Shown here piece after piece: positions 1 through 64,000 of a stretch of DNA of 64,000 nt. The notes under the pieces were generated by a model. That model worked only from the letters and a program-made list of their open reading frames with translations, was not told the DNA's origin and did no database searches. The DNA comes from Pleurocapsa sp. PCC 7327 (GTDB taxonomy: Bacteria; Cyanobacteriota; Cyanobacteriia; Cyanobacteriales; Microcystaceae), in NCBI RefSeq assembly GCF_000317025.1, contig NC_019689.1, positions 1,005,501-1,069,500 of the forward strand, read 5' to 3'. The translations under genes and the position numbers were made by a program. Within the stretch, counting starts at the first letter, position 1. The number at the start of each line of letters is the position of its first letter.

Positions 1-120
1 AGCCAAACTAGAATTTGTAATGTTAAGAATTCAGATGATGGTAGATAAGTTTTGAGATAATCAAGATCAAATTGAGGTAACATTATTTTGATTTAAACTG
101 TCTCATCAATCAAATAGGAG

Positions 121-302
121 ACAGTTATTCTTAATCATTTCTCGCCTCATAATTGAAAATAATCAGAATAATTTAAGAATTCTGCTAATTTTCTGAATTT
201 TGCCGTTGAATATTACGTCAATTCCACTGATATTTTGACTGAGTGACAAAATCTGATAAATCCCTTGCTATCTAAGCTTTCTGGCGGTTGTCTCCCCGTC
301 AG
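121..302. repeat. 182-bp direct repeat, copy 1
   Basis: This segment is repeated at 1390-1571 with only four substitutions by eye. The two copies flank the glycosyltransferase gene, and the last four bases of this copy include that gene's stop codon. The right end (281-302) can fold as a hairpin with stem CTGGCGG/CCGTCAG, allowing one G-U pair. Just outside the left end, 99-125 forms a second hairpin (CTGTCTC/GAGACAG). Confidence 0.95.
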
Positions 303-1246
303 AAATTAGAATCCAACCACAGTTTTGGGATGAAATCGTAATGACCTGCTTGTCCGGCAGGATATTTTCCCGCTTCTACTCGTTCGATAATATGAGGTAG
401 AGCTTGAATAAACCTCGGACTGCGCTCTTTTGGATGCAACGTCCAAGCGTTTGGATTCGTTAGCATACCTCGAACATAATCAGTTTGTTCTAATTTTTTC
501 GATATCATAATTTCCCAAGAATCTAACGAGCCTTTTCCAGTCACGTTACTATAAAGAGTTTTCATCGGTACGGGTAAACGATTGAGAAACTGCCGTCGAT
601 AGGAACGCCAGATCTTCGGTAAGGGGAGCAGCTGTTTGAACCGTTCGCAGTTAATCAGATAAACTCGACTGCCAAAAAACTTGAATTTGTAAAATCCATC
701 TAAGTCTTTCTCATAAGGGCAACTTTGGTAGATTGTCCCGTCTTCTGTAGGTGGTCCAACGAGAGGTCTGACAAACATTAAGTTGGGATGTCGTTGCATC
801 AGATCTATTCCTTTCTCCACCCAGCTATAACCAGGTTTCTGATAAAGCATCATGTCGCTGTCAAAGTGCAACATGTAGTCACTTTTGCATTCTTCGATGG
901 GAAAAATTGAGCCGAGGATAGGATACCCCTTATAGTTGTGGGTAAAACGAATCGGACTGCCAAAATGTTGGCGATAAACTTGGTTTCGATAGTCTCGATC
1001 GTAATTGATATCGACGACGCGATCGACTACACTAGCCTTTAGTAGCTGTTCCGTACAATCCCGTAACTGTTGCATCGTTCCGATTCCAGGACGACTCGCT
1101 TTCTCCCCCATTAATGGCGCTGTATCTACAGCTAAGACCTTTTCTTCAAAGGGAAAGTTGCTCATCCTCGCTAGATGAGGAATCGTATGGATCATGAAGG
1201 CAACATCAGTTCGCGCTACTAAAATCCAAAGAGAACAGTTTTTCAT
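299..1246 (-). CDS. Glycosyltransferase-like protein (GT-A fold, DxD motif)
   Basis: A 315-residue protein with the look of a GT-A nucleotide-sugar transferase. A hydrophobic start is followed by a DSD motif at residues 129-131 (context LHFDSDMML), which in this fold binds the metal and sugar nucleotide. There is no signal peptide or clear membrane anchor, so it is probably cytosolic or peripheral. It stands alone: the stop codon lies inside a 182-bp direct repeat and the second copy of that repeat lies about 140 bp upstream of the start. The donor, acceptor and exact family cannot be told from the sequence. The repeat-bounded position suggests the gene was moved or duplicated as a unit. I am fairly sure of the fold and unsure of the role. 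Confidence 0.7.
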   Translation of the reverse strand: MKNCSLWILVARTDVAFMIHTIPHLARMSNFPFEEKVLAVDTAPLMGEKASRPGIGTMQQLRDCTEQLLKASVVDRVVDINYDRDYRNQVYRQHFGSPIRFTHNYKGYPILGSIFPIEECKSDYMLHFDSDMMLYQKPGYSWVEKGIDLMQRHPNLMFVRPLVGPPTEDGTIYQSCPYEKDLDGFYKFKFFGSRVYLINCERFKQLLPLPKIWRSYRRQFLNRLPVPMKTLYSNVTGKGSLDSWEIMISKKLEQTDYVRGMLTNPNAWTLHPKERSPRFIQALPHIIERVEAGKYPAGQAGHYDFIPKLWLDSNF

Positions 1247-1389
1247 TTGTTTTTCAACTATTCGATCGCAAATGCGGTAATTATATTTGCCAATTTAGTT
1301 GAAAAATGTATCTCTTCGATCCGTCGCTTAACAAAGGAGCAAAGAGACGAGGCTGACGGGGAGACAACCACGCTAGACTATACTCTGTA

Positions 1390-1571
1390 ACAGTTATTCT
1401 TAATCATTTCCCGCCTTATAATTGAAAATAATCAGAATAATTTCAGAATTCTGCCAATTTTCTGAATTTTGCCGTTGAATATTACGTCAATTCCACTGAT
1501 ATTTTGACTGAGTGACAAAATCTGATAAATCCCTTGCTATCTAAGCTTTCTGGCGGTTGTCTCCCCGTCAG
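1390..1571. repeat. 182-bp direct repeat, copy 2
   Basis: Second copy of the segment at 121-302, offset by 1269 bases. A short inverted copy of its right end (17 bases) lies at 1353-1369. The segment 1353-1571 is therefore bounded by inverted termini, while copy 1 lacks the left terminus. Confidence 0.95.
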
Positions 1572-1645
1572 GCGACTGGTGCAAGATCTGAGTTAAAATG
1601 GACTGAATCCCGCTCTCAGTCTTCTTTAGAAGACTTACACTATTA

Positions 1646-1673
1646 GCCTGCCAATCAAAATCAATTGGCGGGC
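1646..1673. terminator. Hairpin downstream of the response regulator gene
   Basis: A near-perfect stem, GCCTGCCAAT against ATTGGCGGGC with an 8-base loop, starts just after the rcp1-like stop codon. It probably ends the minus-strand phytochrome operon, although the tail on that strand is only weakly T-rich. Confidence 0.45.
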
Positions 1674-1679
1674 AAGTTT

Positions 1680-2129
1680 TCATTCAGACGGCAAGATAAC
1701 GGTTTCTAGCCAAAACTCTTCAATTCCTTGGACAATTTTAAAAAGTTCGGCAAGATTGCGAGATTTAGAGATGTAACAATTGACATTCGAGTCGTAGCTT
1801 TGAAAAACGTCGTCCTCATTTCTTGAGGTAGTCAAGACGACCACGGGAATGCGTCTTAGATGGGGATCGGCTTTGATTTCTGCTAGAACTTCTCGACCAT
1901 CCTTTCTTGGCAAATTTAGATCGAGCAAAATGAGGTCGGGACGCGGTGCGTTAGCATACTCTCCCTCTCGGCGCAAATATGCCATGGCATCCGCCCCATT
2001 CCTAACCGTTACCATTTGATGCGGGATTGGATTGCTTTTAAACGCTTCTTCGATTAGGCGAATGTCGGCTTTATTGTCCTCGACTAAAAAGATAGTTCTG
2101 GGCTTTCCTTGTATTCCTGCGATCGCCAT
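1680..2129 (-). CDS. rcp1: Rcp1-type single-domain response regulator
   Basis: A 149-residue stand-alone receiver domain, the usual size for Rcp1-type partners of cyanobacterial phytochromes. The acidic pair is Glu17-Asp18, the phosphoacceptor is Asp70 (LILLDLNLP), the conserved Thr lies in VVLTTSRN (about residue 100) and the Lys is 122 (YISKS). There is no output domain, so signalling is by phosphotransfer or protein contact. The start lies inside the 3' end of the upstream kinase gene, with a 59-base overlap, so the two are translated from one message and probably coupled. The partner kinase is a phytochrome, which makes red/far-red light the likely input; the downstream target is not visible here. 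Confidence 0.93.
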   Translation of the reverse strand: MAIAGIQGKPRTIFLVEDNKADIRLIEEAFKSNPIPHQMVTVRNGADAMAYLRREGEYANAPRPDLILLDLNLPRKDGREVLAEIKADPHLRRIPVVVLTTSRNEDDVFQSYDSNVNCYISKSRNLAELFKIVQGIEEFWLETVILPSE

Positions 2130-4380
2130 CCCGTCCTCCTACTGGAATAGTAAAGTAAAATGTTGCGCCTTGACCCAATTCTGACTCGACCCAGATCCGA
2201 CCTCGATGACACTCGACAATCTTTTTACAAATCGCCAATCCCATGCCCGTACCGGGATAATCTTCCCGCGTATGCAGGCGTTGGAAAATGACAAAAATGC
2301 GATCGGCAAACTTGGGATCGATGCCAATGCCGTTATCTTTAACGGAAAATAACCAAGCGTCCTCGATTCGTTCGGCACCGATATGAATTTCTGGCGGCTT
2401 TTCGCTGCGGAATTTGATGGCATTGGCGATCAAGTTTTGGAACAGTTGCATTAACTGAGTGCCATCTGCCATGACAGTTGGCAAGCGATCTCGTGTAATC
2501 TTTGCACTGCTTTCGGTGATGCGTCCCCGCAAATTGGCGATCGCTTTTTCTAAAGCCGCTTCTGCATCGGTGAAGGCGAACTCAGCACCTTGCATATCTA
2601 CTTTCGAGTACGCCAATACGTCATCGATCAGCGTTTGCATGAGGCTGACTCCCTCGACAGTATAGCCTATGAACTCTTGAGCATCTTCGTCGAGTTTTTC
2701 CCGATAGCGCATCTCTAATAATTGTACGTAGTTCGCCACTTGATTGAGAGGTTCTTGCAAGTCGTGGGAAGCGACATAGGCAAACTTCTTCAGTTCTGCA
2801 TTGGAACGTTCTAAATCTTGCGCCAATTGCGCCAATTCATCTGCCTGACGCAGCACGATATTAACAATTGCCTTTCTTAACTCTAGCGCCGCTTTAATTT
2901 CGACTTGTTTCCAAGGCAGAGATTTTAGGCGAACCGTTTCTTTCCACAATTCAAAAGATTTCCGAGGCGATAGGCGTAAACTTCTCTCAAGCTGACTTGT
3001 TTCATAAGCTTTATTAGGATCGCCTCCCCAATTAACCGTTTGAATGACTTCCGGACGGAACCACAAAACGTAATTTCGCTTAGAAATGGGAATGGCTAAC
3101 AAACCGCTAGCAACGTCTTTAAATTTCTCTGCATCTGAATACAGTCGAGGCAAAGACTCGGTAGAGAAAACTTCTTCATGGACATTGCTTTGCAGCCATT
3201 GAACGAGATAATTGAGGTCTTCTTCGTTGGGAGTTTTGCCGATAATCGTGCAATTTCCGCCAAAACAAACGGCTGCACCCTGAGAACTGGTTAAATCGAG
3301 TAAATTCGGTTCGTGTTTGACTAAACCATCAATAAAATTCTCTTCGCTTGCCATACGATCAATTAAGGTCGTTTGAATATATGTCAGCTTCATGCGATAG
3401 TCATAATCTTCCGTTTCTTCTCTTGCTGAAAGTTCGGAAAAGATAACTCGACCTAAGAATTCGCAGGCTTTGCGCAGTTCATAAGAAACATATTTCGGGG
3501 CTTGATGATGGCAAGCAATCAGTCCCCAGAGCTGACCATCTTTGAGCAAAGAAATGGTTAAAGAAGACCCAACTCCCATATTATGCAAATACTCTAAATG
3601 ACAGGGAGAAGCACTTCTTAAAATTGAAAGTGCTAGATCTAACGGCTGTTGGCTAATTGGATTATTAATGGGGAAAAGGTTGACAGGCTGAGCCTTAGCA
3701 TCTGGAATCAATCGGATGTAGTTGGAACTAAATAATCTTCTCGCTGGCGCGGGAATATCCGATTCGGGATAGTGCAGTCCTAAATAAGATTCCAGACTTT
3801 CTAGCTTATCTTCTGCAATAACATCTCCATGGTTTTCCTCATCAAATTTATAGAGCATCACCCGATCGAATCTTGTCAATTTTCGGACTTCTTTGACGAT
3901 TATTTGACAAAAATCGCGAAGGTTTGCAGTTTCTTCAAGCTTATTGATAGAGGCTTTCGCCAGGTGATAAAAACTCAGAAATGGGATATTTTCTAGTGAG
4001 ATGGCTGGTTCTAATTCCAGAATTAAGAATCCATCTATATTGCGATGAAAAACGCCATCAAAAACAACATAGTCATCCCCTTTTACTCTTGCCCAAAGCT
4101 TACTGGGGTTGATGAAGTCTAGATTATCGTCGGTTACTCTCTGTTTGATTCTTTCTGTTTGAAAAGGATCGAAGATCTCCTCAAGTGTTTTTCCAAGTAT
4201 ATTTTCGGGATTAATTCCGAAGATATGATAAGTATTCGTACTAGCTTGTACGATCTTGAGTTCGGGTTCTTCTAGAACGAAAATAACGCCATGAGGTTGA
4301 ATTTGACCGCGAATATGTATCGGTTCTTGTTCTAGAGTATGTAGATTAATATCTTGTAAAGTTTGATTGATGGCTACCAC
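2071..4380 (-). CDS. cph1: Cph1-type phytochrome histidine kinase
   Basis: A 769-residue sensor kinase ordered PAS (about 20-125), GAF (about 145-315), PHY (about 335-515), coiled linker, HisKA and HATPase. The bilin-attachment cysteine of Cph1-class phytochromes is present at Cys260 with its neighbour His261, in the SPCHLEYL context. Asp208 of the DIP motif and the PHY tongue motifs WGG (451-453) and PRKSF (472-476) are also intact. The H-box is SHDLQEPL with His539; N, G1 (DNGIGI) and G2 (GTGMGL) boxes are complete. This set of residues predicts a phycocyanobilin-binding, red/far-red reversible kinase. It overlaps and precedes the Rcp1-type regulator in one operon. About 20 residues at the C terminus (GGRDGDRRNT onward) extend past the ATPase domain because of that overlap. 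Confidence 0.95.
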   Translation of the reverse strand: MVAINQTLQDINLHTLEQEPIHIRGQIQPHGVIFVLEEPELKIVQASTNTYHIFGINPENILGKTLEEIFDPFQTERIKQRVTDDNLDFINPSKLWARVKGDDYVVFDGVFHRNIDGFLILELEPAISLENIPFLSFYHLAKASINKLEETANLRDFCQIIVKEVRKLTRFDRVMLYKFDEENHGDVIAEDKLESLESYLGLHYPESDIPAPARRLFSSNYIRLIPDAKAQPVNLFPINNPISQQPLDLALSILRSASPCHLEYLHNMGVGSSLTISLLKDGQLWGLIACHHQAPKYVSYELRKACEFLGRVIFSELSAREETEDYDYRMKLTYIQTTLIDRMASEENFIDGLVKHEPNLLDLTSSQGAAVCFGGNCTIIGKTPNEEDLNYLVQWLQSNVHEEVFSTESLPRLYSDAEKFKDVASGLLAIPISKRNYVLWFRPEVIQTVNWGGDPNKAYETSQLERSLRLSPRKSFELWKETVRLKSLPWKQVEIKAALELRKAIVNIVLRQADELAQLAQDLERSNAELKKFAYVASHDLQEPLNQVANYVQLLEMRYREKLDEDAQEFIGYTVEGVSLMQTLIDDVLAYSKVDMQGAEFAFTDAEAALEKAIANLRGRITESSAKITRDRLPTVMADGTQLMQLFQNLIANAIKFRSEKPPEIHIGAERIEDAWLFSVKDNGIGIDPKFADRIFVIFQRLHTREDYPGTGMGLAICKKIVECHRGRIWVESELGQGATFYFTIPVGGRDGDRRNTRKAQNYLFSRGQ

Positions 4381-4760
4381 AATATCCCCCTGCTTGTTTG
4401 CGCAAAAATTAAACCATTCATCTTTGAGTTTCTTTTGACTTAAATTCTCCTCTACAATTTCTGTAGCGTTCTAAAACTTATAACAGGATAAATAATATAG
4501 CGTTTTGTAGTATAGCAATAAAGTTTTTTGCATTTTCGATATGTTAATAATTGCAGTCAAATCATTAATAATTGTCTTATTGTCTTGCGTTTTATTAACA
4601 GGTTGTCTGAAAAGTAGAGAATGTCATGTTGAGCGTCGCGATCGCGAAGCGAAACATCTTCTACCGATTCGCAATTGGCAATTATCAGTTCGCAATTGGG
4701 AAATAGAGATGGATTCTAGCCAGGAATTCAATGTTTTTAGATTTTAATGGCGAATGGCGA

Positions 4761-4840
4761 ATTATCAATTAGTCAACCGCTCTGTGCGTAAGGCTTTTTC
4801 CTCGAGCATCTGTAGCGTTCTTGTTTAGAGATGGTCTTAT
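4761..4840. repeat. Dispersed intergenic repeat, copy A
   Basis: Shares a clearly related string with 9518-9606: AATTAGTCA, a CTCTGTG block, then GAGCATCTGTAGCGTTCTT and an AGAAATGGT-like tail. Neither copy codes for protein. Confidence 0.7.
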
Positions 4841-5191
4841 AGCAGTTTTCAGTTAGATGAGAGACCCAATTGGTCGATTGGGGGAAAGGGGGAGCCAACG
4901 CGCACGCGGGAGCGAGTAACTCCCCTTATCAAGGGGGGACAGCAATGATTGTTCTCGACTTGTCCCCCCTGATAGGGGGGATAGCAAAGCTTCTTTGAGC
5001 ATCGAGGGAAAAGGGAAAAAATCCTGTATTCTACTGACTCGAAAATCTATCTAGCATACCAACTCCAAACAGAGATTCTTCGTTATGTTCTACTGCGCTC
5101 AGAATGACAAAATGGACTTTCCAAACATCCTCCAAGTGGCTCTCTCAAAGGTATCAAAGATCGTGTTAAGCCAAGGGAAACATCTCCAGAT

Positions 5192-5218
5192 AACCAAATA
5201 ATTTATATTTGGTTTTTA
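5192..5218 (+). terminator. Terminator-like hairpin
   Basis: Perfect 8-bp stem AACCAAAT/ATTTGGTT with a 7-base loop, followed by a T-run on the plus strand. There is no obvious gene directly upstream on that strand, so its role is unclear. Confidence 0.4.
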
Positions 5219-5341
5219 AAAGTTGAGATAACCGAACCCAAGATTACGGTTATGTGCCGCGATCGCCCCAACCAAGTTCGATGAAGAAATCTTACAATTA
5301 TTAGAGAAAAGCTCTTCGATCTATAAGAACACTTCATAGCA

Positions 5342-7213
5342 ATGGGTATTAAAGACAAACCGCCATCTCGTCCTCGCCAGATAGGAAACATACTCCTTCT
5401 GCTGGCGGGACTGTTCTTTTTGGCAAATTTATTTTTGCCTCAGTTATTTGGACCTACCATTCCATCAGTGCCTTATAGCCTATTCATCCATCAAGTCGAT
5501 GATGGGGATGTAGCCAGGGTTTACGTGGGTCAAGACGAAATCCGCTATCAACTCAAAGGAGAAGATAACCAACTCGGACAAGTTCTTAAAACTACTCCTA
5601 TCTTCGATCTTGAATTACCGAAGCGATTAGAAAGTAAAGGAGTGGAGTTTGCGGCGGCACCGCCTTCTAAAAATGGCTGGTTAAGCAGTATCCTTAGCTG
5701 GGTGATTCCTCCTCTCATTTTTGTTGGGATCTGGCAATTTTTCCTCGGTCGCAGCGGTGGAAGTCCGTCAGGTGCTCTCTCGTTTACCAAGAGTAAGGCT
5801 AAGATTTATGTTGAGGGAGATACTACAAAAGTTACTTTTGATGATGTCGCTGGCGTAGAAGAAGCTAAGACAGAGTTAGAAGAGATTGTCGAATTTCTCA
5901 AGCAACCCCAGCGCTATCTCCAAATTGGAGCGAGAATTCCCAAAGGCGTTCTGCTTGTCGGACCGCCAGGAACGGGTAAAACTTTGCTTGCCAAAGCCGT
6001 TGCTGGAGAAGCAGGCGTACCTTTCTTCAGCATATCTGGTTCTGAGTTTGTAGAACTTTTTGTCGGCGCGGGTGCTGCACGGGTGCGAGACTTATTTGAA
6101 CAAGCCAAGAAACAAGCCCCTTGTATAATTTTCATCGATGAATTAGACGCCATTGGCAAGTCTCGCGCTAGTAGTGGATTTGTTGGCGGCAATGACGAAC
6201 GCGAACAAACTCTCAACCAGTTATTGACAGAGATGGATGGGTTCTCGGCATCAGATGCTACCGTAATCGTGCTAGCAGCGACTAACCGCCCGGAAACCCT
6301 CGATCCAGCGCTATTGCGTCCGGGACGTTTTGACCGACAAGTTTTGGTCGATCGCCCCGATTTATCCGGTCGCTTGAAGATTCTAGAAATATACGCTCAG
6401 AAAGTCAAATTAGACAAAGATGTCGATTTAAAGGAGATCGCAACGCGAACTCCTGGCTTTGCTGGTGCAGATTTAGCTAACCTAGTCAACGAAGCTGCCC
6501 TGTTAGCTGCCCGCGAACGACGAGAAACCGTTTCTCAAGCCGATTTTCGAGAAGCGATCGAGCGCGTCGTCGCCGGACTGGAGAAGAAAAGTCGCGTTTT
6601 GTCTGATAAGGAAAAGACCATCGTCGCTTATCATGAAGTCGGTCACGCTTTAGTCGGTGCTGTGATGCCCGGTGGCGGCAAAGTGGCAAAAATTTCTATC
6701 GTTCCTCGCGGTATGGCGGCTTTAGGTTATACCTTACAAATGCCGACCGAAGATCGTTTTCTTTTGTCTGAATCTGAATTGCGCGATCAGATTGCCACTC
6801 TCTTAGGCGGACGCGCAGCCGAAGAAATCGTCTTTGGTAGCATCACCACTGGAGCAGCAAATGACTTACAGCGTGCTACAGATTTAGCCGAAAGAATGGT
6901 GACGACCTACGGCATGAGTAAGATTTTAGGTCCGTTGGCTTACGAAAAAGGTCAACAGAATAATTTCCTCGGCGATGGTATGATGAATCCGCGCCGCATG
7001 GTAAGCGACGATACGGCAAAAGCCATTGACGAAGAAGTAAAGGAAATTGTCGAACAGGGCCATCAACAGGCGTTGGCAATCCTAAGACAGAATCGGGATT
7101 TACTCGAACAAATCGCGCAAAAAATTCTGGAAACTGAGGTCATTGAAGGAGAAGAGTTACAGAACTTGTTGAATCAAGTCCGTCCTGTCGAGAAGGTTGC
7201 TGCTGCGGTTTGA
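5342..7213 (+). CDS. ftsH: ATP-dependent zinc metalloprotease FtsH
   Basis: A 623-residue membrane AAA+ protease that degrades unwanted membrane proteins. Membrane segments lie at about residues 15-35 and 117-135, with a lumenal/periplasmic FtsH_ext loop between them. The ATPase has Walker A GPPGTGKT at 207-214, Walker [10 protein letters not shown] at 262-270 and an intact second region of homology ([21 protein letters not shown]). The zinc site is HEVGH at 431-435. Length and motif spacing are normal. Cyanobacteria carry several paralogues. The N terminus looks more like the FtsH1/FtsH4 type than the thylakoid FtsH2/FtsH3 repair pair, but I cannot be sure by eye. It is transcribed alone and ends at a good terminator. 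Confidence 0.96.
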
Positions 7214-7244
7214 AAACCTGCAAGCAATCTCTAGAAAACTTGAG

Positions 7245-7272
7245 AAGCCTGCTGTCGGTGCAGGCTTTTTTG
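7245..7272 (+). terminator. Rho-independent terminator of ftsH
   Basis: Stem AAGCCTGC/GCAGGCTT with a 7-base loop, followed by a run of T, about 30 bases after the ftsH stop codon. Confidence 0.85.
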
Positions 7273-7331
7273 GGGACGCGATCGCAGTATGAGCAGTATG
7301 ATTAGATCGATGATAGATGTAGTTGACTTCT

Positions 7332-7904
7332 CTAGCGATCGATAGGAAGCTTCTTTTTTTCTAAATACCAGCGTCGCCATTCTTGGGAACTACGAACTGC
7401 TAGCCATAGCAGAAAAATAGCAATCAAACCTCCCTGTTCGGGAGCTTTCAAGGCAAAAAAAACGAGACAAATACAAAGAACATCTTCTAGACAAACCATC
7501 CAGATAGGAAGACCTCGCAAGCGAAAAAACCATCCTACCTGAACTAGCTTGAGAACCAGTGCCAAAAGTCCCCCCACTAACCCAATCAACCAAATAGGTG
7601 GAATCTCCAAACGGGTAATATTGACGACGGTAATGCCCATCAAAGCACCAACAAACGGGCTAAAGACTAATTCGATCGCCTGCAAAGTGCGCTGTCCTAG
7701 CAAGCTTTTGGAGCCGAACAACTCAAATAACGACCAACTGGTGAGAACGGTCAAGACAACTTTAGGATCGAAGTTAGACAGCACAGGAACATTCGACCAC
7801 AATTCGTCGCTGCGCAATAAGCCAAGAATCAAAAGAGGAAGGGCAATTCTCATGCCAGCGGCTGCTGACGCAGAAAGTACGGCTAGAAGTCCGGCGACAA
7901 GCAT
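7332..7904 (-). CDS. DUF4126 family membrane protein
   Basis: A 190-residue, very hydrophobic protein with about five membrane segments. The N-terminal SAAAGMRIALPLLILGLL and the following WSNVPVL region match my recollection of the DUF4126 family, whose function is unknown. The C terminus is a short basic tail (EWRRWYLEKKK). It is convergent with ftsH and divergent from gdhA, so it is probably monocistronic. A 166-residue open frame on the opposite strand over the same DNA is a shadow. Confidence 0.75.
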   Translation of the reverse strand: MLVAGLLAVLSASAAAGMRIALPLLILGLLRSDELWSNVPVLSNFDPKVVLTVLTSWSLFELFGSKSLLGQRTLQAIELVFSPFVGALMGITVVNITRLEIPPIWLIGLVGGLLALVLKLVQVGWFFRLRGLPIWMVCLEDVLCICLVFFALKAPEQGGLIAIFLLWLAVRSSQEWRRWYLEKKKLPIDR

Positions 7905-8206
7905 TATTAAAATGAGGCGAAAAGAGAAACCAACCGTTAGGAACTCTATATCTAGTTTAGAGGCTCGCAGATGCTCTTCTCGATCGCGGAGGTCAAACTT
8001 TTTCTTTCCGATTCTTGCGGTTTTTCCGTATCATAAAACTAAAAAATAAAATGTAATAAAAGACACTATTTTTAAAAAAATTATAGCAGCATCTACTTTT
8101 TTTGTGATTTAATGAAAATAGATAGAAATTTTATTTTTCTGCTCTTTTGAGGCGCAAACATTGAGTCTGCCCTTATTCTCTTTCGCTTTTAAGGAGAAAT
8201 TTAAAT
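7905..8206. promoter_or_regulatory. AT-rich divergent region between the DUF4126 gene and gdhA
   Basis: About 300 bases that must hold both promoters. Close to gdhA a purine-rich AAGGAG lies about ten bases before the ATG and is a good ribosome binding site. I see no classical NtcA site. Confidence 0.5.
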
Positions 8207-9502
8207 ATGTCTCGCTCTCTGCTTGCCGATGCTAGCACTAGGCTAGAAACTGCCTTAAAATACGTTTCGATTTCTGAAGATGCGAGCGAGCGCTTGAAAT
8301 ATCCCAAAGCTAGCCTGAGTGTTTCTATTCCCGTGCGAATGGATGATGGTTCCCTGCGGATTTTTCAGGGGTATCGAGTACGCTACGACGATACGAGAGG
8401 TCCAGGCAAAGGAGGGGTACGCTATCATCCCAATGTTTGTATGGATGAGGTGCAATCGCTCGCCTTTTGGATGACTTTTAAATGTGCCTTGTTGGATCTT
8501 CCCTTTGGCGGGGCAAAAGGGGGAATTACGCTCAATCCGAAAGAATTATCTAGACAGGAATTAGAACGATTGAGTCGAGGATATATCGAAGCGATCGCCG
8601 ATTTCATCGGTTCTGACATCGACATTCTCGCGCCCGATGTCTACACCAATGACATCATTATGGGCTGGATGATGGATCAATATAGCATTATTCAGCGAAA
8701 AATCAGCCCTGGGGTCGTTACGGGCAAGCCTCTGACTATGGGAGGTTGTCAAGGACGCGATGCCGCTACGGGAACAGGAGCTTTCTACGTTATTAGTGCG
8801 CTTTTACCTAAATTCGATTTGATTCCCGAAAAAACGACTGTTGCGGTGCAAGGATTTGGGAAAGTTGGTATGCCAATAGCAGAATTGCTCGCTAATGCAG
8901 GATACAAAGTAGTAGCGGTTAGCGATTCTCAAGGCGGAATTTATGCAGAACAAGGACTAGATATTCCCAGCATCCGACAATACAAACAGCAACATCAAAT
9001 TATTAAAGGCGTTTACTGCGAAGGAAGCGTTTGCAATATTGTCGAACACAAAGTTATCAGCAATGCAGAACTTTTAACTTTGGATGTAGACGTGTTAATT
9101 CCGGCAGCTTTAGAAAATCAAATTACAGAAGAAAATGCCCCCGACATCAAAGCTAAATATATTTTTGAAGTTGCCAACGGACCTACAACATCTGAAGCCG
9201 ATAAAATTCTAGAAGCTAGGGGAATTTATGTTTTTCCAGATATTTTGGTCAATGCGGGCGGCGTAACGGTGAGTTATTTTGAGTGGGTACAAAACCGTAG
9301 CGGCTTGTATTGGAGTTTGCAGGAAGTCAATCAACGACTAAAGGAAAAAATAGTCACTGAAGCAGAAAAGGTTTGGTCGATCGCGCGGGAATTTTCGGTT
9401 TCTATGCGGACTGCTGCCTATATTCATGCTTTGAACCGTTTGGGAGAAGCCATGGATGCCAAAGGCACTAGAGATTATTACATCAGCGGTTCTATTGGTT
9501 AA
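8207..9502 (+). CDS. gdhA: Glu/Leu/Phe/Val dehydrogenase family, probably glutamate dehydrogenase
   Basis: A 431-residue hexameric-type amino acid dehydrogenase. It interconverts 2-oxoglutarate plus ammonia and glutamate with NAD(P)H. The substrate domain carries GPGKGGVRYHP (65-75) and the catalytic LPFGGAKGGI with Lys104. The Rossmann domain opens with VAVQGFGKVG, near residue 215. The acidic residue after the second strand (VAVSDSQGG) leans towards NAD rather than NADP, but this is weak evidence. The ATG is preceded by a good AAGGAG. In cyanobacteria this enzyme supplements the GS-GOGAT route and helps glutamate turnover. No neighbour hints at special regulation. Confidence 0.92.
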   Translation: MSRSLLADASTRLETALKYVSISEDASERLKYPKASLSVSIPVRMDDGSLRIFQGYRVRYDDTRGPGKGGVRYHPNVCMDEVQSLAFWMTFKCALLDLPFGGAKGGITLNPKELSRQELERLSRGYIEAIADFIGSDIDILAPDVYTNDIIMGWMMDQYSIIQRKISPGVVTGKPLTMGGCQGRDAATGTGAFYVISALLPKFDLIPEKTTVAVQGFGKVGMPIAELLANAGYKVVAVSDSQGGIYAEQGLDIPSIRQYKQQHQIIKGVYCEGSVCNIVEHKVISNAELLTLDVDVLIPAALENQITEENAPDIKAKYIFEVANGPTTSEADKILEARGIYVFPDILVNAGGVTVSYFEWVQNRSGLYWSLQEVNQRLKEKIVTEAEKVWSIAREFSVSMRTAAYIHALNRLGEAMDAKGTRDYYISGSIG

Positions 9503-9517
9503 AGATAATACCAATTC

Positions 9518-9606
9518 GCAATTAGTCAGCAGCTCTGTGTGCAAAGCTTTTTTATTGAGCATCTGTAGCGTTCTTTTTTAAGCGTTCTTTTTTAGAAATG
9601 GTATAA
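9518..9606. repeat. Dispersed intergenic repeat, copy B
   Basis: Second copy of the repeat at 4761-4840. Here the segment GCGTTCTTTTTTA is itself partly duplicated in tandem. Confidence 0.7.
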
Positions 9607-9636
9607 CTTGTTCCGAAGGCTTCTTTGTTAAGATCG

Positions 9637-9700
9637 CATACCAGTCAGTCAGTATGTTATAATAACCAATAAGACATACCAGTCAGTCAGTAGGTTGTAA
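9637..9700. promoter_or_regulatory. Tandem operator-like repeats upstream of devB
   Basis: Two boxes at 9637-9656 and 9675-9694 match at 19 of 20 positions (core ACCAGTCAGTCAGTA) and start 38 bases apart, just upstream of devB. The first is bounded by CATAC/GTATG inverted arms, the layout expected for a dimeric repressor of the TetR type. That a regulator binds here is inference. Confidence 0.5.
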
Positions 9701-9713
9701 TCATTAAAAGATC

Positions 9714-10931
9714 GTGCAAAAACGACTGCATCAAAAGAAGGTCAATCCCTGGGTAATTGGTAGTGCGATCGCCGCTTTTCTCGGCGTAGGAGTCAGTTAC
9801 TATACCTTGACTCAGGTAAAAACTCAGTCACCACCGCCCGCGTCTACGAAAACGGTTGTCCGCGCTACAGCCGTGACTGCACTGGGACGATTGGAACCTC
9901 AAGGCGAGGTAATTAAGCTGTCGGTAGCCAATGCTCAAGACAGCCGAGTCAACCAACTGCTAGTGCAAGAAGGCGATCGCGTCAAAGCCGGACAGGTCAT
10001 TGCGATTCTACAAGGACTCGACAAGAGAAAAGCAGCTTTAGCAGAAGCCGAACAAAATTTGGCGATCGCTCGCGCGAAATTGGCTCAAATCCAAGCAGGA
10101 GAAGCAAAGACAGCAGAGATTGCGGCGCAAAGATCCAACATTGCTCGTCTAGAAGCACAGCTGCGTACCGAAACCACGGCAAGAGAAGCAGAGATTGCCC
10201 GTGCCGAAGCCGCACTTCGCAATGCCCAGACAACCTATCGGCGCTATCAAACTTTATATCGGGACGGAGCCGTCAGTGCATCCGACCTAGATAACAAGCG
10301 GGAAAGTTTTGAAACAGCTCGAGCACAACTCAACCTGGTGCGGGCACAACTAGAGACTACTGTATCCACTCTACAAGAACAGATCCAACAAGAGCGATCG
10401 CTCCTCAACAAACTGACAGAAGTACGTCCAGTGGACGTGCAAGTTGCTCGTGCCGAGGTAGACTATGCCGCCACTCAAGTAGCCAGGGCAAAAGCCGAAC
10501 TCGATGACTTGTACGTGCGGGTTCCCGTTGCAGGTCAAATTCTCAAGATCAATACCCGCATCGGCGAGCAAGTCAATACCAGCGAAGGAATTGTGGAACT
10601 GGGACAAACCGATCGCATGTACGCCATTGCCGAAGTCTATGAAACCGACATAGGCAAAATCCGAGTTGGTCAGCGGGCGACAATAATCAGCGAACACGGT
10701 GGTTTTGAGGGCGAATTGGGCGGCACTGTAGACCATATTGGTCTGCAAATTAAAAAGAAAGACGTGCTGGAATCCGACCCCGCCGCCGAAAAAGATGCCC
10801 GCGTTGTCGAAGTCAAAGTTCGCATCGATCCCTCCGACAGCCCGAAAGTAGCAGGTCTAACCAACTTGCAGGTGCGCGTCAAAATCGATCTCGATAAGAA
10901 GGTTAGTAAAAGGTTAGTAATTAGTTGTTAG
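9714..10931 (+). CDS. devB: DevB/HlyD-type membrane fusion protein
   Basis: A 405-residue periplasmic adaptor that links the DevC/DevA ABC complex to an outer-membrane channel of the TolC kind. It has one N-terminal membrane anchor (about 14-32), a lipoyl half-motif (VNQLLVQEGDRVKAGQVIA), a long alpha-helical hairpin rich in Ala, Glu and Arg (about 100-260) and a second lipoyl/beta-barrel half. The start is GTG. The last residues (KKVSKRLVISC) are encoded by the TTAGT repeats that fill the devB-devC gap, so the original C terminus may have been altered. In heterocystous species this family exports envelope glycolipids; the substrate here is unknown. Tandem operator-like boxes lie just upstream. 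Confidence 0.9.
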   Translation: MQKRLHQKKVNPWVIGSAIAAFLGVGVSYYTLTQVKTQSPPPASTKTVVRATAVTALGRLEPQGEVIKLSVANAQDSRVNQLLVQEGDRVKAGQVIAILQGLDKRKAALAEAEQNLAIARAKLAQIQAGEAKTAEIAAQRSNIARLEAQLRTETTAREAEIARAEAALRNAQTTYRRYQTLYRDGAVSASDLDNKRESFETARAQLNLVRAQLETTVSTLQEQIQQERSLLNKLTEVRPVDVQVARAEVDYAATQVARAKAELDDLYVRVPVAGQILKINTRIGEQVNTSEGIVELGQTDRMYAIAEVYETDIGKIRVGQRATIISEHGGFEGELGGTVDHIGLQIKKKDVLESDPAAEKDARVVEVKVRIDPSDSPKVAGLTNLQVRVKIDLDKKVSKRLVISC

Positions 10932-11005
10932 TGGTTAGAAGCAACGCAGAACGACTAACCACTAACCAATCGATCGGCAACAAATAACCACTAACCCCTA
11001 ACAAA
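10905..11005. repeat. Short TTAGT/ACTAA repeats between devB and devC
   Basis: The gap is built from variants of GTTAGTGGTTAG and its complement CTAACCACTAAC, which can pair into a stem of about 11 bp. Related strings recur at 12199-12255 and 12698-12732 within the same operon. Confidence 0.8.
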
Positions 11006-11010
11006 ATAGA

Positions 11011-12198
11011 ATGAAACTACCATCACTCAAAAATCTATTTACTCAAGTTTCTAAAGAGCCGCTTTTAGGCTGGGCGCAACTTGCTCATCAAAAAGTTCGC
11101 TCTTGCGTGGCGATGGCGGGGATTGCCTTTGCCGATATCTTGATTTTTACCCAGCTAGGATTTAACGCTAGCCTTTTTAACGGCGTTACCCGCGTTCACG
11201 AGCATCTCAAAGGAGATTTATTTCTACAAAGCAACCGCGCCGAATTTCTCGCTGATGGTCAGACATTTTCTCGTAACCATTTGTACCAAGCAGACGCAGT
11301 CGAGGGGGTCGAATCTGTGAGTCCCTTTTACTATGCCTATGGGAAGTGGGTTAATCCTTGGGATAAAAAGATCGTCAACGTAGCTATCATGGCTTTTAAT
11401 CCCGCACGTCCAGTCATGGATTTACCCGAAGTCAACCAACAACTTGAAAAACTCAAGCTACCCGATACAGTTCTGTTTGATAGCCAATCTCAACCCGACT
11501 TCGGACCAGTAGCTGAGACTTTGGCAAAAGGAGAAATGGTTACTACTGAATTATCAGACCGTAGGGTGAAGGTTGACGGCATCTTTGCCTTGGGCAGTAC
11601 CCTGTTTACAGAAGGGCATATTGTTACTAGCGACTGGAATTATCTGCGCCTGTTTGGAGAAGACAGCATCGATAAGGTTCGCGTTGGCGTTATTAAGTTA
11701 GAGCCTGGTGCGGACTTACAAACAGTACAAAGGGCGATCGATTCATATTTGCCCAATGATGTCAAGGTGATGAACCGCGAAGAATTCCTGCAATCCGAAA
11801 AAGGTTATTGGGATAAGCATCCTGCTGGCGTAATTTTTAACTTCGGCGTAGCGATGGGATTTATCGTCGGGGTGGTGATTGTCTATCAAGTGCTGTATTC
11901 GGATGTGAACGACCACTTAGCTGAATATGCTACTTTGAAGGCAATGGGCTACTCAGATCTGCAACTATTGGCTGTCGTTTTCCAGGAGGGAACGATTCTC
12001 GCCGTGTTAGGGTTTTTTCCCGGTTTCGCCTCTTCAATCGGAATCTATTCCTTACTTGGAAGTTTAACCCGCATTCCGATCGCGATGGGAGGTGTTGTAA
12101 CTTTACAAGTATTTGCGTTGACGATTTTAATGTGTTTGATCTCTGCTGCGATCGCGATGCGAAAACTTCAGTCTGCCGATCCTGCGGATGTATTTTAG
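11011..12198 (+). CDS. devC: DevC-type ABC transporter permease
   Basis: A 395-residue permease of the DevC/FtsX-like class. One membrane helix sits near residues 30-50, then comes a large extracytoplasmic domain (about 60-270), and three helices form the C-terminal half (about 272-295, 315-345, 355-385). The final LQSADPADVF motif is typical of DevC. It works as a dimer with the ATPase encoded downstream and with the DevB adaptor. It lies about 80 bp after devB in the same direction, but an antiparallel gene separates it from devA. Role: envelope export, substrate not predicted. Confidence 0.92.
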   Translation: MKLPSLKNLFTQVSKEPLLGWAQLAHQKVRSCVAMAGIAFADILIFTQLGFNASLFNGVTRVHEHLKGDLFLQSNRAEFLADGQTFSRNHLYQADAVEGVESVSPFYYAYGKWVNPWDKKIVNVAIMAFNPARPVMDLPEVNQQLEKLKLPDTVLFDSQSQPDFGPVAETLAKGEMVTTELSDRRVKVDGIFALGSTLFTEGHIVTSDWNYLRLFGEDSIDKVRVGVIKLEPGADLQTVQRAIDSYLPNDVKVMNREEFLQSEKGYWDKHPAGVIFNFGVAMGFIVGVVIVYQVLYSDVNDHLAEYATLKAMGYSDLQLLAVVFQEGTILAVLGFFPGFASSIGIYSLLGSLTRIPIAMGGVVTLQVFALTILMCLISAAIAMRKLQSADPADVF

Positions 12199-12241
12199 TT
12201 AGTGGTTAGTAGATAGTAGTAATAACCACTAACTACTATCT

Positions 12242-12254
12242 ACTAACTTCTAAC
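12242..12254. repeat. 13-bp direct repeat left of the four-helix-bundle gene
   Basis: ACTAACTTCTAAC occurs here and again, identical, at 12713-12725, on either side of the antiparallel gene. Both sit in the larger TTAGT/ACTAA repeat tracts. Confidence 0.75.
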
Positions 12255-12256
12255 TC

Positions 12257-12637
12257 CTAAGTCGATTGTGAAGCTTTTTCTAGGTATTTTAAATAGGCGT
12301 TGAGTTTGATGGAAAGATCGTTAACAATTGGCTTGAGTTGGTTAACCCGATCGCTAGTTAAAAGTTTACGCACATAAGCTCGTCTCAACCAGTGTCTTGT
12401 TTCATTTAAAGAGCCTCTGGCAATTTTTATGAATCGTTTATTGTCTCTAAAGTTATGACGACCATTTCCTTCCGCAATATTTGCCCCAATACTATCTGCG
12501 GAACGAACAATTTGTCTGCCGATGGTATTTCGCTCAAATTCATCCCAGTTTTTGACAATAAACCAAATTTCATCAGCGAGTTGTTCGGCTAGTTGGTAAA
12601 TTTGTAATTTTTCAAAATTTAATTTTTCCACATCCAA
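12257..12637 (-). CDS. Four helix bundle protein (23S rRNA intervening-sequence type)
   Basis: A 126-residue all-helical protein. The motifs QLADEIWFIVKNW, SADSIGANIAEG and FIKIARGSLNETRHWL are diagnostic of the four-helix-bundle family (TIGR02436), first known from intervening sequences of 23S rRNA. Its biochemical role is not established. It is oriented against the dev operon, between devC and devA, and is bordered by 13-bp direct repeats. This suggests insertion into a once continuous devBCA operon. The reading frame is intact. Confidence 0.88.
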   Translation of the reverse strand: MDVEKLNFEKLQIYQLAEQLADEIWFIVKNWDEFERNTIGRQIVRSADSIGANIAEGNGRHNFRDNKRFIKIARGSLNETRHWLRRAYVRKLLTSDRVNQLKPIVNDLSIKLNAYLKYLEKASQST

Positions 12638-12733
12638 TCTAGATCGAATAAATTACGCGCGCCCTTAACTTTATTAATCCCAAAATCTCAACCAAACTCT
12701 CATCCACTATCCACTAACTTCTAACAATTAACC

Positions 12734-13495
12734 ATGCTTCAACAACCCGCGATCGCGATTCGCAATCTCAATCACGCTTTTGGCAAGGGAGACTTGCGCA
12801 AACCCGTATTGTATGATGTGAACTTAGAGATCTATCCGGGCGAAATCGTCCTTTTGACAGGGCCGTCCGGCAGTGGCAAGACCACATTGCTGAGCCTGAT
12901 TGGCGGTTTGCGATCGGTGCAGGAAGGCAGCCTCAAAGTCTTGGGGCAAGAACTATTGGGCGCTAGTAAAAAACAACTGGTACAAATCCGCACTCAAATT
13001 GGCTTCATCTTCCAAGAACACCACCTGCTTTCATGCCTGAGCGCCGAGCAAAATGTCCGCATGTCCCTGCGATTGCACGACGATATTTCTATGAAGGAGC
13101 GAACCGAGCGAACGGTTTCTATGCTAAAAGCCGTGGGACTGGGAGATCGAATGGATTACTATCCCGACAACCTTTCTGGCGGTCAAAAGCAACGGGTAGC
13201 GATCGCGCGTGCCTTGGTTAGCCATCCCAAACTCGTCCTAGCCGACGAACCGACTGCTTCACTTGACAGTAAATCTGGGCGTGACGTAGTAGAGATTATA
13301 CGGCGTTTGGCAAAGGAGCAGGGCTGTACTATTCTGCTAGTCACTCATGACAACCGCATCCTTGACATTGCCGATCGCATCGTGCATATGGAAGACGGTC
13401 GTTTGGCACAAGACATGGCACTTGCAGATGAAGATGGGGAAATTAAATTTCAAGCCGAAACCTTAATCAATTCCGGTCGTTCGGTAAGGGCATAA
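12734..13495 (+). CDS. devA: DevA-type ABC transporter ATP-binding protein
   Basis: A 253-residue ABC ATPase of the MacB/LolD/DevA class. Walker A is GPSGSGKT at 43-50, the signature is LSGGQKQRVAIARAL, Walker B is LVLADEPTASLD and the switch is VTHDNR. It energises the DevB-DevC exporter. It lies about 535 bp after devC with an antiparallel gene in the gap, so a long transcript or a private promoter is needed. The C-terminal tail after the core (about residues 220-253) is typical for DevA. Confidence 0.93.
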   Translation: MLQQPAIAIRNLNHAFGKGDLRKPVLYDVNLEIYPGEIVLLTGPSGSGKTTLLSLIGGLRSVQEGSLKVLGQELLGASKKQLVQIRTQIGFIFQEHHLLSCLSAEQNVRMSLRLHDDISMKERTERTVSMLKAVGLGDRMDYYPDNLSGGQKQRVAIARALVSHPKLVLADEPTASLDSKSGRDVVEIIRRLAKEQGCTILLVTHDNRILDIADRIVHMEDGRLAQDMALADEDGEIKFQAETLINSGRSVRA

Positions 13496-13539
13496 ATTAG
13501 GGAATGAGAGGCTAGCGATCGACATGTCTTTCCTAACTA

Positions 13540-14331
13540 TTACGATCCTGCCTGGGGAGAATCAATCAGTTCTCTGAGTCTGGCAATACGATCTTCTGTC
13601 GCTGGGTGAGTACTCAAAAATGCTGGCGGTGAGGGTTGATTGCGCAATTTTTCTAAAAAGTCAATCATGGCAACTTGAGGATAACCAGCCCGTGCTAAAG
13701 TCTCAACTCCCAGGCGATCGGCTTCATATTCGGCTTCGCGACTGCGGGGACGGTGTATCGCCAGATCTACGCCTAACTGCACCAGCGCCTCATTATCTAT
13801 ACCCGCCGCCGAAGCTATCCCTTGCGCGATCGCGGCTTCTCGCATTTGCTTGATGGTATGGCGAGCGGCAATATGACCGATTTCGTGGGCGAGAACAGCA
13901 GCTAGTTGCGCTTCATTATCGGTAGCGTTTAGCAAGCCAGCGGTGACATAGATGTAGCCGCCAGTAGTTGCAAAGGCATTGATCCTGTTATCTCGCACGA
14001 CTTGAAAAGTATAGGGAATATTGGGACGAGTGCTATTTTTTGCCAACCGCTGACCGACGCGATTTACATAGCGATTTACCCTGGCATTACGATAAAGTTG
14101 AAACTCTCGACCGACAAGCTGTCGATCCATCTGCCTGCCGAGCTGAACTTCTTGTTCGTCTGAAATATTAGATAGTTGGACGATTTGCGCTCCTCGAATC
14201 AGCAATTCAAACCAAGGAACTGCTAGGGCGATTTGAGGCGTACCGACGCTAATGCCCAATGCGACTGAGAGGCTAATTAATGGATAATACCAATTCCGAC
14301 GACGGCGAGAAGACATTTTTTTAGATATCAA
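13540..14331 (-). CDS. M48 family zinc metalloprotease, secreted
   Basis: A 263-residue M48 peptidase. A basic start and hydrophobic stretch (about 15-37) ending in ALA-V-P look like a cleavable signal peptide, placing the enzyme in the periplasm. The zinc site is HEIGH at 149-153 with the downstream EYEAD (201-205). The family includes BepA/YfgC-like quality-control proteases, and the position next to a TamB homologue fits envelope maintenance, but that link is inference. It is convergent with devA. Confidence 0.88.
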   Translation of the reverse strand: MISKKMSSRRRRNWYYPLISLSVALGISVGTPQIALAVPWFELLIRGAQIVQLSNISDEQEVQLGRQMDRQLVGREFQLYRNARVNRYVNRVGQRLAKNSTRPNIPYTFQVVRDNRINAFATTGGYIYVTAGLLNATDNEAQLAAVLAHEIGHIAARHTIKQMREAAIAQGIASAAGIDNEALVQLGVDLAIHRPRSREAEYEADRLGVETLARAGYPQVAMIDFLEKLRNQPSPPAFLSTHPATEDRIARLRELIDSPQAGS

Positions 14332-14626
14332 TAAAAAAACAGTTGTTGCTCAAAATTTTTAAATAGCAAAATAGATGAGATAGCTTGAGGCGAATCTTTT
14401 CCTTTCTTCTATTATAAATAGTGAAAATTTTTCTGGCAGTTTTATTCCACTAATTGCAAATATTTTTAACTTTTTACTCTTCGATCTAATTGCGATCGCT
14501 CTAGCGGTATATAAAAATCTTACCCAAGTTAGAAATTTTACATTAAATTTGTTAGATCTACTGGAATAGAATGGTAAGACTTAATCCCTACTCAGTTATC
14601 TGTAGCCAATATTTTTTTAATTTGTA
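14332..14626. other. Intergenic region
   Basis: About 295 AT-rich bases between the AI-2E permease gene and the M48 gene. It must carry the M48 promoter. I see no gene or clear hairpin. Confidence 0.5.
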
Positions 14627-15670
14627 TTACCTAGATTTGCCATTATTATCTAGATACCATTTGTTGAGTACATCCTCAACTAAAACTTCTTTGATCCAAA
14701 TCTGTAAGACGATCAGAAGAGGGATAGCGAGAAATAAACCCAAAAACCCGAATAAGCTGGCAAAAACAACTACTGCTAAGATAGTGAATACTGGCAACAA
14801 ATCCACCTCTTGTTTCATAATTATCGGTACTAATACCAAGCTTTCAAACTGCTGAATCGCAATATAAAGTAAAATTACTGCTCCAGCTTTCCAAGGAGAG
14901 TCGAGCAAGGCAAGTAGTGCGGGTGGAATGACGCTTAAAGTCGGACCAACGTTAGGAATAAACTCTAATAGACCAGCTAAAGCAGCATTGATCAGAGGCA
15001 GCGGTACTCCTAGAATTGACAGCCCGATAAACGAGACCACACCAATGACGAGCATGGCTATGAGAGTGCCTTTAATCCAGCCCACTAAAGAGGTTTCGCA
15101 CTCCTGGAGAATTTCATCGACGCGCCGCCGATAAAAAGCGGGAAAGGCAAGGATAAAGATCCGTCGATACTGGGAGGGATTTGTTAAGAGCATAACAGTC
15201 AGAACCAAGAACAGCAATAAGCTCACGACAGCAGCAAGAGAGTTATTGATGAGAACAAAAAAGTTGCCGATCATTCGCCCTATCCAGGTTTGAAGTTGTT
15301 GAGAAAAATTGTCAAACCCCTGGAACCGTTCTAACATCGGTCCTGAAATCGTAGATTGTAGCCAGTCAGACCATACTTCCAACTGATTTGATACTTTTGG
15401 CAAGAGATTGACCAACTGTTGTAACTGTTCGATCATACGAGGCGCGATCGCAACAAAAAAACCAACGATCGCTGCCAGTAAAACAACAACTGTAATCGCA
15501 ATGGCAATTCCTCGCTGGATGCGGTATCGTTGCATTTGCCGTACAACTCGGTTTAAGACGGTTGCCAAAACGATAGCGGCAAAAAAAAGCAAAACAATTT
15601 GCCGAATTTGCCACAAAATATAGAGCGAGAGAACAAGAACGAGTAAACCGAGCCATTGCCTGAAATGCAC
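14627..15670 (-). CDS. AI-2E family transporter (PerM/UPF0118)
   Basis: A 347-residue polytopic protein with paired N-terminal helices (about 5-35 and 55-80), a soluble amphipathic region (about 85-140) and four to five C-terminal helices. The NAALAGLLEFIPNVGPTLSVIPP motif is characteristic of the AI-2E/PerM permease family. Members range from autoinducer-2 exporters to Na+/H+ antiporters, so the substrate is not predicted. It lies on the same strand as the tamB-like gene about 190 bp upstream. Confidence 0.88.
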   Translation of the reverse strand: MHFRQWLGLLVLVLSLYILWQIRQIVLLFFAAIVLATVLNRVVRQMQRYRIQRGIAIAITVVVLLAAIVGFFVAIAPRMIEQLQQLVNLLPKVSNQLEVWSDWLQSTISGPMLERFQGFDNFSQQLQTWIGRMIGNFFVLINNSLAAVVSLLLFLVLTVMLLTNPSQYRRIFILAFPAFYRRRVDEILQECETSLVGWIKGTLIAMLVIGVVSFIGLSILGVPLPLINAALAGLLEFIPNVGPTLSVIPPALLALLDSPWKAGAVILLYIAIQQFESLVLVPIIMKQEVDLLPVFTILAVVVFASLFGFLGLFLAIPLLIVLQIWIKEVLVEDVLNKWYLDNNGKSR

Positions 15671-15856
15671 AAAACTGCCTCCATTTATTGCTTTTTTAGC
15701 TGTTATGCTTTTTATTCACTACAATAAAACTTTAGATCGGCAATGCGTCATGCTAAAGACTGATTAAGAGATATTATTCGATAAAATAAGGTGCAAGATC
15801 TAGATTTTCGCGATCGCTCTTTGGAGAGACTTTGTTTTTTTCTGAGCAACCTTTTA

Positions 15857-18800
15857 CTAAAATCTGCTTTCATACTCGACTAGCGCCCGACTCTCGCCAG
15901 CAAAATTAGTAGAGGCACGTACTCTAACTTGGTCGCTAATGCGATAAATTCCGTTGTAACGGAGGGGTTCGTCGGCAGCAAAAACCGTTGACACCGAGAA
16001 AGAGATCTTGTTAGTAATGTCAAATACTACCTCTGCCGCTAAACCGAGTACCGAAGTATTTTCAGTTGAGTCGGTCACAATAGTAGGAAATAAACGAAAT
16101 TCGCTGATTCCGATCGCATTGCTCAGTTCGCCAAAGTTTCTTTGTAGGTAGTTAAATAGGGTAGTACCAGCGATGGTGGCAAGTCCTTGGGCGGGATCGG
16201 CTTGACCGGCACTAAGAGCATTGACAAAAGAGCCTCCCAACAGAGCAACAATTTCTGTCTCGCTGCGGGGAGGATCGCTAGTTAACTCTAGATTTTCTTC
16301 TAATTCGCTGGCTGGTCCTCGTGCCGTTGCTTGTACGCGAACAGTGCTTACAGATCTCAAGCCAGTTGCGGGAATATCCCTAATCTCGCTAGATAAAAAT
16401 GGGTCTGAAGGGGCAACAATAATCCTGCCGCCCCTTACCTCCGGTACAGTTGTAACGAGCTGGATATCGAGAATCGGATCGAGTCCTCCCTGGGGAGTGA
16501 ATCTTGCCGTTTGTTCGTAGCCCGAATCTAGAGTGAATTGAGTCGTAAATAAATTCACTTGTCCCCCTACCAAACTCACGGTTCCTACGGGACGAGGATT
16601 ATTCAAGGTGCCACCGATTGTTAGATCGCCCTCTACCTCAAAGTCGAGTATGGGTTGAACGGTAACGCGAACATCCTCATCTAAGATCAGCTGCAAATCT
16701 GCAAACTCTATCGGCAAGCTGGGTGCAGGAGTTGTGTCCCCTACGGCGAGAGATTCTATGGCTTCTAGATTTGTAGCTGGAGTAGAAGTTTTTTCACCTC
16801 CTGCGGCTGCGATCGCGATTTGACCGTTCCTTAAAATAATCTTGCCGCCAATGTCCGGCGATAGAGCCGTTCCCGTAATGACAACGTTGCCGCTAACTCC
16901 TCCTTGATAAAGTCCTTCAAGATTGACATTCAAATCCTCTAGGGACACGGTAAGGGGATTAGTCGCCGCTAACTGCTGGGCTGCTTGAGTGGCAAAAATA
17001 GGCAAAACGCCCTCAGCGCTCAATGGCTCGTCATCGTACCGTGCTTGAATGCCTTCAACAACAATGCGATCGTCGTTAAATCGTACCGTTCCCGTCACGT
17101 TCGTTAGCAGTTGCGGTAAAGCCTGGGCTTTAAAGGTAGCATTTTCAACCGAGGCGGTTCCCCTCACTATTGGCTGGTTTAAAGTTCCCTCAACTGCTAC
17201 GTTGACTTGTCCTTGACCGTCTACCCAAGCGACTGCATCGGTAAATAAATTCAATAGTGCCAAGCCTTCATCTCGCACGTTAGCTTGAAGACTAATGCGA
17301 TCGCTATCAGGCTCGACGGAAGCGAACGGCAACGCCACGGGGATGCTGCCTGTAATTGCTACTGGCTGCCGCGTCTGTGCCACCAGCACGGTACTGTCAA
17401 AATTCAACCGTGCATTGTTATAGTTAAAGTCGAGTTGGGCTGATTCAATCGATCGATTATTTACAGTCCCATCAATCAGCGCTATCTCGCCTGTGGCACT
17501 GGGATTTTCTAAACTGCCTGCTAAGATGGCAAGTGCGTTTACTCTCCCGGCAACCTGCACGGGGAACTCTGACAGGAAAGGCTCTATCAGTGCCATTGGT
17601 AGTTCTTCTACTCGCACCTGCCCCGCTAGTTGCCCTTGACCCAACTGTCCGGTAAAAGCCACGAGTGCCTCGCCTAGGTCAACCCGCAGAGGTTGTAGCG
17701 TCAAAATATCATTATCATAAGCCCCTTGAGCAACCACCTCATCAATCGTGTATTCGCCCCATAGCCAATCTTGACCGAGAAGATCGAAACTGACATTAAA
17801 CGCTGGCTGCAATCCCGGCTCTAGAGAGCCAGAAACAGTAAGATTTCCATTGATGATGCCGTTCAATTCTGCCAGTGCAGGGATGGTTGGCTCTTGTCGC
17901 CGTTGGCGCTGTCGTGCTAGTAGGGCTTGAATTTCCGAGAAACGACGCAGTCGATCGAGCACGGGGGCATTAGGCAGACCGACAGACAGATTTTGAAGGA
18001 TTTCTGCTCCTGCTAGTTCTGTGGGTTCTAACCCGGTTACTATATCTTGATAATCGAATAAACCTAGCGTTTGTAAGATATTTTCGATTTTGGCTCGCTC
18101 TAAGTTAATTTGAAATTGAAAGCCTTGCCCAGCCTGCAAATCGCCAGTTAGAGCGATACGGCTCTCACCCCGTTGCAATTGAGCCTCTCTCACCGTCAAA
18201 TCGCCATCTTCATAACGGATGCGCCCTCGGAATGCGTCAGCCGCAATTCTGCCAACTCTGGGTCGCGCGATCGCGATATCTGCTACAACGGTAGACTCGG
18301 CTATATCCTCAGCTAAATCGATAGCTAAGTTCCCGGAGATATCCCCAGCAATCGGTTCGATGTTCTGTAAAACATCGCCAGGGATCGCGTTCCTGAGTAC
18401 CGCTATGGGAAAGTCTTCGAGATTGACAATTAGATTTTCGTCTTTAGTTCTGCCAACTGCCACCGCTTCATCCCGTCGGACAAAGAATTGAGTCGGGCGA
18501 TTTTCGGGGTCGAGAACGAAGGCAATTCGATCTTGCCTTCCGGCTACCTGGAGTTCCGTGCGCTGTCCTGCTTGATAATTTAATCTTCCTGATAATAGGA
18601 GCTCGAATGCTAAATCGTTGACTCTTAGATTTTGTAGCTGAATCGCTCCAACGGCATTGGGAGCGTCTGGAGATCCCGTTATCCGTCCTGTAAAATCTGC
18701 GGCACCTGCCAGCACTGTATTTCCAGGAAGGTTCAATCCAAGGTCTGGCAGGTTGTAATCTTCTGCTCGTACCTTAAGATTGAATCCTACGATTTGAGGG

Positions 18801-20704
18801 ACTTCAGCTTCCTCCAACCGAACGGCGACCGTTCCATTGGCATTAAATCCTGGCGCAGTTGCGTTTTGAACAATAATCCGCTGACCGTTCCACCTAACTT
18901 GTGCCGTTATGGGTCGCTCGATTATAGCTAATCCTTGGGAAAAGCCCACCCGTCCTTGCGCTCGAATGTCTGAGGGAGCGAATGAAGTTCCTTCTAAACG
19001 CAGATTAGCGCTAAATCGCCCCCGCAAATCCTGAGAAAACTGGTTGAGTGCTACGCCAGAAGCATTGACGACGGCTTGAAACTGACCCTCGACAATTTGA
19101 CCGTTACCTGTCACTCTACCGCCTGCCACTTGGAAAATCGCATCCCGGATCAGAGTAGTTCCCTCATTAGTAATAACAACTTGCGCCGTGCCGGGATAGG
19201 TGGCTTCGGGCGCTCGCAATTGGGCTAGAGTTTGTATGTTGCCAGGAGTTCCCGCAACCTGTGCCGTTCCCGATACATTGCCGATAGTAAACGGGGGTGA
19301 GGTGCCATACGCCCGCGCGATCGCGTTTCCTGGAACATTCCTCGCTTGAAAATTCAAAACGAGTTCATTTTGACCTTCTAGGTTAAGCCGACCGCTGCCA
19401 GTTACCTGACCTCCTACGGTAGGAGTCCCTTGAATGCTAACAAAGATAAGCTGCTCCGGCACCAGGCGAAAGCGAGTGCGAATGTTACTAAATTCAACGC
19501 GATCGACGGTCGCGGTTTGGATCGTGCTAACGGTTCCGGTTAAAATCGGTCGTGCGATCCGCGAAGCGCTTCCGGAGGAAATCGCGCCTTGCAAACGAAG
19601 ATCGGCTCTAACCGTTCCAGCCATAGGAAATGGCAGATCGACATCCAAAGTATCCAAAACGTTTTTGACGCTAACGGCTTGTACGTTACCTGAGAGGTTA
19701 TAACCCTTGAGGGGATTGATGACCCCCTCAACTCGAACCGGAATTCTGCCATAGCGCGTAGAAACATTTTCTAGGACTATATTCTGACCTGCTTGGAATA
19801 GCAGTCTCCCTTGAGTATTGCTGAATGCTTGGGGAAGATTTTCAATTTGGACAGTGACGTTATTCAAGCTTACCCGACCCAGAATTATGGGGTCTTCTGG
19901 GTCGGGTTGTAATTGTACGATTAAGTTAGCGTCGGCACGACCCCCAAACGGGTCAACGGGCAAATCGACTAATCGCCTGACATCGCTTGCGAGAACATTT
20001 TGCCCTTGGATGGCGAGGTCGGTTTGTTCGATATCGGGGCGCGTTTCTCCAGTGATGGCGACTTTGCCTCCTCTGGTGGGTTGACCGCTAACTTCAAACT
20101 GAATGCGATTGCCTTGTTCGAGCAATCGAGCAATTCCATTGACTTGCGCGATCGCAACCGAACCTTGTGGTCTACCGGGTTCGGGAGTTGGTACTAACAC
20201 TAGGTCGGCATTTTGAACCTGAATCGTCTGCAAGTCAATCTCAATGAGATCTTCCTCCCCTTCTTGGGTCTGAATTTCCGTCTCAACCCAGCGACCGTCT
20301 TTTGCCTGTTCGAGGTAAATTTCAGGCTCGATTAGCGTGACATTAAGCGGCAAGGTTCGGTTTAGAACGACCTGCCAGAGGTCAAACCTGACTTCTACTG
20401 CCTTGGTTACTAAGCGATCCGGATCGGTAGGAGTGGCAGGGATAGATGCACAGTTAAATCGCAGACTATTTAAAGAAACATGCTCAATTTCCCCGATTTC
20501 TACGGGTCTTCCGAGCAATTGCTTGAGATCTCTTTCTACTAGCGGTGCTAGTCTTTCGTGGATAAATATCCATGCCCACCAAGCGCCTCCCGCGATCGCC
20601 ACTAGCAAAATTCCCCCGATCGCAAGACTGGTACGGCTTAAGAGAAGAAGCCACAAACGCCGATTAGAATTGGGTTCGGGTTGGTTATTAGAGGAGTGAG
20701 TCAT
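15857..20704 (-). CDS. tamB: TamB-like envelope protein (translocation/assembly module, DUF490)
   Basis: A 1615-residue protein with one N-terminal membrane anchor (about 20-48), then roughly 1250 residues of short beta-strand repeats (recurring patterns of GTV, NLRLEG, VSGNVVITG), and a C-terminal TamB/DUF490 domain with the ETEIVALLGG motif and a terminal aromatic residue (YESRF). TamB-type proteins form long hydrophobic grooves that span the periplasm and act in outer-membrane protein insertion or lipid transfer. The plastid homologue is TIC236. Start MTHSSNNQPE is the only sensible ATG. No tamA/Omp85 gene lies beside it. The size is normal for cyanobacteria. Confidence 0.92.
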   Translation of the reverse strand: MTHSSNNQPEPNSNRRLWLLLLSRTSLAIGGILLVAIAGGAWWAWIFIHERLAPLVERDLKQLLGRPVEIGEIEHVSLNSLRFNCASIPATPTDPDRLVTKAVEVRFDLWQVVLNRTLPLNVTLIEPEIYLEQAKDGRWVETEIQTQEGEEDLIEIDLQTIQVQNADLVLVPTPEPGRPQGSVAIAQVNGIARLLEQGNRIQFEVSGQPTRGGKVAITGETRPDIEQTDLAIQGQNVLASDVRRLVDLPVDPFGGRADANLIVQLQPDPEDPIILGRVSLNNVTVQIENLPQAFSNTQGRLLFQAGQNIVLENVSTRYGRIPVRVEGVINPLKGYNLSGNVQAVSVKNVLDTLDVDLPFPMAGTVRADLRLQGAISSGSASRIARPILTGTVSTIQTATVDRVEFSNIRTRFRLVPEQLIFVSIQGTPTVGGQVTGSGRLNLEGQNELVLNFQARNVPGNAIARAYGTSPPFTIGNVSGTAQVAGTPGNIQTLAQLRAPEATYPGTAQVVITNEGTTLIRDAIFQVAGGRVTGNGQIVEGQFQAVVNASGVALNQFSQDLRGRFSANLRLEGTSFAPSDIRAQGRVGFSQGLAIIERPITAQVRWNGQRIIVQNATAPGFNANGTVAVRLEEAEVPQIVGFNLKVRAEDYNLPDLGLNLPGNTVLAGAADFTGRITGSPDAPNAVGAIQLQNLRVNDLAFELLLSGRLNYQAGQRTELQVAGRQDRIAFVLDPENRPTQFFVRRDEAVAVGRTKDENLIVNLEDFPIAVLRNAIPGDVLQNIEPIAGDISGNLAIDLAEDIAESTVVADIAIARPRVGRIAADAFRGRIRYEDGDLTVREAQLQRGESRIALTGDLQAGQGFQFQINLERAKIENILQTLGLFDYQDIVTGLEPTELAGAEILQNLSVGLPNAPVLDRLRRFSEIQALLARQRQRRQEPTIPALAELNGIINGNLTVSGSLEPGLQPAFNVSFDLLGQDWLWGEYTIDEVVAQGAYDNDILTLQPLRVDLGEALVAFTGQLGQGQLAGQVRVEELPMALIEPFLSEFPVQVAGRVNALAILAGSLENPSATGEIALIDGTVNNRSIESAQLDFNYNNARLNFDSTVLVAQTRQPVAITGSIPVALPFASVEPDSDRISLQANVRDEGLALLNLFTDAVAWVDGQGQVNVAVEGTLNQPIVRGTASVENATFKAQALPQLLTNVTGTVRFNDDRIVVEGIQARYDDEPLSAEGVLPIFATQAAQQLAATNPLTVSLEDLNVNLEGLYQGGVSGNVVITGTALSPDIGGKIILRNGQIAIAAAGGEKTSTPATNLEAIESLAVGDTTPAPSLPIEFADLQLILDEDVRVTVQPILDFEVEGDLTIGGTLNNPRPVGTVSLVGGQVNLFTTQFTLDSGYEQTARFTPQGGLDPILDIQLVTTVPEVRGGRIIVAPSDPFLSSEIRDIPATGLRSVSTVRVQATARGPASELEENLELTSDPPRSETEIVALLGGSFVNALSAGQADPAQGLATIAGTTLFNYLQRNFGELSNAIGISEFRLFPTIVTDSTENTSVLGLAAEVVFDITNKISFSVSTVFAADEPLRYNGIYRISDQVRVRASTNFAGESRALVEYESRF

Positions 20705-20927
20705 CTCTCATCATCGATACCATTATTTTGGTATCCCCTTCGTTGCGCGATCGCTCTAGAGCGGCAAAATCAACCGATGTATCTCGAAAAGTTTGAGTTA
20801 TAAAGACTTAAATAATTTTATCTATCTTAGACAATATTTAGGTTGGCTTGCAGCAGACAGAGATACTAATATCCGATTTAATTTAAGATTGGCTTTTTTT
20901 ATGCATAAATTCTTGAAAATTTAGGCA

Positions 20928-21080
20928 TCAAAATACTAAAACTTTGGTAATCTCTAAGACGATACTGTAGCGATCGTCTTCTTCATCTTCTCTTTCTGGA
21001 AATTCGCAGCCAGCTCCAATTGTTAGAGCTGCTGTAGATGCAGCCAGACAGATTAAGATTTTTACCAATTTTCGTTTCAT
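20928..21080 (-). CDS. Small putative lipoprotein (50 residues)
   Basis: A short gene below usual length cut-offs. Translation starts MKRKLVKILICLAAS, continues with a hydrophobic stretch and ends its signal at GAGC, a lipobox-like site, although Gly at -3 is unusual. The mature part is short and very acidic (EFPEREDEEDDRYS) with a hydrophobic end (ITKVLVF). It is divergent from the hhoA-like gene. The signal-peptide layout makes it more than a random frame. I do not recognise the family. Confidence 0.5.
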   Translation of the reverse strand: MKRKLVKILICLAASTAALTIGAGCEFPEREDEEDDRYSIVLEITKVLVF

Positions 21081-21459
21081 AATTCTTATTTTTCATCCTT
21101 TAATCTCGATAGGTCGATCGGCTAGAAACACCAGTCAGCTCGCTATCATCAATCATTTTTTCTTCGCTCCCTCTATTTCTAGCGACTAACTTATATCATA
21201 AACTTCGATCTAGCCTCTATCTAAAGAATGGATTGAAAGTTTCTCAAAAGTAGAAAAAAGAAAATTCTTATGGGTAAAAATATCTTGTTTTTGAGCGATC
21301 GCCTATTTTTATGAAGATCTTTGTCGCATTTATTTTTATTAACTCTGGATGCATCGCAAGATTAAAAAAGATTTCTCAAGAGAGATAAAAAATTGGCTAA
21401 ATAGTTATAATTATTTAAAGAAGAAGAAATTAATATATATTGGCGTTAACAAAAAGATT

Positions 21460-22662
21460 ATGAACAAACCAATAACTTACCTGCTGCTACCTTTGCTTAG
21501 CATCGCAGTAGGAAGTTTGAGCGGTTGCACGATAGATTGGGGAAGAGAAAATCGTCCGGCGATCGCTCCCTCTCCAACAGTCGAGCAGCCAGAAAATCAA
21601 AGCGATCGATCCCTAACACCAACGGCTGACGATACCAACTTTGTGGTTGCAGTTGTCGAAAAAGTACAACCTGCGGTGGTTCAAATTAATACTTCCCGAA
21701 CTGTCAGAACTCAAGTCCCGTCGCTGCCGGAAGAATTTAACGATCCCTTCTTCAGGCGATTTTTTGGAGACAGATTCCCCACGCAGACTCAAGAGAGAGT
21801 AGTGCGCGGTATTGGGTCTGGCTTTATCATTAATTCCCAGGGTCAGATTCTCACGAATGCTCATGTTGTTAGCGATGCCGATACAGTAACGGTAACGTTT
21901 TCCGACGGTCGCACGGTTGATGGCAAAGTGCTGGGAAAAGACCCCGTAACCGATATTGCCGTCGTGCAAATTCCTGGTGATAATCTGCCAGTAGTGGAAT
22001 TAGCTAATTCCGATTCTGTACGACCGGGACAGTGGGCGATCGCGATCGGCAATCCTTTGGGTTTGCAAGAAACCGTCACAGTCGGCGTTGTCAGTGCAAC
22101 AGAACGCTCTGCTAGCGCTCTAGGGATTTCCGACGGACGGATTGGCTTTATTCAAACCGATGCTGCTATTAATCCTGGAAACTCCGGCGGACCATTGCTC
22201 AATGCTCGCGGACAAGTCATTGGCATCAACACGGCGATTGTTGGCGGCGCACAAGGGATCGGCTTCGCTATTCCAATCAACACCGCTCAAAGAATAGCCC
22301 AAGAGATAATCTCGACGGGGAAAGCGGAACATCCTTATTTAGGAATAGAGATGTTACCCATAACACCCGAACTAAAACAACAAATCAACAGCGCGCCCAA
22401 CAGCGATATCCGTATCGAGGCGGATAGAGGTCTTCTGATTGCCCGCGTCGTTCCTAATTCTCCAGCCGCTAGAGCTGGACTACGAGCAGGAGATGTCATC
22501 CAATCGGTCGGCAATCGTCCCGTGGCTAATGCTGACGAGCTTATACGGACTCTCGAGCAGAATGGCGTAGGTAACAACTTGCCAATTGAAGTATTGCGCA
22601 ACGGGCAGACCGTGCAAGTAACAGTACGACCCGAACCGCTGCCACCGCTAGCCAAACCCTAG
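21460..22662 (+). CDS. hhoA: HhoA/DegP-family serine protease, predicted lipoprotein
   Basis: A 400-residue Deg/HtrA protease. I choose the ATG at 21460 rather than the upstream ATG at 21349, because it places a classical lipoprotein signal at the N terminus: MNKPITYLLLPLLSIAVGS followed by the lipobox LSGC with Cys23. The 37 residues otherwise added are Lys-rich and low in complexity. The catalytic triad is His135 (TNAHVV), Asp165 (TDIAVV) and Ser242 (GNSGGP). One PDZ domain follows (about 310-395). It degrades or refolds damaged envelope proteins. The C terminus ends in a Pro-rich tail. Confidence is high for the enzyme and moderate for lipidation. Confidence 0.93.
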   Translation: MNKPITYLLLPLLSIAVGSLSGCTIDWGRENRPAIAPSPTVEQPENQSDRSLTPTADDTNFVVAVVEKVQPAVVQINTSRTVRTQVPSLPEEFNDPFFRRFFGDRFPTQTQERVVRGIGSGFIINSQGQILTNAHVVSDADTVTVTFSDGRTVDGKVLGKDPVTDIAVVQIPGDNLPVVELANSDSVRPGQWAIAIGNPLGLQETVTVGVVSATERSASALGISDGRIGFIQTDAAINPGNSGGPLLNARGQVIGINTAIVGGAQGIGFAIPINTAQRIAQEIISTGKAEHPYLGIEMLPITPELKQQINSAPNSDIRIEADRGLLIARVVPNSPAARAGLRAGDVIQSVGNRPVANADELIRTLEQNGVGNNLPIEVLRNGQTVQVTVRPEPLPPLAKP

Positions 22663-22689
22663 TTGACTGACAAAACTCAAATCGCCCTC

Positions 22690-22800
22690 ACCCCAACCCC
22701 TCTCCCAGAGCGGGAGAGGGGCTTTCCACTTAAGACTTTGGACTAAAGTCCCTTCACCCCTTGTGGGAGAAGGGATTTAGGGATGAGGGGACAAAGATTT
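22690..22800. repeat. Palindromic repeat after hhoA
   Basis: CCCCTCTCCC and GGGAGAGGGG form a stem of about 10 bp at 22697-22722, followed by a related block (CCTTCACCCC to GGGATGAGGGG, about 22750-22790). This is a common type of cyanobacterial intergenic repeat and may also end hhoA transcription. Confidence 0.6.
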
Positions 22801-22908
22801 GTCAGTCAACCAGAGCCAAACCTCAATCCGCCAATCCATAGATGAATTTGATTAGTTACTCTAGGGAGAAACGACAGACGCAAATATTGCACCTTAAGCA
22901 CTAAAACG

Positions 22909-22988
22909 CCCAGAAATCAATTTCTGGGTTAATAGCCAAAGTCCACCTAAGTGGACTTTAGCTATAAGCCAGGAACTTCAGTTCCTAG
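22909..22988. repeat. Multi-hairpin dispersed element, copy 1
   Basis: Three hairpins in a row: CCCAGAAA/TTTCTGGG (22909-22928), AAAGTCCAC/GTGGACTTT (22938-22959) and AGGAAC/GTTCCT (22971-22986). The layout and spacers recur at 31939-31988, 42326-42407 and 55939-56021. Confidence 0.85.
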
Positions 22989-22998
22989 CGGACTGGAA

Positions 22999-23298
22999 TT
23001 AACCAGCTTCCGAATGAGCTTTGACTGTTATCGTCTTTTGCTCGGCTGCTTCAGCAAGTTCGGCTTGACTTTCGGCAACGATGTCTTCAAAAGCTTCTCG
23101 TACTTCTGAGAAAACACCTTTGCTTTTTTCATAGGCAACAATTCCCCCTTTGATCGCTGTTTTAGCGATCGGTTTGCCTACCTTTGTCCAAGCAGGCCCG
23201 GCAATTGGGGCAAGAAGTAATACACCAGCACCAATAACGAGACCGGGAAGACCGAAGTCTTCTACGAGATCGCCGACATCGAGTTTCAAAAAAGCCAT
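22999..23298 (-). CDS. DUF5132 family small protein
   Basis: A 99-residue protein with a hydrophobic Gly/Ala-rich stretch (about 17-35, GLVIGAGVLLLAPIAGP) and a charged amphipathic C-terminal half. It fits DUF5132, a family of unknown function often found beside metal P-type ATPases and HMA-like proteins. That is the context here, where an ATPase remnant and an HMA-like gene follow on the same strand. A helper or regulatory role for the ATPase is inference; its presumed partner is now broken. Confidence 0.7.
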   Translation of the reverse strand: MAFLKLDVGDLVEDFGLPGLVIGAGVLLLAPIAGPAWTKVGKPIAKTAIKGGIVAYEKSKGVFSEVREAFEDIVAESQAELAEAAEQKTITVKAHSEAG

Positions 23299-23319
23299 AA
23301 TACACCTCCAATTGATTTC

Positions 23320-23605
23320 TTAGTGACGGTTAAACGCTGCGCGGAGACCATTCACTCCCGCGATCGCGCTCGATCTATCATTGTCGATCGAAGTTGCTGT
23401 CATTGGGTTGAGTCTTACGGTAGTGGCGATCGCTAATCCAGAAAGGTTGTGAACCGCGACAATTCCCGCATTTGGGTAGACGATTGGTTTGGCATAATGG
23501 GCAATGGCGATCGCCTCGACAAAACCCCGCCATCAACACCGTCGTAAGGATACGGACACGTCTGCATCAGCTAAGGCAGCGGAGTCGTTGAGTTCGTTGC
23601 TATTA
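23320..23605 (-). pseudogene. C-terminal remnant of a P1B-type metal-transporting ATPase
   Basis: Reading the minus strand gives NDSAALADADVSVSL, the hinge motif of P-type ATPases, and then a stop. In another frame comes FVEAIAIAHYAK and a stretch ending in GLAIATTVRLNPMTATS and AGVNGLRAAFNRH, the last membrane segments of such pumps. The piece between the hinge and the membrane part (the GTDVA region) is missing and the frames differ. The upstream GDG of the hinge has decayed too. The remnant sits between the HMA-like gene and the DUF5132 gene, where a full pump would be expected. Confidence 0.8.
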
Positions 23606-23640
23606 AACCATCTCACCCCCTTTTTTATTTTCAAAACGAT

Positions 23641-24606
23641 TTAAATAAACACTAAAGCTGGTTTGAGAGGCATATTTGCCATCGATTGCAGCATTAGCGC
23701 CAGCGCACTAAACTTAAACTGCGACCAAGGACTTGTCGTTTCTAACGTTGCTGCCTTGGGGGGTTCTGAGATTGATGCTGTTGATGCGATTGCTTCAGTT
23801 GCTTCTGGGGTCGGGATCGACTCAGGAGACTCATCAATCTTGCTATGCTCGAAGGAGCGATCGTCTGACTTTTCTTCTACCGACGCCGTAGGATTTTGCC
23901 GGCGAGCAAACCGAATCTGAGACAGGAATGCGGATGCATCGAAGGAGGTATCGGCACGGTAGTCGATGACTACCGTGGCAGTAGCGGGATTAACGCGCAG
24001 GCTTTTAATTCTCTTGTCTGCTGCGGCTATGCGATCGAGTTGAGCAACGTAGTTGCGATCCCAAGCGATGCGAGGAATGTGCAAGCGAATGCGTCCGGGA
24101 ATCTGATGGATGATTTTGTAGGCGCTAGAGGACTTTTCCCGATCTTTGGCAGGCAATTGGAGATCGAAGCCTTCGATCGCCTCGCGAGTCAAGTTTGTGG
24201 CGATTAAATAGGTAGCAATTGCTTGCCAGCCATACATTCCCAATCTCCTCGTCGTCATCAGTCCGACGACAGGAGGAACGAGCGATCGCAATCCCGTAAA
24301 AGCTTGCGATAAAGCTTCATCGGGAAAGTTCTCTGACCCTGTTTGCGCTTGAGAAACACGAAAGGGTTGAAGGACTTCCTTGAGTTGTGATAATGATTGT
24401 TTGTTCGGTTCAAATGTAACGCTCAAACTTCCTATTTGTTCGTTCGCACTGACAGATCGAACTCCGTTTTGCTGTCGTAGATGTTGCGCTACATTATTTA
24501 ATTCTGCTTTAGCCTTTGCGTCTACAGCACGGAGGCGGACACGGTTGGCAACAGCGTGCAGAACTTCAAACCCACCTTTTGAGCGGGATGTTTCTACATC
24601 TTCCAT
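23641..24606 (-). CDS. HMA-like (metal-binding-fold) membrane protein without CxxC
   Basis: A 321-residue protein with two HMA-like ferredoxin folds (about 12-85, opening EVLHAVANRVRLRA, and about 165-232, HQIPGRIRLHIP). Neither has the CxxC pair that binds metal in ordinary HMA domains. Between them lies a hydrophobic section (about 100-150), and a Ser/Pro/Glu-rich linker follows. Such proteins accompany P1B ATPases in cyanobacteria. The adjacent ATPase is a remnant, so this gene may be an orphan. The C terminus (NMPLKPALVFI) may be cut short by the same event. Confidence 0.65.
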   Translation of the reverse strand: MEDVETSRSKGGFEVLHAVANRVRLRAVDAKAKAELNNVAQHLRQQNGVRSVSANEQIGSLSVTFEPNKQSLSQLKEVLQPFRVSQAQTGSENFPDEALSQAFTGLRSLVPPVVGLMTTRRLGMYGWQAIATYLIATNLTREAIEGFDLQLPAKDREKSSSAYKIIHQIPGRIRLHIPRIAWDRNYVAQLDRIAAADKRIKSLRVNPATATVVIDYRADTSFDASAFLSQIRFARRQNPTASVEEKSDDRSFEHSKIDESPESIPTPEATEAIASTASISEPPKAATLETTSPWSQFKFSALALMLQSMANMPLKPALVFI

Positions 24607-25042
24607 TGACTAATACCTCGGTGATGTACTGGGTTAACGTTTTATTAAACTTTACTTAACTCTAATTTGATCTTAGATGGTTTTGCTAGTAATTTGGTTG
24701 CTATTTACACAAAACTCAATCAAATTTTCTGGTTTCACTGTTCTCGATATCTAAGCACCTGTCAGCCATTCGAGAAGTTTTTGCATTAATTTGTCTTGTG
24801 ATTCTGGACTAGCAGCCAAAAATAGCAATTTTCAGTTGAGTAAAGCATAGGTTCTGCCCCCATTATCCCTGTTAGATTCCCTTTCCGCCTTCCTTGGAAA
24901 GGAGGAAACCAAGCGTTGCTTCGCTGTTCATCTCACGGGGGACTTTAAAGGGTTTTCTCCCCAGAATGGGGGGCTAGGGAGGTGAAAACCTCTATAAATA
25001 CGATCGCACTTTCGTATCAATGCTTTGTTAGAACTAGAAGTC
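24607..25042. other. Intergenic region with palindromic repeats
   Basis: No gene seen in about 435 bases. From 24870 to 24990 there are G/C-run palindromes (CCTTCCTTGGAAAGG; TCTCCCCAGAATGGGGGG) of the kind found in many cyanobacterial spacers. Confidence 0.5.
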
Positions 25043-25435
25043 CTATTCTACTACAGCTAATGGTATTTGTGCATCTTTGATGTAGTTCAGAACGGTTTGC
25101 GGATCGACATAAGATGGTATGTGAACAATCCAAAAAGATGCCATTGAGATTAAAGACAAACAACCTAGTTCTATTAGTTTCTTGCAGAATTGCTTCGCTA
25201 GTTCTCCTTGATAAAGGTTAGTATAACAAGTAGAGGACGCTATAGACATTAATCGAAGTACTTTATATCCCGATCTCTTAACTATTCGAGTGATGTAAAG
25301 TTCTCCGTTTTCGTTTGGTAGGGCTTCTACAATATCGTGCAAAGCAATTTCAAAAGGAGCGGGACAAGAGTTTAATAAATCCCCAAAAATGTCTACTATC
25401 TCGTATAAATTCTCGCCGCTCGAAATACCACTCAA
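25043..25435 (-). CDS. Hypothetical protein, 130 residues
   Basis: I do not recognise this protein. It is mixed alpha/beta with a hydrophobic segment (about 95-108, LSLISMASFWIVHI), several cysteines and no signal peptide. The composition (ICLIRVES-balanced, no low complexity) looks like a real gene. It stands alone, between repeats and the desaturase gene. Confidence 0.5.
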   Translation of the reverse strand: MSGISSGENLYEIVDIFGDLLNSCPAPFEIALHDIVEALPNENGELYITRIVKRSGYKVLRLMSIASSTCYTNLYQGELAKQFCKKLIELGCLSLISMASFWIVHIPSYVDPQTVLNYIKDAQIPLAVVE

Positions 25436-25585
25436 TTCTAGTTCGCAATCCTCATCTCTATTATTAACAAAAAGTGGAATTTTTACTTATAATACCATTT
25501 TTCAAAAAAAACCTTTTGACGAGTCACGGCTAAATTCAATCAAGCGGACAAAGATTTCTACTCGCAATCATACCGCCAGCGCAGC

Positions 25586-26548
25586 TTAAGGCGAGTAGCG
25601 ATGGTAACGAACGGGAGCGAAAACCGATCTTGCCCATTGCCACCACCACTGGAAATAGGAGTAGGGGCTATCGTTGGTAAAATATTCTGGAGCAATTTGC
25701 TTAATCTTGGGAAGATGTACCCACGGCACCTCGGGAAAGGTATGGTGCTCGTCGTGGTATCCCGTGTTGAAAAATAGGATATTGCTCCAATGATAAGTGG
25801 AATAGGTCTTGCCTTGGTGGTAAATGTTGTGTTCGCTAATTGATTGTCCGCTAAATGTTATTCCCCAATACCCAACCATAATGGATACAGTCCAAAAGAA
25901 ATACAGCGAAGCTTTCCACCCAATCAGCCCCCACGCTAAGGCATAGAGAATGAGAGTAGTTGCGATTAATAATACAGCGACAGATTTTGACTTCTTCGCT
26001 CCCTTGATTTGGCGATCGCTATCGGATGAAACCATGCTAGAAACGATGAGGTCGGTGAAAACTGAACCGCCGGGAAAGAGATGCAAGAAGGCTTCGACTG
26101 CTCGCCAAGAAACCCGATCGCTCAAGAAGTCAGCCCGTTTTTTATCCCACCACTCGTAATCTTTGATATAATCATTTAAATGCTTATGATGAGAAAAATT
26201 GTGCCTGGAAACGTATTTCAGTGAATAGCCGAAGGAAAGCGTTCCCAGTTCGATTAAGAGCAAAGTAATAACGGAACCAACCCTGCCTTTGAGGATGAGA
26301 TTGTGGGCAGCTTCATGAATGAAGGTCGTCAGCGAATGTAGGATAAACTGCCCGACAAAAAAAGAGACAAAACCTACCATCCACCAAGATAAGTCGCTGA
26401 CCAGCCACGCGACAAACCATTGAAGGGCGACGAGAATTGCGATCGCAGCGATCGACCAAGGATAGTTACCAAAATACTGTTTTATTTGAGGATGTTCTTC
26501 CAGAATTTTTTTGCGTCTTTCAACGTGCCAGCGAGCATCGGCGGTCAT
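25586..26548 (-). CDS. Membrane fatty-acid desaturase, sphingolipid delta-4 desaturase-like
   Basis: A 320-residue membrane di-iron desaturase. Histidine boxes are HEAAH (78-82), HNFSHHKH (116-123) and HDEHH (265-269), with an extra SEH at 239-240. The opening WHVERRKKILEEHPQIKQYFG and the C-terminal GYHDEHHTFPEVPW...LPKIKQIAPEYF strongly recall eukaryotic dihydroceramide desaturase (DES/DEGS), more than the usual cyanobacterial DesA-D acyl-lipid enzymes. The true substrate is uncertain; cyanobacteria are not known as sphingolipid makers, so a fatty acid or carotenoid-like lipid is possible. Single gene, no obvious partners. Confidence 0.85.
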   Translation of the reverse strand: MTADARWHVERRKKILEEHPQIKQYFGNYPWSIAAIAILVALQWFVAWLVSDLSWWMVGFVSFFVGQFILHSLTTFIHEAAHNLILKGRVGSVITLLLIELGTLSFGYSLKYVSRHNFSHHKHLNDYIKDYEWWDKKRADFLSDRVSWRAVEAFLHLFPGGSVFTDLIVSSMVSSDSDRQIKGAKKSKSVAVLLIATTLILYALAWGLIGWKASLYFFWTVSIMVGYWGITFSGQSISEHNIYHQGKTYSTYHWSNILFFNTGYHDEHHTFPEVPWVHLPKIKQIAPEYFTNDSPYSYFQWWWQWARSVFAPVRYHRYSP

Positions 26549-26683
26549 AACCCTTCTTTAATCGGTTTAATAGTAGACCATTGAATTTTATGGTCAAAAA
26601 CAGTATCCATAGTACCATTAACAATAACTTTCGATAGACTTAATCGCCTAATGCGTCGCGATCGCATTTGATAGATTTAGCGC

Positions 26684-27259
26684 TCAACCGCAATTCAAGA
26701 TCGCATGGCAATGCGATCCGAGCATATACTCTCTTTTTTCCCCGATAAGATGCTCTATTTCAATCTTAATTTTTTCTTTAATTTCTAAGCTTTTTAGCTC
26801 TTCACTGCCTAGTTCTTCATTCGCCATCTTAACTAAGAGATTCTCTATATCTTGCTCGTTAGCACAACAAGCCAGCATTTTATCAATTCGTTCTTTTTTA
26901 TCAGCAAGATAGCTATCGATATTGTCATTAATCGTTTTGGCAATTTTTTCTAATTTTCTTTCATCAATTAAGGCAGAATTGTCAAATTCTACATCGAGAA
27001 AATAGTCTATTTCATTGAGCCAGAAATCTAGCCGCGTCTCTTTGTTAGCCTGAAGCAATAAACAATCGATAGTTGTGAAAACATCTTCTTCTTTCAAAAA
27101 GTTGGATAACAGAGACTGACAATAAGTCTTAGCATCCCTGGGAATTCCATTTTTGGAATCCTGCTTATCATTTTGAGGACAATCTGGCATGATTTCGCAA
27201 GTTTTTCGCAATTGAGCGAACCCTTCCTTAATGATTTTTCTTACTTCTACTCCGGTCAT
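26684..27259 (-). CDS. Hypothetical helical protein, 191 residues
   Basis: Not recognised. It is strongly helical and rich in Lys, Glu and Ile, with cysteines scattered through it (Cys16, Cys22 and a CC pair near residue 130). No signal or membrane segment. It starts three bases after the stop of a broken upstream gene on the same strand, so it was probably the second gene of a conserved pair. With its partner decayed it may be on the way out as well. Confidence 0.55.
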   Translation of the reverse strand: MTGVEVRKIIKEGFAQLRKTCEIMPDCPQNDKQDSKNGIPRDAKTYCQSLLSNFLKEEDVFTTIDCLLLQANKETRLDFWLNEIDYFLDVEFDNSALIDERKLEKIAKTINDNIDSYLADKKERIDKMLACCANEQDIENLLVKMANEELGSEELKSLEIKEKIKIEIEHLIGEKREYMLGSHCHAILNCG

Positions 27260-27262
27260 TGG

Positions 27263-27677
27263 CTAACCTTGCGCTCTCAAAATTCGTTTGAGTTGAGGTA
27301 CATTTAAACCGTCAATCACTCTCATTCTTAACAGAGAATAAGCTGTTGTGCGTCCGGTTTTCTCTAAACTTTCTAAGGTGTTAGCAATTTTCCAAAGAAA
27401 TGCTTCAATTTGGCGATCGCTGGGTCGATCCAATCGTTTTTTGGAACTAATTTTTGCTTGGTTAGAAGATAAATTTTTATAGTACTGAATCTACAAAAAA
27501 CGCCAACCAAGCCAGCGCATTAGAGCCGAAGGATTGCTGATATAAATATCGGGATGAATATATTAATCTAGGATAGATCGGTACATCTGCAAACTTTATA
27601 CTAGGGTTTTCAACATCTAGAACTTTTAATTTTTCAAGCCCGATTTTTTCATTTAATATCGCCCAGTCTTTAAGGAT
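27263..27677 (-). pseudogene. Frameshifted, 5'-truncated gene upstream of the 191-residue protein
   Basis: Two adjoining minus-strand frames encode one continuous-looking protein end. The first (27477-27677) reads DWAILNEKIGLEKLKV, then FADVPIYPRLIYSSRYLYQQ, and ends FFVDSVL. The second (27263 to about 27475) reads YYKNLSSNQAKISSKK, later FLWKIANTLESLEKTGR, and ends LKRILRAQG. The switch occurs at an A5 run, which fits a one-base indel. No start codon lies in front of the first frame. I do not recognise the family. Confidence 0.6.
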
Positions 27678-27712
27678 TTAGCAGTTTTTGGGTTAGGGGC
27701 TTATTTTGGCGG

Positions 27713-27736
27713 CTGGATCTCCTCGCCGTCAGAAAT
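27713..27736. repeat. Hairpin resembling the end of the 182-bp repeat
   Basis: The string ends in CCGTCAGAAAT, as does the end of repeat copy 1, and folds on GGCG/CGCC. It lies right beside the truncated 5' end of the broken gene. Confidence 0.4.
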
Positions 27737-27860
27737 CAAATAGTCTATTCAAAACCAGCGCTAAACTGGGTTAAGAGTCGCGGATTGACTCTTTTTTTGC
27801 TGGCAACCGCTTGAGATTGTGTTAAGGTTATAGACTGAGCCTGTTATAGCAGTGCATCAA

Positions 27861-29057
27861 ATGCTCGATCTCGCCAAACTTGCCGGACAAATTCCTGGAA
27901 TTAGCCAACACTTTAAAAAAGAAGTCGCTGCAAGTCGCCAACGATTGGAACGCGCCCAGGCATTATTACTAGAAACGCAGACAAAACAAGAGGAATTAAT
28001 CGAACTGCACCAAAAATGGCGCGATCGCTTGATTTTCTCCGTCGCCATCCCCGTCGAACCTTTTGACACTCGCATTACCATTACCCCTCCCCCCGACCGT
28101 TACAGCGTCTTTGCTACCGATGGTTCGCAAATAGCCCCCTCTCATCACGAAATCGCCTATTGCTATTTAATCAATGTCGGTCGGGTCATGCTGCACTACG
28201 GGCAAAACTTGCATCCGCTAATCGATAGCATCCCCGAAGTGTACTACAAACCAGAAGACCTTTACGTCTCCAAACAATGGGGAATTCGTACCGAGGAATG
28301 GATGGGATATCGGCGTGCGGTTTTAGAGACGCAAATGCTAGCAGAAATTGCTTGTCGCTGGGTAAAACCGCCGGGGGCGCATTCCGATCCCAACCTCGCT
28401 TTAGTTGACGGGTCTTTGATTTACTGGTTCTTAGACGGGCTGCCCTTGGAGGCGCGCGATCGCATTTTATTACCTATCCTGGAAGCATGGGAACAGTTGC
28501 GAGAAACGAAAATTCCCTTAATGGGCTATCTGAGTGCCTCTCGCAGTACCGAAGCCGTTAACTTTCTGCGCCTGCAAGCTTGTCCTCACGAGAGTCCTAA
28601 CTGCCTCGCCAACTGTACCGATCTCGAAGAAGATCGCACGCCTTGTCAAATCATCGATCCCCTGCGGGATGCGACCCTGTGGGCATATATACTAGAACCC
28701 GGACAGCGAGGTCCCCTGTGGCGCAGTTCCTTGAGAATTCTGGATTTGTATGGCGACTCGCTGAAGGTGTATTTTTGCTATGTCAATGTCGGAACGGAAA
28801 TTGCTCGCATTGAAGTTCCTGCCTGGGTTGCAGAAGACTCGGAACTGTTCGAGCGATCGCTGGGGATTATGCTAGCGCAGGTGAGCAAGGGATATGGCTA
28901 TCCGATTTCCCTAGCAGAGGCACACAATCAGGCAGTGGTTAGAGGCGGCGATCGCGCCCGTTTTTTTGCTTTACTCGAACAACAGATGATTCGGGCGGGA
29001 ATGAAGAATGTAGGAGTCTCTTATAAGGAAACTCGCAAGCGAGGCAGTATTGCGTGA
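27861..29057 (+). CDS. NurA domain-containing nuclease
   Basis: A 398-residue protein with the NurA nuclease fold. The first catalytic-type motif is FATDGSQI, followed by the conserved HHEIAYCYLINVG; a second acidic site is LVDGSL in the middle. In archaea NurA pairs with HerA for 5' end resection of double-strand breaks. Cyanobacteria have a stand-alone homologue, often annotated as a DNA double-strand break repair nuclease. The ATG at 27861 is preferred over the in-frame GTG nine bases earlier, because homologues start MLDL. No HerA gene is nearby. Confidence 0.8.
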   Translation: MLDLAKLAGQIPGISQHFKKEVAASRQRLERAQALLLETQTKQEELIELHQKWRDRLIFSVAIPVEPFDTRITITPPPDRYSVFATDGSQIAPSHHEIAYCYLINVGRVMLHYGQNLHPLIDSIPEVYYKPEDLYVSKQWGIRTEEWMGYRRAVLETQMLAEIACRWVKPPGAHSDPNLALVDGSLIYWFLDGLPLEARDRILLPILEAWEQLRETKIPLMGYLSASRSTEAVNFLRLQACPHESPNCLANCTDLEEDRTPCQIIDPLRDATLWAYILEPGQRGPLWRSSLRILDLYGDSLKVYFCYVNVGTEIARIEVPAWVAEDSELFERSLGIMLAQVSKGYGYPISLAEAHNQAVVRGGDRARFFALLEQQMIRAGMKNVGVSYKETRKRGSIA

Positions 29058-29164
29058 CATCCTTGATTAAGTTAAATTTTCTCGAAAACCTGCCGCTGTT
29101 TGCTACAGTGACATAGGCGTAGTCTTTTTCTACGATTTCCTATTGACGTTTCAACGATACGCTC

Positions 29165-30610
29165 ATGGCATCCATCCGCGAATTACATCAACAATTAGTC
29201 AAAAAAGAACGCTCGGCAACAGAAATTACAACTGAAGTCCTAGAACGCATTGAAGTACTAGAACCCAAATTACACAGTTTTTTGAGAGTTACAGCCGAGC
29301 AAGCCCTAGAAACCGCCAAGAAAGTGGATGCTAAAATTGCGGCAGGAGAAGAAATCGGAATGCTCGAAGGAATTCCTGTCGGCATCAAAGACAACATATG
29401 TACCCAAGGAATTCCCACAACTTGCGCCTCGCGGATCTTAGAGAATTTTATTCCTCCCTATGAGTCTACTGTCACTCAAAAATTAAAAGATGCCGGGGCA
29501 GTTATGGTGGGAAAAACCAATCTCGATGAATTTGCTATGGGAGGTTCCACCGAAAACTCCGCCTATTATAGAACAGCCAACCCGTGGGATCTAGAGCGGG
29601 TTCCAGGGGGATCTTCCGGCGGTTCTGCCGCAGCCGTAGCCGCCGAAGAATGCGTCGTAGCCTTGGGTTCGGATACCGGAGGATCGATTCGTCAACCCGC
29701 TTCTCTGTGCGGGGTCGTAGGATTGAAACCCACTTACGGATTGGTTTCGCGCTTTGGGTTAGTTGCTTTTGCGTCTTCGTTGGATCAAATCGGTCCTTTT
29801 GCTAGAACCGTAGAAGATGCCGCAATTTTACTCGGCGCGATCGCGGGGTACGATCCCAAAGATTCTACTAGCCTCAAGGTAGAAATCCCTAACTATACTC
29901 AATTCCTCAAACCAGACTTGTCTGGCTTAAAAATCGGGGTGATTCAAGAAACTTTTGGAGAAGGATTGGATCCGACTGTTGCAGAGACGGTCAACAACGC
30001 AATAGAACAACTCAAAACACTAGGAGCGGAGATTGTTGAGGTTTCCTGTCCTCGATTCCGCTACGGCGTTTCTGCTTACTATATCATTGCTCCCTCAGAA
30101 GCTTCGGCAAATCTAGCGCGTTACGATGCGGTCAGATATGGCATTCGAGAAAATAGCGATACGCTGCTATCAATGTATACGAAAACCCGCGCTATTGGTT
30201 TTGGGAAAGAAGTTAAGCGACGGATTATGTTGGGAACTTATGCACTCTCTGCGGGATACTACGATGCCTATTATCTGAAAGCGCAAAAAGTTCGCACTCT
30301 GATTAAACAAGACTTTGAGACGGCTTTTGAACGAGTAGACGTGTTAATTTGCCCCACCTCGCCAACGACTGCTTTCAAAGCTGGAGAAAAAACAGAAGAT
30401 CCCCTGAGCATGTATTTATTGGACTTGATGACCATTCCGGTGAATTTGGCAGGTTTGCCGGGAATAAGCGTGCCTTGTGGATTCGACGCACAGGGATTGC
30501 CGATTGGCATGCAGTTAATCGCTAATGTTCTGCGAGAAGATTTGCTCTTTCAAGTTGCCTATGCTTACGAGCAATCCACCGATTGGCACACCAGAAAAAC
30601 ACCACTTTAA
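29165..30610 (+). CDS. gatA: Asp/Glu-tRNA amidotransferase subunit A
   Basis: A 481-residue amidase-signature enzyme, subunit A of the GatCAB complex, which converts Glu-tRNA(Gln) to Gln-tRNA(Gln). It supplies ammonia by hydrolysing glutamine. The catalytic triad matches the family: Lys75 (PVGIKDN), cis-Ser150 (PGGSSGGS) and Ser174 ([10 protein letters not shown]). Length is standard. gatB and gatC are elsewhere, as is usual in cyanobacteria. Essential gene. Confidence 0.97.
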
Positions 30611-30995
30611 CGGTTATTAGCGATCGATTGTGGATAAAAAGATTGGGGATTAGCTATCATCATTCATGTGATGATGTGATGAAAGGATTTTAGATTTTGG
30701 CTGCCGTTCCGCTGAAAGTGCGAGGTACTCCGCCGTGAGACGGCGCACTTCGTCAATTCCAGCGGCGCGCGGCGACTGCCCCAGACGCAGATTTTGGATG
30801 AATTGTCTCTCTTGTTCTCCAGTCCCCGTCTCCCAGTCCCCCCGTTTTTTTACTGCGATCGCCTAACTTTGCCAAAAACACTACATTTTGTCGTTAAGAT
30901 TACGTAAAGATAGGATCGGAAAAATGGAGGAACTCAAAGCTCGAAGCTTCTGACTCCTGAAAAGAGTAGACTGTTTTTAACCAATTTAGACGAAA
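30611..30995. other. Intergenic region between gatA and the hydrolase gene
   Basis: About 385 bases with no gene. It contains GC-rich repeat-like strings (CCGTGAGACGG and GGCGCGCGGCG near 30735-30775), and the hydrolase promoter must lie in the last 150 bases. Confidence 0.5.
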
Positions 30996-31001
30996 GTGAT
31001 T

Positions 31002-31904
31002 ATGCAGTCGTGGCAAATTGTTCACTCTCCTTGGATGCAACTGTTATTAGGCGTTGTCAGTGTAGGTGCGATCGTCTACTTTCTCTTTTGCATTGCTTTG
31101 ACGCTGTGGCAAAATCGACTCATTTTTTTCCCCTCAGCCATTATCAAAAACTCTCCTGGCGACTTTGGTTTAGCCTTTGAAGAGGTGTGGATGCCCGTGT
31201 TGACTTGGAAGGGAAAGGTAGAACGCCTTCATGGATGGTGGATACCTTCTCTCAACCCTAAAGCAGATGTTCTTCTGTATTTACATGGAAATGGAGGCAA
31301 TATTAGCGCTAATCTCGGACATGCCCGACGCTTTCACCAATTAGGATTTTCCGTACTGCTGATTGACTATCGAGGATACGGTCGCAGCAAAGGTAAATTT
31401 CCTACAGAAGCAGAAGTGTATCGAGACGCTCAAGCGGCTTGGGATTATCTGGTACGGCAGCGGCAAATTAACCCTCGCGACATCTTTATCTACGGACATT
31501 CGTTAGGAGGAGCGATCGCGATCGATTTAGCCGTGCGACGACCTCAAGCAGCTGGTTTAATTGTAGAGAATACCTTTACTTCCATGGGCGAACAGCTTGC
31601 CCGTCAAGGAGTTTTTAAACTTTTTCCTGTCAAATGGCTCCTGAGTCAACGCTTTGACTCCCTGAGCAAACTAAAATTATTGCGGGTGCCGTTACTGCTG
31701 ATTCACGGCGCGAGGGATCGCACCGTTCCTGCTCAAATGGGTCAAAACTTATATGAGGCTGCTAGCGTTCCCAAACAGCTTTTACTCGTTCCCCATGCGG
31801 GACACAATAATGTTGCTGCCGTCAGCGAAGAAGAATATCTTCGCGCCGTAAGCGAGTTTTATCAAGGAGTGCGTCGCACTCAGCTTCAGCTAGCCAAAGG
31901 CTGA
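31002..31904 (+). CDS. Alpha/beta hydrolase (BEM46/ABHD13-like), membrane anchored
   Basis: A 300-residue alpha/beta hydrolase with an N-terminal membrane helix (about 15-35). The oxyanion motif is LYLHGNGGN, the nucleophile elbow is GHSLGG, the acid is in GARDRTVP and the catalytic His is in HAGHNN. Architecture and the LIDYRGYGRSKG motif fit the ABHD13/BEM46 group, whose natural substrates are mostly unknown (acyl-proteins or lipids have been proposed). The ATG at 31002 is chosen over an in-frame GTG two codons earlier. Confidence 0.85.
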   Translation: MQSWQIVHSPWMQLLLGVVSVGAIVYFLFCIALTLWQNRLIFFPSAIIKNSPGDFGLAFEEVWMPVLTWKGKVERLHGWWIPSLNPKADVLLYLHGNGGNISANLGHARRFHQLGFSVLLIDYRGYGRSKGKFPTEAEVYRDAQAAWDYLVRQRQINPRDIFIYGHSLGGAIAIDLAVRRPQAAGLIVENTFTSMGEQLARQGVFKLFPVKWLLSQRFDSLSKLKLLRVPLLLIHGARDRTVPAQMGQNLYEAASVPKQLLLVPHAGHNNVAAVSEEEYLRAVSEFYQGVRRTQLQLAKG

Positions 31905-31938
31905 TTCTAATTCTACATCTAATATCTCCTCTTTGCTT

Positions 31939-31988
31939 AGTTCTCTTGAGAGGACTTTAGCTATTAGTCAGGAACTTCAGTTCCTGGC
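31939..31988. repeat. Multi-hairpin dispersed element, copy 2 (partial)
   Basis: Retains the second and third hairpins of the family (AGTTCTCT/AGAGGACT and AGGAAC/GTTCCT) with the spacer TTTAGCTATTAGTC, close to TTTAGCTATAAGCC of copy 1. Confidence 0.75.
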
Positions 31989-32106
31989 TAACTTTGGGGT
32001 GAGATAACATGATGACATGAAAAAGAAATCGCCCGACAAATGATAGCAGGGACACATATATTACGACATAAATAATGATATATCTATATACCTATAGATA
32101 GAGCTT

Positions 32107-32298
32107 TTACAAGTCGTCGGGCATGACCCATTTAGGAGGCTCCGTTAGTTTTTTCAAACGAGCCGCTTCTGCCATTTCCAGCATTTTGTCCAAAGAAGTC
32201 TCGTTAATAAACTTAGAGGCTTCTGCTGCGTATTCCTTGTTAGGACACCGGTCGCCCAAAATACATCCATTAATGCAATCCTTGGCACAATCAACCAT
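32107..32298 (-). CDS. Small conserved cysteine-containing protein, 63 residues
   Basis: Starts MVDCAKDCINGCILGDRCPN, giving four cysteines in the first 18 residues (C4, C8, C12, C18), then a helical region and a conserved-looking end EPPKWVMPDDL. The cysteine spacing could bind a metal or cluster, but no family of known function comes to mind. I believe similar short proteins occur in other cyanobacteria. It is divergent from the NACHT gene. Confidence 0.6.
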   Translation of the reverse strand: MVDCAKDCINGCILGDRCPNKEYAAEASKFINETSLDKMLEMAEAARLKKLTEPPKWVMPDDL

Positions 32299-32420
32299 TA
32301 TTTCACCTTCGAGACCTACGATACAATTCCATTGTATTTGGGTACATTAAGATTGCAGGTCTTCTCGAATGCAGAGAAAACTGCCATGGCACTTATGCAA
32401 TCGGTTTGAGAAAAGCTTAC

Positions 32421-35400
32421 ATGAAGTCTGAAAAGTGCTTATCAACAAAGGCAAAAGAATCTTTTTCTCGGAAAAAATCCGCAATCGACTGGCATAAAGT
32501 TTGCCGTGTTATGCTCGATCGCTCTCTCCCAACCAATCCTCTAACAACCCAACCCGACGGTTTAGAGCGCGCAGAAGAAGATAACCTTAACATATCACTG
32601 GAATTGGTCGAGCAGCGTCAACACCACGGTAGCCAAATTTTATCAGACCCAGAAGAACTCTCTTATCCTTCCCAGGAAGAACAAATCGCGAGAACTTTTC
32701 CACAAGAACAGTTTTTAACTCGGATTCTGCAACAGAGAAAAAGCCCTAGCCAAGGTTGCCGGATCGCAATCGTCGGCGAGTCCGGCACGGGAAAAACTTT
32801 CTTCCTGCAAAAAATCGCCAGTTGGGTATTGGAGAAAACAGAAGATGTTCCCATTTGGATTACTTCATCGCAGCTTGGGACGAATCTTTTCGATCAATAT
32901 TTGCGACAAAAATGGCTGCCTCAAGCCGCCAATAGTCCGGATCTGCCACCGATAGAATGGCAAGAAGCCTTTGAGGAATTACTCGATAGCGGTCGGGTGT
33001 GGCTGTTAATTGATGGCGTAGACGAACGATTGCTTAGACTATTGACAGTCGCTCAACAAATTCGCAGCTGGACGGATAAGGTACGGATCGTTTTAACCTG
33101 CCGTACCCATATTTGGGAAGACAATAAAAATTTACTCTCTGCATTCGATACCTATCAAACCCTAGAGCTAACCTATCCAGAACAGGTGAGAGAATTTATT
33201 GTCAAATGGTTTAATCCCGACCATTTGGCTAACGATAAAAAAGTACAAGGCGAAGACTTAGGAGAAAAATTATTTCAAGTCCTGAATCGACCCGAAAAAG
33301 TACAGATTCGCCAAATCATTAAGAATCCTTTGCGTTTGGCTTTGTTGTGTCGCCTATGGCAGAGGCAACCGCAAGACTTGCCCGATACGCGATCGCAACT
33401 GTACCAGAAACTCATTCCAGAATTTTATCAGTGGAAAGCCGAAGCGACTCCAACTAATGCAGCTCAGCAGCAAGAGTTAAATGCCGCCTTGGGCAAGCTA
33501 GCCCTGCTGTCGATGCAACAAGCCAAATCCTTTCCTTACAACATTTCTCACCGCCTCGTTGCCGAAACTCTCGGAGAAGATACGCCATTGTTGCGGCTGG
33601 CAATTCGATTGGGGTGGCTGCAATCGGTAGGAGTTTTCACAGAAAATCCACAGGAGAAATACTATGCATTTTTCGATCCGACTTTTCAAGAATATTTTGC
33701 CGCCCGCACAATAGAAGATTGGCACTTCTTTTTAAAAGACAAACTAGAAAAAGAAAACCCCCTAGATTCTCCCCACGATGGCTATCGCATCTTCGATCCC
33801 CATTGGAAACCAACGATTTTATTGTGGCTGGGACGCGAAGATATCGCGAAACAGGCTAAAGAAGACTTTATTAAAGCCTTAATCGAGTTTGACGACGGCT
33901 GCGGTTGTGAAAACTTTTATGGCAAACGAGCCTATTTTCTAGCGACAGCAGGATTGTCAGAGTTTGGCAAATGCAGCCAAGCCGATAAAATTGTCGCGCA
34001 GCTCGTCGAGTGGGGATTTGCAGAACTCGATCGCCAGTCTCGGTTGCCAAGGGCACTAAATCATCCCTTCGCTGCCGCAGCTAGAGCCGCGCTAGCCGCA
34101 ACCGACCCCAGAAAAGCGATCGCGCTGCTGGTAAAATTAATTGAAACGACAGACAACGAGCAAGTTCAAAACCTTGCCTTCAAAAGTTTAGAACAAATAG
34201 GCAAGGACAATGTAGAGGCGATCGCGGCGCTCCAACAAATTCTCGATACGACGAAATTAGTATTCATCCGCTGGCAAGCCGCAGAATGTTTGGGGAAAAT
34301 AGAACCTGGCAATCAAAAAGCGATCGCAACTTTAGCCCAATTGCTCGACCCCAATACTCCCGAAGAGATTCAGCAAATTGCCTTCGATCGCTTAGAAAAA
34401 ATTGGCGCAGGCAACCAAAAAGCGATCGCAACTTTAATTAACTTGCTCCGCACTGCCACCCCCAGCGCGACTCAACGGAGGGCATTTGAGTGTCTGGCTA
34501 TCATCGGTCGCGGCAATCAAACGGCGATCGCGACGTTAGTCCAACTCATTCGCACCAACGAGGATGAAGGAGTACGCCGTCAGGCAGCAGAAACCCTAGA
34601 AAAAATCGATCCGGGCAACCCAACTGCGATCGCCGTTCTCGTTCAACTGTTGCAGTCGGCGCAACAAAGAGAGGTTCGCCAACAAGCCGTCTACAGCTTG
34701 GGAGAAATCGATCCGGGCAATCTTGAGGCAATTGCTGCCCTGGTACAACTGCTCGAAACCTCGGACGATGTTTACATGCGTTGGCTCGCCGTCAGCAGTC
34801 TCGGCAAAATCGCCATCGGCAATCAAGAGGCAATCGACGCGCTCGTCAAAATTATCAAATCGCCACAACAAGGCTTGTTGCATAAAGAAGCCATCGATAG
34901 TCTAGAAAAAATTCACCCCAACCATCCAGTAGCCTTCGCGGCTTTAGTGAGATTGATGCAGTATGCGGATGACGAATCCATCCGTCGAGAAGCCGCAGAA
35001 AGCTTGGGTAAAATCGATCCAGCTAATGCCGAAGCGATCGCCGCTCTGCAAGAGCTGCTCCGCACTAGCTACGACGAATTCACTTGCCGACAAGCCGCCT
35101 ATAGCTTAGGAAAAATCGATCCGGGCAATCTTGAGGCAACTAAAGCGCTAGTTAAATTAATTCAATTGAGTCGAGATAAAGATGTCCGCAGTCTCGCCGC
35201 AGAAAGCCTAGGCGAAATTGGCAGCCACAATCCCGCCGCGATCGCAACGTTAATCCGCTTGATTCAGTCGGCGCGAGATAAAGATACCCTCAGACAAGCG
35301 GCTAAGAGTTTGGCAAAAGTGGGCGCGGGCAATCGAGAGGCGATTTCCGTTTTGCTGGGATTGCTTCAATCTAGCGATGACGAAACCATCCGCGCACATA

Positions 35401-36149
35401 TCGCAGATAGCCTAATTCATCTGCTCCAAGACAGACAGATGATGCTCGTCGTCTCGACCCTCAGAGATGGCTTCCTCTACAAGAGTGCAACGCCCGATCT
35501 GCCTTCCTACAAAGTCATGTGGCATTGCGCCCAGCGATTGCCCTACCCTGAGTTCCATCAAGCCTGGTATTTTCGCCCCCTACCCGTCCAACCAGAAATT
35601 GACGAAGCACCAGAAACTCTAGCGCTAGACTTTGCAGGAGAGATTGCCTCAAGCGACAGGATGCCTCAAGCAGACAGCGCCAACGCGATCGACTTATTCT
35701 CTCGCTTGCAGCAAGCGATTGCTGATGACACCAACTTGGGTAAGCCCATTCATCTCGTTGGCATCGACAGCAGCCAATTTATCGATCCAGACAATCCGCT
35801 CGTGGATATCTACGATCGCATGCTGGCACAAAACTGTCCTAAGTTTGAGTATGGCGTACCGGACACGATGGCAAAACTGAGGCTTTACTGGAACATGCTC
35901 AGGCGCAATTATCCGGACAAGACATTTGTGCTGGTTTTTGACGAAAATCGAACTGAGTCGGAAAGGCAAGGATTTTCTCCGCTCTTTTTAGAGATGCTCA
36001 GCAAATTTGAAGGATCGATTTGCGTCGTCACCGACCAATCGGTTGCTAAGCTCCAACAATTCTCTCCCAACGATCCTCAGTTAGTTCGCGCGATCGCCGA
36101 TTGGATAGCAGCACAAAGCCAAGACAGATGTGCTAATGAGATATCGTAG
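32421..36149 (+). CDS. NACHT NTPase with HEAT repeats and an unassigned C-terminal domain
   Basis: A 1242-residue NLR-like protein (ATG at 32421 preferred to a TTG five codons earlier). An N-terminal helical part (about 20-95) leads into a NACHT module with Walker A GESGTGKT (119-126), Walker B VWLLIDGVDE (about 193-202) and sensor LTCRTHIW. A winged-helix/helical part follows (to about 440, containing FFDPTFQEYFAAR). From about residue 555 to 1005 there are twelve 34-residue HEAT units with the turn SLGKIDPGN. The last 170 residues form a separate alpha/beta-like domain (HLVGIDSSQFIDPDNP, FVLVFDEN) that I cannot assign. Related bacterial NACHT proteins defend against phages, so a sensor (HEAT) and effector (C-terminal) role is plausible but inferred. 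Confidence 0.85.
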   Translation: MKSEKCLSTKAKESFSRKKSAIDWHKVCRVMLDRSLPTNPLTTQPDGLERAEEDNLNISLELVEQRQHHGSQILSDPEELSYPSQEEQIARTFPQEQFLTRILQQRKSPSQGCRIAIVGESGTGKTFFLQKIASWVLEKTEDVPIWITSSQLGTNLFDQYLRQKWLPQAANSPDLPPIEWQEAFEELLDSGRVWLLIDGVDERLLRLLTVAQQIRSWTDKVRIVLTCRTHIWEDNKNLLSAFDTYQTLELTYPEQVREFIVKWFNPDHLANDKKVQGEDLGEKLFQVLNRPEKVQIRQIIKNPLRLALLCRLWQRQPQDLPDTRSQLYQKLIPEFYQWKAEATPTNAAQQQELNAALGKLALLSMQQAKSFPYNISHRLVAETLGEDTPLLRLAIRLGWLQSVGVFTENPQEKYYAFFDPTFQEYFAARTIEDWHFFLKDKLEKENPLDSPHDGYRIFDPHWKPTILLWLGREDIAKQAKEDFIKALIEFDDGCGCENFYGKRAYFLATAGLSEFGKCSQADKIVAQLVEWGFAELDRQSRLPRALNHPFAAAARAALAATDPRKAIALLVKLIETTDNEQVQNLAFKSLEQIGKDNVEAIAALQQILDTTKLVFIRWQAAECLGKIEPGNQKAIATLAQLLDPNTPEEIQQIAFDRLEKIGAGNQKAIATLINLLRTATPSATQRRAFECLAIIGRGNQTAIATLVQLIRTNEDEGVRRQAAETLEKIDPGNPTAIAVLVQLLQSAQQREVRQQAVYSLGEIDPGNLEAIAALVQLLETSDDVYMRWLAVSSLGKIAIGNQEAIDALVKIIKSPQQGLLHKEAIDSLEKIHPNHPVAFAALVRLMQYADDESIRREAAESLGKIDPANAEAIAALQELLRTSYDEFTCRQAAYSLGKIDPGNLEATKALVKLIQLSRDKDVRSLAAESLGEIGSHNPAAIATLIRLIQSARDKDTLRQAAKSLAKVGAGNREAISVLLGLLQSSDDETIRAHIADSLIHLLQDRQMMLVVSTLRDGFLYKSATPDLPSYKVMWHCAQRLPYPEFHQAWYFRPLPVQPEIDEAPETLALDFAGEIASSDRMPQADSANAIDLFSRLQQAIADDTNLGKPIHLVGIDSSQFIDPDNPLVDIYDRMLAQNCPKFEYGVPDTMAKLRLYWNMLRRNYPDKTFVLVFDENRTESERQGFSPLFLEMLSKFEGSICVVTDQSVAKLQQFSPNDPQLVRAIADWIAAQSQDRCANEIS

Positions 36150-36179
36150 AAATAGTTGTCAATTTCGATCTGAAAATCA

Positions 36180-36782
36180 ATGAGTGCTTGGCGCGATCGC
36201 CTCAATAAACTATCGGGGAAAACTCGCTATGTCGTCTGTCGAATCTTCATCCATCTAGCAGGCGACGAAGTCGCTCCTTTGCTGGGAGTTCTCAATAGCA
36301 AAGCAAGGGACGCGATCGAATCGGAGGGAGATTTAGAGGTTTTGGGAGAAGGACTGGTAGATATTTGTCAAACCCTTCTCCAAATGAATCTCTACTGGCG
36401 ATCGGCTGCTAACGAAGGCGATGTCTTCTGGGACGAAGGAGAAGCTGGCGATTACGTCACCGAGTTATTTACCGATTCTGCTCAGCGGTATCTAAGCGAA
36501 ACAGATTTCGAGGTAGCGTCGGAGGATGACGAACTCTTGTCCTTACCCGCCACTCGCAATTTAGTTGTTATGCTAACGATAGCCGCTGAAGGCGAAGTTC
36601 CCGCACTAGAGACTAACTTAGCAGACCGAGAGGCACTCGAAGAGGGTCTAAAAGCATTAATCGACCTTCACTATCAAAACAAATTGCGCGCCATCCAAGT
36701 TCATTTCTCTCCAGCACAGTTAGGAGACGAACTCACTGACGAGCAACTGTTGCTCAATTTTCCCGAACTCGTTCCTCTGTAA
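36180..36782 (+). CDS. DUF1517-like conserved cyanobacterial protein
   Basis: A 200-residue acidic soluble protein. The C-terminal pattern, LVVMLTIAAEG followed by LRAIQVHFSPAQLGDELTDEQ and LLNFPELVPL, resembles the DUF1517 family. The N-terminal half (LAGDEVAPLLGVLN, NEGDVFWDEGEAGDYV) is well conserved in cyanobacterial homologues as I remember them. Function is not known. It starts 30 bases after the NACHT gene on the same strand and could be cotranscribed, but it looks like a core gene that was there before. Confidence 0.65.
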   Translation: MSAWRDRLNKLSGKTRYVVCRIFIHLAGDEVAPLLGVLNSKARDAIESEGDLEVLGEGLVDICQTLLQMNLYWRSAANEGDVFWDEGEAGDYVTELFTDSAQRYLSETDFEVASEDDELLSLPATRNLVVMLTIAAEGEVPALETNLADREALEEGLKALIDLHYQNKLRAIQVHFSPAQLGDELTDEQLLLNFPELVPL

Positions 36783-36792
36783 CGGCGATTCG

Positions 36793-36858
36793 GTAGGGGC
36801 GGGTTTAGTTGTAAAAATAACCGCTTGTTACATAGCCACAACCCAAATCCGCCCCTAC
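36793..36858. repeat. Short inverted-repeat element (GTAGGGGCGG type)
   Basis: GTAGGGGCGGGTTT at 36793-36806 pairs with AAATCCGCCCCTAC at 36845-36858 (13 of 14), with an inner GTTGT/ACAAC pair. This is a typical small non-coding repeat of cyanobacterial genomes. A related palindrome lies at 37814-37841. Confidence 0.75.
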
Positions 36859-36930
36859 AGTTATTAATGACCAGTAAAAATCCTTGAATCTAACCCTGAA
36901 AAATTAGACCTTCAAAACAACCATTTATTT

Positions 36931-37779
36931 ATGTCGCGTAAATTAGTAGCAATTCTTCTCTCTTTGACTTTGTGTTGGACGACTGTGGCGTGTGATTCGC
37001 CTACATCAACGCCAACTCAGTCAGCTCCAAACAATGTTAGTACCTCGGTTTCCAATCAAGTTGGTAGCGGAAAATATCCCGTTCAGCAAGCCACTTACGA
37101 CGATGCGACTGGGGAATATACTTTGATGTTGCTCGGTGCCACTCCTCCCGTTTTTCGCACCAGCGACCTGCAAATGGCGCGTCTGAGTGATGAAGAGATC
37201 GCCAAGGGAGAAAAGACTTATGCCGAGATTAATGGCGATCGCGCAGTAATGCACCTGAGTGAAGATTTCAAAATCGAGTACGTTCACAACGTCACGCAAA
37301 CTCAAACTAACCCGCAAACGGGTCAGCCAGAAACCGTTGTCATCCGTCGGGAATCGAACTTCTGGGCACCTTTTGCTGGCGCTCTAGCCGGTCAGGCTTT
37401 GGGCAGCTTATTGTTTACGCCTCAATACTACGTCCCCCCAGTCTATCAACCCGGCGTAGTTATTACGGGCTACGGCGGCTATGGTAGCAGCTACGATCGC
37501 GCCGTTCAGAGCTACCAAGCCAGATACAACGAGCCGCCAGCTGCCGTCAGAAATCGCCAAACGCTGCGAACAACTGGCAACCTAAGACGACCTTCTTCAA
37601 ACAGAGCCACCACTCGCAGGCAGTCGCCTAACGTTGGTAGAGCAAGCGGTTCGGGTTACGGTTCGAGCGAGCTGCGTCCTTCCAATCGCTCTGGTTCGAC
37701 TAGAAAGCGTAGCGGGAGTTTCGGTAGCAGTGCCGGAAGTCGCAGTAAAAGTTTTGGCACCAGCAGAAGACGGCGTTAA
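36931..37779 (+). CDS. Putative lipoprotein with Ser/Arg/Gly-rich tail
   Basis: A 282-residue protein with a signal MSRKLVAILLSLTLCWTT and a lipobox-like VAC at Cys21. A folded middle part (about 45-130) is followed by a glycine-rich hydrophobic segment (FWAPFAGALAGQALGSLLF, about 143-161) and a low-complexity tail dominated by Ser, Arg, Gly and Asn (from about 195). The basic tail could bind polysaccharide, DNA or membranes, but this is a guess. No family recognised. Confidence 0.65.
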   Translation: MSRKLVAILLSLTLCWTTVACDSPTSTPTQSAPNNVSTSVSNQVGSGKYPVQQATYDDATGEYTLMLLGATPPVFRTSDLQMARLSDEEIAKGEKTYAEINGDRAVMHLSEDFKIEYVHNVTQTQTNPQTGQPETVVIRRESNFWAPFAGALAGQALGSLLFTPQYYVPPVYQPGVVITGYGGYGSSYDRAVQSYQARYNEPPAAVRNRQTLRTTGNLRRPSSNRATTRRQSPNVGRASGSGYGSSELRPSNRSGSTRKRSGSFGSSAGSRSKSFGTSRRRR

Positions 37780-38348
37780 TTCAACCATACTCTACTCTTT
37801 ACTTTTTTAATTTGTAGGGGCGTTTTGCAAAATGCCCCTACGGTTATTTTTATCTATTTAAATTACATCTAGACAAAAGTCAAAAGCAATATAAAATTAA
37901 AATTTATCTTTTTTGTTATTGATATTTTATAATCACAATAGTTTGATTGAAGAGAGTTTTGAAAGTAGTTTAAACTAGATACTGCTCGATTAATTAACCA
38001 TTCATATCTTGTTTTTTTGAAAACTTATTGATTTAAATCTGTCAACTATCTTTGGATTGATTCTTTTTTGTTTTAAGATAGATTTATGGTCTAAAAACGC
38101 GATCGCGTTTAATGAGTCGGTCGCTTGCCAAGATTGTTCTCAGCGATTTCCAGCCACTTATCTGACTGTCATTGGTTACGCTTGAATTATTGGGATCTTC
38201 AAATGCATTTTATAAAAATTTACAAAAAATCCAGTTAAAGTTAAACTAAAAAAACCTTTATCAAACAATTTTGTTTGTCGATCGCAACGCTCGCAAATGC
38301 TTCAAACAAACTTAAATAAGTCGAGCGATATCTATTTTTAGTGAGGGC
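37780..38348. other. AT-rich intergenic region upstream of the chemoreceptor gene
   Basis: About 570 bases without a gene. A perfect palindrome at 37814-37841 (GTAGGGGC, then CCCCTAC) just after the lipoprotein gene probably acts as its terminator. An extended HIP1 palindrome (AAACGCGATCGCGTTT) lies near 38095. The rest is leader or promoter DNA. Confidence 0.55.
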
Positions 38349-41252
38349 TTGGTCGTGACCGGATCTTCCTCGTCTCAGCAGACAGATAAAACTATCGAAA
38401 CTACCGAGATTCGTAGCCATTCTCCTGCGACAGCAGAACCAGAATCGAACGAGCAAGTCGATCGCAAAGAAGCAGCAGGCGACGAACGACAGCCAAAAGC
38501 AGAAAACCAAGTACCATCTTGCTCTAAACGGCGGGGATTGAGCTTGAGAATCAAAGCAACGACCACCGCGATCGCGATTAGCGTCCTGCCAGTGCTCGCC
38601 CTTGGGGGAATGACTTACTACGTAAGCGAGCGATCGAGCGAGCAGCAGGCGAACCAAGCCAAGCAATCGGGCAATCCAAGCGCAGCGGACATTATCTACC
38701 TGACCTTTCTCCTTAAAAGACAACTCCAGATGGGGATAGCGATTGGCACCGGGGCAGTTGCTTTACTGGCACTGGCGATCGCTCTGTGGCTGACCAATCG
38801 TTCTCTTCGTCCCGTGCTGGGTGCCGCCAAAACCGCAGCAGAGACGGCAAAATTATTGCGACGAGAGGCAGGAGAAACCGGAAGCGACTTAGAATTTAGC
38901 GGCGCAGATGAATTAATTGCTCTCAAAACCGATCTGAACTTACTAGCCGTCCAAATCCCAGATCTGTTAAAACAACAAAACGCTGAGGGCGATCGCACCC
39001 AACTGCTAACCGACATTGCCTTGCGGGTGCGCGAAGCGCAAGATTTGGACGAGCTGCTGACCATTGCAGTTAGAGAAGTGAGACAGGTATTAAAAAGCGA
39101 TCGCGTCTTGTTCTTTCGCCTCGAACCGGATGGGAATGGCACGATTATTGCTGAATCAGTAATGCCTGGTTTCCCAAAAGCCAGAGGGGCAAAAATTTTC
39201 GACCCCTGTTTTAAAGAACGCCATATCGAGATGTACCGAAACGGTTGCGTTAGAGCTTTCGACAACATCTACAAAGCCAATTTAGGCGAGTGTTATATTC
39301 AGTTACTCGAACAATTTGCCGTCAAAGCCAGCTTGATAGCCCCCGTTCTTAAAGACGGTCAGCTTCTGGGGCTGCTGATTGCCCATCAATGCTCGGCTCC
39401 TCGCGCTTGGCAGCAGTCGGAAATTAACTTTTTCTCGCGCTTGGCAACGCAAATTGGATTTGCCCTCGATCGCCGCCTCCCTGCCGAGCAAAAAGCCGAA
39501 GCCGAAGCCGAAGAACGCTTTATGGAAATTACGCTTCGCATCCGCCAATCTCTCAAATCAGCAGATATTTTAACAACAACCGCACAGGAAATTCGCAAGG
39601 CACTACGAGCCGATCGCGTGTTGGTCTATCGCTTCGAGCCTAACTGGAGCGGAACCGTCGTCGCCGAATCGGTGCTTTCCGGTTTGCCCAAGGCATTGGG
39701 AGCAAATATTATCGACCCGTGCTTCAAAGATCGTCACGTCGAGCAGTATCGTAACGGTCGGGTTCGGGCGACTGATAATATCTACACCGCTAATCTCTCG
39801 GACTGCCATATCGAATTATTGGGGCGCTTTGGGGTTAGGGCGAACTTGGTGGCTCCCATCCTGCAAGGAAAGGAGCTAATCGGTTTGCTAATCGCCCATC
39901 AGTGTTTCGCGCCTCGAACTTGGAAGCGATCGGAAATTCAATTATTTACTAAACTAGCAACTCAAGTGGGATTTGCCCTCGACCAGGCGGCTGTTCTAGA
40001 AGAGATCGAACAAGCTCGTCAGGAGTTGGAGGGAGCGCTCCGACCTCGCGATCGCGCCATCGCCGCCGCTAGTTTTGGGCTTTGCATTGCCGATGCGACT
40101 CAACCGGACTACCCGATCGTCTATTGCAATCCCGCCTTTGAAAAAATGACGGGCTATTCTCACTCAGAAGCGATCGGGCGCAACTACCGATTTTTGCAGG
40201 GTGCCGATACAGAACCCGATGCTGTCGCGCAAATTCGCCGAGCACTGCACGAGCAGCGCGAATGTCATGTGGTTTTGAAGAATTATCGCAAAGATGGTTC
40301 TCCCTTTTGGAACGAGCTGACGATTTCTCCAGTGCAAAACGAGCAGGGAGAAGTCACTCATTTTATCGGCTTGCAAACCGATATCACCAGTCGGCGGCAG
40401 ATTGCTTCGCAGGTACGAGCCGCCGCTCAAGCCGTAACGCAAACCACCCAAGACAACGAAACTACCATCAACACCCTCTCCTTAGAAGCAGCGCTTCAGG
40501 TAGAGAAGATAGCAGAGGCTTTCAATGCGATTCAGGCGATGGCGAGTTCTGTTCGAGAAGTTGCCTTCAAGGCGCGTCAAGCTAAACGGAAAATGGAAGA
40601 TGCCGATCGCGCCGTTAGGGCTGAGGATGAGGCAATGCGACAGACTGAAGTTGGCATGACGGGAATCCGAGAAACGTTGTTGAAGATGGTTAGGAAGACC
40701 GAGTATCTGGACGAAGTGTCGCGCAAGATTACCCAAACGATGCTGTCCCTCAACGATTTTGTCTCTCAAATCAATGTCTTGGCAATGAACGTAGCAGTAG
40801 AAGTCGGACGCGCGGGAGACGATCGAGAAAGCCAAGAGCTGATGGCGGTAGCAGAAGCCGTGCGTTCCCTCACCGAACAGTCAGCAACGGCAACTTCAGA
40901 AATCGAAGACCTAATGACAGAAATTAAAACTGCTATTAACGAAATCTTTGCGGTTATGAAGCAAGAAGCCAAGCAATTGAACGACGAAACCAAATGGGTA
41001 GCCCAATCCCGACAGAAACTCACTCAACTGGTAGCAATAAACGCCCAGACGAGCGGTTTAGTGGAAGAGATCGCGCAAGCTGCCGCCGCCCATGCCGAAA
41101 ACTTCACCTCCGTCAGCCAACTCGTCAGGGAAGCGGCGACGATTGCAGATCGGACTTCCGAGCAATCGGCGACCGTCGCTAACTCCTTTGCCTATCTGTT
41201 GAAAGTCGCTCGCGAAATGGGAACAACTGCCGCGCAATTGGATATCGAATAA
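38349..41252 (+). CDS. PixJ-like chemoreceptor with two cyanobacteriochrome-like GAFs and a Cys-less LOV domain
   Basis: A 967-residue receptor. Two membrane helices (about 70-92 and 126-148) frame a very short periplasmic loop. GAF1 (about 218-375) and GAF2 (about 388-545) each carry DPCF and a second cysteine 28 residues later: Cys287/Cys315 (followed by Tyr) and Cys458/Cys486 (followed by His). This is the spacing of DXCF cyanobacteriochromes such as PixJ. A LOV-like PAS follows (about 575-683): GRNYRFLQG has Tyr613 where photoactive LOV domains have Cys, while flavin contacts Asn645, Asn655 and Gln676 are kept. The MCP signalling tip (SQINVLAMNVAVEVGRAGD) is recognisable but diverged. Likely role: phototaxis. 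The start may be TTG (38349) or GTG (38355). Confidence 0.85.
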   Translation: MVVTGSSSSQQTDKTIETTEIRSHSPATAEPESNEQVDRKEAAGDERQPKAENQVPSCSKRRGLSLRIKATTTAIAISVLPVLALGGMTYYVSERSSEQQANQAKQSGNPSAADIIYLTFLLKRQLQMGIAIGTGAVALLALAIALWLTNRSLRPVLGAAKTAAETAKLLRREAGETGSDLEFSGADELIALKTDLNLLAVQIPDLLKQQNAEGDRTQLLTDIALRVREAQDLDELLTIAVREVRQVLKSDRVLFFRLEPDGNGTIIAESVMPGFPKARGAKIFDPCFKERHIEMYRNGCVRAFDNIYKANLGECYIQLLEQFAVKASLIAPVLKDGQLLGLLIAHQCSAPRAWQQSEINFFSRLATQIGFALDRRLPAEQKAEAEAEERFMEITLRIRQSLKSADILTTTAQEIRKALRADRVLVYRFEPNWSGTVVAESVLSGLPKALGANIIDPCFKDRHVEQYRNGRVRATDNIYTANLSDCHIELLGRFGVRANLVAPILQGKELIGLLIAHQCFAPRTWKRSEIQLFTKLATQVGFALDQAAVLEEIEQARQELEGALRPRDRAIAAASFGLCIADATQPDYPIVYCNPAFEKMTGYSHSEAIGRNYRFLQGADTEPDAVAQIRRALHEQRECHVVLKNYRKDGSPFWNELTISPVQNEQGEVTHFIGLQTDITSRRQIASQVRAAAQAVTQTTQDNETTINTLSLEAALQVEKIAEAFNAIQAMASSVREVAFKARQAKRKMEDADRAVRAEDEAMRQTEVGMTGIRETLLKMVRKTEYLDEVSRKITQTMLSLNDFVSQINVLAMNVAVEVGRAGDDRESQELMAVAEAVRSLTEQSATATSEIEDLMTEIKTAINEIFAVMKQEAKQLNDETKWVAQSRQKLTQLVAINAQTSGLVEEIAQAAAAHAENFTSVSQLVREAATIADRTSEQSATVANSFAYLLKVAREMGTTAAQLDIE

Positions 41253-41264
41253 CGGTAAATTTAG

Positions 41265-42284
41265 ATGGGAATGGTTGGGGAAGAAAGCAACGACAACGCA
41301 TCGACTGTGCCTAAAACTTCAGAACTCAACGGTCAGCCGAAGGGTAGAGATGTTACAGATAATCTTTCTCAGGCTGCTGTGTCGAGTCGGCTTACGCTGA
41401 CGACGAGAAAGCAATTTGTTTGTATGGCAGATTCGGTTATCTTGATCCTGCCCTTTGAAAATATTGCCGAGATCGCCATGCTGCAAGAAAATCGGATCCG
41501 CCGGATTGAAAAACAGCGCTGGTTAAAATGGCGAGAGAAGGCGATTCCCCTCTATCAACTCTCCGAACTGCTGGCTCGTGCTTATTTGTCTACCAGCACA
41601 AGTCCTGCCGCTAAGCGCCGACTTTCTTCAATCCTGGTATACGGTTGGGGCGATCGCACCCTGGCTGTGGAGTTGAAAATCGAACGGTTAATTGCAAAGC
41701 TAGAATTGACTATTCAGCCCTTTGAAACTGCGATCGCGCGTCCTCACTATCTTTATGGCTGCACGATCTCGAAAGCCGGCAAACCAATTCCCGTCATCGA
41801 TGGCGCGGCTTTTCTCAATTCGGTTTTGGATGATGACGCTTTGGCCACGGCGGCTGCAACGCCTGCTCAAAGGACGATCTCCGAGAAAACGGCTCGCCCT
41901 CCTACCCTATTAGTCGTTGACGATTCCATAACGGTGAGGCTGGCGTTATATCTGACCCTCCAACAAGCCGGATACAAAGTTTTACAAGCTAGAGACGGCT
42001 GGCACGCGATCGAGCAATTGCAGCGACATACGAACATTCAATCGATCGTTTGCGATCTAGAAATGCCAAATATGAGCGGCTTTGAGTTTCTCATGTACTG
42101 TCGTCAATCGTCCGATTTGGCAAAAATTCCGGTGGTTATCCTCTCAATCCGCAACGACGAACAACATCAGAAAAGGGCTGCGTCCTTGGGGGCTAAAGCT
42201 TACTTGCTCAAAAAGCCCGATCTAGAAAAAGAACTTTTAGCGACTCTGCAAGCACTTGCAATGGCAAATCCAAGCGAAAGCTGA
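41265..42284 (+). CDS. CheW-receiver fusion (CheV-like)
   Basis: A 339-residue protein with a CheW-like domain (about 45-195) and a C-terminal receiver (about 212-335). The receiver has the acidic pair in VVDDSITV, the phosphoacceptor in VCDLEMPNMSG and the conserved Lys in YLLKKPDL. The arrangement equals the C-terminal half of hybrid CheA kinases (PixL/TaxAY type) without their HPt and ATPase parts, so it resembles CheV. It starts 12 bases after the chemoreceptor and is surely in its operon. It probably couples the receptor to a CheA encoded elsewhere, with phosphorylation tuning adaptation. No CheA, CheY or PatA-type gene is adjacent. Confidence 0.88.
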   Translation: MGMVGEESNDNASTVPKTSELNGQPKGRDVTDNLSQAAVSSRLTLTTRKQFVCMADSVILILPFENIAEIAMLQENRIRRIEKQRWLKWREKAIPLYQLSELLARAYLSTSTSPAAKRRLSSILVYGWGDRTLAVELKIERLIAKLELTIQPFETAIARPHYLYGCTISKAGKPIPVIDGAAFLNSVLDDDALATAAATPAQRTISEKTARPPTLLVVDDSITVRLALYLTLQQAGYKVLQARDGWHAIEQLQRHTNIQSIVCDLEMPNMSGFEFLMYCRQSSDLAKIPVVILSIRNDEQHQKRAASLGAKAYLLKKPDLEKELLATLQALAMANPSES

Positions 42285-42325
42285 CGCGTTAGAATTGCCC
42301 ATCTCTTCCAAGAGTCCTCCACTCG

Positions 42326-42407
42326 CCAAGAAATTAATCTCTTGGAACCAATATAAAAAGTCCTCTTCAGAGGACTTTAGGTATGAGCTTAGAAATTAAT
42401 TTCTAAG
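42326..42407. repeat. Multi-hairpin dispersed element, copy 3
   Basis: Hairpins CCAAGA/TCTTGG (42326-42345), AAAGTCCTCT/AGAGGACTTT (42357-42378) and CTTAGAAAT/ATTTCTAAG (42388-42407). It lies between two convergent genes and may terminate both. Confidence 0.85.
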
Positions 42408-42446
42408 CAGAGTTTGCCGCAACATTAACTTTTACAAGCGAGCTAT

Positions 42447-44060
42447 TCAACGCTGAATCGGAATTTCAGGAGATTTCAACCCGAACGAACTATTAGGATT
42501 GACAGCAGTTTGTTGTACCAGCGATGGAACTGACTGTCTCATTAAAGCGGTCAATTGGTTGGTCGTCGAATCGTAGATCTGAGTGACGATCTTTGGATAG
42601 AGACCGATGCCGATGACTGGCACCATCAGACAAGCGATGATAAACACCTCGCGAGGTTCGGCATCGATGAGGGCTTGATGCGAGACGAGTTCCTTATTTT
42701 CTGGTCCATAGAGCATTTCCCGCAGCATTGAGAGCAGGTAAATTGGTGTCAAAATCACTCCAACTGCCATTAATAAAACGATAATCGTCCTAAAAACGGG
42801 ATTATAAGCATCACTGGTTGCAAAACCAATAAATACCATCAATTCCGCCACAAAACCGCTCATTCCTGGTAAAGCGAGCGATGCCAGAGAACAAGTCGTC
42901 CACATGGCGAAAACCTTCTTCATCTTTTGCCCTACGCCTCCCATTTCGTCCAGCATTAAGGTATGGGTGCGATCGTAGGTACAGCCGACCATGAAGAATA
43001 AACTCGCTCCGATCAATCCGTGGGAGATCATTTGCAGCATGGCACCGCTAACCCCGATCTCGGTAAAGGAAGCGATCCCGATTAAGACAAATCCCATATG
43101 GGAGATCGATGAGTAGGCGATTTTCCGCTTCAGGTTGCGCTGAGCAAAAGAGGTTAAAGCGGCATAGATGATATTGACTACGCCCAAAATTACCAAGACG
43201 GGCGCAAAAATTGCATGGGCATCGGGCAGCATTCCCGCATTCATCCGCAGTAGCGCGTATCCGCCCATTTTCAGGAGAATTCCTGCCAGTAACATGTGAG
43301 CGGGTGCCGTGGCTTCTCCGTGGGCATCTGGCAGCCAAGTATGGAGGGGAAAGATGGGAAGTTTGACTCCGTAGGCGATTAATAAGCCACCATAGAGCAA
43401 TAATTGTAGATTGAGCGGGAAATCTTTGGCTGCGATCGCGCTCATGTCAAGGGTGACAGGATTGCCATAAAATGCCATCGTCAATCCCGCCACTAAAATA
43501 AAGAGCGAACCGCCTGCTGTGTAAAGAATAAACTTGGTTGCCGCATACTGACGGCGCTTTCCGCCCCAAATTGCCAGAATTAGGTAAACCGGGACTAACT
43601 CCAATTCCCAAACTAGGAAAAAGAGCAACATATCCTGAACGGCAAAGACGGCAATTTGTCCCCCATACATCGCCAGCATCAGGAAATAAAATAGCTTTGG
43701 CTTAAAGGTAACCGGCCAAGCTGCCATGATTGCCAGCGTCGTGACAAAGCCAGTCAGCAGGATTAGAGGCATGGACAAACCATCTGCCCCTAACGACCAT
43801 TTCAAATCGATTTGGGGAACCCAAGCATAACTCTCAACTAATTGCAGTCCGGGAACGCTGAGATCGTAGCCCGTATAGAAGGCATAGACAATCAGGGCAA
43901 AGTCAATTAGCCCCACACTCAGGGCATACCACCGAACTGTTTTAGCAGTCTTTTCCTGTTCTGGCTTGTCTCCCTCATCGGGAAACAAGGGGATGAACAA
44001 GGCGGCGACAATTGGAAACAAAATAATGGTTGTTAACCAGGGAAAATTGGCAATATTCAT
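42447..44060 (-). CDS. ndhD: NAD(P)H-quinone oxidoreductase subunit 4 (NdhD)
   Basis: A 537-residue membrane subunit with about 14 helices, the antiporter-like NdhD/NuoM core of the cyanobacterial NDH-1 complex. Conserved parts include [21 protein letters not shown] with the key Glu, [22 protein letters not shown]-like text (here [18 protein letters not shown]) and [12 protein letters not shown]. NdhD paralogues decide whether the complex serves respiration and cyclic electron flow (NdhD1/D2) or CO2 uptake (NdhD3/D4). No ndhF or cup genes are adjacent, which favours a D1/D2 type, but I cannot settle it by eye. Confidence 0.95.
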
Positions 44061-44407
44061 TGCAATTTACTAAATATTAATCAATAGCTCGGTTTTCGGG
44101 ACTTGACGATGGGAATAATTACTTGAATTATTTGCCTTCGCCATCATCCGCTAACCGCGATCGCGTGCGGGACTTGAAGCCAAGTCTCCGCTACCCCAAA
44201 AACAATTTAGCAGCATTTATTCGCTGACGCTGTTTTGACAATAATAAATTTACTATTGGCAGTGCGATCGCTCTCTCTAGTCTGAATTCTTCTACTATCT
44301 GGTAGAGTGCGATCTCTTTTTAGATGTACTGAACAACCACTATTTAGGTAGTGCGAGCATCTCGATCGCGGCAGGATACTCGCACTACAATTTATCGCTA
44401 TCGCTAA
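44061..44407. other. Intergenic region upstream of ndhD
   Basis: No gene seen. A 10-bp stem, GTAGTGCGAG/CTCGCACTAC, lies at 44348-44388 and belongs to a common repeat type; a related fragment occurs near 52297. Confidence 0.5.
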
Positions 44408-44563
44408 TTAGCTGGATTTGATATTAGGGTATGTCATCAAGCATAATTGGGTAAATCTTGACTTTAAACCCGGATTAGCCTGAATAAATCTCTGCATATC
44501 ATCGCCATAGCCCGCTACAATTACTACTAAGCGATCGCGCTCGTCTTCCACTCTTTTACTTTC
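44408..44563 (-). pseudogene. Remnant of a CbbX/SpoVK-type AAA+ ATPase
   Basis: The minus strand reads [18 protein letters not shown], then [15 protein letters not shown], a signature of the CbbX/SpoVK AAA+ family between Walker B and the arginine finger. After SRF the frame drifts: TQLCLMTYP is in frame, while LDDIP, which resembles the expected continuation, is in another. Stops bound the piece on both sides. Only about 50 codons remain. Confidence 0.75.
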
Positions 44564-44586
44564 TCAATAAGGAAATGCTCGCGTCT

Positions 44587-45369
44587 CTACTCAGAATAAA
44601 TATACTTTTCAATCAGTTTTTTCCAAAGTAAATATCCTTCTCCATTCAAGTGAACGCCGTCTAAAGTATATCGAGGCGACAATTGTTTTTTTTCGTCAAG
44701 GAAATGACTATATAAATCTACATACTGATAGGAAAATTTCTTGGCTAATATTTTCAGGCGATCGTTGAAAGCCTCAATTTCCTTATTGTCCAGTTTGATT
44801 TTATACCGATCTGGATTGACGGGTAATATACTTTGCACGAAAACTTGAGTTGTAGGCGTATTCTTTTTGATAGCATTTAAAATGATTCTATAATTATTAA
44901 CTACCATAGGAATGGTTTTGCTTTCATTCCAAAAATCGTTGACTCCAATCATTAAAAATATTTTCTGAGGTTTTGTTTCTAATATTTCATTAATTCGCTC
45001 AATAATCCCATCTGTGGTTTCTCCATTAATGCCACGATTTTTGATATTGACATTCTTGAAAAGCTCTTGCCATTCTCCTTGGTCGGTTAAACTATCTCCC
45101 AATAAAAGAATTTCGCCTTCACTGTCGGGGAGAATTTTAAAAATACTGTGTCTCATTTGATAGTAGGTAGAACGATAAGTGTTTTGACGAGGATGTTCTT
45201 TAGCTCGATTGGAATTTTTTTGAGAAGGAGTTTCAAGAAATGGAAGCTTTCTTACTAGATAAGAAATTCCACCCCTTCTAATTGTAAAAGTAATGTCTAA
45301 AGCAATAAAAAGAATATTTAGTCCTATAGAAATCCAAAGTAAAGTCTTATTTTTTGGTAGCATTAGCAA
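44587..45369 (-). CDS. SGNH/GDSL hydrolase, membrane anchored
   Basis: A 260-residue SGNH-fold esterase. An N-terminal helix (about 8-30) anchors it. The four blocks are GDSL with Ser93, NRGINGE with Gly113, IGVND with Asn144, and DGVHLN with Asp237 and His240. It resembles acyl-hydrolases of the platelet-activating-factor acetylhydrolase/TesA group that deacylate lipids or sugars. The coding sequence is more AT-rich than its neighbours. Stands alone, with an AAA+ remnant downstream. Confidence 0.87.
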   Translation of the reverse strand: MLMLPKNKTLLWISIGLNILFIALDITFTIRRGGISYLVRKLPFLETPSQKNSNRAKEHPRQNTYRSTYYQMRHSIFKILPDSEGEILLLGDSLTDQGEWQELFKNVNIKNRGINGETTDGIIERINEILETKPQKIFLMIGVNDFWNESKTIPMVVNNYRIILNAIKKNTPTTQVFVQSILPVNPDRYKIKLDNKEIEAFNDRLKILAKKFSYQYVDLYSHFLDEKKQLSPRYTLDGVHLNGEGYLLWKKLIEKYIYSE

Positions 45370-45443
45370 GTTATAGTCATCAGAAAATTTTCATTTATAC
45401 TATCAGAGGAGATTTCTGTAAATTAATCAGTTAGTTTTGCCTG

Positions 45444-46748
45444 ATGATTCCAAGTAGCGATCGCTATTGGCTCAAAAATGCCCACGTACCCGTTGCCTTA
45501 ATTGAAAATAGCAACTTTTCCGCGCAGACGAGAGAAGGTCTGTGCTTAGTCGATCTAGAAATTGCCGAAGGGAAAATCTCACAAATTATCCCAGCTTCTG
45601 GTAACAATCCCGAAGTAGCTTTTGTAGACTTACGCAAGGGGATTGTTTTCCCTGGTTTTGTCGATATGCATACCCATCTAGATAAAGGTCATATTTGGGA
45701 ACGTTCTCCCAATTTAGACGGCACCTTTGATAATGCCTTAGCGACTGCCATTGCCGATTCGCAACAATATTGGAGAGAAGAAGATGTCTATCGCCGCATG
45801 GAATTTGGGATTAAATGCAGTTATGCTCGCGGTACGACGGCAATCCGAACTCATATCGATTCTTTTGGCGAACAAGCAGATATTAGTTTTGGAGTCTTTA
45901 AAAGTTTACAAAAAGAATGGGCAGATCGGGTAATTTTACAAGCAGTTTCTCTCGTTTCTCTCGACTATTATCAAACGCCCGAAGGGGTTGCTTTAGCAGA
46001 TAAAGTTGCTGAAGTTGGTGGAATTTTGGGAGGCGTTGCTTATATGAATCCCGACTTAGATAGCCAACTCGATGCTGTTTTTTCTCTTGCCAAGGAAAGA
46101 GGTTTAAATCTCGATTTTCATGCGGATGAAAATGGCGATATCGATTCAATTTGCCTGCAAAAGATAGGGGCGGCTGCTTTGCGAAATGAGTTTGCCGGAC
46201 AAATTATTTGCGGTCATTGTTGTAGTTTAGCCGTTCAGCCACAAGAAGTTGTCGCTCAAACAATTTCTGCAATCAAAGCGGCAAATGTTGGCGTTGTTAG
46301 CTTACCGATGTGTAATTTATATCTTCAAGATCGCCAAGCCTTACGCACTCCTTTTTGGCGAGGCGTTACTGATGTTCATGAATTGAAACAACAGGGAATT
46401 CCGGTTGCTTTTGCTAGCGATAATTGTCGCGATCCATTCTATGGATTTGGCGACCATGATGGATTAGAAGTCTTTACTCAAGCTGTTAGAATTGCCCATC
46501 TCGATACGCCCTATGGCGATTATTGGTGTTGCAGCGTCACTAAAACGCCAGCAGATTTAATGGGACTCCCAAATTTGGGAAGAATTGGCATAGGATTGCC
46601 AGCCGATTTAATCTTATTTAAAGCCAGATATTTTAGCGAATTGTTATCGCGTTCCCAAAGCGATCGCATTGTTTTGCGTCGGGGAAAGTCAATTGATACA
46701 ACTTTGCCCGACTATGCAGAATTAGACGATTTAGTTTTTAACGCCTAA
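45444..46748 (+). CDS. codA: Cytosine deaminase-type amidohydrolase
   Basis: A 434-residue metal-dependent hydrolase. The first metal motif is DMHTHLDKGH (His76, His78). Further sites are LDFHADENGD, CGHCCSLA and FASDNCRDPFYGFGDHDGLEVF, the last closely matching cytosine deaminases (CodA). The predicted reaction is cytosine to uracil plus ammonia; related enzymes also act on isoguanine or creatinine. Only 18 bases of its 3' end overlap the convergent holin-like gene. No codB permease adjoins it. Confidence 0.87.
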   Translation: MIPSSDRYWLKNAHVPVALIENSNFSAQTREGLCLVDLEIAEGKISQIIPASGNNPEVAFVDLRKGIVFPGFVDMHTHLDKGHIWERSPNLDGTFDNALATAIADSQQYWREEDVYRRMEFGIKCSYARGTTAIRTHIDSFGEQADISFGVFKSLQKEWADRVILQAVSLVSLDYYQTPEGVALADKVAEVGGILGGVAYMNPDLDSQLDAVFSLAKERGLNLDFHADENGDIDSICLQKIGAAALRNEFAGQIICGHCCSLAVQPQEVVAQTISAIKAANVGVVSLPMCNLYLQDRQALRTPFWRGVTDVHELKQQGIPVAFASDNCRDPFYGFGDHDGLEVFTQAVRIAHLDTPYGDYWCCSVTKTPADLMGLPNLGRIGIGLPADLILFKARYFSELLSRSQSDRIVLRRGKSIDTTLPDYAELDDLVFNA

Positions 46749-47102
46749 TCCTGCTATAGCGAGTACCTGATAACTTAAAGAATTCACCAAACCCAGTAAA
46801 AAAGCTCCCAGCAAAGCACTCCAAAATCCATAACGCAATCTAAAACCGCTAACGAGAGCTGCTGCCAAACCGAAAACGATCGCATTAATGACGAATAAAA
46901 ACAGCCCCAAAGTGATAACAATAAAGGGAAAGCCCAATACGATCAGAATGGGATGAACGATTGCGTTCAAAATCCCGAAAACAGCAGCCGCAATAAGAGC
47001 TTTGCCAAAGCTATCGATCTCCACTCCGATGGGTAACTTAGAAACGATCAATAAACTAATGGCAGTAACGAGCCAAGCAATCAGAATGCTAGGAAGATTC
47101 AT
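46731..47102 (-). CDS. Phage holin family / four-TM membrane protein
   Basis: A 123-residue protein with four membrane helices and the ALIAAAVFGILNAIVHPIL motif of the holin-superfamily-IV (DUF360-like) group. Despite the name these are widespread chromosomal proteins of unknown role, and no phage genes are nearby. The 3' end overlaps that of codA by 18 bases on the other strand. Confidence 0.82.
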   Translation of the reverse strand: MNLPSILIAWLVTAISLLIVSKLPIGVEIDSFGKALIAAAVFGILNAIVHPILIVLGFPFIVITLGLFLFVINAIVFGLAAALVSGFRLRYGFWSALLGAFLLGLVNSLSYQVLAIAGLGVKN

Positions 47103-47352
47103 TAGATATTACTCCCGAATCAGACTACATTACCTATTAAACCGGAATTAACATGAAATCTCCCTTTCGTACAAGATAATCTTTATTTTTTCTTCTGAAA
47201 TTGTTATCCCCCAGACCGAACAAATCCAGGGAATAGAAATAGCAAATTGCGATCGCACCTGAATTTTATCCCGGTGCGATAAAGGTTAGCAACAAATAGC
47301 TTGGTAGGGGCAAGGCGGCAGCCTGCCTCTAGCGTAGCTATAAGCGCGAAAG

Positions 47353-47892
47353 TTAGCGGCGGTTACCCGACCAAGTGATCCAATGAGGAGACATCCCCGT
47401 CAAATGGCACTCTTCTGATTCGCAATCGATTGCCCAAAGCTCTGCTCCAACGGTATCGGCAACGCTCAGATCGGTTCCTGCCAGTTTAGCATTGCTCAAA
47501 TTAGCACCGCTTAAATCAGCGCCATTGACATTAACATCCGTCAAGTTAGCACCGCTTAAATTTGCGTTGTGCAGGTTAGCACATCGCAAATCGGCTCCAC
47601 AGAGATTTGCTCCCCTCAGATCTGCGCCAGACAAATCTGCACCGATGAGATTAACCTCGATTAAGTTAGCACCAACCAAGTTAGCACCGCTCAAGTCAGC
47701 ATCAGTCAGGTTGGCTTGATTCAAACAAGCCCCGCTCAGATCGGCTAAACTTAAGTCGGCATGGCTAAGATCGGCTCTCATGAAATTGATCCGAGATAGA
47801 TTGGCACCTTTTAAGCTGGCTTGATGCAAGCTAATCTCAACAAAATCTAGTTCATTGGCTTCATATCGGATGAGTAATTCGTGAGTATTCAT
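47353..47892 (-). CDS. Pentapeptide repeat protein
   Basis: A 179-residue protein made almost entirely of about 22 A(D/N)LxX units (residues about 25-150, e.g. ADLSGANLVGANLIEVNLIG), which fold into a right-handed beta-helix. The last 25 residues leave the repeat and end in a short domain with two cysteines (CESEECHLTG). An AAGGAGGA ribosome site precedes the start. Function unknown; the family includes gyrase-protecting and thylakoid-lumen proteins, but no signal peptide is present. Confidence 0.92.
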   Translation of the reverse strand: MNTHELLIRYEANELDFVEISLHQASLKGANLSRINFMRADLSHADLSLADLSGACLNQANLTDADLSGANLVGANLIEVNLIGADLSGADLRGANLCGADLRCANLHNANLSGANLTDVNVNGADLSGANLSNAKLAGTDLSVADTVGAELWAIDCESEECHLTGMSPHWITWSGNRR

Positions 47893-48325
47893 ATTCTGTC
47901 CTCCTTACGAAGGCATTGAGTCAACTGAAGGTTGAAGGATGCATTTTTTCTCTAGCAACCTCTAGCTCAAATCTCCATCAAACGAGGCTGCGAGAGTGTT
48001 ATCCCTAATGAGCAAACTATTCGCTAAAACGAGACTATGGCATTAATCTAGGTAGATTACGGTAGGTTTTGCGAAAGTTTTATTGATTTCTAATTGAGTT
48101 CTTGCGAGAGAATTTTAGATTAGAATTGCGGTTCGCCCTTAAGTTGTGCGTGCATAGGATATAGCACCCCCTTCGGAAATCGGGCGTTATCGATACTTTA
48201 ATCGTACTGCAAAATTCTGAAAATTTTGTAACAAAGTATTGATTTTCCTAGCACTATATTTACAAACATCTTTTTAATAGCGAATTAACAGGTAATTTAC
48301 TTAAAAACCCGCGATCGCAGCTAAA
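47893..48325. other. Divergent intergenic region
   Basis: About 430 bases between the pentapeptide gene and ggt, holding both promoters. No other gene or convincing structure seen. Confidence 0.5.
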
Positions 48326-50033
48326 ATGAAAACTCTCAATCCCCCGTCGCTCAAACATTCAAGTAAAAGATTTTTGGCGCTGATAATCTCTTTAAAAATC
48401 GTAACAGGCAATGCCGTCGCTCAAGACTTTCCCATCCATAGTTCTGACGATATTTTTCATCCCGTAATTGCTAAAAATGGGATGGTTGCTACTCAGGAAG
48501 ACTTAGCAACTCAAGCGGGATTAGAGGTATTAAAAGAAGGAGGAAATGCCGTCGATGCTGCGGTAACAATTGGCTTTACCCTAGCCGTTACTCTACCCCA
48601 TGCGGGTAATTTAGGAGGCGGTGGTTTTATGTTAGTTCATATGCGTAAAGACAACAAAACAATTGCGATCGACTATCGAGAAAAAGCGCCTTTAGCAGCG
48701 ACGCGAGATATGTTTCTCGATGAAAATGGAGAAGTCAATAACCAAAAAACGAGATTTAGTCATTTAGCCGTTGGCGTTCCCGGTACGGTTGCGGGTTTAA
48801 TTTTGGCACTAGAAAAGTATGGAACAATTTCCTTAGAAAGAACCTTACAACCAGCGATCGAACTAGCAGAAAATGGCTTTCCCGTTGATGAAGATTTGCG
48901 GGTTTCTCTAAGGTTTGCCAAGAAACAAATGCAAGCCTCACCTGCTAGCAGAGAAATTTTCTACAAACAAGATGGTAGTTTATATGAAGTCGGAGACATT
49001 CTCGTCCAAAAAGATTTAGCAGAGAGTTTAAAACAAATTGCCGAAAAAGGTAAAGATGCTTTTTATCGAGGGGAAATTGCCGATTGCATTGTGGATGAAA
49101 TGGAAGCCAATAATGGCTTAATTACCAAAGAAGATTTAGCCAAATATAAACCAGTCATTCGTCAACCCATTCGAGGTAATTATCGCGGCTATCAAATCTA
49201 TTCCATGCCGCCTCCGAGTTCTGGCGGCGTTCATCTTGTCGAGATGCTCAATATCTTACGAAAGATTTCCGCTTCGTTCTCTCGGTCATAATACCGCTCA
49301 AACGATTCATTTAATGACAGAGACGATGAAATTAGCCTATGCGGATCGCTTTAAATATATGGGCGATACAGATTTTGTTGAAGTCCCTATCAAGCGTTTA
49401 ATTTCTAAAGATTATGCCGATGAATTACGCGATAAAATTAACCGCGATCGCGCTACGCCAAGCCGAGAAATTTTACCGGGAAACGGCAATTTTATAGAAG
49501 AAAGTACCGAGACTACCCATTATTCTGTCGTCGATAAAGATGGCAATGCCGTTTCTAATACTTATACTTTAAACTTTAGCTTTGGGACGGGGATAACTGT
49601 GCCGGGAACGGGAATTTTATTAAACAATCAAATGGATGATTTTACTGCTAAACCAGGCGTTGCCAATGCGTTTAGATTAATTGGTGGAGAAGCAAACGCG
49701 ATCGCACCCGAAAAAAGAATGCTCAGTTCCATGACACCAACCATTGTCATGAAAGATGGAAAACCCTTTTTAGTCACGGGAAGTCCCGGCGGCAGTCGAA
49801 TTATTACGACGGTTTTACAAATTATTATCAACGCGATCGACCATCGGATGAATATTGCTGAAGCAACCAATGCCGTTCGAGTCCATCATCAGTGGTTTCC
49901 CGACGAATTACAAGTGGAACGAGATTTAAATGGCGATACGATTCGATTGTTAACGCAGAAGGGGCATAATGTGGTTTTAGGGCGTGCGGCAGGCAGTACT
50001 CAAAGCATCATGTCTGTCGATGGCATCTTGTAG
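48326..50033 (+). pseudogene. ggt: Gamma-glutamyltransferase, frameshifted
   Basis: Two overlapping frames make one enzyme. The first (48326-49291) has a signal peptide ending in AVAQ and the large-subunit motifs GGNAVDAAVTIGF, LPHAGNLGGGGFM and PPSSGGVHLVEMLNIL. The second (in frame from about 49260 to 50033) continues with ERFPLRSLGHNTAQ, the autocleavage site ETTHYSVVD and GSPGGSRIIT. Reading through requires dropping one base, most simply the C in TTACGAA near 49258. All catalytic motifs are otherwise intact. The lesion is therefore recent, a sequencing error or, less likely, a recoding site. The enzyme would cleave glutathione in the periplasm. Confidence 0.88.
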
Positions 50034-50123
50034 GGTGCTTCAGATCCCCGCAAACCAGGGGCTTTGACTTTAGGTTATTAAAGTTTCGCGATCGGGGATT
50101 TCCCACTTACCAGTCCACACTCA

Positions 50124-50480
50124 TTAATCACCTTGAAATAAACCCATGATGATACTTAATGCTTTCCCTAACTTTGTCGTATAAACCTCATCCAGATGAC
50201 CAATAACTTTGAGAATTCTGGATTTATCAACAACTCGAATTTGTTCGCACAGAATTACCGAGTCTTGGCTTAATCCTCCAACACCAGCAGGAACAAAGAC
50301 GTGGGAAGGCAAGAGGGTATGTCGAATTTTAGAGGTAAAAGGTGCAATAATTGTGTGAGGGCTAACAGCATTGGCGCGATCGATTTGAACGACTACTGCA
50401 GGTCGTATTCCCGCTTGTTCGGTACCTTTGACTGGGTTGAGATCGCACAAAACTACATCTCCCCGCGAAATAGTTACCAC
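50124..50480 (-). CDS. PemK/MazF-type toxin
   Basis: A 118-residue endoribonuclease toxin. It starts with the family motif ISRGDVVLCDLNPVKGTEQAGIRPAVV and has ITAPFTS-like text (IIAPFTSKIR) and the conserved VILCEQIRVVDKSRI. MazF-family toxins cut mRNA at short motifs. The gene overlaps the 3' end of the upstream antitoxin gene by 7 bases, so translation is coupled. Confidence 0.93.
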   Translation of the reverse strand: MVTISRGDVVLCDLNPVKGTEQAGIRPAVVVQIDRANAVSPHTIIAPFTSKIRHTLLPSHVFVPAGVGGLSQDSVILCEQIRVVDKSRILKVIGHLDEVYTTKLGKALSIIMGLFQGD

Positions 50481-50704
50481 TGAATCTCTCCACGAGCTAG
50501 GCGTTCTTCATAGTCTTCTAAGTTAGATAAGTAGTCAGAGAAGTCTGACTCAGCCATTTCTAGAGACTCAGCAAACTGCATCCACAATTGCCATTTTTCA
50601 CTATTCTGTTTCATTAGTAAGAAATCTATAAAATCATTGACCTCACTAACAAGAGATTCTGGTAGCTGGTTAATCTTGGTTATCGTTTCTTCGCGTTTAG
50701 ACAT
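50474..50704 (-). CDS. Antitoxin partner of the PemK-type toxin
   Basis: A 76-residue acidic protein (ITKINQLPESLVSEVNDFIDFLLMKQ) of the DUF2281-like class commonly paired with PemK/MazF toxins in cyanobacteria. The first half is helical and likely dimerises; the acidic C-terminal half should bind the toxin. It comes first in the operon, the normal order, and probably autoregulates. Confidence 0.88.
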   Translation of the reverse strand: MSKREETITKINQLPESLVSEVNDFIDFLLMKQNSEKWQLWMQFAESLEMAESDFSDYLSNLEDYEERLARGEIQW

Positions 50705-50930
50705 TAGTTTTGCCCTTTTTTAATTTAATTGATTATCTGAAGCGATCGCTTTCTAAAAGCCTAGATTAAATTTAGAAAGATCGAGTCTATACCACTTCTG
50801 TGCCTTTCCCGTGCCGCTTAGCGCTTGAGCCATCCTTCTGGGGTCATAATAATTGCATCTATCCCTTGTTAGATTCTAAATAATTTATAAACTAATGAAA
50901 TAACTCTGCACCTCTGCGCGAGAAAAAATT

Positions 50931-52277
50931 ATGACCTCGACGACAACGATTTGGGATACCATAGCCGCCGAACTCAACGGCATAGAAATTATTACCGACC
51001 CCACTCAACTGACGAAACTCTCCCTCGACTACTACCACTTCAGCCCCATTTTAGAAGCACAACTCAAAGATAAGCGAGGCAATCTCGTTGTCCGTCCTGC
51101 CACGGAAGCAGACGTCATGCAAGTGGCGAAAACTTGTGTCAAACATAAAGTCCCTCTCACCGTCAGAGGTGCGGGAACGGGAAATTATGGACAATGCATA
51201 CCCCTCGAAGGCGGCGTAATTCTTGACACGACCAAAATGAATCAAATTCGCTGGATTAAACCGGGACTCGCTTGCGTCGAACCTGGGGTGAAAATGGCAG
51301 CTTTTGACAAACAAGCAAGAGAAATCGGCTGGGAATTGCGGATGGCACCGTCTACCTACCGTACAGCCACCATTGGCGGGTTTATCGGCGGCGGTAGCGT
51401 CGGGATGGGTTCGATTACCTACGGACAATTGCGCGATCGCGGCAATCTTCGCGCCCTTCGCGTCGTCACTCTCGAAGACGAACCCCGCGCGATCGAATTG
51501 CGAGGCGATGAGGTTCAGAAGGTCAACCACGCCTACGGGACTAATGGCATTATGACAGAATTAGAAATTCCCCTGGCCCCTGCCTATCCCTGGGCAGAAA
51601 TTATCGTCGCCTTCGATGAGTTTATGACGGCAGCGCGATTCGGACAAGTCCTTAGCGATAGCGATGGCATCGTCAAAAAAATGGTCAGCATTCATGCATG
51701 GCCCATTCCTTCATACTTTGCCGCCCTGCAAAGCTATCTTCCCCAAGGCAAGCACTGTGCCCTTTTGATGGTATCGGAAACCGATCTAGAACCTTTCCAA
51801 GAATTAGTCCGCGAGTACGGCGGCGAGATAACTTACAACAAAACCGCCCAAGAAGCCAGTAAAGGAACCAGCATACTCGAATTTACTTGGAATCATACCA
51901 CGCTTCACGCCCGCAGCGTCGATCCTACCCTCACCTATTTACAAACCTTTTACTTTACGCTCGATCGCGTCGAACACATGTATCATCACTTCGGCGATGA
52001 ACTGGCGATTCATTTAGAATTCCTTCGCGTAGGCGGAAAAGCCATTCCAGGAGGGTTACAACTGGTTCGCTTCACTACTGAAGAACGCCTCAACGAAATT
52101 ATCCGCTATCACGAGGAACAAGGAGCAGGCATTGCCAATCCTCACACCTACATCCTCGAAGACGGCGGCAGAAAAACCATCGATCCCGAACAATTAGCCT
52201 TCAAAAAACTAGTCGATCCCTACGGATTGATGAATCCAGGTAAAATGCGAGCATGGTCGCAAACGACTAATGACTAA
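50931..52277 (+). CDS. FAD-binding oxidoreductase (GlcD-like)
   Basis: A 448-residue flavoprotein with the FAD_binding_4 fold. The FAD-binding segment is VPLTVRGAGTGNYGQCIPLEGGVILD, followed by VEPGVK and the loop STYRTATIGGFIGGGSVGMGSITYG. The C-terminal half is diverged from glycolate oxidase GlcD and from cytokinin oxidases, and ends in the DPYGLMNPGKM motif common to this superfamily. The substrate is unknown. The C terminus (WSQTTND) is encoded in a short ACTAATGAC repeat tract. Confidence 0.88.
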   Translation: MTSTTTIWDTIAAELNGIEIITDPTQLTKLSLDYYHFSPILEAQLKDKRGNLVVRPATEADVMQVAKTCVKHKVPLTVRGAGTGNYGQCIPLEGGVILDTTKMNQIRWIKPGLACVEPGVKMAAFDKQAREIGWELRMAPSTYRTATIGGFIGGGSVGMGSITYGQLRDRGNLRALRVVTLEDEPRAIELRGDEVQKVNHAYGTNGIMTELEIPLAPAYPWAEIIVAFDEFMTAARFGQVLSDSDGIVKKMVSIHAWPIPSYFAALQSYLPQGKHCALLMVSETDLEPFQELVREYGGEITYNKTAQEASKGTSILEFTWNHTTLHARSVDPTLTYLQTFYFTLDRVEHMYHHFGDELAIHLEFLRVGGKAIPGGLQLVRFTTEERLNEIIRYHEEQGAGIANPHTYILEDGGRKTIDPEQLAFKKLVDPYGLMNPGKMRAWSQTTND

Positions 52278-52330
52278 TGACCAATCACTAATGACTAGCG
52301 AGCAGGACGCTCGCACCACATAACTAATGA
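52262..52330. repeat. Short tandem ACTAATGAC repeats
   Basis: Variants of CTAATGAC appear four to five times in a row between the flavoprotein and TVP38 genes, interrupted by a GCGAGC/GCTCGC mini-palindrome. The flavoprotein stop and the next start codon both lie in the repeat. Confidence 0.75.
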
Positions 52331-53034
52331 CGAAAAGCAGCATTATTATCCTTACCGTTATTTGTATCCTAGTGACAGGGATAGGAATTTATTGGCTGGG
52401 AGGAATTGACCAAGAACAATTGCAAGCATGGCTTAAAAAAATGGGGATCTGGGCACCCATTGTCTATGTCCTTCTCTATACGCTGGGAACGCTTTTTATC
52501 CTGCCATCTACTCCACTCAATCTCAGTGGCGGCGCGCTTTTCGGCGTTTGGTGGGGAACGCTATGGACGACAGTTGCGGCAATCATTGCCGCAGTGGTTT
52601 CTTTTGCCTTTACGCGAACGGTAGGGCGAGAATACATTGCCCAGAAACTAGCGGGACGATGGGAAGCGATCGATGCAGAAATGCGTCAAGGCGGATTGTT
52701 TTATATGTTTGCCGTTCGCCTGTTGCCGCTGATTCCCTATGGAATTGTTAATTTTGCTGCCGGGTTGACCTCCATTCGCTTTCGGGACTACTTAATCGGG
52801 ACAATGCTAGGAACAGTTCCCGGCATTTTACCCTTCGTCATGATGGGATCTGGTTTGCAGGAACTGACTAGCGGCAACGTCTTTCCTCTCATGTGCGCTT
52901 TGGCATTAACGGGAATGTTAGTGGGAGTGGCGACTTGGTATCGTCGCCGCCGTCAGTCGCCTCAGAAAGCTTTAGAAGAAGTAGAGAAAAAGCGTTTGTT
53001 AGAGGGCGATCGCGATATTGAAAAGTATGATTAA
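52327..53034 (+). CDS. TVP38/TMEM64 family membrane protein
   Basis: A 235-residue DedA-superfamily protein with about six membrane segments. The hallmark motifs are FILPSTPLNLSGGALFGVWWG and FYMFAVRLLPLIPYGIVNFAAGLT. The family works in lipid scrambling and membrane homeostasis; the exact substrate is unknown. The C-terminal tail is charged and cytoplasmic. It is 49 bases after the flavoprotein gene and may share its transcript. Confidence 0.92.
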   Translation: MTKSSIIILTVICILVTGIGIYWLGGIDQEQLQAWLKKMGIWAPIVYVLLYTLGTLFILPSTPLNLSGGALFGVWWGTLWTTVAAIIAAVVSFAFTRTVGREYIAQKLAGRWEAIDAEMRQGGLFYMFAVRLLPLIPYGIVNFAAGLTSIRFRDYLIGTMLGTVPGILPFVMMGSGLQELTSGNVFPLMCALALTGMLVGVATWYRRRRQSPQKALEEVEKKRLLEGDRDIEKYD

Positions 53035-53075
53035 GACATCGAGTTAACAATCGAAATCACCAAAATGTAATTGGT

Positions 53076-55037
53076 ATGTTTGCCGTTTTGCCTATCATTG
53101 CATTAATAGTTTTCTGGCTCATTTTTTGGAATCGCGATCCCGATTGGCGCAGTGCCCTCTTATCAGCAGCAGTTGTCTGGGGAATCTTAATAACAGCTTT
53201 TACTGAAATTTTGAGTTTAGTTAAGTTTCTAACATTTGGCACTGTATTAGCCGCTTGGGGATTAACCATTGTTATTTCAGGTTTTATCTATTATCGACTC
53301 ATCAGAGAAGGAAAACGAGAGTTTAAGGGGCTGAAAATTTTTCAACTCACTCCAGTTCCTGCCATTTTGCTAGGCAGCATTGTTTTTATCGTAGCTGTAG
53401 TTGGGTTAATTTCTATCGTTTCGCCGCCTAATAATTGGGATTCCATGACCTATCATATGCCCAGGGTAGTTCATTGGATACAAAATCACAGCGTTGCTCA
53501 CTACCCAACTTACGATTCCGCTCAATTAGTTCATCCACCCTTTGCAGAATTTGCCATCATGCATTTGCAGATTCTCAGTGATGGAGATAGATTGGCTAAC
53601 CTAGTCCAATGGTTGGCTATGGCAGGCAGTATTATCGGAGTATCTTTAATTGCAAAACAGTTGGATGCGGATAGATACGGTCAAATTTTGGCAGCAGTTT
53701 TTTGTACTACAATTCCGATGGGAATTCTTCAAGCTTCTAGTACGCAAAATGATTATGTAGTGGCTTTTTGGTTAGTTTGTTTAGCTCATTATGTTCTCTC
53801 GACCTTACCTTATAAAAAGCCTCCTACTTTCTTAGTTTTTGCGATCGGAGCTTGCTTGGGGTTAGCTATTTTAACTAAGAGTTCGGGTTATATCTTTGCC
53901 TTTCCTTTTATGGTTTGGCTTTTTTGTTGGTATGTCAACCGCTTGCGTTGGAGATTGTGGCAACCTTTTTGCATCGTAACTGGTACTTTTCTTCTACTAA
54001 ATCTCGGTCACTATTTACGCAATGTAGATTTATATGGAAGCCCGATCGCAACGGTAGATTATACAGATGACTACAAAATCGAAGTTTATAGTTTGCAAAC
54101 TTGGATTTCCAATATTATTAGAAATCTTTCCCTTCATGTCGATATTGTCAGGTATCTACATCTTCAGAGTTTTATTACACCAATTACAGGAAAAGTTGAA
54201 AAGATAATCAGTATTATTCATGGCTTTTTGGGAGTCGATATAAACGATCCCAGAACAACTTTTCCAGCAAATTCCTACCGCGTTCCTGGCTTGTCTTTTG
54301 ATGAGAATGTAGCTGGTAATCCCCTTCACTTTTTTCTTTTATTAACTTCTCTTATCGGGTTTTGGTTGAAAGGAGAGCTAAGAAAAAACAAAAAAGTTAT
54401 TAGCTATTTATTAACCCTAATAGGCGGTTTTTTACTGCTGTGTTTTATGCTAAAGATCCAGCCTTATCACAGCCGCCATCATCTAACCCTTTTTGTTTTA
54501 TTTTCGGCGTTTGTCGGTCTAGTCTTTTCTAAGATAGCCAATCGCTATATTGTCACAGCTTTAGCTGTTATTTTAATCGTTACTTCCCTTCCTTTTGTGT
54601 TTGAAAACAAATTTCGTCCCATTGCAGCAGAAAAAAATATTTTCAATACTCCTAGAAGCGAACTTTATTTTACCAATCGACCTTACATAGCGGCTTCGTA
54701 TTTAGGAGCGATCGATTTTCTGAAAACTACAAATTGTACTAACATCGGTTTTTCTTTAGGAGGAGAAGCAATCCCGTCTCATTTAGATTGGGAATATCCT
54801 TTTTGGGCGCTTTTACAAGAAAATAAAGAACAAAACCTTCGTTTTCAACACATTTTGCATCCCGACAATACCTCTAGCAGATTTCTGCAAGAATCTCCTT
54901 ATAAAGACTTCACTGCCTGTGCCATTATTGCAACTAGAAGCAGTAAGCAAGAACCTGTTAAACAAGTAGTTGTGAATGGAACTGCTTATATAACTAAATG
55001 GTCGAGCGAACCCACTAGCATATTAATGAAACAATAA
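53076..55037 (+). CDS. GT-C type glycosyltransferase (family 39/ArnT-like)
   Basis: A 653-residue polytopic protein with about 12 membrane helices and a C-terminal soluble part (about 545-650). The first large loop after helix 4 has the acidic site typical of GT-C enzymes (PPNNWDSMTYHMPRVVHWIQN), where the Asp is the likely catalytic residue. Such enzymes use polyprenyl-phosphate sugars outside the membrane. The acceptor, glycan or protein, is not predicted. The coding DNA is rather AT-rich. It runs in the same direction as the TVP38 and creatininase genes with small gaps. Confidence 0.82.
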   Translation: MFAVLPIIALIVFWLIFWNRDPDWRSALLSAAVVWGILITAFTEILSLVKFLTFGTVLAAWGLTIVISGFIYYRLIREGKREFKGLKIFQLTPVPAILLGSIVFIVAVVGLISIVSPPNNWDSMTYHMPRVVHWIQNHSVAHYPTYDSAQLVHPPFAEFAIMHLQILSDGDRLANLVQWLAMAGSIIGVSLIAKQLDADRYGQILAAVFCTTIPMGILQASSTQNDYVVAFWLVCLAHYVLSTLPYKKPPTFLVFAIGACLGLAILTKSSGYIFAFPFMVWLFCWYVNRLRWRLWQPFCIVTGTFLLLNLGHYLRNVDLYGSPIATVDYTDDYKIEVYSLQTWISNIIRNLSLHVDIVRYLHLQSFITPITGKVEKIISIIHGFLGVDINDPRTTFPANSYRVPGLSFDENVAGNPLHFFLLLTSLIGFWLKGELRKNKKVISYLLTLIGGFLLLCFMLKIQPYHSRHHLTLFVLFSAFVGLVFSKIANRYIVTALAVILIVTSLPFVFENKFRPIAAEKNIFNTPRSELYFTNRPYIAASYLGAIDFLKTTNCTNIGFSLGGEAIPSHLDWEYPFWALLQENKEQNLRFQHILHPDNTSSRFLQESPYKDFTACAIIATRSSKQEPVKQVVVNGTAYITKWSSEPTSILMKQ

Positions 55038-55072
55038 TTAATATCAATAGTAATCCAAAATCCAAAATAAAA

Positions 55073-55885
55073 ATGATGCATGGTTTTATTCCGCAAAAAC
55101 GTTATTTTCCCTATCTCACTTGGACTGAAATTCAGTTAATGTCAGATAAAGAAAATGTTGTCATGATTCAACCTGTCGGCGCGATCGAACAACACGGACC
55201 TCATTTACCAATTGTTGTGGATTCAGCAATTGGAATGGGAGTTTTAGGAAAAGCTTTAGAAAAGCTAGAAGATTGTATTCCTGCCTATAGTTTGCCTTGT
55301 CTTTATTACGGAAAATCTAACGAACATTGGCATTTTCCCGGAACGATTACGCTTAGCGCTCAAACCTTATTATTAGTCTTAATAGAAATAGCCGATAGCC
55401 TCTATAGGTCAGGATTTCGCAAACTGGTATTGATGAATTCCCACGGCGGACAACCGCAGGTCATGGAAATAGCTGCTAGGGATATTCATCAAAAATATGG
55501 GGATTTTTTGGTATTTCCTTTATTTACTTGGCGAGTTCCGAATATTGCCCATGAATTATTGACAGAAAAAGAACTCGAATATGGCATTCACGCTGGCGAT
55601 GCAGAAACCAGTATCCTGCTCTCTCTTTTGCCAGAACAAGTAAAAATGGAAAAGGCAATAACAGAATATCCCCGCGATTTACCGGAAGATAGTTTATTAA
55701 GTATGGAAGGACAACTTCCTTTTGCTTGGTTGACGAGTGAATTGACTCAAAGTGGAGTTATGGGAGATGCTACGGCGGCAACAAAAGAAAAAGGCGATCG
55801 CTTGCTAGAATCTGTTGCCGATGGTTGGGTACGAGTCATAAAAGATATCTACAAATTTCGTCAGCCAAACGCTAATAAAATATGA
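55073..55885 (+). CDS. Creatininase family amidohydrolase
   Basis: A 270-residue protein with the creatininase metal sites: GAIEQHGPHLP (Glu39, His41), a following Asp (VVDS, Asp50), NSHGGQ and HAGDAETS. The family covers creatininase and enzymes that open cyclic amides in riboflavin/F420 and mycofactocin pathways. No pathway partner is adjacent. The stop codon overlaps the native start of the next gene (ATGA at 55882-55885), so the two were translationally coupled before that gene was interrupted. Confidence 0.9.
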   Translation: MMHGFIPQKRYFPYLTWTEIQLMSDKENVVMIQPVGAIEQHGPHLPIVVDSAIGMGVLGKALEKLEDCIPAYSLPCLYYGKSNEHWHFPGTITLSAQTLLLVLIEIADSLYRSGFRKLVLMNSHGGQPQVMEIAARDIHQKYGDFLVFPLFTWRVPNIAHELLTEKELEYGIHAGDAETSILLSLLPEQVKMEKAITEYPRDLPEDSLLSMEGQLPFAWLTSELTQSGVMGDATAATKEKGDRLLESVADGWVRVIKDIYKFRQPNANKI

Positions 55886-56614
55886 CATCGCATTCAGAAT
55901 TACCGACAAAATTAACAGGGCTATTTCATTCTCGAAAGCCAGAGAATAAATTCTCTGTCTAATATCTTAAGTCCTCCTATAAGACAGACTTAAATTTTGA
56001 GCCAAGAAAATCATTTCTTGGTTAACTGCAATCAGAATGAAATAACCCTGCAAAACTAACCAGTCGTTTTGAAGAAGCTTTAATTTACGCCACGCAACCC
56101 CACGCTGGTCAAATCAGAAAAGCAAGCGGCGTACCCTATATCAGTCATCTTTTAAGCGTCGCTGCTTTGGTATTAGAAGATGGCGGCAATAAAGACGAAG
56201 CGATCGCAGCCCTTCTACACGATGCCATAGAAAACCAAGGCAGCGATAAGATCCGTCAAGAAATTTATCAAAAATTTGGCGAAAGTGTTGCCAGTATTGT
56301 CGAGGCAGGTACCGAATCGGATACGATTCCCAAACCGCCTTGGAAAGAACGAAAATTAGCTGCGTTCGCGCGGTTGCGAGATGCTTCGCCTCAAGTGCGT
56401 CGAGTTGTTTTAGCAGATAAACTGCACAATGCGCGATCGATTTTAGTCGATTGGCATCGCCATGGAGAAGAGATTTGGAATCGATTTCAAGGAGGTAAAG
56501 AGGGAACGCTTTGGTTTTATCGGGCTATAATTGAAAGCGAGCGATCGCTACAGAGGATTTAACGTTCTCACCGAAGAACTCGATCGCATCGTCAAGCAAC
56601 TTGAAATCCTCTAA
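55882..56614 (+). pseudogene. HD-domain (RelA/SpoT/MESH1-like) hydrolase, interrupted by a small transposon
   Basis: The native start (55882, ATGA overlap with the creatininase gene) encodes MTSHSELPTKLT. A 135-bp insertion then brings a stop. After it the frame resumes with SRFEEALIYATQPHAGQIRK and continues to the HD motif ALLHDAIE, KLHNARSI and FQGGKEGTLWFYRAI. Removing the insertion plus one 9-bp duplication restores the frame exactly. A second lesion shifts the frame near 56545: the natural end (FNVLTEELDRIVKQLEIL) lies in another frame and stops at 56612-56614. An in-frame TTG start at 56167 would lack the first HD helix. Intact relatives hydrolyse (p)ppGpp-like or other nucleotides. 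Confidence 0.88.
55916..56050. mobile_element. 135-bp miniature inverted-repeat element (contains multi-hairpin copy 4)
   Basis: Bounded by CAGGGCTATTTCATTCT (55916-55932) and its inverted partner at 56034-56050 (16 of 17 match). It is flanked by a 9-bp duplication, CAAAATTAA (55907-55915) and CAAAACTAA (56051-56059). Inside are the hairpins CCAGAGAATA/TTCTCTG (55939-55958) and CCAAGAAAA/TTTCTTGG (56002-56021). It encodes no protein, so it must move with a transposase supplied elsewhere. Confidence 0.85.
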
Positions 56615-56615
56615 T

Positions 56616-57155
56616 TTATCCGGGCAAGTTCTCCAGCAGTTTACCCAAACTCGCACGACTCAGCGTCAATTTGACTTCTATTTGCTGTCGGGAATCTCGC
56701 AGCAAAAGCACGCAATTATCGCCCACTGACGTGCCTGCAATCAGCGGATCTTTTAACTCAATCGTCTGATAAATAATATCAGGCTTGCCGACGCGAATGA
56801 CCAATTGGGGTTGCGATAGGGGGTAGATATAAAGCTTCTGGCGTGCCGTGTCGAGTTCTAGCTTTTTAGCCGTGATATTGCGCGTTCCCTCAGAGCCAGG
56901 TTTGTACCAGTATAAAGTTATGCCGCGAATTTCGGGGAGTTGCAAGGCAAATTTTTCGTCAAATCGCTGTGAATCCCAGTCGATCTCATCGGGATTGCCG
57001 CTTTCGGGGATTAATCGCTGCTGCCAAGCAACTTCTTTGGCATTAAGAGCTGCCCACCATTGTTTGATGGCGGTGAAGTTATTGGCATTATCGGGTTGGC
57101 TACTATCTTGTTGCCAGACAATCTTAGTTGGCATAACCAATAAGGGGCATTGCAA
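56616..57155 (-). CDS. Hypothetical protein, 179 residues
   Basis: Not recognised. A soluble, mostly beta protein with many aromatic residues (TIKQWWAALNAKEVAWQ, GITLYWYKPGSEG, QKLYIYPL). The true start is probably the second Met (MPTKIVW, at 57134), which gives 172 residues. No signal peptide. It is convergent with the broken HD gene and only a base or two separates them. Confidence 0.55.
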   Translation of the reverse strand: MQCPLLVMPTKIVWQQDSSQPDNANNFTAIKQWWAALNAKEVAWQQRLIPESGNPDEIDWDSQRFDEKFALQLPEIRGITLYWYKPGSEGTRNITAKKLELDTARQKLYIYPLSQPQLVIRVGKPDIIYQTIELKDPLIAGTSVGDNCVLLLRDSRQQIEVKLTLSRASLGKLLENLPG

Positions 57156-57249
57156 ACTTTTCTCTTTCTAGCATAGACAGAATTTGACCGCTTTTGAGAT
57201 TTTTCGAGCTGCGATCGGACAATTGCTACGAGCGTGTCATAGGATAAAA

Positions 57250-57999
57250 TTAGCTTTGCGATCGCGAGTCGTTGGTCTTAGCATAATAAGCTGCGCCGAG
57301 GTACAGTTCGCCAACTTTTGGATCGTTTAGTAAATCTGCGCCTGAACCTTCAAAGCGATCGCGTCCGCTTTCTAGGACGTATCCTCTATCTGCCATCAGC
57401 AGGGCTTTCTTGGCATTTTGTTCGACCAAAACAATGGCTTTTCCTGCCCGATCGATCGCCTTAATTTGCTCGAAAACGCTATTGACTAACATCGGCGACA
57501 AGGCAGCAGAAGGTTCGTCTAATACTAACAAATCTGGATCGAGCATTAATGCTCGTCCCATCGCTAGCATTTGGCGTTCGCCTCCAGATAGAGTTCCCGC
57601 ACGCTGGTTTCGCCGTTCTGCTAGCTTGGGAAACATCGTATAGATCGTATCTTTTTGCGATCGCAACGATCCCTTACTAATATAAGCTCCCATCTCTAAA
57701 TTTTCTTCTACCGATAGAGTGGGAAAGACATTGGCAATTTGCGGGACATAACACATCCCCCGACGGACAATTTGGTCGGATCTCAGACCGACAATATTTT
57801 CGCCTTTAAAAATAATTTTGCCTTGATTGGGAGTTAGTAGCCCGAAAATGGTTTTTGCTAAAGTAGATTTACCCGCACCGTTCGGACCGATTACCGCTAC
57901 TAATTCTCCAGGTGCAATGCGAAAATTAATTCCTTGCAGGATGTTTAAATCTTGAACGTACCCTGCATAAACATTTTCAACTTCTAATAAATTAGTCAT
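57250..57999 (-). CDS. natE: ABC transporter ATP-binding protein, NatE/LivF type
   Basis: A 249-residue ABC ATPase of the branched-chain/neutral amino acid (HAAT) family. Walker A is GPNGAGKS, the signature LSGGERQMLAMGRAL, Walker B LLVLDEPSAALSP and the switch VEQN. The RGMCYVPQIANVFPTLSVEENLEMG segment and the C-terminal LYLGAAY match LivF/NatE rather than LivG. It would power uptake of neutral amino acids with NatA-D encoded elsewhere, a scattered arrangement known in cyanobacteria. A ferredoxin gene lies upstream on the same strand. Confidence 0.92.
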   Translation of the reverse strand: MTNLLEVENVYAGYVQDLNILQGINFRIAPGELVAVIGPNGAGKSTLAKTIFGLLTPNQGKIIFKGENIVGLRSDQIVRRGMCYVPQIANVFPTLSVEENLEMGAYISKGSLRSQKDTIYTMFPKLAERRNQRAGTLSGGERQMLAMGRALMLDPDLLVLDEPSAALSPMLVNSVFEQIKAIDRAGKAIVLVEQNAKKALLMADRGYVLESGRDRFEGSGADLLNDPKVGELYLGAAYYAKTNDSRSQS

Positions 58000-58090
58000 T
58001 GGTTGTTGGTTATTAGTTCTTGGTTATCGATCGTCGGTTATTGGTGATTCAACTCTTACCCAACAACGAACAACGGATAACAACTCTCTA

Positions 58091-58315
58091 TTATGGTGTT
58101 TTTTGTAAATCGGGTCGTTCTTCTGGAACGATTGCACCCTCAACCGGACAGACTTGCAAGCAAATGCCGCAATCGATGCAAGTGGCAAAGTCAATCCAGT
58201 ACCAATCGGTCCCTTTAGCATTTTTACCGGGTCCGGGATGAATACAAGCAACGGGACAAGCATCTACGCAGTCGGCAACGCCTTCGCAGATTTCCGTGAC
58301 GATAGTGTGTGGCAC
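58091..58315 (-). CDS. Bacterial-type 2[4Fe-4S]/7Fe ferredoxin
   Basis: A 74-residue ferredoxin if started at the GTG at 58315, which has GAGGAGAGG seven bases upstream. An in-frame TTG six codons earlier would give 80 residues. The cysteines are C10, C16, C20, C24 and C46, C49, C52, C56. The second set is a classical CxxCxxCxxxCP; the first is looser (CEGVADCVDACP), as in 7Fe or alvin-type ferredoxins. It should carry low-potential electrons in the cytosol. Its partner enzyme is unknown. Confidence 0.9.
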   Translation of the reverse strand: MPHTIVTEICEGVADCVDACPVACIHPGPGKNAKGTDWYWIDFATCIDCGICLQVCPVEGAIVPEERPDLQKTP

Positions 58316-58457
58316 AGTGTTTCCTCTCCTCAAGCTTCGCGATGACTCACTTGTTTATAGCCTAGCAAGATTGACGGACTTTAACAGATTTAGCACGAGC
58401 AACATAGGATGAAATTAGAACGATCTTTAAGCAATACTTCAGATTGGTTGCCATGTT

Positions 58458-59117
58458 ATGGCAAGTCAACCTCAAAGATACGACAATAAAGAAAGAATAG
58501 CCAATATCGGCTCGATAGATTCGTTGCTTTTCCAATGCGAAATTCCTATGAGAAAAGACTCTGAAATTACTGCTATCCCCCCAGAAGCACAGCGAGTTTC
58601 ATCAAATTTAAGATGGTCAGGCTGGATTTGCTTTTGGGTTCAGATCGTTTTAGGGGTTATATCCACACTCGCCTTGCTTTTAGCAGTTCCTTCTTTGTTG
58701 GGCAATGACGAAAGAAGTCAAGGAACGGGAGTTGGCGTTTTTTTTGCTATCTGCGGATTAATTACCTTGGGAGTATGCATTTACTATTCTTTCCGCTACA
58801 CGAACATCGCCAAATTGCTCAACAATCCCAATCCAGCAATACGTCCCAAAAAAGCAGACACGATCAAGGTAATTAGAATCGGACTAACTACTAATATACT
58901 GGGATTGTTATTTTCTATTATGGGAACTCAAGCAGTTGTCGGCAGCGTCTTAGTCAAGTCTTTACAACAAAGTCCGGGGTTGGGAGTTGGAGGAGCATCT
59001 GCTCGATTCGTTCTCCCCGTCGATATGTTTAGCATTCAAGCCAATACTACTGCTATTACTGCTTACTTTGTGGGAATTGTAACCTCTTTATGGTTACTCA
59101 ACCGCATCACCAGATGA
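58458..59117 (+). CDS. DUF3611 family membrane protein (Tic21/PIC1-related)
   Basis: A polytopic protein with four membrane helices and the LRWSGWICFWVQIVLGVIS motif of the DUF3611/Tic21 family. The plastid member TIC21/PIC1 has been linked to protein import and to iron uptake; the cyanobacterial homologue is thought to act in metal homeostasis. The first Met gives 219 residues, but homologues suggest the Met at 58548 (MRKDSEIT), giving 189 residues. First gene of a run with ycf20 and glycerate kinase. Confidence 0.85.
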   Translation: MASQPQRYDNKERIANIGSIDSLLFQCEIPMRKDSEITAIPPEAQRVSSNLRWSGWICFWVQIVLGVISTLALLLAVPSLLGNDERSQGTGVGVFFAICGLITLGVCIYYSFRYTNIAKLLNNPNPAIRPKKADTIKVIRIGLTTNILGLLFSIMGTQAVVGSVLVKSLQQSPGLGVGGASARFVLPVDMFSIQANTTAITAYFVGIVTSLWLLNRITR

Positions 59118-59149
59118 ATCGGGAGTTTTGAGAATAGTTACTGTCGATT

Positions 59150-59473
59150 ATGCAACGCACTCGTCTCAACACGCTTGCTGACGTAGCACTCACAAGGATC
59201 GATCGCTTCTTTAGCAATCCCTGGCGGCGCATTTCGCTAATTCTAATTGGCGTGCTATTTGGCTTTTTTGCCGGGTCGGCACTTTCTACGACTGCCGGAC
59301 AAGCGGCTGAGTGGGATATCATAGCAGCCGGATTCGTACTTCTGTTTGTAGAATTTGTCAGTCGAATTTTTTATAGACGCGAGCGGCGATCGCTATTTTT
59401 AGAAGTCTTAAATTTCTTCAAAATTGGCATGATTTATAGTCTATTTTTAGAAGCTTTCAAACTCGGATCTTAG
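59150..59473 (+). CDS. ycf20: Ycf20/DUF565 family protein
   Basis: A 107-residue protein with two to three membrane segments and the motif TRIDRFFSNPWRRISLILIG, then ALSTTAGQAAEWD, typical of Ycf20. The homologue in green algae and plants is linked to thermal dissipation of excess light energy. It lies between the DUF3611 and glycerate kinase genes with gaps of 33 and 3 bases, so it is part of an operon. Confidence 0.9.
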   Translation: MQRTRLNTLADVALTRIDRFFSNPWRRISLILIGVLFGFFAGSALSTTAGQAAEWDIIAAGFVLLFVEFVSRIFYRRERRSLFLEVLNFFKIGMIYSLFLEAFKLGS

Positions 59474-59476
59474 TCG

Positions 59477-60556
59477 ATGCATACAGCTATAATTCCCATT
59501 TTACAAGGTTGGACTAGCGGCAATCGATCCACTTCAGAAGAACTGCAACAATTACTTGTCCAGGAACTCGTTGATTCTCAACGAGCAAGAGCATTTGACA
59601 TTACTCAAGAGAATGGTTTAAGAAAGATTGAGGCGCGATCGCGTCTCTTTTTGGTAGTTTATGACGAGGTAGTGCAATTGTGTCAGAAATTTGGTTTGAC
59701 GCGATCGCATGCTATCCTATCAATGCTATGGCAGTTGTGGCTTCCTTTGGCGATGCAACTTGCCGAAGCGAAAAACCGGCTAAAACGTCCTCTCGTCCAA
59801 GGAATTTTAGGCGGACAGGGAATGGGAAAAACAACTCTAGCTGAAGTCAGTTGCATAATTCTTCGCCATCTCGGTTACGCGACTATCAGCATATCCATCG
59901 ACGACCTCTATAAAACCTATGCCGAACGCCAAAAACTACAACAACAAGATCCCAGACTAATTTGGCGAGGCCCGCCAGGAACTCATGATGTCGAATTAGG
60001 CATACAGCTTCTAGACCGAATTCGTCATTGCCATACTCCTATTTTAGTCCCTCGTTTCGATAAATCAGCACGCAATGGTGCGGGAGATAGAACGGAACCG
60101 GAAGCGATCGATCGAGTCGATATCGTTTTATTTGAAGGCTGGTTTGTCGGTGCGCGTCCTGTCGATGAGATCGCCTTTGAGAACCCGCCACCGCCGATTC
60201 TAACGCCAGAAGACAAACAATTTGCACGAGATACCAACGAACGCTTGAAAGACTATCTACCCCTGTGGGAACGATTGGATCGCTTAATCGTCCTCTATCC
60301 CGTCGATTATCGCTTGAGCAAACAATGGCGACGGGAAGCAGAACAGAAAATGATGGCTTCTGGAAAATCGGGAATGAGTGATGAGGAAATCGATCGCTTT
60401 GTCGAATATTTCTGGCGATCGCTTCATCCAGAATTATTCATTACTCCATTAACTAAAAATCCAGATCTAGTCGATTTGGTAATTGAAATTGATGCAGAAC
60501 ATTGCCCAAGCAAAGTCTATAAACCAGACAATCAATTCACTTTTTTCACACAATGA
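59477..60556 (+). CDS. glyK: D-glycerate 3-kinase (plant/cyanobacterial GLYK type)
   Basis: A 359-residue P-loop kinase. Walker A is GGQGMGKTT at 112-120, followed by SIDDLYKTYAERQ and GPPGTHDVELG, features of the GLYK family related to phosphoribulokinase/uridine kinase. It phosphorylates glycerate to 3-phosphoglycerate, the last step of photorespiration. It starts three bases after ycf20, and its stop overlaps the next start by four bases. Confidence 0.93.
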   Translation: MHTAIIPILQGWTSGNRSTSEELQQLLVQELVDSQRARAFDITQENGLRKIEARSRLFLVVYDEVVQLCQKFGLTRSHAILSMLWQLWLPLAMQLAEAKNRLKRPLVQGILGGQGMGKTTLAEVSCIILRHLGYATISISIDDLYKTYAERQKLQQQDPRLIWRGPPGTHDVELGIQLLDRIRHCHTPILVPRFDKSARNGAGDRTEPEAIDRVDIVLFEGWFVGARPVDEIAFENPPPPILTPEDKQFARDTNERLKDYLPLWERLDRLIVLYPVDYRLSKQWRREAEQKMMASGKSGMSDEEIDRFVEYFWRSLHPELFITPLTKNPDLVDLVIEIDAEHCPSKVYKPDNQFTFFTQ

Positions 60557-61017
60557 ATAAATTATTAATTATATTTTCTTTACCAACTACAGTAACTTTA
60601 TTAACGCTATCTACAATAACTTATAGTCAAACAGAAAACCATTTAAAACCCATTCATAACAATTTACCACCAGAAGACTCTTCTCGACCAGAACAACAAA
60701 GCTTCATAGTTGGTTTATGGCGAGGCTATCGAAAGGAAAAAAATTTTACCATGTACTATGGATATGAATTTCGCTCTAATGGAACCTATTTTGCCAGACA
60801 TAGAGTTTATCAAAATCAAGAAACCATTCAAGACGAAATTTGGCAAGGTCAATGGGAATTAAACGACGATCTACTTTATTTAAAAGGAACCAGTAAGACC
60901 AACAAGAGAAGAACAGTTAGAGTTCGTTTTCGGTTAGCTAATGATAATCAACTTTATTATGATGGGGGGACTTTAGCTAAACCTTACATTCCCCTAAAAC
61001 TTGGAAGACAAAATTAA
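60553..61017 (+). CDS. Secreted hypothetical protein (small beta-barrel-like)
   Basis: A 154-residue protein with a signal peptide (about 1-26, ending ITYSQ). The mature part has a core (VGLWRGYRKEKNFTMYYGYEFRSNGTYFARHRV, later WQGQWELNDDLLYLKG) of alternating strands that resembles small lipocalin-like or DUF-type secreted barrels. I cannot name a family. ATGA overlap with glyK indicates translational coupling, though its AT-rich composition differs. Confidence 0.6.
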   Translation: MNKLLIIFSLPTTVTLLTLSTITYSQTENHLKPIHNNLPPEDSSRPEQQSFIVGLWRGYRKEKNFTMYYGYEFRSNGTYFARHRVYQNQETIQDEIWQGQWELNDDLLYLKGTSKTNKRRTVRVRFRLANDNQLYYDGGTLAKPYIPLKLGRQN

Positions 61018-61040
61018 AAATCTGAATGTTACCATTTTTT

Positions 61041-61070
61041 CTCGCGCACAGACGCAAAGGTGCAAAAGAA
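61041..61070. repeat. CGCAAAGG-type repeat, left of the GxxExxY gene
   Basis: CTCGCGCACAGACGCAAAGG followed by TGCAAAAG. An inverted relative lies right of the gene at 61464-61500, and a third related string lies at 63764-63783. Confidence 0.7.
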
Positions 61071-61071
61071 T

Positions 61072-61448
61072 TTAAAGATTGTTGACAATGCGAGTGATGC
61101 AGTTTTTAATGAGTTCTATTTTGAAATTGATGAGTAAGCCGAGACATTTGTTGGTAAGGCGAATATAGGTAAGAAGTTGTTTTTTATGAATGGGTGCAAT
61201 TGCTTCCACAGATTTGAGTTCGACAATTACCATATTTTCTACAATAAAATCAGCCGAAACCCTTCCTCCAAGTGAACCCCTTCATAAACAATCGGAATAG
61301 GTTTCTGTCTCTCAAACCTTAACCCTCGCTTCCTCAACTCATAAACTATCGCCGCCTCATATACAGACTCCAACAACCCCGGTCCCAACCGCATATGAAT
61401 CTTATAAGCTGCATCCACAATCTCCTTAGCAATCTCATTCTCTCTCAC
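61072..61448 (-). pseudogene. GxxExxY protein gene, frameshifted
   Basis: The first 69 codons give the family start (IAKEIVDAAYKIHMRLGPGLLESVYE with the GxxExxY motif) up to EEGFR, then the frame stops. One base must be added near 61253 (an Ala codon has lost a base), after which DFIVENMVIVELKSVEAIAP, KKQLLTYIRLTNK and LLINFKIELIKN continue to a natural stop at 61072. The family is small and of unknown function, thought to be nuclease-like. It is bounded by inverted CGCAAAGG-type repeats. Confidence 0.88.
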
Positions 61449-61503
61449 CGAACCTCCTTTGCGTTCCTTTCTTTGCGCCTTTGTGCTTTTGCGTGAGATT
61501 TTA

Positions 61504-63726
61504 TTACACCTTCTCTAACCTAACCAGAGCATTATAATCCGGCACCCCTTCCTGAGATCTTTTACTTTTATCTAGCAACACATTCCCTTCTGGCCAATGG
61601 ACTTGTAAATTACCTGGTTTAACTGGTGCCGTATAAACGCATCCTTTATACTCCCCTAAATCATTTTTCAACACCACGACATCTCCATTTTTTAACCCGA
61701 ATTTCTCTGCATCAACCGAACTCATTAACACCGCTTCTCGTACTGCACCAGTAATTCGATCCTTGTGTTCTTGCACCATGCTATTAAATTGCTTGCCTCG
61801 GCGAGTTGTGACTAAAAAATAGCCTTCTGGTAACTCATTTTTAGGAGGATATAAGGGGGCAAAATTTGCTTTCCCATCTGGTGTCGGAAACTTCCATCCG
61901 AAGCATAAGTGAGAACCGCCATATTGAAATTGATCGCCGGCTTCTAGAAGATGTTGAATCCCTGCATATTGAGGAATAACTAAAGCAATTTCTTGGCGCA
62001 TAGCAGCAGGATTCTCAAAAAATAATTTATCGGCTAATTCTGGACGAACTCTTCTTGCTAACTCCATAAACACTTCCCATTCCGGACGTGCTTCTCCGAT
62101 TCTCCGTCCGGGGATTTCTGGACTAAAAATTACTCGTCTTTCGGTGCTGGTTTCTGTTACGCCGCCTGGGATTTCATAACGAGTTGTTGCAGGGAGCAAA
62201 ATAACAGTCTCTGTGGGTTCTAAAAGCATTTGTTTAGAACAAACAATATCCATATGAACTCGCAGAGGGATGTTTAATAAAGCCGATTCGACATAATTAG
62301 GATCTGGTAAAACGTCTAAAAAATTACCGCCAACTAAGAATAAAACATCTAACTTACTTTCTGCCGCTGCATTTATCATATCTGAGGCGATTAATCCTTT
62401 GGTCTGAGGGACTTCAAACCCCCAAAGTTTGCTCATTTCTTTGGCAGTTTCCGGAGAAATTTTTCTTCCTCCTGGAAAGACGGTGGAATAACATCCCATT
62501 TCTGCACCGCCTTGGACTCCAGAATGTCCGCGAATTGGCATTAAACCGCAGCCTTCTCGTCCGACAAAACCTTTTGTTAGAGCTAAATTAATAATGGCTT
62601 TGACATTCTCTTCGCCGCATTCGTGTTGGGTAATTCCCATACTCCACACAAAGATGGCTTTATTTGCTTCGCCAACCATTTTGGCAAAGGCATACATTTC
62701 TTCGCGAGACGCCCCAGAAAGTGACTCTAATTCCTCCCAAGATTGAGTGTCTAAAGTTGCTTTTAATTCCTCAAAATGGTTAGTGTAATTATCAATAAAT
62801 TGACTGTCGAGCCAATTGTTGATCATCATATGTTTGATGGTACCATTGAGGAATGGTATGTCTCCGCCCACGTTCACTAGAAAGAAATCTTCGGCGAATT
62901 TGGTGCCAAATAACGCACTTTCAGGAATAGAAGGCACCCAGTAACGTTCCATTCCGGGTTCGCGGTAGGTGTTGATAACGACGATGCGAGTACCTGCTTT
63001 TTTTGCCCAGTGCAGATATTTCACCGTGACGGGTTGGTTGTTGGCAACGTTGGAACCGATAAAGACTAATAAATCAGTGCCTATCCAGTCTTTGTAAGAG
63101 CAAGTTGTCGCTGCTACTCCCAGAGTTGCTTTCAATGCACCAGTGCTGGGAGAATGGCAAATTCTGGCAGCATTATCAACATTGTTGCTACCCATTGCCC
63201 TAACTGCCTTCTGGATGGCGTAGTAAGTCTCGTTAACCGTACCTCGGCTAGTAACATAATAGGCAGTGCGTTCGGGTGTTGTGGCGCGAATGCGACTGGC
63301 AATAATCTCTAATGCTTTATCCCAGCTAATGCGACGAAAACCTTTATCCCCTTTATCTCGCCTCATCGGATAGGGAAGTCGTCCCATATCTCGCAATTCG
63401 GCACCGCTTTTTGTGTACAATTGTTCGCAATTTTCGAGAATTGTATGGTCAAAAGCTGGCATAGTATTGAGGCGCAACAGGCGCAACCTGACATTGCAGA
63501 CATGGATGCCATCGACTGTCCAGTCTTTCATGCCCGTGGTGCCTAAAGAGCAACCATCGCAAACACCTTTATTGAGAATCTCCCAGGCATAGGGCAATTC
63601 ATCAAAGTTGACTAAGACTGCCCGAATGACTTCCCAATAGTTGTTAGGGTATTGTTCGCCGATTCCAAATGGTTTCCAGCTTGCCCAAATGGAAGGATTC
63701 CAAGCTTTTTTGGGTTTGCGTAACAT
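61504..63726 (-). CDS. FdhF/YdeP family molybdopterin oxidoreductase
   Basis: A 740-residue molybdo/tungsto-bis-MGD enzyme. The N-terminal cysteines Cys56, Cys59 and Cys77 may bind a [4Fe-4S] cluster, though spacing differs from ordinary formate dehydrogenase. The position of the metal ligand region reads ARICHSPSTGAL. Typical binding motifs are present (SRGTVNETYYAIQKAVRAMGSNNVDNAARI, LLVFIGSNVANNQP, FLVTTRRGKQFNSM). YdeP-type enzymes are linked to acid resistance and possibly formate or other small substrates; their reaction is not proven. A purU remnant follows upstream, and PurU releases formate, so a formate link is tempting but weak. Confidence 0.88.
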   Translation of the reverse strand: MLRKPKKAWNPSIWASWKPFGIGEQYPNNYWEVIRAVLVNFDELPYAWEILNKGVCDGCSLGTTGMKDWTVDGIHVCNVRLRLLRLNTMPAFDHTILENCEQLYTKSGAELRDMGRLPYPMRRDKGDKGFRRISWDKALEIIASRIRATTPERTAYYVTSRGTVNETYYAIQKAVRAMGSNNVDNAARICHSPSTGALKATLGVAATTCSYKDWIGTDLLVFIGSNVANNQPVTVKYLHWAKKAGTRIVVINTYREPGMERYWVPSIPESALFGTKFAEDFFLVNVGGDIPFLNGTIKHMMINNWLDSQFIDNYTNHFEELKATLDTQSWEELESLSGASREEMYAFAKMVGEANKAIFVWSMGITQHECGEENVKAIINLALTKGFVGREGCGLMPIRGHSGVQGGAEMGCYSTVFPGGRKISPETAKEMSKLWGFEVPQTKGLIASDMINAAAESKLDVLFLVGGNFLDVLPDPNYVESALLNIPLRVHMDIVCSKQMLLEPTETVILLPATTRYEIPGGVTETSTERRVIFSPEIPGRRIGEARPEWEVFMELARRVRPELADKLFFENPAAMRQEIALVIPQYAGIQHLLEAGDQFQYGGSHLCFGWKFPTPDGKANFAPLYPPKNELPEGYFLVTTRRGKQFNSMVQEHKDRITGAVREAVLMSSVDAEKFGLKNGDVVVLKNDLGEYKGCVYTAPVKPGNLQVHWPEGNVLLDKSKRSQEGVPDYNALVRLEKV

Positions 63727-63759
63727 GATGAGTTGCTCCTGTAAAAAAGAGAGATTATT

Positions 63760-63921
63760 TTATCTCACGCAAAGACGCAAAGATGAGCCAAAGACAACGG
63801 TACGATTGCCGTATACTAATACTCTATTTTGTAACTGTAGACGGATGGCTCTTGCTAAAACAACTCTTTCTAAATCTTTACCTTGCCGTTGACCAAGAAT
63901 TTTTACACCTCTTTCGCAGGC
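63760..63921 (-). pseudogene. purU: purU remnant (formyltetrahydrofolate deformylase, 3' end)
   Basis: The minus strand reads [20 protein letters not shown], then [25 protein letters not shown] and a short tail in CGCAAAG repeats. The pieces match the PurU regions AYERGVKIIG and [15 protein letters not shown]...[11 protein letters not shown], but about 40 residues that normally lie between them (ATAHYV to the DLxR region) are missing. A stop precedes ACER. Only this piece remains inside the window; more may lie beyond 64000. Confidence 0.82.
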
Positions 63922-64000
63922 TCATTTTGGCAAAATTAAGATAAAGCAAACCATAGAAAATTCTGAAAATTTTATAAAGATACTTTCTGTTGACTCGACG

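Follow-up and report, generated by a model that had tools for sequence, protein, structure and literature searches.

A MITE with ISAs1-type ends and, likely, a REP-like hairpin core interrupts an HD-hydrolase gene of Pleurocapsa sp. PCC 7327

The closest described systems are two kinds of cyanobacterial repeat. For Anabaena sp. 90, the parts of the report considered here describe 147 MITEs in the genome, 77–541 bp long and with predicted secondary structure, 15 of them within disrupted chromosomal ORFs; they were assigned to type II, since inverted repeats like theirs were not seen on any IS of that genome (PMC3542288). The second kind are the GTAG-tagged REPs, palindromic repeats found near IS200-like tyrosine transposases; according to the sections of that work used here, many GTAG-15 dimers of Anabaena variabilis sit inside long palindromes, which is a precedent for nesting (PMC3733652). 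Nezha, taken here from its citation in PMC3733652, is likewise a mobile MITE of cyanobacteria.

Set beside these systems by description, the element reported here is like the Anabaena sp. 90 MITEs in being cyanobacterial, structured and located in a disrupted ORF, but its ends equal those of ISAs1 insertion sequences, whereas theirs matched no IS in the account considered (PMC3542288). It is like the GTAG-tagged REPs and their RAYTs, again by description, in that its core palindromes occur near IS200-like transposase genes, but the copy studied has GAAAG instead of GTAG before its first hairpin (PMC3733652). The present findings connect a cyanobacterial MITE family with one particular family of transposases, whereas no such connection was found by the authors of the Anabaena sp. 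90 genome for their MITEs. Among the matches listed for the ISAs1, MITE, RAYT and cyanobacterial-repeat literature, seen in part, there was no earlier report of a chimera of ISAs1 ends with a REP-like core, nor of an ISAs1 link for this MITE family. The reading that we favor, with a probability of about 0.85, is that of a type-I MITE moved in trans by an ISAs1 transposase, with a REP-like core lying within ISAs1 ends (a chimera), now probably stranded in its genome and leaving a broken gene behind. As a MITE insertion it is ordinary in kind and well supported; as a chimera it is moderately interesting.

The window, i.e., the whole stretch of DNA analyzed, comprises 64,000 nucleotides of the Pleurocapsa sp. 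PCC 7327 genome, which is a single contig of 4,986,817 bases. The features of the locus are as follows (positions of the window).

55073–55885, plus strand: creatininase-family gene directly upstream (ORF; PF02633, E 6.5e-74)
55882–55915, plus strand: first codons of the HD-hydrolase gene, aligning to the intact Hydrococcus rivularis gene
55907–55915, no strand: left copy of the target duplication, CAAAATTAA, one base off the empty site
55916–56050, plus strand: 135-bp MITE; the orthologous site of H. rivularis NIES-593 is without the element
55916–55932, plus strand: left terminal inverted repeat, CAGGGCTATTTCATTCT, identical to ISAs1-type IS ends
55939–55959, plus strand: core hairpin 1, CCAGAGAAT AA ATTCTCTGTC (predicted fold)
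55967–55993, plus strand: core hairpin 2, TTAAGTC...GACTTAA (predicted fold, copy alignment)
56002–56021, plus strand: core hairpin 3, CCAAGAAA ATCA TTTCTTGG (predicted fold, copy alignment)
56034–56050, minus strand: right terminal inverted repeat, CAGGGTTATTTCATTCT on that strand
56051–56059, no strand: right copy of the target duplication, CAAAACTAA, equal to the empty site
56060–56562, plus strand: remainder of the HD-hydrolase gene (HD_4, PF13328, E 1.3e-14; intact 194-aa homologue in H. rivularis)
56537–56540, plus strand: four bases that the congener lacks (positioned by alignment)

The main claims of a preliminary description made from the letters of the window were borne out: a 135-bp MITE within an HD-hydrolase gene (the Pfam HD_4 match agrees with this assignment), 17-bp inverted ends with one mismatch (CAGGGCTATTTCATTCT versus CAGGGTTATTTCATTCT), and a 9-bp duplication with one mismatch (8 of 9 positions identical between CAAAATTAA and CAAAACTAA). 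The span then proposed, 55882–56059, was right at its end, which is that of the duplication, but its start is the ATG of the gene and not the start of the element. That ATG is overlapped by the creatininase-family gene (ATGA). The MITE plus one target copy measures 144 bp, a multiple of three; the HD gene is nevertheless interrupted, since in-frame stops lie inside the MITE and the frame opened at 55882 ends there. None of the listed ORFs lies in the MITE, 135 bp being too short, and the downstream listed ORF (TTG start at 56167, 131 aa) begins past the part containing HAGQIRK.

As single-stranded DNA, the MITE was predicted to fold with an end-to-end stem closing the three hairpins (z of -6.9 versus shuffled sequences); hairpin 2 of the window copy has three extra bases. 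Rfam gave no match in 55700–56300 at E up to 1, so no catalogued RNA family was seen in this region. The exact left end followed by the start of the core occurred in 26 stretches from six named Pleurocapsales-type genomes, i.e., H. rivularis NIES-593, the Xenococcaceae MAGs MO_188.B29, MO_188.B32 and MO_167.B27, and Pleurocapsales LEGE 06147 and LEGE 10410, and had no match in a viral contig collection. Seventeen end-bounded copies, picked from 26 copies with the hairpin trio, were aligned with a mean column identity of 84%. Both sides had changed in 3 of 37 pairs, one of them in hairpin 1, and the covariation term was weak (-0.06), so that covariation lends modest support to the predicted outer stem and three hairpins.

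Concerning the origin of the ends, 39 of the 148 genomes searched in the order carried the exact 17-bp end, while a reversed control matched none. Among the matches listed, there were at least nine IS-sized elements (L161–L169) with exact ends facing each other 1.1–1.6 kb apart. The preliminary description had suggested a search for a transposase with such ends, and a transposase family sharing them was found in genomes other than that of the window. Perfect duplications flanked four of the nine, with 9 bp in L161 and L162 and 10 bp in L164 and L168; L165, L166, L167 and L169 had none, L166 being the best transposase match, and L163, at a contig edge, was uninformative. No duplication was seen at a further locus, L333. 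Three of the nine transposases were tested against the NCBIfam ISAs1 model (NF033564, cut-off 70): L166 (214.7 bits) and L163 (86.8) scored over the cut-off and L162 (69.4) just under it. PF13808 was present in both transposases tested with Pfam, L166 and L162, the former matching DDE_Tnp_1_assoc and DDE_Tnp_1 and the latter DDE_Tnp_1_assoc. For the L166 protein, a search among known structures gave no relative with a meaningful E-value.

The MITE shares with these ISAs1 insertion sequences the 17-bp ends and the duplications of 9 or 10 bp (seen in four of the nine cyanobacterial elements), but it has no transposase. In comparison with eight ISAs1-type elements, its similarity was confined to the outer 17–32 bp; its origin from one of those eight by simple internal deletion was therefore rejected. 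ISAs1-family transposases produce target duplications of 8–10 bp, a range into which the 9 bp found here fits. The ends and the length of the duplication make together a link between MITE and ISAs1 transposase that is strong by sequence: the 17-bp ends would be bound in trans by a DDE transposase of the ISAs1 family, which would move the element, with a 9-bp target duplication being made on insertion and the small HD-hydrolase gene being broken. Other MITEs with these ends were also seen. A 134-bp element of three loci in genome G063 (L171–L173) and one in G105 (L102) has the same ISAs1 ends and perfect duplications of 10 bp, but its interior is unrelated; in view of the three G063 elements with this other interior, it seems that MITEs with ISAs1 ends arose repeatedly.

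The regularity of the duplications was evaluated in 33 distinct elements of 100–320 bp, bounded by ends with up to three mismatches and drawn from all the loci gathered; two of them, L008 and L155, are one site in two congeners, and seven (L102, L103, L109, L110, L172, L173 and L175) have other interiors. A duplication of 9 or 10 bp with up to two mismatches was found in 28 of the 33, perfect in ten cases at 9 bp and in five at 10 bp, and was lacking in L003, L024, L156, L242 and L243. In control pairs, which combined the left flank of one element with the right flank of another, an equally good match was found in 3 of 1056. Among the hairpin-trio copies, sorted by hand, 21 of 26 had the duplication. 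The 17-bp end itself, with up to two mismatches, occurred 39 times in the Pleurocapsa genome, compared with four for the reversed control. In view of these two contrasts, 39 versus 4 and 28/33 versus 3/1056, chance is a poor explanation of the MITE.

An intact ISAs1 element with matching ends was not found in the Pleurocapsa genome by searches with the L166 transposase or with PF13808. The former gave four matches. At 4585864–4586232 there is a truncated ISAs1 remnant, 55% identical to L166 and carrying a stop, with an exact end directly ahead of it at 4585764, and a short fragment lies at 1672176. The remaining two are pieces of a second ISAs1 element, with ends CAGGGCTGTTTCA, at 1.859 Mb, and were all that the PF13808 search found. 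This other remnant (L072), which scored over the ISAs1 cut-off (126.6 bits), was set aside as a different element. In the absence of an intact matching element from these searches, the MITE is probably stranded in its own genome; with the matching copy truncated, it would probably be immobile now. Among MITE-carrying genomes, two-ended IS elements were found in G170 (contig C185, exact ends, no duplication seen) and in G166 (contig C73, one mismatch). As a separate observation, one genome of the family (G008) gave 110 PF13808 matches, an expansion of IS elements.

With a 221-base query around the MITE, at least 47 matches were obtained in the Pleurocapsa genome (40 scored of 75 candidates) and were merged into 40 core regions. 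Allowing up to four mismatches per end, both ends were present within 45 bp of the core in 10 regions, the left only in 9, the right only in 7 and neither in 14; within 400 bp, the corresponding figures were 11, 9, 9 and 11. It had been proposed that the window copy reveals how the hairpin family may spread. This holds only in part: 10–11 regions have both ends, 16–18 have one end and 11–14 have none, and cores without ends also surround genes of Y1 transposases, as described below. Copies of 176–180 bp have an extra segment in hairpin 3. Several older copies have AGTAG directly after the ISAs1 end, with GTAG preceding the hairpin, while a young subfamily that includes the window copy has CGAAAG in that position. 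Nested within one copy (L014, 1747028–1747294) is an insertion of 92 bp, whose inverted ends, CAGCGGTT...AACCGCTG, adjoin TA dinucleotides; we take it to resemble a Tc1/IS630-type MITE.

Outside ISAs1 ends, the core was found at locus L253, where five whole 86-base cores, 79–83% identical to that of the window, follow an open 175-aa Y1-transposase frame. They are in tandem with a period of about 189 bp and have no end at up to four mismatches; their hairpin loop has three bases, and a narrower first hairpin scan missed the locus. At L255, a Y1 gene of 151 aa has four copies of hairpin 1 around it; end-less hairpin 1 was repeated at L254 and L271 as well as at L255. A search of 50 genomes of the family with the L255 protein gave as top matches L303 (G020, contig C114; 65%), L304 (G172, contig C1; 57%) and L305 (70%). 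The last one, at 3975309–3975590 of the Pleurocapsa genome, is a decayed Y1 gene without its N-terminal part, with hairpin 1 about 30 bp away; at L303, parts of the core were matched on both sides of the gene, about 220 bp downstream and 1 kb upstream, and L304 has other hairpins. An ISAs1-type end with up to four mismatches was absent from L253, L254, L255, L271 and L305, and L303 had one four-mismatch match about 1 kb from the hairpins. The hairpin-linked Y1 proteins matched only PF01797 and NF033573, and their closest solved structures were IS200/IS605 transposases.

The scan for this association covered 63 Y1 loci (30 taken from the 76 matches in one search, 30 from the L255 protein search, plus L135, L253 and L255), which amount to 61 places because L135 coincides with L305 and L279 with L318. 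Core similarity was found at four places (L253, L255, L303 and L135/L305) and at none of the other 57 scanned; L253 and L255 had been chosen because of their core matches, L303 and L305 had not. Because the core occurs without ends around Y1 genes, it is read as a REP-like system and the MITE as a chimera. So, judging from the sequences, it is likely that a REP-like core was joined to ISAs1 ends; the hairpin repeat would have come to lie between them, with no order of assembly implied. Its position between IS ends may have opened a second route of movement to the repeat.

A stronger form of this proposal has the core as substrate of a RAYT-like Y1 enzyme and the outer 17 bp as substrate of the ISAs1 DDE enzyme, the family having spread through cyanobacterial genomes by these two unrelated chemistries and the copies that start at GAAAGCC being Y1 products. 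We consider it doubtful. Five copies of H. rivularis (G002) and three Pleurocapsa regions start exactly at GAAAGCC and have no left end; the latter are 3716141 (same site as L152), 4009418 and 3714489. In L150–L153, the G002 copies that keep the right end, the nine bases beyond that end are not repeated at the left junction, as judged by eye; L157 is without a right end, and its nine flank bases were left out. Such copies could reflect either recurrent deletion or processing by a Y1 enzyme. At three sites compared with the congener, no clean empty site for an end-less core was found: at 4009418 only a left end, with no core, is present in the congener, as would be expected after a deletion; the Pleurocapsa genome has a different, rearranged site in the case of L150; and the two flanks of L153 are about 8 kb apart there. 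Some end-less cores may thus have lost their ends. A separate repeat of about 53 bp, at positions 390–442 of L150, has several dozen matches across the Pleurocapsa and H. rivularis genomes.

The same loci bear on an alternative in which the hairpin family was a MITE from the start, its end-less copies being decayed remnants of ISAs1-bounded ones and the Y1 association incidental. It agrees with the 16–18 of 40 Pleurocapsa regions that keep one end, with the few further ends gained on widening the search from 45 to 400 bp, and with site 4009418, where what seems to be one insertion has left a different part in each of the two congeners. It has difficulty with the five tandem three-hairpin cores of L253, which lack ends and repeat with a period of about 189 bp, with the repeated end-less hairpin-1 copies of L254, L255 and L271, and with core similarity at four Y1 places and none of the other 57, bearing in mind that two of the four were fetched for having it. 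On balance this alternative is unlikely, and we keep to the chimera.

Concerning the age of the insertion, the preliminary description had suggested looking for an uninterrupted allele in a close relative, and one was found in the congener H. rivularis NIES-593, the only genome close on both sides of the site in a search for matching flanks. Both flanks match it at 94% and are contiguous around a single CAAAACTAA, within a gene for an intact 194-aa HD protein. Because that empty site has a single CAAAACTAA, the deviant copy of the duplication is the left one, CAAAATTAA. Besides the insertion, the HD gene has a further frame change: the 4-bp difference near its 3′ end leaves seven codons after IIES, compared with 23 in the congener. 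To describe the element as caught inserting is therefore an overstatement, in view of the deviation of CAAAATTAA from the empty site and of this additional frameshift in the gene; the insertion is real but not fresh. The comparison of two congeners allows the gene disruption to be placed. Some insertions predate the split of the two congeners, since the element at site 4745336 is present in both (L008/L155), and one could imagine that the window insertion was also old and shared, and that H. rivularis lost it by precise excision. This is improbable, given that the congener has an unbroken gene of 194 aa containing a single target copy and that the precise loss of an element with one target copy is rarer than insertion.

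Least probable of all is that a REP/REPIN-type repeat was moved by a RAYT-like transposase alone, the inverted ends being merely its outer stem: the hairpin anatomy, the association with Y1 genes and the GAAAGCC-start copies without left end (five in H. rivularis and three Pleurocapsa regions, one pair being orthologous) are what it would lead one to expect, but the ends are identical to those of ISAs1 elements, 28 of the 33 end-bounded copies have target duplications of 9 or 10 bp, and the duplication of the window copy contradicts it, no target duplications being known for IS200/REP transposition.

Other repeats were observed in the window and near the hairpin copies. Weaker matches to the hairpin modules of older, longer copies occur in the window at 1573–1651, 4667–4808, 9512–9561, 22884–22991, 31939–31989 and 42323–42403. 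A sequence AGGTTGTCCC(A)AAA recurs beside several hairpin copies, in the flanks of those at 3351097 and 3247926 of the Pleurocapsa genome and in the left flank of L153, and the sequence around it is apparently another interspersed repeat.
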